A stretch of 32,996 bases of DNA, taken from NCBI GenBank assembly GCA_003250495.1, contig QKGH01000260.1:1-32996 (forward strand), read 5' to 3'. Source of the DNA: Marinobacterium sp. Its GTDB lineage: Bacteria; Pseudomonadota; Gammaproteobacteria; Pseudomonadales; Balneatricaceae. Of the stretch, positions 1 through 32,996 are shown one piece after another (within the stretch, counting starts at the first letter, position 1; the number at the start of each line of letters is the position of its first letter). A model generated the notes under the pieces. That model was not told the DNA's origin and did no database searches. It saw only the letters and a program-made list of their open reading frames with translations. The translations under genes and the position numbers were made by a program.

Positions 1-1
1 G

Positions 2-1051
2 AATGGCGCCGTGGGCAAGTTCCGGCGTCAGTTCCCGCAGTTCGACAAGGTTGCCGTGGTCGCCGCCAACACCCCCGACTTCAGCGGTTGCTTCGAAACC
101 GGCTTCGCCACGGCGGTGAAGCAGGTGGTCGATACGCTGATCCCCAGCTCGGAACGGGCCGGGCTGCGCAAGAAGCAAGTCAACATCCTGTGCGGAACCC
201 ACCTGACGCCAGGCGACATGGAGTTCATCGTCGACAGTGTCGAGAGTTTCGGCCTGCGCCCGCTGCTGATTCCGGACCTGGCGCGTTCCCTCGACGGTCA
301 CCTGCAGGATGAGGATTTCAACCCGCTGACCACCGGCGGCCTGACGCTCGATGAGCTGGCCACGGCGGTGGAGAGCCGCGCCACGCTGGTGGTCGGCAAC
401 TCGTTGCTGGATGCCGGCGCGCTGCTGGCACAGCGCAGCGGCGTACCGACCATCGGCTTCCCCCATCTGCACACGATGGCCGAAGTCGATCGCTGGATGA
501 TGACGCTGTCCGAGCTGTCCGGTCAGGAGGTGCCCAACCGCTGGCGCCGCCACCGCAGCCAACTGCAGGACGCCATGCTCGACACCCACTTTATGCTCGG
601 CCAGCTGCGTGTCGGCATCGCCGCCGACCCGGATCTGCTGCTGGCGCTGCACGACCTGGTGGTCAGCATGGGCGGCGAGGTGGTGGTCGCCGTGGCACCG
701 GCCAAGGGCCCCGCGCTGGCGGCGCTGGCGCTGGAGCAGGTGCAGGTCGGCGATCTGGAGGATCTGGAGCTGAGCGCTCAGGAGCAGCATGTGGAGTTGC
801 TGATCGGCAACAGCCACCTGGCGGAGACGGCCTCGCGCCTGCATCGGCCGCTGCTGCGCGCCGGCTTCCCGCAATACGACTATGTCGGCGGCTTCCAGCG
901 CGTGTGGTGCGGTTATCGCGGTATCCAGCAGACGCTGTTCGATATCGCCAACCTGAAACTGTCGCAACACGAAGATATCGAGCCTTACCACTCGATCTAC
1001 GCACAGAAACGGGATGATGAGCCATCGCCGAGGATGGCCGCCGGAGCTTGA
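2..1051 (+). CDS. nifN: Nitrogenase FeMo-cofactor scaffold protein NifN, C-terminal portion (5' end outside the window)
   Basis: Frame is open to the left edge. Nitrogenase component-1-like C-terminus (GNSHLAETASRLHRPLLRAGFPQYDYVGGFQRVWCGYRGIQQTLFDIANL), directly followed by nifX. Confidence 0.88.
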   Translation, partial: NGAVGKFRRQFPQFDKVAVVAANTPDFSGCFETGFATAVKQVVDTLIPSSERAGLRKKQVNILCGTHLTPGDMEFIVDSVESFGLRPLLIPDLARSLDGHLQDEDFNPLTTGGLTLDELATAVESRATLVVGNSLLDAGALLAQRSGVPTIGFPHLHTMAEVDRWMMTLSELSGQEVPNRWRRHRSQLQDAMLDTHFMLGQLRVGIAADPDLLLALHDLVVSMGGEVVVAVAPAKGPALAALALEQVQVGDLEDLELSAQEQHVELLIGNSHLAETASRLHRPLLRAGFPQYDYVGGFQRVWCGYRGIQQTLFDIANLKLSQHEDIEPYHSIYAQKRDDEPSPRMAAGA

Positions 1052-1052
1052 T

Positions 1053-1523
1053 ATGACGCCGTTGACACGTCGCCTGCAGGTGGTCGACAGCTCGCAGGAG
1101 GTTTACGTCCTGCAGGTGGCCTTCGCCACCACCGACCGGGAGTACGTGAACCAGCACTTCGGATCGGCGCGTGCATTCGCCATCTACGGGGTGAACGAAC
1201 AGTCGGCGCAGCTGCTGTCGGTGTGCGAGTTCACCGATCTGGACCAGGGCGCCGACGACAAGCTGCATGCCCGCATCGAGGCGGTCGCCGAGTGCGGTGC
1301 GGTGTACTGCCGCGCCTGCGGCGCCTCTGCCGTCCGCCAGTTGCTGACGCGCGGGATACAGCCGGTTCGGGTGACCGACGAGGGGCCGATCAACGAACTG
1401 ATCGCGGCCCTGCAGGAGGAGTTGCGACAGGGGCCTTCGACCTGGCTGGCGAATGCGATTCGCAGCCAGGGACGGGGGCGTGGACGTTTTGATTCGATGG
1501 AAGCTGAGGGCTGGGACGAGTGA
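1053..1523 (+). CDS. nifX: Nitrogen fixation protein NifX
   Basis: VAFATTDREYVNQHFGSARAFAIYGV..., VYCRACGASAVRQLL, C-terminal RFDSMEAEGWDE; ATG at 1053 lies just after the nifN stop. Confidence 0.93.
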   Translation: MTPLTRRLQVVDSSQEVYVLQVAFATTDREYVNQHFGSARAFAIYGVNEQSAQLLSVCEFTDLDQGADDKLHARIEAVAECGAVYCRACGASAVRQLLTRGIQPVRVTDEGPINELIAALQEELRQGPSTWLANAIRSQGRGRGRFDSMEAEGWDE

Positions 1524-1587
1524 TCGCTCCCGCTGCAACTGATGGCCTTCCCATGTGGGGCTAGCAACGCTTTTTTGGAGAGCAACG

Positions 1588-2055
1588 ATGAGCGAAATGT
1601 GTGTTGAAGCCGGTAGCCCGGCGCTCGAAACCCCCTTCGTCAAGCAGATGGTGGTCCAGCTGCGTGCCATGGACAGCTACGGCACCTATGACACCTGGAG
1701 CGACGAGAAGGTACTGGACCCGATGATCCTGACCAAGGAGCGTCGGCGCGAGATCCCGGTGGTCGGCGATCCGGACGAGGTGGTGGTCGCGCGTATCAAG
1801 GCGTTCTACAACGCCGTCGCGGTGCGGGTCGAGCAGGAGTGCAGCCTGATGGCGGTACCGATGATCAACCTGACCCACGAAGGGTTCGGTCGCGCCCTGG
1901 TGATGGTCGGCAAACTGGTAGTCATCGATAAGGCGCTGCGCGACGTGCACCGCTTCGGCTTCGACAGCGTCGAGAAGCTGGATACCGAAGCGGAGAAGCT
2001 GGTGGAGCGCGCCATGGCGACCATCGGGAAGTTCCGCGCCGCCGCCGAGGATTGA
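1588..2055 (+). CDS. NifX-associated nitrogen fixation protein (DUF269)
   Basis: MSEMCVEAGSPALETPFVKQMVVQLRAMDSYGTYDTWSDEKVLDPMILTKERR...; SD-like tttggag upstream; position after nifX. Confidence 0.9.
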   Translation: MSEMCVEAGSPALETPFVKQMVVQLRAMDSYGTYDTWSDEKVLDPMILTKERRREIPVVGDPDEVVVARIKAFYNAVAVRVEQECSLMAVPMINLTHEGFGRALVMVGKLVVIDKALRDVHRFGFDSVEKLDTEAEKLVERAMATIGKFRAAAED

Positions 2056-2068
2056 GAGGAGAGAGCCG

Positions 2069-2275
2069 ATGTCCGACGAGGATATGAAAGCGTTGCAGAA
2101 GGACGTGCGTAAGAAGAAGCGTATAGCCACCGAGTGTGCGTCCGAAGTGCATGACCTGGTCGAAGACGGTCTGTGGACCGACTATGAGAACCTGCCTGCA
2201 CTGGCACAGAAAACATATGAAGCCTGTCTGGCCTGGAAAGAGGCCGAAACCAAACTGGCAGCCGCCGAAGGCTGA
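2069..2275 (+). CDS. DUF683 / CCE_0567-family small nif-associated protein
   Basis: 68 aa, MSDEDMKALQKDVRKKKRIATECASEVHDLVEDGLWTDYENLPALAQKTYEACLAWKEAE; syntenic after DUF269. Confidence 0.85.
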   Translation: MSDEDMKALQKDVRKKKRIATECASEVHDLVEDGLWTDYENLPALAQKTYEACLAWKEAETKLAAAEG

Positions 2276-2288
2276 TGGGGGAGCGCGC

Positions 2289-2588
2289 ATGTCTGCAGAA
2301 ATGATCACCGGACGTACCCGGGGTGGCGCCGAATGGACGCCGAGCTTTATCAACGACTTGAACCAGGAAACCTGCATCGGCTGCGGGCGCTGCTACAAGG
2401 TGTGTCCGCGCGATGTGTTCGAGCTGGTTGACCGCGCCGAAGCGTTGGCCGAGGATGAAGACGACTACGATGACGACGACGAGATGAAGGTGATGGCGAT
2501 CTCCAACGTCGACGACTGCATCGGTTGCCAGTCCTGTTTCCGCGTCTGCCCGAAACAGTGTCACAGCCACGCCCCGGCGGCGGCCTGA
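2289..2588 (+). CDS. fdxB: Nif-specific ferredoxin III (FdxB-type, two Cys clusters)
   Basis: CIGCGRCYKVCP and CIGCQSCFRVCPKQC motifs separated by an acidic loop; internal ATG at 2289 with an SD-like gggggag. Confidence 0.87.
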   Translation: MSAEMITGRTRGGAEWTPSFINDLNQETCIGCGRCYKVCPRDVFELVDRAEALAEDEDDYDDDDEMKVMAISNVDDCIGCQSCFRVCPKQCHSHAPAAA

Positions 2589-2636
2589 TCCGGCTCAGCC
2601 AACTGTCAAAGTCAAAACGAAGTAAGGAGTACGATC

Positions 2637-2960
2637 ATGCCGAAACCTCAGGCACACGTTTTCGTCTGTAGTCAGACTCGCCCTGAAGGACACCCCCGCG
2701 GTAGCTGCGGCAGCGTCGGCGCCAGCCTCGTTGCGCAGACCTTCTCCGAGGAGATCGCCAAGCGCGGCCTGTTCCAGCAGTTCGCGGTAACGGCGACCGG
2801 TTGCCTCGGCCCCTGCCATCTGGGTGCCAACGTGCTGATCTACCCGGGCTCCCACCTCTACAAGGCGGTGAAACCGGAGCACGTGAACCAGATCATCGAA
2901 CAGCACCTGCTCGGCGGTACGCCGGTTGAGGAGCTGCTGGCACCGGCGTCCGAGTGGTAA
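2637..2960 (+). CDS. Thioredoxin-fold [2Fe-2S] ferredoxin
   Basis: HVFVCSQTRPEGHPRGSCGSVGA...VTATGCLGPCHLGANVLIYPG: Cys pattern of (2Fe-2S) thioredoxin-like ferredoxins; good SD (aaggag). Confidence 0.85.
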   Translation: MPKPQAHVFVCSQTRPEGHPRGSCGSVGASLVAQTFSEEIAKRGLFQQFAVTATGCLGPCHLGANVLIYPGSHLYKAVKPEHVNQIIEQHLLGGTPVEELLAPASEW

Positions 2961-2976
2961 GCCTGAGGTGAGCGTG

Positions 2977-3351
2977 ATGGATGGTGCGACGCAAGCGTTA
3001 CTCGAGCAACATCAGGCACTGATCGCCGCCGCCTGCGAGCAGGGACGGCAGCAGCTGCTGCGGGCCGGGATCGATGGCGCGTTGATGCCGATGGCGGAGC
3101 AGTTCCGTTTTCAGCAGCAGGCGGATCCCTACACCCAGCAGCCGACGCTGAACGGTCAGTGGGGCGAGAGTCACGGGCAGCGTCGCGCCCAGCTGGTCAT
3201 CAACGCCGACGGTTCGTTGCTGCTGGAGTGCGACCTGCTCTGCCCGCATCCCGCCCATAGCGGGCGCTGGGCCGAGCAGGTCAGCATCTGGGGGCGTTCG
3301 GCGGAGGTGCTGAAATCCGAGATCAGCCTGCTGGCGCAGATTGAGGAGTAA
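2977..3351 (+). CDS. Conserved hypothetical protein within the nif operon
   Basis: 124 aa ORF, tightly packed between neighbours, same strand and coding frame continuity. Confidence 0.7.
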   Translation: MDGATQALLEQHQALIAAACEQGRQQLLRAGIDGALMPMAEQFRFQQQADPYTQQPTLNGQWGESHGQRRAQLVINADGSLLLECDLLCPHPAHSGRWAEQVSIWGRSAEVLKSEISLLAQIEE

Positions 3352-3354
3352 GCG

Positions 3355-4134
3355 GTGCCGCATCCGATCTACGCTGCGTTGATCCATGAAGCCCAGGGCT
3401 GTCCCGGCTACGATGCGCCGCTGGAGCGGGTCTGTATCGGGCAGGTATGGACCCTGGTGCGCGTCAACGGCTTTACCGGGTTGTGTATGACGCCGGCTTC
3501 GGCCTACACCCGTACGCTGAGCTGGCCCGGTACGTTGACCGGCCGGCGCGCCAGCGAAGTGATCGCCTGGCTCGGCAGCTGGCAGCCGTTCGAGGCCTGC
3601 CTGGCCGTGGCCACGCTGAACGCGGTATTGTCCGGGGCCGGCAAGGCCTGGGCCCTGCGCGAGGAGGCGACGCCACTGGGGGGCGGTAACCTGGCGGTAT
3701 TCGCCGCGCTTGGCGAACGGCTGCAGGGACAGAAGCTGGGCGTCATCGGACGTTATCCCGGTCTCGACCGGGTGCTGAGCGGGCTCGATTACCACTGTGT
3801 CGAGCGCAGTCCGGGGGAGGACGATCTGCCGGACCCGGCGTCCGAGTTCCTGCTGCCGGACAGCGACTGGGCTTTCATTACCGCCAGCGCGCTGTCCAAC
3901 AAGACCCTGCCGCGCTTGCTGGAGCTGGCACGGCGCGCCCGCGTCGTGCTGATGGGGCCCTCGATGCCCTGGTCGACGGTCTGGTGCGACTGGGGGGTCG
4001 ATTATCTGGCCGGGGTCGAAGTGGTCGACGAGGAGCTGCTCTGGCGCACCGCCGCCGAAGCCGGGGGCGTCAGGATCTTCGAAGGCGGCGTCGCCTATCG
4101 CCTGCTGGCCCTGAACGATGGAGCCCGTCATTAA
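3355..4134 (+). CDS. Rossmann-like DUF364/DUF4213-type protein (putative heavy-metal chelation family)
   Basis: GTG start; LGVIGRYPGLDRV... and FITASALSNKTLPRLLELARRARVVLMGPSMPWS: pattern of the PF04016-type C-terminal domain. Confidence 0.65.
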   Translation: MPHPIYAALIHEAQGCPGYDAPLERVCIGQVWTLVRVNGFTGLCMTPASAYTRTLSWPGTLTGRRASEVIAWLGSWQPFEACLAVATLNAVLSGAGKAWALREEATPLGGGNLAVFAALGERLQGQKLGVIGRYPGLDRVLSGLDYHCVERSPGEDDLPDPASEFLLPDSDWAFITASALSNKTLPRLLELARRARVVLMGPSMPWSTVWCDWGVDYLAGVEVVDEELLWRTAAEAGGVRIFEGGVAYRLLALNDGARH

Positions 4135-4136
4135 GC

Positions 4137-4553
4137 ATGCGCGCCATCGTTGCCCACCTGCATGCGGTCAGTGCGCGTCTGCACTTCTGGATGGTCGACT
4201 ATCCCGAGGGCAGTTCGGTGTGTCTGCCGCGCCCGCTGGTCAAACTCTCCGCGTTGCATGACGCGTTGCATGAAGATCGCCTGCCGTTCCAGGCGGTTCC
4301 CCATCCGGCTCAATTGCTGCGCCCGATAGCGCAGCGGCTCGAGCTTCCCCTCGAACGTCTCAGTGTGGTTTCCGTCCTCGGTTGGGTGGAGATGCCCGGC
4401 GAATGGACCCAGGTGGTGCTGCTGCGTATCGAAGGCAACGACCTGCCGGCGCTGCACGGGGGGCGTTTCATCACCCTGATGGAGTTGCTGCAGGTACCGA
4501 TCACCGAGCGCCTGCTATTGCGCAAAGCCTACGAAGCACTGCTGGGCGACTAA
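4137..4553 (+). CDS. Hypothetical protein, last gene of the nifN-nifX accessory operon
   Basis: 138 aa ORF starting 2 nt after the previous stop (ATG 4137); no family recognised. Confidence 0.6.
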   Translation: MRAIVAHLHAVSARLHFWMVDYPEGSSVCLPRPLVKLSALHDALHEDRLPFQAVPHPAQLLRPIAQRLELPLERLSVVSVLGWVEMPGEWTQVVLLRIEGNDLPALHGGRFITLMELLQVPITERLLLRKAYEALLGD

Positions 4554-4577
4554 GCCCGCCGCCGTCAATCTGTAATC

Positions 4578-4675
4578 CGATACCCGATACCCGATACCCG
4601 ATACCCGATACCCGATACCCGATACCCGTTACCCGTTACCCGTTACCCGTTACCCGTTACCCGTTACCCGTTACC
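4578..4675. repeat. Heptanucleotide tandem repeat array: 7x CGATACC followed by 7x CGTTACC
   Basis: Counted directly: CGATACC units 4578-4626, CGTTACC units 4627-4675, no interruptions. Confidence 0.98.
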
Positions 4676-4710
4676 GCCTTCCGCCGCCATGCCTTGGCGA
4701 TCCCGCTACT

Positions 4711-4726
4711 TGTCGCAAAACCTACA
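4711..4726 (+). promoter_or_regulatory. Candidate NifA upstream activator sequence (TGT-N10-ACA)
   Basis: TGTCGCAAAACCTACA, about 90 bp upstream of a sigma54 -24/-12 element. Confidence 0.75.
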
Positions 4727-4786
4727 CTGCCCCGGTTTGTCGTCTCGCCATGTCCGACAATCGTTGTAGGCGAATATCTTATCTGA

Positions 4787-4800
4787 TTGATATAGATCAT
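4787..4800 (+). promoter_or_regulatory. Candidate FNR/Anr-type box
   Basis: TTGAT-ATAG-ATCAT; one mismatch to TTGAT-N4-ATCAA. Confidence 0.45.
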
Positions 4801-4810
4801 GTTTTTTGGA

Positions 4811-4826
4811 TGGCACCGAGATTGCA
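4811..4826 (+). promoter_or_regulatory. Sigma54 (-24/-12) promoter for iscA-nifU-nifS
   Basis: TGGCACCGAGATTGCA, an exact match to TGGCAC-N5-TTGCA. Confidence 0.88.
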
Positions 4827-4866
4827 CCAAGCTATGCAAGCAATCCGATTCCGCGAGGAGAGGGAC

Positions 4867-5190
4867 ATGATACAGCTGACAGAAAACGCTATCGGTGCAG
4901 TAAGCCGGTTTATCGAGAATGCCAACAAACCGATTCTGGGTCTGCGTATCCGGGTCGACGGCGGTGGCTGCTCAGGTTTCCAGTATGGAATGAAGCTGGA
5001 GGAGAGTGCAGCTGAAGATGACCAGATCTACGAGATCGGTGGTTTGAAGATCCTGGTCGATCCCAATAGCAACCCGCTGCTGGAAAACGTCACCGTCGAT
5101 TTCCTCGACGGCCTCGACGGCAGCGGCTTCAAATTTGAAAACCCGAACGCCACGCAGAGCTGCGGTTGTGGCAAATCGTTCGCGTGTTAA
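4867..5190 (+). CDS. IscA/HesB-family iron-sulfur assembly protein, nif-specific
   Basis: LRIRVDGGGCSGFQYGMKLEE... and C-terminal SCGCGKSF; immediately upstream of nifU; SD gaggag. Confidence 0.9.
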   Translation: MIQLTENAIGAVSRFIENANKPILGLRIRVDGGGCSGFQYGMKLEESAAEDDQIYEIGGLKILVDPNSNPLLENVTVDFLDGLDGSGFKFENPNATQSCGCGKSFAC

Positions 5191-5227
5191 GGCCTGACCG
5201 GCAGAAATCGACTGAGGAGTTCAAGCG

Positions 5228-6133
5228 ATGTGGGATTATTCTGAAAAGGTAAAAGAGCATTTCTACAACCCGAAAAATGCCGGTGCGGTTGAAGGCGCGA
5301 ACGGGGTGGGTGACGTCGGTTCCATCAGCTGCGGCGATGCGCTGCGTCTGACGCTGAAAGTGGAGCCGGAAACCGAGGTGATTCTGGACGCGGGTTTCCA
5401 GACCTTCGGTTGCGGTTCCGCCATCGCCTCCTCATCCGCGCTGACCGAGATGGTCAAGGGGCTGACCCTGGACGAGGCGCTGAAGATCAGCAACCAGGAT
5501 ATCGCCGACTTCCTCGACGGCCTGCCGCCGGAGAAGATGCACTGCTCGGTCATGGGCCGCGAAGCGTTGCAGGCCGCCGTCGCCAACTACCGTGGCGAAG
5601 AGTGGTCCGACGATCATGAAGAGGGCGCCCTGGTGTGCAAATGCTTCGCCATCGACGCCGTGATGATCGAAGACACCATCCGCGCCAACAACCTGCACTC
5701 CGTGGAAGAGGTGACCAACTACACCAAAGCCGGTGGCGGTTGCGCCTCCTGCCACGAAGGGATCGAAAATATCCTGAGCAAAGTGCTGGCCGAGAAGGGC
5801 GAAAGCTTCAACGCCGGCGGTGCGGCGGTAGCGGCACCGGTGGCCGCCAGTGCAGCGCCCGAAGCGCCGAAGCTCGGTACCCTGGCCCGGATCCGCAAGA
5901 TCGAAGCGGTACTGGACGCCATCCGTCCGGCGCTGCAGGCGGACAACGGCGACGTCGAGCTGGTCGATGTCGACGGCAAGAACATCTACGTGCACCTGAC
6001 CGGCGCCTGCACCGGCTGCCAGATGGCGGCGATGACCCTGGGCGGCATTCAGCAGCGCCTGATCGAAGAGCTGGGTGAGTTCGTCAAGGTCATCCCGGCG
6101 GCGAAAGAGTCACTGGTAAGCATGGGAGCCTGA
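5228..6133 (+). CDS. nifU: Fe-S cluster scaffold NifU
   Basis: NifU N-domain ([19 protein letters not shown]), central BFD-type 2Fe-2S region ([16 protein letters not shown]...[12 protein letters not shown]), C-terminal NifU domain ([17 protein letters not shown]). Confidence 0.96.
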
Positions 6134-7344
6134 TGATGAGCGATATCTACCTGGACAACAACGCCACCACGATGGTGGCGCCGGAAGTGTTCGAAGAGAT
6201 GAAGCCCTACTTCTGCGAACAGTTCGGTAACCCGTCGTCGCTGCACAGCTTCGGCAACAAGGTTGGCTTTGCGCTGAAAAAAGCACGCAAACAGGTACAG
6301 GATCTGCTCGGCGCCGAACACGATTCCGAGATCATCTTCACCTCCTGCGGTACCGAGTCCGACTCCACCGCGATCCTGTCGGCGCTGAAGGCGCAGCCGG
6401 AGCGTAAAGAGGTGATCACCACCGTGGTCGAGCACCCGGCGGTACTGAGCCTGTGCGAGTACCTGGAGAGCGAAGGCTACACGGTGCACAAGCTGGAGGT
6501 GGACAGCAAGGGCCGTCTCGATCTGGACAAGTACAAGGCACTGCTCAGCGACAAGGTCGCCATCGTCAGCGTGATGTGGGCGAACAATGAAAGCGGCACC
6601 ATCTTCCCGGTGGAAGAGATGGCCAAGATGGCAGCCGAAGCCGGCGTGCTGTTCCACACCGACGCGGTGCAGGCGGTGGGCAAGATCCCGATCAACCTGA
6701 AAGAGAGCGCCATCAGCATGTTGTCGCTGTCCGGCCATAAGCTGCATGCGCCGAAGGGGATCGGTGTCCTCTACCTGCGTCGCGGCGTGCGCTACCGTCC
6801 GCTGCTGCGCGGCGGTCACCAGGAGCGCGGACGTCGTGCCGGTACCGAAAACGCACCGGCTATCGTCGGGCTGGGCAAGGCCTGCGAGATCGCTGCGGAG
6901 CATATGGCGTTCGAGAATACCGAGGTCAAGGCGATGCGCGATCGCCTCGAGCAGGGGATCCTGGCCGCAGTACCCAACTGCTTCGTCACCGGCGATCCGG
7001 ATAACCGCCTGCCCAACACCGCCAGCATCGCCTTCGAGTACATCGAGGGTGAAGCGATCCTGCTGCTGTTGAACAAGGTCGGTATCGCCGCCTCCTCCGG
7101 TTCTGCCTGCACCTCCGGTTCGCTGGAACCTTCCCACGTGATGCGGGCGATGGGGATTCCGTATACCGCGGCCCACGGTACCGTGCGCTTCTCCTTCTCG
7201 CGCTATAACACCATGGACGAGGTGGAGCGCGTGATCCAGGAGGTTCCGGGAATCGTCGCTCAGCTGCGCAAGCTGTCGCCGTACTGGGGCGAGAACGGCC
7301 CGGTGGAGAACCCGGATGCGGCCTTCGCACCGGTTTACGCCTGA
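6133..7344 (+). CDS. nifS: Cysteine desulfurase NifS
   Basis: IYLDNNATTMVAPEV, SLSGHKLHAPKGIGVLYLRRG (PLP Lys), SSGSACTSGSLEPSHVMRAMG; overlaps the nifU stop. Confidence 0.95.
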   Translation: MMSDIYLDNNATTMVAPEVFEEMKPYFCEQFGNPSSLHSFGNKVGFALKKARKQVQDLLGAEHDSEIIFTSCGTESDSTAILSALKAQPERKEVITTVVEHPAVLSLCEYLESEGYTVHKLEVDSKGRLDLDKYKALLSDKVAIVSVMWANNESGTIFPVEEMAKMAAEAGVLFHTDAVQAVGKIPINLKESAISMLSLSGHKLHAPKGIGVLYLRRGVRYRPLLRGGHQERGRRAGTENAPAIVGLGKACEIAAEHMAFENTEVKAMRDRLEQGILAAVPNCFVTGDPDNRLPNTASIAFEYIEGEAILLLLNKVGIAASSGSACTSGSLEPSHVMRAMGIPYTAAHGTVRFSFSRYNTMDEVERVIQEVPGIVAQLRKLSPYWGENGPVENPDAAFAPVYA

Positions 7345-7382
7345 GCCGCCTGAGGTCGATAGCGAGCTGAGGGGCTAGGTAG

Positions 7383-7413
7383 AAAAACGGAGGTGGCGAC
7401 ACCTCCGTTTTTT
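7383..7413 (+). terminator. Rho-independent terminator after nifS (likely bidirectional with the Lrp gene)
   Basis: AAAAACGGAGGTG-GCGA-CACCTCCGTTTTTT stem-loop with T-tract. Confidence 0.9.
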
Positions 7414-7449
7414 CGTTCTGCCCGCCGCGCAACGCCGCATCCCGGCGGA

Positions 7450-7911
7450 TTAGGGGTGTGGCAACGGCAGCTCGGTGGTGTACTTGATCTGCTCCATCGC
7501 GAAGTTGGAGGAGATATCGACCAGCCCTTCGGTACTGCCGATCAGCCGTTTGTAGAACTGATCGTAGGCGCCGATATCCTTGACCACCACCCGCAGCAGG
7601 TAATCCCATTCGCCGGACATGCGGTAGAACTCGACCACTTCGTCGAACTGCCTGACGCAGGTGGCGAAACGCTCCAGCCAGGCGCTGTCATGGTGCTGGG
7701 TCTTGATCTGTACGAACACCGACAACCCCAGTCCCAGGCGCTCCTGATCGAGCAGTGCAACCCGGGCGCGGATATAACCCTCCTCCTGCAGGCGCTTGAC
7801 CCGCTTCCAACAGGGGGTGGTCGACAGGTTGACCGCTTCCGCCAGATCTTTCAGGGGGATCGAGGCATCGTGCTGGAGCAGGGCAAGGATATGACGGTCG
7901 AAATTATCCAT
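7450..7911 (-). CDS. Lrp/AsnC-family transcriptional regulator
   Basis: [50 protein letters not shown], plus [28 protein letters not shown] domain. Confidence 0.92.
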
Positions 7912-8087
7912 TCCTGATTTATCGATAAACTGAGAAAAATTTTCTACATATTATCCTTTTTGTGGAAATAGTTGGAAAAATATTCCGCGCCGCTTCTCTA
8001 CAATAGTTATCCATAGCCATTCGCCAGTCAGCGCAATTCCGCGACCTGATCACCCGGCGGAGGGCGCTACCGATGAGGGGAAAGGCG

Positions 8088-9128
8088 ATGGATAACTGGA
8101 CCCAGTGGGCCATACAGCGGCTGGCGAGCGAGCGCCTGCGCACGGCCGACACGCATCTGATCCGGTTGAATATCCCGGCGCTCGAGGGGATCGAGATCTA
8201 CCTGAAGGATGAGAGTACCCATCCCACCGGGAGCCTCAAGCACCGCCTGGCCCGTTCCCTGTTCATGCATGCGATCTGCAGCGGCAAGGTCGCTGCCGGC
8301 ACCGCGCTGGTCGAAGCCTCCTCCGGCAGTACGGCGGTATCCGAGGCCTACTTCGCGCAACTGCTCGGCCTGCCGTTCACGGCGGTGATGCTGGCCGGTA
8401 CCGCGCGCAAGAAGATCGAGCAGATTGAGCGGTTCGGCGGTCGCTGCGATTTCGTCACCGATGCGACGCAGCTCTATGCCCGGGCCCGGGCATTGGCGCA
8501 GGCGTGCAACGGCCACTACATGGATCAGTTCACCTACGCCGAACAGGCCACCGATTGGCGTGGCGAGGACAACATCGCCGCCAGTATCTACCGGCAGATG
8601 GCGGCAGAGGAGCACCCCGTGCCGGCGGCGATCGTCATGAGCGCCGGTACCGGCGGCACGGCGGCGACGCTGGGGCGGCATATCCGCTACCGGGGCTATG
8701 CCACGCGGTTGGTGGTGGTGGATCCGGAAAATTCGGTGTTCTACGACAGTTTCCAGAGTCGGGATCGCGGGCTGAGGATCGCGACCAGCAGCCGTATCGA
8801 AGGGATAGGACGGCCCCAGGTCGAGGCTTCGTTCCTGCCCGAGGTGATCGACACCATGTACCAGGTGCCGGACGCTGCCAGTATCGCCACGCTGCGCTGG
8901 CTGGAGCGGTTGACCGGTCGCCGGGCCGGCGGCTCCACCGGAACCAATCTGTGGGGCGCGCTGCAACTGGCCGCGGCGATGCAGGCAGGGGGGGAGAGCG
9001 GCTCCATCGTGACCGTGCTGTGCGACGGCGGCGAGCGCTACCTGGACAGCTACTGGAATCCGGTCTGGGTGAGCGAACACCTGGGCAGTCTGCAGTCCTA
9101 TGACGCCTGGCTCAGTCGCTTAGATTGA
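8088..9128 (+). CDS. PLP-dependent cysteine synthase-like protein (possible Cds1-type L-cysteine desulfhydrase)
   Basis: PTGSLKHRLA PLP-Lys motif, EASSGSTAVSEAYFAQLLGLPF, SAGTGGTAATLGRHIRY; divergent from the Lrp regulator. Confidence 0.8.
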   Translation: MDNWTQWAIQRLASERLRTADTHLIRLNIPALEGIEIYLKDESTHPTGSLKHRLARSLFMHAICSGKVAAGTALVEASSGSTAVSEAYFAQLLGLPFTAVMLAGTARKKIEQIERFGGRCDFVTDATQLYARARALAQACNGHYMDQFTYAEQATDWRGEDNIAASIYRQMAAEEHPVPAAIVMSAGTGGTAATLGRHIRYRGYATRLVVVDPENSVFYDSFQSRDRGLRIATSSRIEGIGRPQVEASFLPEVIDTMYQVPDAASIATLRWLERLTGRRAGGSTGTNLWGALQLAAAMQAGGESGSIVTVLCDGGERYLDSYWNPVWVSEHLGSLQSYDAWLSRLD

Positions 9129-9154
9129 ACGCGAGCCGCCGCGCCGTGACGGCG

Positions 9155-9946
9155 TCAGCCCCGCGTGCCGTGACGGCTGCGCCCCGGTGGCTGCTGGAAC
9201 AGTTTCTTGTAGGCGCGACTGAAGCTCGAGGCGTCGGCAAACCCCACCCGGTCGGCGATCGCGGCCAGCGTTAGCCGGCTGCTGCGCAGCAGGAAGCGGG
9301 CGTGGTGCAGGCGCCTTTGCATGACGTATTGCTGCGGTGTCAGGCCGAACTGGCGCTGGAACAGGCAGTAACAGTGGCTCTCGCTGAGGTTCAGCGCCGC
9401 GGCCAGCGTCCGGTTATCGGGCGGCGCCTCGAGGTGGCGGTCGATATAGGCGTCCAGGACGCCGCGATCGAGCCGCTGGTGCAGTGCCCGGGTCCGCTCG
9501 CTGGAGTAGCTTCGGCACACCTGCGTCATCAGCATCGACAGCAGCTGGCAACGCCCGGCGGCATCGTCGGAACCCCGGCCATGGGCCAGGCGCTGCGCCG
9601 TGAACTCCAGTAGCGGCGCCATCTCGGCGTCCAGCGTAATGAACTCCGGCTGGCTGAACAGGGTTTCGCTGAAGGCGATCCCGCAGGCCTGCTCCAGTGC
9701 ACGGATATAGGGTTCGTGCAGTGCCACGTCGACCACCACCAGTGCGCAGTCGTCGTCGAGCCCCGCATACAGATGTCCCGCCGCCGCCGGGACCAGCGCG
9801 GCGCCGCTGGCGGCCAACTCGCCCGCGCCGTTGTCGAACTCGCACGCCAGCTGCCCGCGCCAGCCGATCAGTACCTGGGCGTAGCTGTGTCGATGCTGCC
9901 CCTGCTGACGTGCGATCGGGGCGATACGGGTCTGGCTGTAGTTCAT
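9155..9946 (-). CDS. AraC-family transcriptional regulator
   Basis: Two C-terminal HTH motifs: NRTLAAALNLSESHCYCLFQRQFGLTPQQYVMQRRL and LTLAAIADRVGFADASSFSRAYKKLFQQPPG; ATG at 9946 preferred over the longer ORF start. Confidence 0.9.
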   Translation of the reverse strand: MNYSQTRIAPIARQQGQHRHSYAQVLIGWRGQLACEFDNGAGELAASGAALVPAAAGHLYAGLDDDCALVVVDVALHEPYIRALEQACGIAFSETLFSQPEFITLDAEMAPLLEFTAQRLAHGRGSDDAAGRCQLLSMLMTQVCRSYSSERTRALHQRLDRGVLDAYIDRHLEAPPDNRTLAAALNLSESHCYCLFQRQFGLTPQQYVMQRRLHHARFLLRSSRLTLAAIADRVGFADASSFSRAYKKLFQQPPGRSRHGTRG

Positions 9947-10143
9947 GCCCAACCTCTGTGGTGGCGGTCTGTGGCGGTCTGTAGATGGCTGGTTTTGTCG
10001 TCCCGGGGCCTGCCGCCCACGCGATATCCCGGTCCGGGTCCATAACGGCAGAGTCTGGGTCAACGGATGCCAAGTGCGTTTCAGTTAGTATCAACGACTT
10101 AATATGCTGAGACCAATGCAGAGTATCAAGGGGGGAATCTTCT

Positions 10144-11115
10144 ATGCAATTGACAGCCGAACAGCTGCAACAGGCCCTGCCCTGGAACAGTCTGATCAGC
10201 GCCCTGCGCGCGATCTTCGCACGGGACGATGTGCATGCGCCGGTCCGTCATCACCACGCCATCGAGGTTCCCGGCGAGCCGCAGGCGACGTTGCTGCTGA
10301 TGCCGGCCTGGATCGAGGGCGAGTTTCTCGGCGTCAAACAGGTCAATGTCTTTCCCGGCAACAGCGCGCGGCAGTTGCCGGGCCTCAGCAGCCACTATCA
10401 ACTGAGCTGCGGCCGCAGCGGCCAGCCGCTGCTGTGGCTGGATGGCAACGAGCTGACGGCCCGGCGCACCGCCGCGGCCTCGGCGCTGGCCTCGCTCTAC
10501 CTGTCGCGGGCCGATGCCGCCAACCTGCTGATGATCGGTGCCGGACGCATGGCCCGCCGTCTGATTCCGGCGCATATGAGCGTACGACCGATCCAGCGGG
10601 TGCGGGTGTGGAACCGTAATCCGGCGACCTCGACGGCACTGGTCGAGGAGCTCAGACAGGAGGGTATCGAGGCGACGGTCTGCGCCGATGCCGATCTGGC
10701 GGCGGCCGTCGGTCAGGCGGATATCGTCAGTTGTGCCACGCTGGCGACGACCCCGCTGGTCCGGGGCGAGTGGCTCAAGCCGGGGACGCACCTGGATCTG
10801 GTGGGCAGTTTCACTCCGCAGATGCGTGAAGCGGATAACCGCGCGCTGCAGCGCGCGGCGCTGTTTGTCGACACCCGGGCCGGTGCGCTGGCCGAAACCG
10901 GCGACCTGATCATCCCCATCCGCGAGGGTGCAATCGATGCGGCGGCGATTCGCGCCGAGTTCGCCGAGCTGTGCCGCGGACAGCATCGGGGCCGCAGCGG
11001 GCTGGACGATCCCGCAACCGCGATCACCCTGTTCAAATCGGTTGGCGATTCGCGCGAAGACCTGGCGGCGGCGATACAGGCGTACCGGAGCCTCGATCAA
11101 GCGGGGCGGCGCTAG
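10144..11115 (+). CDS. Ornithine cyclodeaminase / mu-crystallin family protein
   Basis: GVKQVNVFPGN..., LTARRTAAASALASLYLSR, LMIGAGRMARRLIPAH (NAD-binding), ADIVSCATLATTPLV. Confidence 0.88.
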   Translation: MQLTAEQLQQALPWNSLISALRAIFARDDVHAPVRHHHAIEVPGEPQATLLLMPAWIEGEFLGVKQVNVFPGNSARQLPGLSSHYQLSCGRSGQPLLWLDGNELTARRTAAASALASLYLSRADAANLLMIGAGRMARRLIPAHMSVRPIQRVRVWNRNPATSTALVEELRQEGIEATVCADADLAAAVGQADIVSCATLATTPLVRGEWLKPGTHLDLVGSFTPQMREADNRALQRAALFVDTRAGALAETGDLIIPIREGAIDAAAIRAEFAELCRGQHRGRSGLDDPATAITLFKSVGDSREDLAAAIQAYRSLDQAGRR

Positions 11116-11337
11116 CCCCGGCGCTCTCTCCTCTCTCCTCTCCGAGCGCCCTCGTCATCCCCGGCGTCCGTCCCGCGCGCCGGGATGGCCGCCGGGAGCC
11201 GAACCTCCGCCCGCGGCGAACCTTTTCAGTGCGGGCGGGTCTTCCATTACTGACTTCGCTGTAGTGGCATAGGGGCGCACATGCTACCCTAGGCGCACTT
11301 GCACCTTTGCTAACCCACGTGTCCGGACCGCCGGTTT

Positions 11338-12096
11338 ATGACCTCTGAAAACCTCTCTACCGATACTCCGCTGTTCAGGTTCAAAAACTCCCGCGTATCG
11401 CTCAACGAGCTGATGCTGCTCGATTTCGATGCCGGCCGCCTGCGTGACGGTCTGGCGCAGCATGCGGCCCGTCTGCCGTCGCTGTTCCGGCAGATGCCGG
11501 TGATCCTGAACCTGGAGCAGCTGCCGGCCGAGCAGCCGCTGCCGCCGCTGGCGGAGTTGCTGGCGATCTGTCGCGACAGCGCACTGAATCCTATCGGCCT
11601 GAAGGGTAACAACCGCTACGACAGCGCGCTGTGCGAGAGTCTGGGGCTGGCCGATTTCGGGCAGGGCGCGCGCGGCGACAGCGGGCGCGGCGAGCCGGTA
11701 GCGGCGGAGCCGGTGGTGGCCAAGGTGACCGATACGGCAGTCGCGCCGGCAGCGGAGGTGGCAACGCCCAGCCAGACGCGGATCCTGACCACGCCGGTGC
11801 GCTCCGGGCAGCAGATCTATGTGCGCGGTGGCGACCTGATCGTGCTGTCGTCGGTGGGCGCAGGCGCCGAGGTGATGGCCGATGGTAATATCCATATCTA
11901 CGGGCCATTGCGCGGGCGCGCCATGGCCGGGGTGAACGGGGATAAAACGGCGCGGATCTTTTGTCAGAGCCTGGAAGCTGAATTGATCTCCATTGCCGGT
12001 TATTTCAAGGCGTGTGAAGATCTGCAGAGCGAACACTGGCAGAAGCCGGCCCAGGCCTATCTGTCAGGCACTCGTCTCGATACGGCTCCGCTCTGA
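11338..12096 (+). CDS. minC: Septum site-determining protein MinC
   Basis: C-terminal VRSGQQIYVRGGDLIVLSSVGAGAEVMADGNIHIYGPLRGRAMAGVNGDKTARIFCQSLEAELISIAGYF; followed by minD and minE. Confidence 0.95.
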   Translation: MTSENLSTDTPLFRFKNSRVSLNELMLLDFDAGRLRDGLAQHAARLPSLFRQMPVILNLEQLPAEQPLPPLAELLAICRDSALNPIGLKGNNRYDSALCESLGLADFGQGARGDSGRGEPVAAEPVVAKVTDTAVAPAAEVATPSQTRILTTPVRSGQQIYVRGGDLIVLSSVGAGAEVMADGNIHIYGPLRGRAMAGVNGDKTARIFCQSLEAELISIAGYFKACEDLQSEHWQKPAQAYLSGTRLDTAPL

Positions 12097-12204
12097 AGGT
12101 TTACGGCAGCTGCGGCGGGGCATGTCAGTGGTATGGATACGCCCTCTTGCATAAGCGAACGAATACAACGTCAGGTCTATTAACGATTGATGGAACTTGT
12201 CTGA

Positions 12205-13017
12205 ATGGCTGAAATTATCGTTGTGACATCGGGTAAAGGCGGTGTCGGAAAAACTACAAGCAGTGCGGCGATCGGTACCGGGCTGGCACTGCGCGGTCAC
12301 AAAACTGTCCTGGTCGATTTCGATGTGGGCCTGCGTAACCTCGATCTGATCATGGGGTGCGAGCGGCGCGTGGTGTTCGATCTGGTCAACGTGATCAACA
12401 ACGAGGCGACCCTGAACCAGGCGCTGATCAAGGACAAGCGCACCGAGGGCCTGTTCATCCTGCCGGCGTCCCAGACCCGCGATAAGGATGCGCTGAGTAA
12501 AGAGGGGGTCGAGAAGGTCCTCAACGAGCTGGCGGAGAGCTTCGACTACATCGTCTGCGACTCGCCGGCGGGGATCGAGAAGGGGGCGCAGCTGGCGCTC
12601 TATTTCGCCGATACCGCCATCGTCGTGACCAACCCCGAGGTCAGCTCGGTGCGCGACTCGGACCGTATCCTCGGCGTGCTGCAGAGCAAGTCGCGCAAGG
12701 CGGAGCAGGGCGGACAGATCCGCGAACACCTGTTGCTGACGCGCTACAATCCGGCCCGGGTCCAGGCCGGCGAGATGCTCAGCGTCGACGACGTGAGCGA
12801 TATCCTGGCGATCCCGCTGCTGGGGGTGATCCCGGAATCGGAAGCGGTGTTGAAGGCGTCCAACCAGGGGGTGCCGGTGGTGCTGGACGACAAGAGCGAT
12901 GCCGGTCAGGCCTATCTGGATGCGATTGCCCGCTTCCTTGGTGAGGATCGCGAACACCGCTTCCTCGACGTGCAGCGCAAGGGGCTGCTTAGCCGTGTAT
13001 TTGGACGGAAGGGCTGA
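12205..13017 (+). CDS. minD: Septum site-determining ATPase MinD
   Basis: [59 protein letters not shown]. Confidence 0.98.
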
Positions 13018-13274
13018 TGGGTATTCTGAGTTATTTCCGTGCGAAGAAGCAGACCTCGGCCAGCGTGGCCAAGGAGCGTCTGCAGGTGTTGGTGGCCTAC
13101 GAGCGTAACCAGCGCAGCCAGCCCGATTACCTGCCGCAGATGCAGCAGGAGATCCTGGCGGTGATCGCCAAGTACGTGGATGTATCGCTCGACGACGTGC
13201 AGATCAACCTGGACGAAGACTGCTCGATCCTCGAACTGAACGTGACCCTACCGGAGCAGCGCGAACCGCGCTGA
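13017..13274 (+). CDS. minE: Cell division topological specificity factor MinE
   Basis: [54 protein letters not shown]. Confidence 0.96.
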
Positions 13275-13297
13275 GCCGGGCGCCGCGCTGGCGCCGG

Positions 13298-14641
13298 TCA
13301 GCGCTGGAACGGATAGATCGCCCCCAGTTGCAGGATCTGGGTCAGCTCGTCCAGGGCCTGGCGCGACTCCTGCAGCAGTTGCGGGTCGGCCAGGTCGGCC
13401 TCCTGCAGGCGGTCGCGATAATGCTTGTCGACCCAGGCGCGCAGGCGTCGGTACAGCAGCGGCGTCAGCAGGGTGTGCGGGTTGACCGCCGCCAGCTCCG
13501 CTGCGGTCAGTACCACGCGCAGGCGCAGACAGGCCGGACCGCCGCCGTTGGCCATACTCTGGCGCAGGTCGAACACCTGTACCCGGTCGATCCCGCTGTC
13601 TTCACGTTGCAGGCGCTGCAGGCAGGTCCAGACCCTGGGATTGTCGCGACACTCGGTCGGAACCACCAGCAGCGTACTCTCTCCTAGTGTGCCCTCCGCC
13701 ACGCTCAGCAACTGGCTATTGAACAGATAGCTGGCAACGGCATCGGCGACGCTGACCTCCTCGGTCTCGACCTGGATCAGGCGCAGCCTGCCCTCCAGGG
13801 CGTCGTCGAGCCGGCTAATCACCCGCGCTTGATCCAGAAACGCCTGGGCATGGCAGAACAGCAGGTTACGGTTGGTCACCGCGATCACATCGTTATGGAA
13901 CACCCCCTGGTCGATCACCGCCGGGTTCTGCTGCACCAGCAGCACTCGTTGCGGCGGCAGCCGGTGCTTACGCACGATGGCGGCGCTGGCCTCCAGCGTC
14001 TGGCGCGCCGGGAAGCGCTGCGGTGCGGGGCGCTCGGGATCGAAGGCGCTGCGGCCGTAGACGAACAGCTCGATTCCGGGGTCAGCATAATCGCGACAGA
14101 GCCGGCTATGGTTGGCGGCACCCTCGTCGCCGAGCAGTTCGCTGGGCGGCAACACCTGATGATGCACGAACTGCTCGCCGCGGAAGGTGGCCTGCAGGAT
14201 GCGGCCGGTGGTATCGGCTTCGATGGAGCGGTGCAGCTTGCTGATCAGGTTGGCGGGGGTCAGATGCACCCGGCCATCCTCGGTGTCGGCACTGGGGGAA
14301 ACGGTCGCCGCGTTGGCGCTCCACATGCTGGAGGCGGAGCAGCAGTTGGCGAGCAGGCGCGGCGCCTGCTTGGCGGCCTGCGCCAGTATCTCGGCATCGC
14401 TGCCGTAAAAGCCCAGCCGGCGCAGGGTGTACAGGTCGGGTCGCTCCTGCGGCGCCAGCACCCCCTGCACCAGTCCCAGATCGGCCAGCGCTTGCATCTT
14501 TTCCAGCCCCTGCAGCGCCGCCGCCTTGGGGTTGGAGGGGCTGGCGCGATGGACGCTGGAGGCCAGGTTGCCGTAGGAGAGGCCGGCATAGTTGTGGGTC
14601 GGCCCGACCAGGCCGTCGAAATTGGCTTCAACCGCTTTCAT
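13298..14641 (-). CDS. astB: N-succinylarginine dihydrolase AstB
   Basis: [49 protein letters not shown]..., C-terminal [18 protein letters not shown] at 14641. Confidence 0.96.
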
Positions 14642-14654
14642 CGTCGCCTCCCGT

Positions 14655-16163
<1,509 letters not shown>

Positions 16164-16185
16164 TCACGGATCCGGGGTAGGTGCG

Positions 16186-17421
16186 TTACGCCGCGGGCCA
16201 GAAGCGCTGGTCGAGCCGTCCCGATGCCAGCTCCAGCAGCAGGCGCGTACTCAGGGCGGCGCGCCTGGACAGGCTCTCCACCAGCAGGAATTCGCTGGCG
16301 CTGTGGATGGCGCCGCCTTCGGCACCCAGCGTGTCGATGTTGGGTATACCGGCGGCGGCCAGGTTGTTGCCGTCACAGCAGCCACCGGTGGGCATCAGCT
16401 GCATCGGTAGACCGAGCGCCTGCGCGCACTCGCGTAACAGGTCGAACAGTTCCAGATTAGCACTGGAGAGCAGCTTCGGCTTGCGCCCGAAGTCGCCCTG
16501 CAGCTGCAACGACAGGCCGTCGCGGCCGTTGATACCGGCACCGAGGCGGGCCAGCTGCTGTTGGCACCAGCGTTCATCCTCCGGCGCTTCGATACGGATG
16601 TTGAAGCGTGCCATGGCGCTGTCCGGTACCTGATTGAGCGGACCGCCGCCATGGATGAAGGCGGGGTTCACGGTGACCCCGGGACGCTGGCCGTTGAGAT
16701 CGTCGAGGGCACTGATGAAATCGGCCAGGGCGCGCACCGCGTTGCGTCCCTCCTGCAGGTTGCGCCCGGCGTGGGCACTGCGTCCCTTGACCAGCACGCT
16801 GAAGTTGCCGCTGCCCTTGCGTTGACCGGCATAGCTGCCATCGGGCAGGGCGGGTTCGTAGAGCAGGCCGAGCTGGCAGCGCCGGGCGGCATCGGCAATG
16901 AGCGGCGCGGAGCAGGGCGAACCGATCTCCTCGTCCGGATTCAACAGCACCTCCCAGCCAAGGCCCTCGGCCGACGGATGCTGCTCCAGTGCCATCAGCG
17001 CGGTCAGCATCACCAGCAGCCCCCCCTTCATGTCGGTGACCCCGGGACCGTGCAGGCGACTGGGGTCGAGCCAGTTGACCTGCTGGAACGGATCGTCGCT
17101 GGCATAAACCGTATCGAGGTGGCCGCCGAGGAATATCTGCCGCGGCGCTTCGGGGCGCAGGCGCAGGCGCAGGGCATGGCCCAGGGTGTGGACCTCGTTC
17201 TGGCCCTGGCTACCCAGGCGTTCGAAGGGGGGTAGTTCGAGGCGCTCGACCTGTGGGTCGAGCGTTGCGAACCAGTTCAACAGACGCTCGCCGACGGCAT
17301 CGACCCCGGCGGCATTGAAGGTGCCGGAGTTGATACGGGCGAGTTCGATGGTGCGTTCCACCATCTGCGCCTGCTGGCGTTCGGCCCAGGTTAGCAGTGG
17401 GGTAAAGTCGGCGCTGTTCAT
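16186..17421 (-). CDS. M20-family metallopeptidase/hydrolase (CPG2-like)
   Basis: FLGGHLDTVY, GPGVTDMKGGLLVMLTAL, NPDEEIGSPCSAPLI, GRSAHAGRN, CDGNNLAAAGIPNIDTLGAEGGAIHSASEF. Confidence 0.9.
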   Translation of the reverse strand: MNSADFTPLLTWAERQQAQMVERTIELARINSGTFNAAGVDAVGERLLNWFATLDPQVERLELPPFERLGSQGQNEVHTLGHALRLRLRPEAPRQIFLGGHLDTVYASDDPFQQVNWLDPSRLHGPGVTDMKGGLLVMLTALMALEQHPSAEGLGWEVLLNPDEEIGSPCSAPLIADAARRCQLGLLYEPALPDGSYAGQRKGSGNFSVLVKGRSAHAGRNLQEGRNAVRALADFISALDDLNGQRPGVTVNPAFIHGGGPLNQVPDSAMARFNIRIEAPEDERWCQQQLARLGAGINGRDGLSLQLQGDFGRKPKLLSSANLELFDLLRECAQALGLPMQLMPTGGCCDGNNLAAAGIPNIDTLGAEGGAIHSASEFLLVESLSRRAALSTRLLLELASGRLDQRFWPAA

Positions 17422-17515
17422 CGGCGAAAACTCTCGAGTCTTAACCGTTCGTTTACCTTCAGTATTGCCGATGAACAGCGTTTCCGACAGCGTCGCTGGC
17501 GCGCCAGCGGGCGGG

Positions 17516-18742
<1,227 letters not shown>

Positions 18743-18936
18743 TTGCAAACCTCTGTAACTCGAATGACCATCGGTTAGCGTGCAGTGTATGTAGCGCGAG
18801 GGCGCTTCGCCAGAGATGAAACCGACAACTCAATAGTCACTGTCGCGATTCATACTAATTTTAATCAAAGTGTCATATTTCGGCTGCGGGGTCAGGTTAA
18901 AATCCCCGCCACATCCACGAAGCGCTGAGGATAACC

Positions 18937-19326
18937 ATGAAGTTCAGCAAGGAAGAGAAAGGCTTTGTTATCTGGTGGATCGACCGCCAGTTCGCTGATA
19001 ACCCCCTGTTCCCGGCCAGTTGTATCGTCGAGGCGAAGGAGGGCAAATCCGGTGTCAGCAAAGACCATGTGAAAGCGTATAAGGCTTGGCGCAAGACCGC
19101 GCCGAAGCGGGCGCAGATCCAGGAGTGGATCGACAAGTGGTTAACCAAGGCGGAGCGCAAGACACTGAAGGCGGCCTTGGATAAACGCACAGCCGATGAG
19201 CGGGACGACGCGCCGGAGCTGCAACCGGAAGCCGCGGTGGCGAGCGAGCAGGGGACTACTGTCCCGGCGCCGGAGGCCGACAGCGCGGCCGCTGACGATA
19301 CCGCAACCGGCACCACCCCGGCCTGA
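18937..19326 (+). CDS. Hypothetical protein
   Basis: 129 aa, MKFSKEEKGFVIWWIDRQFADNPLFPASCIVEAKEGKSGVSKDHVKAYKAWRK... then a low-complexity acidic/Ala tail; no family recognised. Confidence 0.65.
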   Translation: MKFSKEEKGFVIWWIDRQFADNPLFPASCIVEAKEGKSGVSKDHVKAYKAWRKTAPKRAQIQEWIDKWLTKAERKTLKAALDKRTADERDDAPELQPEAAVASEQGTTVPAPEADSAAADDTATGTTPA

Positions 19327-19596
19327 TACCCCTCTTCCGTCCCGGAGTTTCGCTCCGGGGCATCCGTTGCGCGGCTGCCCGGCAACCGCGCCCTGTGGCG
19401 ATTTGCCTCCCGCTCCCGGCTGGCATCTGCAAGGTCGACCAGGGGCCGCTTGGTGCTCTTGCGGCGCCGGGTGTCATTGCGACGCTGGGGCGCGTAGCTG
19501 GTTACGACGAGGTCGGCGGCCAGTATCGTCGCTATCGAGACGCGGCTTGGCGGGATGCGCCGGCTGCAGGTGTAAGAAGCCTCTAGTCTGGTTACG

Positions 19597-19624
19597 AAAA
19601 AGCCGCGCATTTGCGCGGCTTTTT
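19597..19624. terminator. Bidirectional intrinsic terminator
   Basis: AAAAAGCCGCGCA-TT-TGCGCGGCTTTTT perfect stem with A/T tracts on both sides, between converging genes. Confidence 0.88.
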
Positions 19625-19763
19625 GTCACTCTTTATCACTATTTGTCACTCTGGCGCTGTTCCCAGCGCCATTAGCGGATCGCTTGCCTCAACGGCCTCT
19701 TACTGCAGCGGCTTAGTGCAAAAGCCTCTTGCCGCACAGTTTGACCGCCGCTCGGCCGGACCC

Positions 19764-22025
19764 TCAGAGTACTCCCTTTACCACATCGACAAAGTACGCC
19801 TCGCTGCCATCGATGGTCTCGCGCACCAGGCCGTGGACATCGGTCTCGAAGCCAGGGAAGCGGGAGTTGAAGTCGCGGGCGAACTTCAGGTAACTGATGA
19901 TGGTCTGGTTGAAGCGCTCGCCCGGCACCAGCAGCGGGATGCCCGGCGGGTAGGGGGTGACCAGCATCGCCGTGACACGCCCCTCCAGCTCGTCGATCGA
20001 GACGCGCTCCACCTCGCGGTGCGCCATCTTGGCCCAGGCATCGGCCGGGGTCATCGCCGGCTGGATGTCGGACAGGTACATCTCGGTGGTGATGCGGGCG
20101 ACGTCGTATTCCCGGTACACGCTGTGGATCGCACCGCACAGGTCGCGCAGACCGATGCGCTCGTACTGCGGATGTTTGGCGGCGAACTCCGGCATCACCC
20201 GCCACATCGGCAGGTTGTTGTCGTAGTCGTCCTTGAACTGCTGCAGCTCGGTCACCATCGAGTTCCAGCGCCCCTTGGTGATACCGATGGTGAACATGAT
20301 GAAGAAGGAGTAGAGCCCGGTCTTCTCGATGATGATGCCGTGCTCGGCCAGGTATTTGCTGACGATGGCGGCGGGGATGCCGTCGGCAGCGAACTCACCG
20401 TTCAGGTTCAGCCCCGGGGTGATAATGGTCGCCTTGATCGGGTCGAGCATGTTGAAGCCCGATTCGATATGGCCGAAACCGTGCCAGTTGTCCTCTTCGT
20501 GGATCACCCAGTCGTCGCGATCGCCCAGTCCCTCTTCGGCCAGGCTGTCCGGTCCCCACACCTTGAACCACCAGTCGTTGTCGCCGAACTCGGCATCCAC
20601 CTTGCGCATGGCGCGGCGGAAGTCGATCGCTTCGAGCAGCGACTCCTCAACCAGTGCGGTGCCCCCCGGCGGCTCCATCATCGCCGCGGCCACGTCGCAG
20701 GAGGCGATGATCGCGTACTGCGGGCTGGTGGAGGAGTGCATCAGGTAGGACTCGTTGAAGCGGTGGGTGTCCAGCTTGCGCTGGGTACCATCCTGCACCA
20801 GGATCTGCGACGCCTGCGACAGACCGGCCAGCAGCTTGTGCGTGGACTGGGTGGCGAACACCAGGGTTTCATCGGAGCGCGGACGGTCCGCGCCGATCGC
20901 ATGCATGTCGTGGTAGAAGTCGTGGAACGCGGCGTGCGGCAGCCAGGCTTCGTCGAAGTGTAGCGTGTCGATGCTGTTGCCGAGCATCGCCTTGATCGTT
21001 TCCACGTTGTACAGAATACCGTCGTAGGTGCTCTGAGTGATGGTCAGAATACGCGGCTTCTTGTTGGCGGCGGCACGGGCGAACGGATTGGCTTCGATCT
21101 TCTTGCGGATCGTCTCCGGATCGAACTCGCTCTTCGGAATCGGACCGATGATGCCGTAGTGGTTGCGGGTCGGCATCAGGAATACCGGAATCGCGCCGGT
21201 CATGATGATCGAGTGCAGGATCGATTTGTGGCAGTTGCGGTCGACCACGACGATGTCGCCCGGCGCCACGGTGGAGTGCCACACCACCTTGTTGGAGGTG
21301 GAGGTGCCGTTGGTGACGAAGAACAGGTGGTCGCAGTTGAAGATACGCGCCGCGTTGGCTTCGCTGTCCGACACCGGGCCGGTGTGGTCGAGCAACTGGC
21401 CCAGTTCGTCGACGGCGTTGCAGACGTCGGCACGCAGCATGTTTTCACCGAAGAACTGGTGGAACATCTGTCCCACCGGGCTCTTCAGGAAGGCGACGCC
21501 GCCGGAGTGTCCGGGACAGTGCCAGGAGTAGGAGCTGTCGCTGGCGTAATCCATCAGGGCACGGAAGAAGGGCGGTGCCAGACACTCCAGGTACTTTTTC
21601 GCTTCGCGGATGATGTGGCGGGCGACGAACTCCGGGGTGTCCTCGAACATATGGATGAAACCGTGCAGTTCGCGCAGCACATCGTTGGGGATGTGGCGCG
21701 AGGTGCGGGTTTCGCCATAGAGGAAGATCGGAATATCGTTGTTGCGCTTGCGCACCTCCTCGATGAAGCCGCGCACCGGCTTCAACGCCAGTTCCACGTC
21801 TTCGTCGGAGCCGTTGCCGAACTCCTCGTCATCGATCGACAGAATGAAGCAGGAGGCACGGCTGGCCTGCTGGGCGAATGAGGTCAGATCGCCGTAACTG
21901 GTGAAGCCGACGACCTCCATCCCCTCCTTGCCAATCGCGGCGGCCAGGTCGCGAATACCTGAACCGGAGATATTTTCGGAGCGAAAATCTTCATCGATGA
22001 TGAGAACCGGGAAACGAAATTTCAT
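19764..22025 (-). CDS. Arg/Lys/Orn decarboxylase, PLP fold-type I (biodegradative, LdcA/AdiA-like)
   Basis: WHCPGHSGGVAFLKSPVGQMFHQFFGENMLRADVC, FVTNGTSTSNKVV, TLHFDEAWLPHAAFHDFY, QSTHKLLAGLSQAS; start MKFRFPVLIIDEDF at 22025. Confidence 0.92.
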   Translation of the reverse strand: MKFRFPVLIIDEDFRSENISGSGIRDLAAAIGKEGMEVVGFTSYGDLTSFAQQASRASCFILSIDDEEFGNGSDEDVELALKPVRGFIEEVRKRNNDIPIFLYGETRTSRHIPNDVLRELHGFIHMFEDTPEFVARHIIREAKKYLECLAPPFFRALMDYASDSSYSWHCPGHSGGVAFLKSPVGQMFHQFFGENMLRADVCNAVDELGQLLDHTGPVSDSEANAARIFNCDHLFFVTNGTSTSNKVVWHSTVAPGDIVVVDRNCHKSILHSIIMTGAIPVFLMPTRNHYGIIGPIPKSEFDPETIRKKIEANPFARAAANKKPRILTITQSTYDGILYNVETIKAMLGNSIDTLHFDEAWLPHAAFHDFYHDMHAIGADRPRSDETLVFATQSTHKLLAGLSQASQILVQDGTQRKLDTHRFNESYLMHSSTSPQYAIIASCDVAAAMMEPPGGTALVEESLLEAIDFRRAMRKVDAEFGDNDWWFKVWGPDSLAEEGLGDRDDWVIHEEDNWHGFGHIESGFNMLDPIKATIITPGLNLNGEFAADGIPAAIVSKYLAEHGIIIEKTGLYSFFIMFTIGITKGRWNSMVTELQQFKDDYDNNLPMWRVMPEFAAKHPQYERIGLRDLCGAIHSVYREYDVARITTEMYLSDIQPAMTPADAWAKMAHREVERVSIDELEGRVTAMLVTPYPPGIPLLVPGERFNQTIISYLKFARDFNSRFPGFETDVHGLVRETIDGSEAYFVDVVKGVL

Positions 22026-22360
22026 CCACTCTGCCTGTCTGTTGCGTTGTTGATTAGCGGTGTATCCGGAGCTGTCAGCGCTATGGGCAGCTCGGGATAG
22101 CGGGCGCTGGGGATGCAAACTGGCGGGTAAGTTTAGCAGCCGTATCGGCAAGTATAAATGAGTCCTCATTGCGGCGTTGTTGCGGACTCGGCGCGGACCG
22201 ATGGTTCATGGCTGTGACCGCGAGGAGCCGACGGCGGCCGGCGCTTTGCCACGGCGCGGATGAACTATGCTCCTAATGTTGTCGGGGTTAAAGATTTCTA
22301 TTAGATATTGTTTAAAGCGGATGTCGCCGCCCGTCTACATAACTATAAGAGGAGAACGCT

Positions 22361-23998
22361 ATGAACCGCCTTGTAAACCTGCTGGGAGGAGGCCTGTTGA
22401 GCCTGGCGACGGTGGGTGTGGCCGCGCCCCATGCCGCGGCGCTGCCGAATCTACCGTTCATTCCCGGGCAGATCGTGGTGCAGGCCGATGGCGCGGCGTT
22501 GAGCGGCGAAGAGCTGATCCGGGTGTTGCCGCGGGCGGGACTGGCGGTGATCGCCGTCGAGCCGGGTCAGGAGCTCGCGGCGTTGGCCCGGCAACGCGCC
22601 CTGGGACGGCGGGCGATGCTGAACCTGCAGGCCACGGCCTTCGCCGAGGTGAACGATCCCTATCGCGCCTTGCAGTGGCACCTGGATGTCATCGAAGCGG
22701 CGCCGGCCTGGGATCTGGCGAACGGTGCCGGCGTCCTGGTGGCGGTGCTCGACACCGGGCTGGTGCGCAGTGGGGCCAGCGACGGTATCGGTTGCGTCGA
22801 GGCGGGCCGGGATATCGTCAACGACGATGACGACCCCAGCGACGGTAACGGCCACGGTACCCATGTCAGCGGTACCCTGGCGCAGGCCACCGATAATGGC
22901 GTCGGGGTCGCCGGCGTCGCCTACGGCGCCTGTATCCTGCCGGTCAAGGTGCTGTCCGATCAGGGTTCCGGAGGCTTTGCCGGGATCGCCGAGGGGATCT
23001 ACTGGGCGGTGGATCGCGGTGCCCAGGTGATCAATATGAGCCTGGGGGTCAGTGCCCGCTACGGCATTACCAACGATCCGGTGCTGGATCCGGCGCTCGA
23101 CTACGCCTATGGCCGGGGCGTCACCGTGGTGGCGGCCGCCGGCAACGACAGCTATAGGCGCAACGTCTCCTATCCGGCGATCTATCCCACCACGATCGCG
23201 GTGGGGGCAACCGATGCGCGCAATCAGCTGGCGCCCTATTCCAATCGCGGCACCGGGCTCGATCTGGTCGCCCCGGGTGGCGATAACAGTCGCGACGACA
23301 ACGGTGACGGTTATGCCGACGGGGTGTTGCAGGAGAGCCGTTACAACGGCAGTTGGAACTACTATTTCTTCCAGGGCACCTCGATGGCGACGCCCCATGT
23401 CGCCGCGGCAGCGGCGTTGCTGCTGCAGCACGAGGCGTTGAGCCCGGACCAGGTGCGTGACCGTCTCGGCGCCACCGCGCTCGATCTGGGTAGCACCGGC
23501 TACGACAGCAGTTATGGCAATGGCCTGATTCAACTGCTGTCCGCACTGAGCGCCGGTGCCGTCAGTGGCAATGCGAACCCGGTGGCGAGCTTCCAGGCGA
23601 GTTGCGACGCGCTGCTCTGTCAGTTCGATGGCAGTGCCTCCTACGATCCCGATAGCAGCGATACGCTGACCTACGCCTGGGATTTTGGTGACGGCACGAT
23701 CGACAATATATCCGGGGCGTCTGCCAGTCATGAGTTTACCGCCGCGGCGAGCTATGTCGTCACGCTGAAGGTGAGCGATGGCCAGAATGGGATGGGCAGC
23801 GCACAGCAGTCGCTCAGTGTCACCTCCGCGGCGGCCGGTTGTACCGATGCCGACGGCGATGGCGTCTGCTCCATCGCCAGCGGCGGTACCGATTGCGACG
23901 ACAGCGATCCCAACGTCTATCCTGGCCATAACGATACCCGGGGACGCTGGGGACGGGATGGCGTCGACAACGATTGCGATGGCGTCCCCGATGCCTGA
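22361..23998 (+). CDS. Secreted S8 (subtilisin-like) serine protease with PKD domain and MopE-type metal-binding-motif tail
   Basis: Signal-peptide-like N-terminus; AVLDTGL, GHGTHVSGT, GTSMATPHVAAAAALL catalytic blocks; PKD (DPDSSDTLTYAWDFGDGT); C-terminal DADGDGVCS...TDCDDSDPNVYPG...DGVDNDCDGVPDA. Confidence 0.92.
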   Translation: MNRLVNLLGGGLLSLATVGVAAPHAAALPNLPFIPGQIVVQADGAALSGEELIRVLPRAGLAVIAVEPGQELAALARQRALGRRAMLNLQATAFAEVNDPYRALQWHLDVIEAAPAWDLANGAGVLVAVLDTGLVRSGASDGIGCVEAGRDIVNDDDDPSDGNGHGTHVSGTLAQATDNGVGVAGVAYGACILPVKVLSDQGSGGFAGIAEGIYWAVDRGAQVINMSLGVSARYGITNDPVLDPALDYAYGRGVTVVAAAGNDSYRRNVSYPAIYPTTIAVGATDARNQLAPYSNRGTGLDLVAPGGDNSRDDNGDGYADGVLQESRYNGSWNYYFFQGTSMATPHVAAAAALLLQHEALSPDQVRDRLGATALDLGSTGYDSSYGNGLIQLLSALSAGAVSGNANPVASFQASCDALLCQFDGSASYDPDSSDTLTYAWDFGDGTIDNISGASASHEFTAAASYVVTLKVSDGQNGMGSAQQSLSVTSAAAGCTDADGDGVCSIASGGTDCDDSDPNVYPGHNDTRGRWGRDGVDNDCDGVPDA

Positions 23999-24093
23999 GG
24001 AGACGCTCGCCGGCGGCGCAGGGGCGGACGTGGAGCAAGGTGCGCGCCGCGCGCGGTCGCGGGCGTGTCAATAACGCTAGCCAGGGGGTTCGT

Positions 24094-25746
24094 ATGGTCG
24101 TGGAGACTGTCCGTGGACAGCAGATTCCATCGGCGTTGAACCCGGCAGGCTACGGCAGTCTGCTGGATCTGTTCGATGCGAGCGTTGCGCGTTATGCGGA
24201 GCGGCCGGCTTTCACCAGCTTCGGCCGAACGCTGAGCTATGCCGAACTCGATCGGCTGGCGGCGGCGTTCGCCGTCTATCTGCAGCGCCATACCGATCTG
24301 CAGCCGGGCGATCGTATCGCCATCCAGCTGCCCAATCTGATCCAGTATCCGGTGGTGCTGTACGGCGCCCTGCGTGCCGGTCTGGTCGTGGTCAATACCA
24401 ACCCCCTCTATACCCCGGCGGAGATGGCGTACCAGTTCCGCGATAGCGGCGCCCGGGCCCTGGTCATCCACAAGAGCATGGCGCACAAGGCGGAACAGAT
24501 CCTGGCGGATACCGAGATTAGCACCGTATTCGTGACCCAGTTGGGGGACCTGCACGGTTTCGTGCTGAGGACGTTGCTGAACGTGGCGGTTAAGTATGTG
24601 AAGCGGATGGAGCCGGCCTACCGCTTGCCCGGGGCGGTAAACCTGCGCCGGGCCCTGATGCGGCATCTCGGCGAGCGCCCCGAGCGCAGGCCGGTCAGCC
24701 CCGGGGAGCTGGCCCTGCTACAGTACACCGGCGGCACCACGGGGATATCGAAGGGGGCGATGCTGACCCACGCCAATCTGGTCAGCAACCAGCTGCAGGT
24801 GGCCGCGGTGATGCGTACGGCGGATCCGGCCTGGGCGCGGACGGTGATCCTGCCGCTGCCGCTCTACCATATCTATGCCTTCACCGTGGCGCAGATCGTA
24901 CTGGTCCATGGCGGTCATCTGGTGCTGATCCCCAATCCGCGCGATCTCAACGCCTTCATCAAGGAGCTGGGGCGGTGGCAGATGACGACGCTGATCGGTA
25001 TCAACTCGCTGTTCAATGGCCTGTGCCAGCGGGAGCGTTTCGGCCAGCTCGATTTCAGCCAGTTACGGATCACCCTGTCCGGTGGCATGGCCTTGAGCCA
25101 CACGGTCGCCGAGCGCTGGTTCCAGATTACCGGGTGCGAGATCAGCGAGGGCTATGGTTTGACCGAGGCGGCACCGGTGGTCTGTCTCAATCCGCCGGGG
25201 CGCGAGCTGTTGGGCTGCATCGGTCCGCCGTTACCGTTGACGGAGGTGCGCATCGTCGACGATAGCGGGGCGCTGCTGCCCGCCGGGCGGGCCGGCGAGC
25301 TGTGCGTGCGCGGTCCCCAGGTGATGCCCGGATACTGGCGGCATGAGGCGGAGACCCGCGCCGCGTTCACGGCCGACGGTTTCCTGCGTACCGGTGACGT
25401 GGCGGTGCGCGAGGCCAACGGCTATCTGCGTATCGTCGATCGGATCAAGGATCTGGTGATCGTATCGGGTTTCAACGTCTACCCGAACGAGGTGGAGGAG
25501 GTGATCAACGCGCATCCCGGTGTCAGCGAGTGCGCGGTGATCGGGATTCCGGACGAGGAGTGCGGCGAGGTGATCAAACTGTTCGTGGTCCCGCAGGATC
25601 CCGACCTGGATCCGCAGCAGTTGCGCGCCTGGTGCCGCGAACGCCTGACCCGCTACAAGATTCCGCGCGTGATCCAGCTGGTGGACGCGCTGCCCAAGTC
25701 GACCGTCGGCAAGGTGGTGCGGCGGCTGCTGCGGGAAACCGGCTGA
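24094..25746 (+). CDS. Long-chain fatty-acid-CoA ligase (AMP-binding, FadD-like)
   Basis: LQYTGGTTGISKGAMLTHANLVSN, GYGLTEAAPVV, FLRTGDVAVREANGYLRIVDRIKDLVIVSGFNVYPNEVEEVI. Confidence 0.92.
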   Translation: MVVETVRGQQIPSALNPAGYGSLLDLFDASVARYAERPAFTSFGRTLSYAELDRLAAAFAVYLQRHTDLQPGDRIAIQLPNLIQYPVVLYGALRAGLVVVNTNPLYTPAEMAYQFRDSGARALVIHKSMAHKAEQILADTEISTVFVTQLGDLHGFVLRTLLNVAVKYVKRMEPAYRLPGAVNLRRALMRHLGERPERRPVSPGELALLQYTGGTTGISKGAMLTHANLVSNQLQVAAVMRTADPAWARTVILPLPLYHIYAFTVAQIVLVHGGHLVLIPNPRDLNAFIKELGRWQMTTLIGINSLFNGLCQRERFGQLDFSQLRITLSGGMALSHTVAERWFQITGCEISEGYGLTEAAPVVCLNPPGRELLGCIGPPLPLTEVRIVDDSGALLPAGRAGELCVRGPQVMPGYWRHEAETRAAFTADGFLRTGDVAVREANGYLRIVDRIKDLVIVSGFNVYPNEVEEVINAHPGVSECAVIGIPDEECGEVIKLFVVPQDPDLDPQQLRAWCRERLTRYKIPRVIQLVDALPKSTVGKVVRRLLRETG

Positions 25747-25755
25747 CGGCGATCC

Positions 25756-26337
25756 TCAGTGCGCCGGGCAGTGGACGCCAACGCCCTGCAGGGCCTGGTG
25801 CAACGCCCGGCTGACGCAGGTCACCGCGGTGTCCTGGTCGAGGCCGTAAAGCACGCGGTAGTAGTGCCAGGTCGTGGCGGTGAGCAGGTAGCGGATATTG
25901 GCCGTGGCGATCAATTGCTCCTGTGCCGTTGCCTCCGCGGCGTAACGTTTGACGATCCGCTCGATCGCGGCCCAGCGCGCGGTTCCCGAGGTCTTGACGA
26001 TGCGCTCGAACAGGTCGGAGTGCAGCGCAGCGACGGTCAGGGCACGCTCCTCCTCATAGCGCGCGAACATCCGGCCGGGCATCTGCAACAGCGATTCCAG
26101 CGTCTCCTCGAGTGCCGGCAGTGCCAGGCGCGCGGTCAGCGCGGCGGCAATCGCATCCAACAGCTCATCCCTGGACGCGTAGTAGCGGAACACCGTGCGC
26201 TCCGACATGCCGGCCTGCTTGGCGATGGCGCGTACCGTCAGCGCCTCGGCGGAGCGCGCCGCGAGCAGCTCCAGGGCGCTATCCAGGATCAGTTGGTTGG
26301 TGAGTCGAGTCTGCATCTCGGACAATCGGGACATCAC
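25756..26337 (-). CDS. TetR/AcrR-family transcriptional regulator
   Basis: N-terminal HTH: LILDSALELLAARSAEALTVRAIAKQAGMSERTVFRYYASRDELLDAI. Confidence 0.92.
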   Translation of the reverse strand: MMSRLSEMQTRLTNQLILDSALELLAARSAEALTVRAIAKQAGMSERTVFRYYASRDELLDAIAAALTARLALPALEETLESLLQMPGRMFARYEEERALTVAALHSDLFERIVKTSGTARWAAIERIVKRYAAEATAQEQLIATANIRYLLTATTWHYYRVLYGLDQDTAVTCVSRALHQALQGVGVHCPAH

Positions 26338-26361
26338 TACTCCGCCTTATCTCCAGTGTGT

Positions 26362-26399
26362 TGACATGCATTATAACCTAATGTCATGCTATGTGACAT
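26362..26399. promoter_or_regulatory. Putative operator cluster for the divergent TetR regulator, overlapping the tetR -10 region
   Basis: Three TGACAT/ATGTCA half-sites (26362-67, 26381-86, 26394-99); TGTCA-N7-TGACA at 26382-26398; ATTATA at 26370-26375 reads TATAAT on the minus strand. Confidence 0.55.
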
Positions 26400-26447
26400 A
26401 TTGATTTTGACCCGCGGCGGTCATTAACCCCAGGAAGGAGCGGAGCG

Positions 26448-26972
26448 ATGGGCGGCATCGGTCAGGTTTTGCTGCAAAAAAACGGCGAGGGTTTGGGTGT
26501 GGGCGGTACCGGAGCGGCAACCGGCGCCAACCGGGGTGAGGCGGCGCTGTTTTGCCGCCGGGGCGAGGGCGAAGTGTTGCAGGTGCTGGGCACCCGCACC
26601 CGTTTCCTGTGTGCCGGCGAAGCGACGCAGCGGGCGTTTTCGCTGATGGAGGTCGATGTGCCGGCGGGTTTCGGACCGCCGCTGCATCGCCATCCCTGGG
26701 CGGAGGGGTACTACATCCTGAGCGGGGCGGTGGGGTTTACCGTCGACGGGCGGCAGGTCGTCGCCAGTGCCGGCGATTTTCTCTATGCCCCGGCCCTGGT
26801 GCCGCATAGCTTCTGCGGCCAGAGCGAGGAGCCGGCGCAGATGCTGATCTTCGACCTGCCGGCACATGCACAGGCGTTCTTCCGCGCGATCGACCGCGAA
26901 GTCAAATCGATTCCGGCCGATCTGCACAAACTGCCGGCGCTGGGGGCGGAGCATCATCTGGAGTTTCTCTGA
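26448..26972 (+). CDS. Cupin-domain protein
   Basis: GFGPPLHRHPWAEGYYILSGAVGFTVDGRQVVASAGDFLYAPALVPHSF; SD aaggag upstream. Confidence 0.85.
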   Translation: MGGIGQVLLQKNGEGLGVGGTGAATGANRGEAALFCRRGEGEVLQVLGTRTRFLCAGEATQRAFSLMEVDVPAGFGPPLHRHPWAEGYYILSGAVGFTVDGRQVVASAGDFLYAPALVPHSFCGQSEEPAQMLIFDLPAHAQAFFRAIDREVKSIPADLHKLPALGAEHHLEFL

Positions 26973-27029
26973 GCCGTAGCGAACAGTGGGGAAGGGCCTG
27001 GCGGAGAAGGGGCCGCCAGGCGTAACAGT

Positions 27030-27045
27030 TGTCGTGTTCACGACA
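27030..27045 (+). promoter_or_regulatory. Candidate NifA UAS (TGT-N10-ACA), perfectly palindromic arms
   Basis: TGTCGTG-TT-CACGACA, about 105 bp upstream of a -24/-12-like element. Confidence 0.65.
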
Positions 27046-27150
27046 TTTTCAGGGGCGCGCACCGGGCGGCGATTGTCGCAGGGACGACGCCTCTTTTTTT
27101 AATCCTATGATTATTAAACATTATTTTTTACCGAGCACGCAGCTGGCAGC

Positions 27151-27166
27151 TGGAGCGGCGCTTGCA
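27151..27166 (+). promoter_or_regulatory. Putative sigma54 promoter for the second NifX-family gene
   Basis: TGGAGCGGCGCTTGCA: invariant GG-N10-GC spacing and a perfect TTGCA -12 half; two mismatches in the -24 half. Confidence 0.6.
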
Positions 27167-27216
27167 GGTCCCCTGTTCTAACGGCACCCGCCGACAATAG
27201 CGAGCAGGAGAGTTCC

Positions 27217-27693
27217 ATGACTACAGAGACCGCTGTCAGCTGCATCGCCGATGCAGTCACCGATAGCCAGGCCCTGATCGTTGCCTTCGCCTCGATGGAT
27301 GGGGAGATGGTCGATCAGCATTTCGGTTCCGCGCAGGCGTTCTACGCCTGGGCCGTGACCGCCGACAGTGCCGAGCTGATCGCCCAGCAGGGTTTCGGTT
27401 ACGAGAAGAAGGATGGTAACGAGGACAAGCTGAAACCCAAGCTGACCTGGTTGGTCGGTGCCGATGTGGTCTATTGCGGCTCGATCGGTGGCTCGGCGAC
27501 CCGGCAACTGGTGATGCTCGGGATCAACCCGATACAGGTCAAGGGCGGACCCGATGTGGAGGAGCTGATCGAGGCGCTGCAGGGGCAGCTCAAAGGCGAA
27601 CCGGAGTTCTGGCTGGCCAACATCCTGAAGCAGAAACAGGCCGGCGGTGCCGACCGTTTCGATCAGATGGCGGATGAGGGGTGGGACGAGTAA
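27217..27693 (+). CDS. Second NifX/NifY-family iron-molybdenum cofactor-binding protein
   Basis: IVAFASMDGEMVDQHFGSAQAFYAWAV, VYCGSIGGSATRQLVMLGINPIQV, C-terminal RFDQMADEGWDE; clearly related to the NifX at 1053. Confidence 0.9.
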   Translation: MTTETAVSCIADAVTDSQALIVAFASMDGEMVDQHFGSAQAFYAWAVTADSAELIAQQGFGYEKKDGNEDKLKPKLTWLVGADVVYCGSIGGSATRQLVMLGINPIQVKGGPDVEELIEALQGQLKGEPEFWLANILKQKQAGGADRFDQMADEGWDE

Positions 27694-27857
27694 TCGTCCC
27701 CGCTTAGCCGCGGCACCGTCGCTGGCATTCGTGCCGGAAAGAGGGATAATGGCGCTCCCTCATTGCTTATCGGTGTCCAGGGCGCGGTGAATCCGGAACC
27801 TCTGCTACAAACGACAGCCCCGACGCGGCGCCCGGGATCGGGATCCGCGGCTTGATC

Positions 27858-28748
27858 ATGCTGCACGCTTTTATCCAGGCGATGCTGCCCGTGTTCCTGC
27901 TGGCGGGCCTCGGCGCGCTGCTCAGCCATAAAACCACCTGGCTCGATAATCCCGCACTGGCCGCGCTGGTCACCAACATCGGCCTGCCGGCGCTGCTGCT
28001 GCATTCGGTGCTGAAGATGGAGCTGGCGCTGGCCGGTATGGCGCAACTGCTGCTGGCGATGGCCGCCAGCCTGGCGGCGGTGGCGCTGGTGACCTGGGGT
28101 GTGCTGCGCCTGACCGGACATTCGGTGCGCTACTACCTGCCGGTGCTGACCAATCCCAACACCGGTAATCTTGGCATTCCCGTCGTATATGCGCTGCTGG
28201 GTGAGCAGGCGCTGGGCATCGCCGTCATCATCTCCTCGGTGGTGACGATCAGCCATTTCACCCTCGGTGTCGGGGTGATGTCGGGTCGCTTCTCCGGGCG
28301 CCAGATAATGCGTAATGCGCCGGCCCTGGCGCTGCTGCTCGGGGCGCTGCTGCTCGGCTTGCAGATCGAGCTGCCCGACTTCGCGATGCACAGCCTCGAT
28401 ATGCTCGGGGGAATCACCCTGCCGCTGATGCTGATGTTGTTGGGGCGCTCGTTGAGCCATCTGCGCCTGGGCGGATCGACCCGCTGGGGGATGCTCGCGG
28501 CGATGGCACTGTACCGGCCGTTGATCGGGGCCGGCGTGGCGTCGCTGATGGCCCCGCTGTTTGGCCTCGACGATCTGGCGGGGCTGACGCTGATGATGCA
28601 GTGTGCGATGCCGACGGCGGTCATCAGCTATATCCTGGTCACCCGCTATCAGGGGCCGGTCGATGAGACCGCGGCCCTGATCGTCCTGTCGTTGCCAACC
28701 TCCCTGTTGACCGTCGCGGCGCTCAACATGCTGTGCAACGTCGGCTGA
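27858..28748 (+). CDS. AEC-family transporter (auxin efflux carrier-like)
   Basis: Multi-TM; LPVLTNPNTGNLGIPVVYALLGEQALGIAVIISSV, MQCAMPTAVISYILVTRY. Confidence 0.88.
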   Translation: MLHAFIQAMLPVFLLAGLGALLSHKTTWLDNPALAALVTNIGLPALLLHSVLKMELALAGMAQLLLAMAASLAAVALVTWGVLRLTGHSVRYYLPVLTNPNTGNLGIPVVYALLGEQALGIAVIISSVVTISHFTLGVGVMSGRFSGRQIMRNAPALALLLGALLLGLQIELPDFAMHSLDMLGGITLPLMLMLLGRSLSHLRLGGSTRWGMLAAMALYRPLIGAGVASLMAPLFGLDDLAGLTLMMQCAMPTAVISYILVTRYQGPVDETAALIVLSLPTSLLTVAALNMLCNVG

Positions 28749-28790
28749 ACCCTTTCCCGAAGCGTTTTTTCCCGGAGTTAGCACCCGTCC

Positions 28791-29882
28791 ATGACTGTAC
28801 TCGGATCCCATCGCGACCGCCGCCTCGATACCCTGCGTGGGCTGTTCCTGGTGATCATGTTGATCGATCACCTGGGCGGCTATGTGGCGGATTTTACCTA
28901 CCAGCCGTTTGGCTTCGTATCGGCGGCGGAGGGGTTCATCTTCCTGTCCGGGCTGATGTTCGGCCAGATCTATTCGCGTTACGTCGACGAACCCCTGCAT
29001 CTGCGCACGCGGGCGCTGAAGCGCGCCTGGTTGATCTACCGCTACCATCTGGCGATGGTGCTCAGTGTCGCGCTGCTGGCGCTGATCCCGTTTTTCGGCG
29101 AGGTGTGGCAATGGGCACTGCAACCCTACCGCGAGGCGCCGCTGGCGTCGCTGCTGGGGATGCTGACGTTGCTGCACCAGCCCAGCTATCTGAATATCCT
29201 GCCGCTCTATATCCTGTTCGTGCTGCTGTCGCCGCTGGTATTGCGGTCACTGCAGCGGGGACTGGGCCTGTGGGTCGTCGTCGCCAGCGTCGGCCTGTGG
29301 TGGGTGGGGCAGTGGGGCAATCCGCTGGCCCGGCTGTACCAGGCGTTGGGGGTCAACCTGAACCCGGGCTACTTCAACCTGTTCAGCTGGCAGATCCTGT
29401 GGGTGTGCGGGTTGCTGTTGGGCTACGCCAAACGCAGCGGGATTAGCGGCGGGTTTGCCCTGCAGCGCGGTGTGTTGTGGCTGGCGCTGGCGTTGAACTT
29501 CGTCCTGTGGCTCTACCGGCGTGAATATGTGCTGCCAGATCCCGCGCTGTTGGCGCTGATCGACAAGCCCAACCTGGGGCCGTTACGCCTGTTCAACTGC
29601 ATGCTGCTGATCCTGATCGGCTGGCGTGTCATGAACCTGTTCCGGCTCGAGCAGTGCCTGCCCTTCTTCGAACTGCTCGGGCGCTATTCGATCCAGGTGT
29701 TCTCGTTTCATGCCGTACTGCTCTATCTGGTGCAGTACACCACGGAGTGGCTGCGCCCCTATGGCGAGGGCTGGTTCACCCTCTACACCCTGTTCCTGGT
29801 GTTCTGCCTGCTGATTCCGGTGGTGGGATTCAGACGCTGGGAGGGCCTGAGTAACTCAGGCCTGCTCCGCGTCCGCGATTAG
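28791..29882 (+). CDS. opgC: OpgC-family membrane acyltransferase (osmoregulated periplasmic glucan modification)
   Basis: DRRLDTLRGLFLVIMLIDHLGG...AEGFIFLSGLMFGQIYSRY; multi-TM; next to opgH and opgG. Confidence 0.87.
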   Translation: MTVLGSHRDRRLDTLRGLFLVIMLIDHLGGYVADFTYQPFGFVSAAEGFIFLSGLMFGQIYSRYVDEPLHLRTRALKRAWLIYRYHLAMVLSVALLALIPFFGEVWQWALQPYREAPLASLLGMLTLLHQPSYLNILPLYILFVLLSPLVLRSLQRGLGLWVVVASVGLWWVGQWGNPLARLYQALGVNLNPGYFNLFSWQILWVCGLLLGYAKRSGISGGFALQRGVLWLALALNFVLWLYRREYVLPDPALLALIDKPNLGPLRLFNCMLLILIGWRVMNLFRLEQCLPFFELLGRYSIQVFSFHAVLLYLVQYTTEWLRPYGEGWFTLYTLFLVFCLLIPVVGFRRWEGLSNSGLLRVRD

Positions 29883-32020
29883 CGCTCCTGGTAGCGCGGA
29901 TCGTCACTGCCTGGCAGGGCGACCAGCTGCTGGAACAGCACCGGCGTCGCCAGCACCAGGGACAGCTCGCGCTTGTTGAGCCACTCCAGCGCCTGCTGCC
30001 GGCTGCTGGCATCCAGTAGCTTGACCCGCGCCAGCGCCTCGTCGGCTTGCAGGGTCGGCGTCTCGTGCTCCAGTGCCGGGTCGGGCGTCAGCGCCAGGTG
30101 GCGTGCGACCAGTTCGGGGGTGCAGAGCTGCTCGGTGAGCGCTGGGGTGGCGGCGATCTGGGTTTCGTACCAGGGTAGGATCTCATCTTTCAGTTTCACG
30201 ACCGTCGGCGTTTCGCTCTCCTCGGGGGTGCGTAACAGACCGATGCGGCGGAACCAGTCGCCGACGTTGAGGGAGCCGGTGAAGGCCGACAGCGGTACCG
30301 CCAACATCAGGCCGAAAATCGCCGGCGACAGCCAGGCCAGCAGGGCCAGGGAGTTGGACCAGGCCACCAGCGCCAGCAGAATGCCGGTCAGGGTGTGCCA
30401 GCGATGGCGGTAGATCAGTTGCAGCCAGGGCAGGGTGCCGTCCTGGCGCCGCTGCGGGTTCCAGCCGCTGTCGCGGCCGAGGAAGATGGAGGCGACGGCA
30501 CCGCAGTGGATGCACATCATGATCGGCGCCACGGCGGCGGAGAGCAGGAACTCGGTCAGGATGCTGAACGGCAGGCGCAGGAAGCCGCCGGCGCCGCGGC
30601 GCAGACGGTTGGAGAGCAGGAACAGCAGACTGCCGAGAATCTTCGGCACGAACAGGATCAGCATGGTCAGGATGAACAGCCGTACCGCGCGCGGCGCGTC
30701 CTGCCGCGGCCAGGTCGGAAACAGCGAGAAGTCGGCACCGAAATATTCGGGGCGGATGTACTGCGCCTGCAGGGCCAGGGTGATACCGACCAGGATCAGC
30801 GCCAGCCACAGCGGCGATGACAGGTAGGACATGATGCCGGTCAGCAGGTGCTGGCGGCTGACCCAGTTCAGGCCGCGGCTGCCGATCACCTTGATGTGCT
30901 GCAGGTTGCCCTGGCACCAGCGGCGGTCGCGTACCGCCAGGTCCAGAATCGAGGGCGGACACTCCTCGTAGGAGCCGGGCAGGTCGTCGGCGATGATCAC
31001 CTTCCAGCCGGCGCGGCGCAGCAGCGCCGCCTCGACGAAGTCGTGGCTCATGATGGTGCCGCCGAACGGCGGTTTGCCCTTCAGCCGCGGCAGGCCGGCG
31101 GCATTCATGAACGCCTCGCGGCGGATGATGGCGTTATGACCCCAGAAGTTGCCCTCCGGGTTGGTCCAGCAGGCCAGGCCGCTGCCGACCACCGGGCCGT
31201 AGACCCGGTTGGCGAACTGCTGCAGGCGTGCAATCAGGCTGATGCCGTTGATCAGTCGCGGAATGGTCTGGATCAGGCCGGCCTTGGGATCGCGCTCGAT
31301 ACGGTAGACCAGCTCGGTCAGCACTTCGGCCGACATCAGGCTGTCGGCGTCGAGCACCACCAGGTAGTCGTAGTGACTGCCCCAGTTGCGACAGAACTCG
31401 CCGACGTTACCGGCCTTGCGGTCGATATTGAAACGGCGGCGGCGGTAGTGGATGCGGGTCTTGTGGCCGAGACGCTCGCGCAGCAGCGTGACCGCCTGCT
31501 CCTCCTCCAGCGCCCGCTGCGGATCGCGGGTGTCGCTGAGCAGCACCCATTCGAACCAATCGTGGGCGCCGCTGCCGATCAGTTCGCGCACCATCGCTTC
31601 GATGGCGGCAGCGAGCTGGGCCGGATCCTCGTTGTAGCAGGGGACCAGTACCGCGGTTTTCCCCTGCGGGCGGAACAGGGTCGGACGCAACGGGTGGGTC
31701 AGCTGGTAGATCTGCCGGATAAAGCCGGCCACGGCGCTGACCGCCGCCAGCGCGATCCAGCCGAAGGTGGAGACGAACAGCCCCAGCATCGCGTATTCCA
31801 GCGGTGTCGTGCCGCCCAGCGACAGCACCGCGTACATCTCGTAGCTGCCGAGACCGAGCAGCGCCACGGCGCTCAACAGCAGTATCCAGCGGCACAGGTG
31901 CTGCTTCAGGGTACGGGGAGTCGGTTCCACCTGCAGCGGGACGCGGCGGCGCAGATCCTGCGCCGGCATCGGCGCAGGACAGGCGGCGGGCATCCCCGGT
32001 TCGACGGGGACGGGATTCAT
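29879..32020 (-). CDS. opgH: Glucans biosynthesis glucosyltransferase H
   Basis: GT2 family: [82 protein letters not shown]. Confidence 0.95.
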
Positions 32021-32996
32021 CGTGCGGTCCAGCGATAGAGCCAGGTTTCAGCGGGGCGGTGGTCGTCGAACTCCATCTCCAGGCGCAGCTCGGACAGCTT
32101 GGCTTCCTGGGGGTTGAACTCGAAGCTGACGCGGTAACCGCCATTGACCGGGTTTTCCCGCACCACCAGATTGCGGGTGGAGCCCGCCGAGGCGAACAGG
32201 CGCACGGTGGGCTGCGTCGCGGGCTTGCTGTCGCCGGCAACGGGGATGTTGTAGTCGACGACGAACAGCCGGCGCGGTGTCGGCGAGCTGACGTCGGCGC
32301 GGCCGCTACGGGTGGATTCCACGCGCACCTCGCCCGGCTGCAGGCGCGGCTCCTTGCCCCAGGTCAGGCGGTAGGAGTAGCTGTACTGGCTGCCGGCCTG
32401 GATCGGTTCTTCCGGCTGCCAGAACGCAACGATGTTGTCGTGGATCTCGGCGTTGGTCGGGATCTCGGTCAGCACCACGGCGCCGCGGCCCCAGTCGCCC
32501 AGCGGCTCGACCCAGAGGCTGGGGCGCTTTTCGTAGTGCGCCTCCAGGTCCTGGTAGTTCAGATAGTTGCGGCTGCGCTGCACCAGTCCGAAGCCAATCG
32601 GCGAGGTGTCGACGAAGGCGCTGATCTGCAACGACGAGGGGTTCGCCAGCGGCCGCCACAGGCGCTCGCCGCGTCCGTTGACCATCAGCAGGCCGTCGGA
32701 GTCATGTACTTCGGGGCGGAAGTCGTCGATCTGGTCGCGTCCGTTCAGCGAGAAGTAGTACATACTGGTCCCGGGCGCCAGGCCGACCTTCTGCAGCGTG
32801 ACACGCGGGAACAAGGTGGCCTGAACGTCCATGACGGTGTTGTTGCCGGGGCGGATGGTGAAGCGGTAGGCGCCGGTCACGCTCTTGCTGTCCAGCAGCG
32901 CGTGGACCACGATGGAGTTGGCCAGGTTGGTCGGCTTCTCAACCCAGAAGGCGCGGAAGATCGGGAACTCCTCGCCTTCGGAGGCGCCGGTCTTCA
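32017..32996 (-). CDS. opgG: Glucans biosynthesis protein G (C-terminal part; N-terminus beyond the window)
   Basis: Open frame continues to the right edge ([45 protein letters not shown]...); overlaps the opgH start. Confidence 0.92.

Follow-up and report, generated by a model that had tools for sequence, protein, structure and literature searches.

A second nifX-family gene, here named NifX2, lies about 20 kb from nifS in the window (the whole stretch of DNA analysed, contig C200, 32,996 nucleotides). The locus raises the question of whether this gene belongs to the nif regulon and what its product would do beside the NifX encoded in the nif operon.

The NifX2 gene and its surroundings

The genome behind the window is incomplete (87.5%; 3.5 Mb in 490 contigs), and its closest relatives are Marinobacterium. 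The gene order from the contig edge is partial nifN, nifX, the gene for a NifX-associated protein, the nif-specific ferredoxin gene, a 2Fe-2S ferredoxin gene, an iscA-type gene, nifU, and nifS. Past nifS, which ends at position 7344, the next 20 kb or so carry ordinary genes, among them minCDE and genes for arginine catabolism, an Orn/Lys/Arg decarboxylase, and an AMP-binding enzyme. No match to nifD is found anywhere in the assembly, most likely as a result of the nif cluster being broken at the contig edge, which cuts nifN (positions 1–1051). The nifA gene and a nifB match of the same genome sit on contig C293. Two other genes in this part of the window should be noted. A DUF364/DUF4213 putative heavy-metal chelation gene (3355–4134) lies inside the nif region, and similar genes are also found near the nif clusters in loci L048, L059, and L061. 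A cysteine desulfhydrase gene (8073–9128; Cds1-like, below the cut-off) lies near nifS.

NifX2 is a real, conserved gene of the NifX fold. The sequence-only reading had called it a paralog of the gene at 1053, and this assignment holds in the match to Pfam PF02579 (Nitro_FeMo-Co; E 1.3e-16, 61 bits against a curated cut-off of 26.3, within the superfamily), in the match to a solved structure, and in the tree described below; all motif and ORF coordinates of that reading were also correct when the sequence was re-read. The nearest solved structure by sequence is Azotobacter vinelandii NifX in the NifEN complex (PDB 9IAN, E 6e-37). A Foldseek search with the AlphaFold2 model of NifX2 (pLDDT 83.5) ranks the 9IAN NifX at the top, with TM 0.87 by target length, and the NafY core next. 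Comparison with one Marinobacterium ortholog (80% identity, dN 0.13 and dS 1.07 by NG86) points to strong purifying selection. The TIGR02663 equivalog cut-off (112 bits) was dropped as a discriminator for NifX, since the operon NifX of the same genome (101.1 bits) falls below it as NifX2 does (89.8 bits).

A search of phages with NifX2 gave no match, and a search of plasmids gave only nifX-type matches, all below 60% identity. We found no description in the open-access literature of a second NifX of this sort in Marinobacterium, Oceanobacter, or Teredinibacter. NifX2 is a new subfamily of a general kind, the NifX-like carriers, that is already known.

Table 1. Features of the window related to the two nifX-family genes and their predicted promoters
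Feature	Position	Strand	Remarks
Operon NifX	1053–1523	+	Paralog of NifX2, 41% identical; in the A. vinelandii NifX clade
UAS, TGTCGCAAAACCTACA	4711–4726	+	Upstream of iscA-type/nifU/nifS
Sigma54 box, TGGCACCGAGATTGCA	4811–4826	+	Pairs with the UAS at 4711; a one-mismatch IHF-like site is also present
NifA UAS TGT-N10-ACA, TGTCGTGTTCACGACA	27030–27045	+	Predicted; exact motif at most 350 bp upstream in 20/29 orthologs, mostly at −182 to −227
Putative second UAS, degenerate, TGTCGCAGGGACGACG	27074–27089	+	Not conserved; equally a weak terminator-like stem of 5 bp with a T-run after it
IHF-like site AATCATAGGATTA (plus-strand letters TAATCCTATGATT)	27100–27112	−	One mismatch; the −24 box lies 51 bp downstream
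Sigma54 −24/−12 box, TGGAGCGGCGCTTGCA	27151–27166	+	Predicted; 21/29 orthologs have TGG-N8-YTGCW close to the start, against 19/381 controls
Ribosome-binding site AGGAGAG	27206–27212	+	Read from the sequence
NifX2	27217–27693	+	Probable NifX-like second carrier, 158 aa; ATG at 27217, stop at 27691–27693; His35 and C-terminal RFDQMADEGWDE kept

Conserved promoter sites upstream of NifX2

Boxes were counted as TGG-N8-YTGCW within 160 bp of the start, and the controls are the 381 ORFs of the same loci. A UAS followed by a box, in this order, is found upstream of 16 of the 29 orthologs but of only 4 of the control ORFs; the orthologs are related, and p-values for the promoter therefore overstate independence, though the pattern nevertheless spans many genera. 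Eight of 21 orthologs carry the IHF-like pattern (WATCAA-N4-TTR, one mismatch allowed) on the minus strand, where mononucleotide shuffles predict 0.86 and none of 2000 reach 8; 1 of 21 has it on the plus strand. Six of the eight minus-strand sites are located 48–51 bp upstream of the −24 box, as is the site in the window. The promoter is credible because the UAS, the IHF-like site, and the box are conserved in order across genera, and the NifA/sigma54/IHF-type arrangement proposed from the sequence of the window stands. Its second half-UAS does not, since most orthologs have no counterpart.

It is very improbable that the promoter match is fortuitous and that NifX2 is expressed constitutively or is a remnant in decay. 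By chance alone, the window should contain about four copies of TGT-N10-ACA (four found, 3.9 expected, no enrichment), and the box at 27151 deviates from TGGCAC-N5-TTGCA. However, both the sites and their spacing are conserved across genera, and the gene is under strong purifying selection. The longer palindrome TGTCG-N6-CGACA is rare, with one occurrence in the window against 0.04 expected.

Eight of the 29 orthologs have no nearby box. In five of these, a same-strand nif or nif-associated gene lies just upstream, namely nifS (L056 and L060), a flavodoxin gene (L055), or a leucine-rich-repeat gene (L050 and L058), the one in L050 being located within the nif cluster. L061 has a box further upstream, at −230. 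L046 and L047 fit neither pattern; their UAS is oddly placed, and a box near the start is absent. The exact UAS is absent in five orthologs that have the box.

Membership of NifX2 in the NifA/sigma54 (nif) regulon, as predicted from these sites, is strongly supported. At low nitrogen, NifA bound at the UAS would contact sigma54-RNA polymerase at the −24/−12 box through an IHF-bent loop, and NifX2 would be switched on together with the nif operons, judging from the conserved sites; a nifA gene is present in the genome of the window. Transcripts may also read through from NifX2 into the transporter gene at 27852, because there is no convincing terminator after NifX2: the downstream RNA is no more stable than its shuffles (z 0.23), and the sole plus-strand terminator-like match there runs into the beginning of the following ORF.

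The window contains a second pair of UAS and box (Table 1). L140 has a similar pair ahead of its counterpart of the iscA-type gene, and Marinobacterium nifE has a pair like that of the iscA-type gene. The iscA-type ORF is listed from 4750, and its true start is probably at or after 4834. In Marinobacterium, two or three UASs and a −24/−12 box are also found at a gene near the nif structural genes, the product of which starts with MYxELxxGIxSGxIVPYLGAGAL (L139 near 3136, minus strand; L140 near 15006, plus strand; L141 near 2878, minus strand).

Distribution and genomic placement

Each of the eight Marinobacterium genomes searched has a NifX2 ortholog, as do 21 further genomes, most of them from marine Gammaproteobacteria; a scan of 84,980 species genomes yielded 28 orthologs. 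The genera include Oceanobacter, Thalassolituus, Parathalassolituus, Amphritea, Ketobacter, Mangrovimicrobium, Pseudomaricurvus, and Sessilibacter. Orthologs score 230–290 bits with the family profile, and the best other NifX in the same genomes scores about 154. In a 120-row tree, made by a quick method that leaves the deeper branching order unsure, a stem of 0.85 changes per column with an SH-aLRT support of 100 separates the 33 NifX2 orthologs from the remaining sequences. The operon NifX falls in a Pseudomonadales clade together with that of A. vinelandii, and NafY-like proteins form another clade. The phylogeny suggested as a check by the sequence-only reading thus sets NifX2 apart from bona fide NifX and from NafY alike, as a clade of its own.

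The distribution follows that of nitrogenase. In a sample of 392 genomes of the order, NifX2 is present in 12 of the 17 nifD-positive genomes and, besides the window's own, in none of the 374 nifD-negative ones (p 3e-19). The lone exception is the incomplete assembly described above. A sample of the class adds one more genome (G570), in which NifX2 lies about 4 kb from NifX. The operon nifX is kept alongside in the NifX2-positive genomes examined. Judging from these sequences, NifX2 is a conserved NifX paralog of Gammaproteobacterial diazotrophs with Mo-nitrogenase, most of them marine Pseudomonadales. Conserved sites, co-occurrence with nifD, and the tree together support the earlier proposal that NifX2 belongs to the nif regulon while lying outside the operon, has a promoter of its own, and is distinct from the operon NifX.

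The orphan placement holds for the window but depends on the lineage. In Marinobacterium, NifX2 is located about 26–39 kb from the operon nifX in the cases with both on one contig. Several relatives carry it inside or next to the nif cluster: directly before nifENX in L059 and L061, after nifS in both Amphritea, between nifK/nifY and nifENX in L050, and beside nif genes in L048 and L057. Four changes between the linked and the separate state are needed on the tree, with the states assigned by us from the loci at hand. NifX2 can thus be described as a nif regulon gene whose placement varies among lineages, some having it within the nif cluster and others as a stand-alone gene under a NifA-type promoter of its own. 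L050 (8948–11109) and L058 (676–3725) share a conserved run of DUF2750, a leucine-rich-repeat protein, NifX2, a short protein ending in DEFLWGESD, and a protein of 128 to 144 aa; neither the short protein nor the last one has a Pfam match.

Cofactor site, docking tail, and possible role

In A. vinelandii NifX, His35 binds the apex of NifB-co and residues 144–158 dock on NifE (PMC13128457). NifX2 resembles this protein (PDB 9IAN/9IAO, TIGR02663) in length (158 aa), fold, and nif linkage, and it retains the DGNEDKL segment and Arg96; it is 45% identical to it, while the operon NifX is 58% identical. His35 is invariant in all 33 orthologs, whereas NafX of A. vinelandii lacks the cofactor-binding His (PMC13128457). 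The NifX2 tail, RFDxMxDEGWD, aligns with residues 144–158 of NifX in 9IAN, and Trp156 is present in 32 of the 33 orthologs, though the tail has diverged in a few members such as L061. The residues reported to hold the tail are also kept in Marinobacterium NifE (Arg97, Glu99, Lys100, Arg101, and His104, by alignment).

The position of the differences should be noted. Unlike NifX, NifX2 is usually encoded alone, away from nifEN, and its cleft is changed at Gly88, Ser89, Gly92, Gly110, and Pro112. NifX2 has Gly88, Ser89, Gly110, and Pro112 without exception, and these residues are missing or almost missing from 43 NifX; Gly92 is also fixed, rare in the 43 NifX, and mostly NafY-like. By alignment, the five positions correspond to NafY 172, 173, 176, 194, and 196. 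NafY 172 and 193–196 line the cleft with docked FeMo-co, and Ser173 is affected by FeMo-co in NMR (PMC8496260). Only Ser89 (found in 17 of 20 NafY-like proteins but in none of the 43 NifX) and Gly92 are actually common to NafY, and the other three are private to the NifX2 clade. Clade-fixed sites make up 4 of 11 cleft positions and 8 of 113 others (p 0.012, a modest value from related sequences and a cutoff of our choice).

These observations make a cofactor-carrier role likely for NifX2. We consider, with a probability of roughly 0.72, that NifX2 acts as a NifA/sigma54-controlled second carrier at NifEN, specialized for a cofactor state or hand-over. Its His35 would bind the apex of an FeS cofactor or precursor, and its acidic C-terminal tail would dock on NifE, both as in NifX; these two steps follow from the conserved residues and the NifX–NifEN structure. 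Because the cleft differs from that of NifX at several fixed positions, NifX2 would most likely handle another cofactor state or another hand-over than the operon NifX. Marinobacterium lutimaris and M. litorale are among the culturable species in which this role could be tested.

A tentative alternative is that NifX2 is simply a redundant second NifB-co carrier, with the same cargo and partner as the operon NifX, serving dosage or back-up. All of His35, the DGNEDKL segment, Arg96, and the tail are retained, and mutual back-up among NifX-like proteins is presumed in A. vinelandii, where deletion of NifX gives no growth phenotype (PMC13128457); NifX2 may be such a back-up. However, the long separate stem and the strict clade-specific conservation of the cleft suggest a maintained difference, and both genes are kept in the NifX2 genomes examined.

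A more specific form of the specialized-carrier reading, which we regard as rather unlikely, is that NifX2 is a NifEN-tethered carrier of a late intermediate or of finished FeMo-co, between NifEN and NafY. The NifX-type tail would hold it on NifE, the cluster would sit in the altered, partly NafY-like cleft, and it would then be passed to NafY. Nitrogenase assembly has an open step at the exit of FeMo-co from NifEN (PMC13128457), and the step from NifEN to NafY has no assigned protein; NifX2 would fill it if this form were true. A carrier that co-occurs with nif and combines the NifX docking tail with an altered cleft is a concrete candidate for the exit step.

A NafY/NifY-like role had been suggested for NifX2 earlier; that it is a NafY/NifY-type chaperone delivering FeMo-co to apo-NifDK is improbable. 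NafY (PDB 1P90/2KIC) and NifY share with NifX2 the NifX-type core, the HFG motif, the SIGG loop, and Ser89 (NafY Ser173), and part of the cofactor cleft is NafY-like. Membership, however, is not supported: NifX2 forms a separate clade and lacks the N-terminal domain DIMCO_N (PF16844; a same-genus positive control matches at 80 bits), the part that binds apo-NifDK (PMC8496260), and it has kept the NifX-type C-terminal tail that is absent from NafY. Moreover, NafY-type genes are also present in the genomes. Two genuine DIMCO_N proteins are found in 16 of 17 NifX2 genomes, while the nif genomes of the order without NifX2 have none or one (two in 0 of 5). NifX2 thus tracks a second two-domain DIMCO_N protein, which could favour a chaperone role, though the co-occurrence may be only a lineage effect. 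It is also very improbable that NifX2 is the VnfX of an alternative nitrogenase: VnfX is likewise a single-domain NifX-like carrier (PMC13128457), but a search for VnfK in 18 nif genomes from the order, including 13 that have NifX2, gave no match above the cut-off, and VnfX identity was rejected.

The second two-domain DIMCO_N protein, observed in L142–L151, carries an HFGS motif and is encoded apart from the nifK-linked one.
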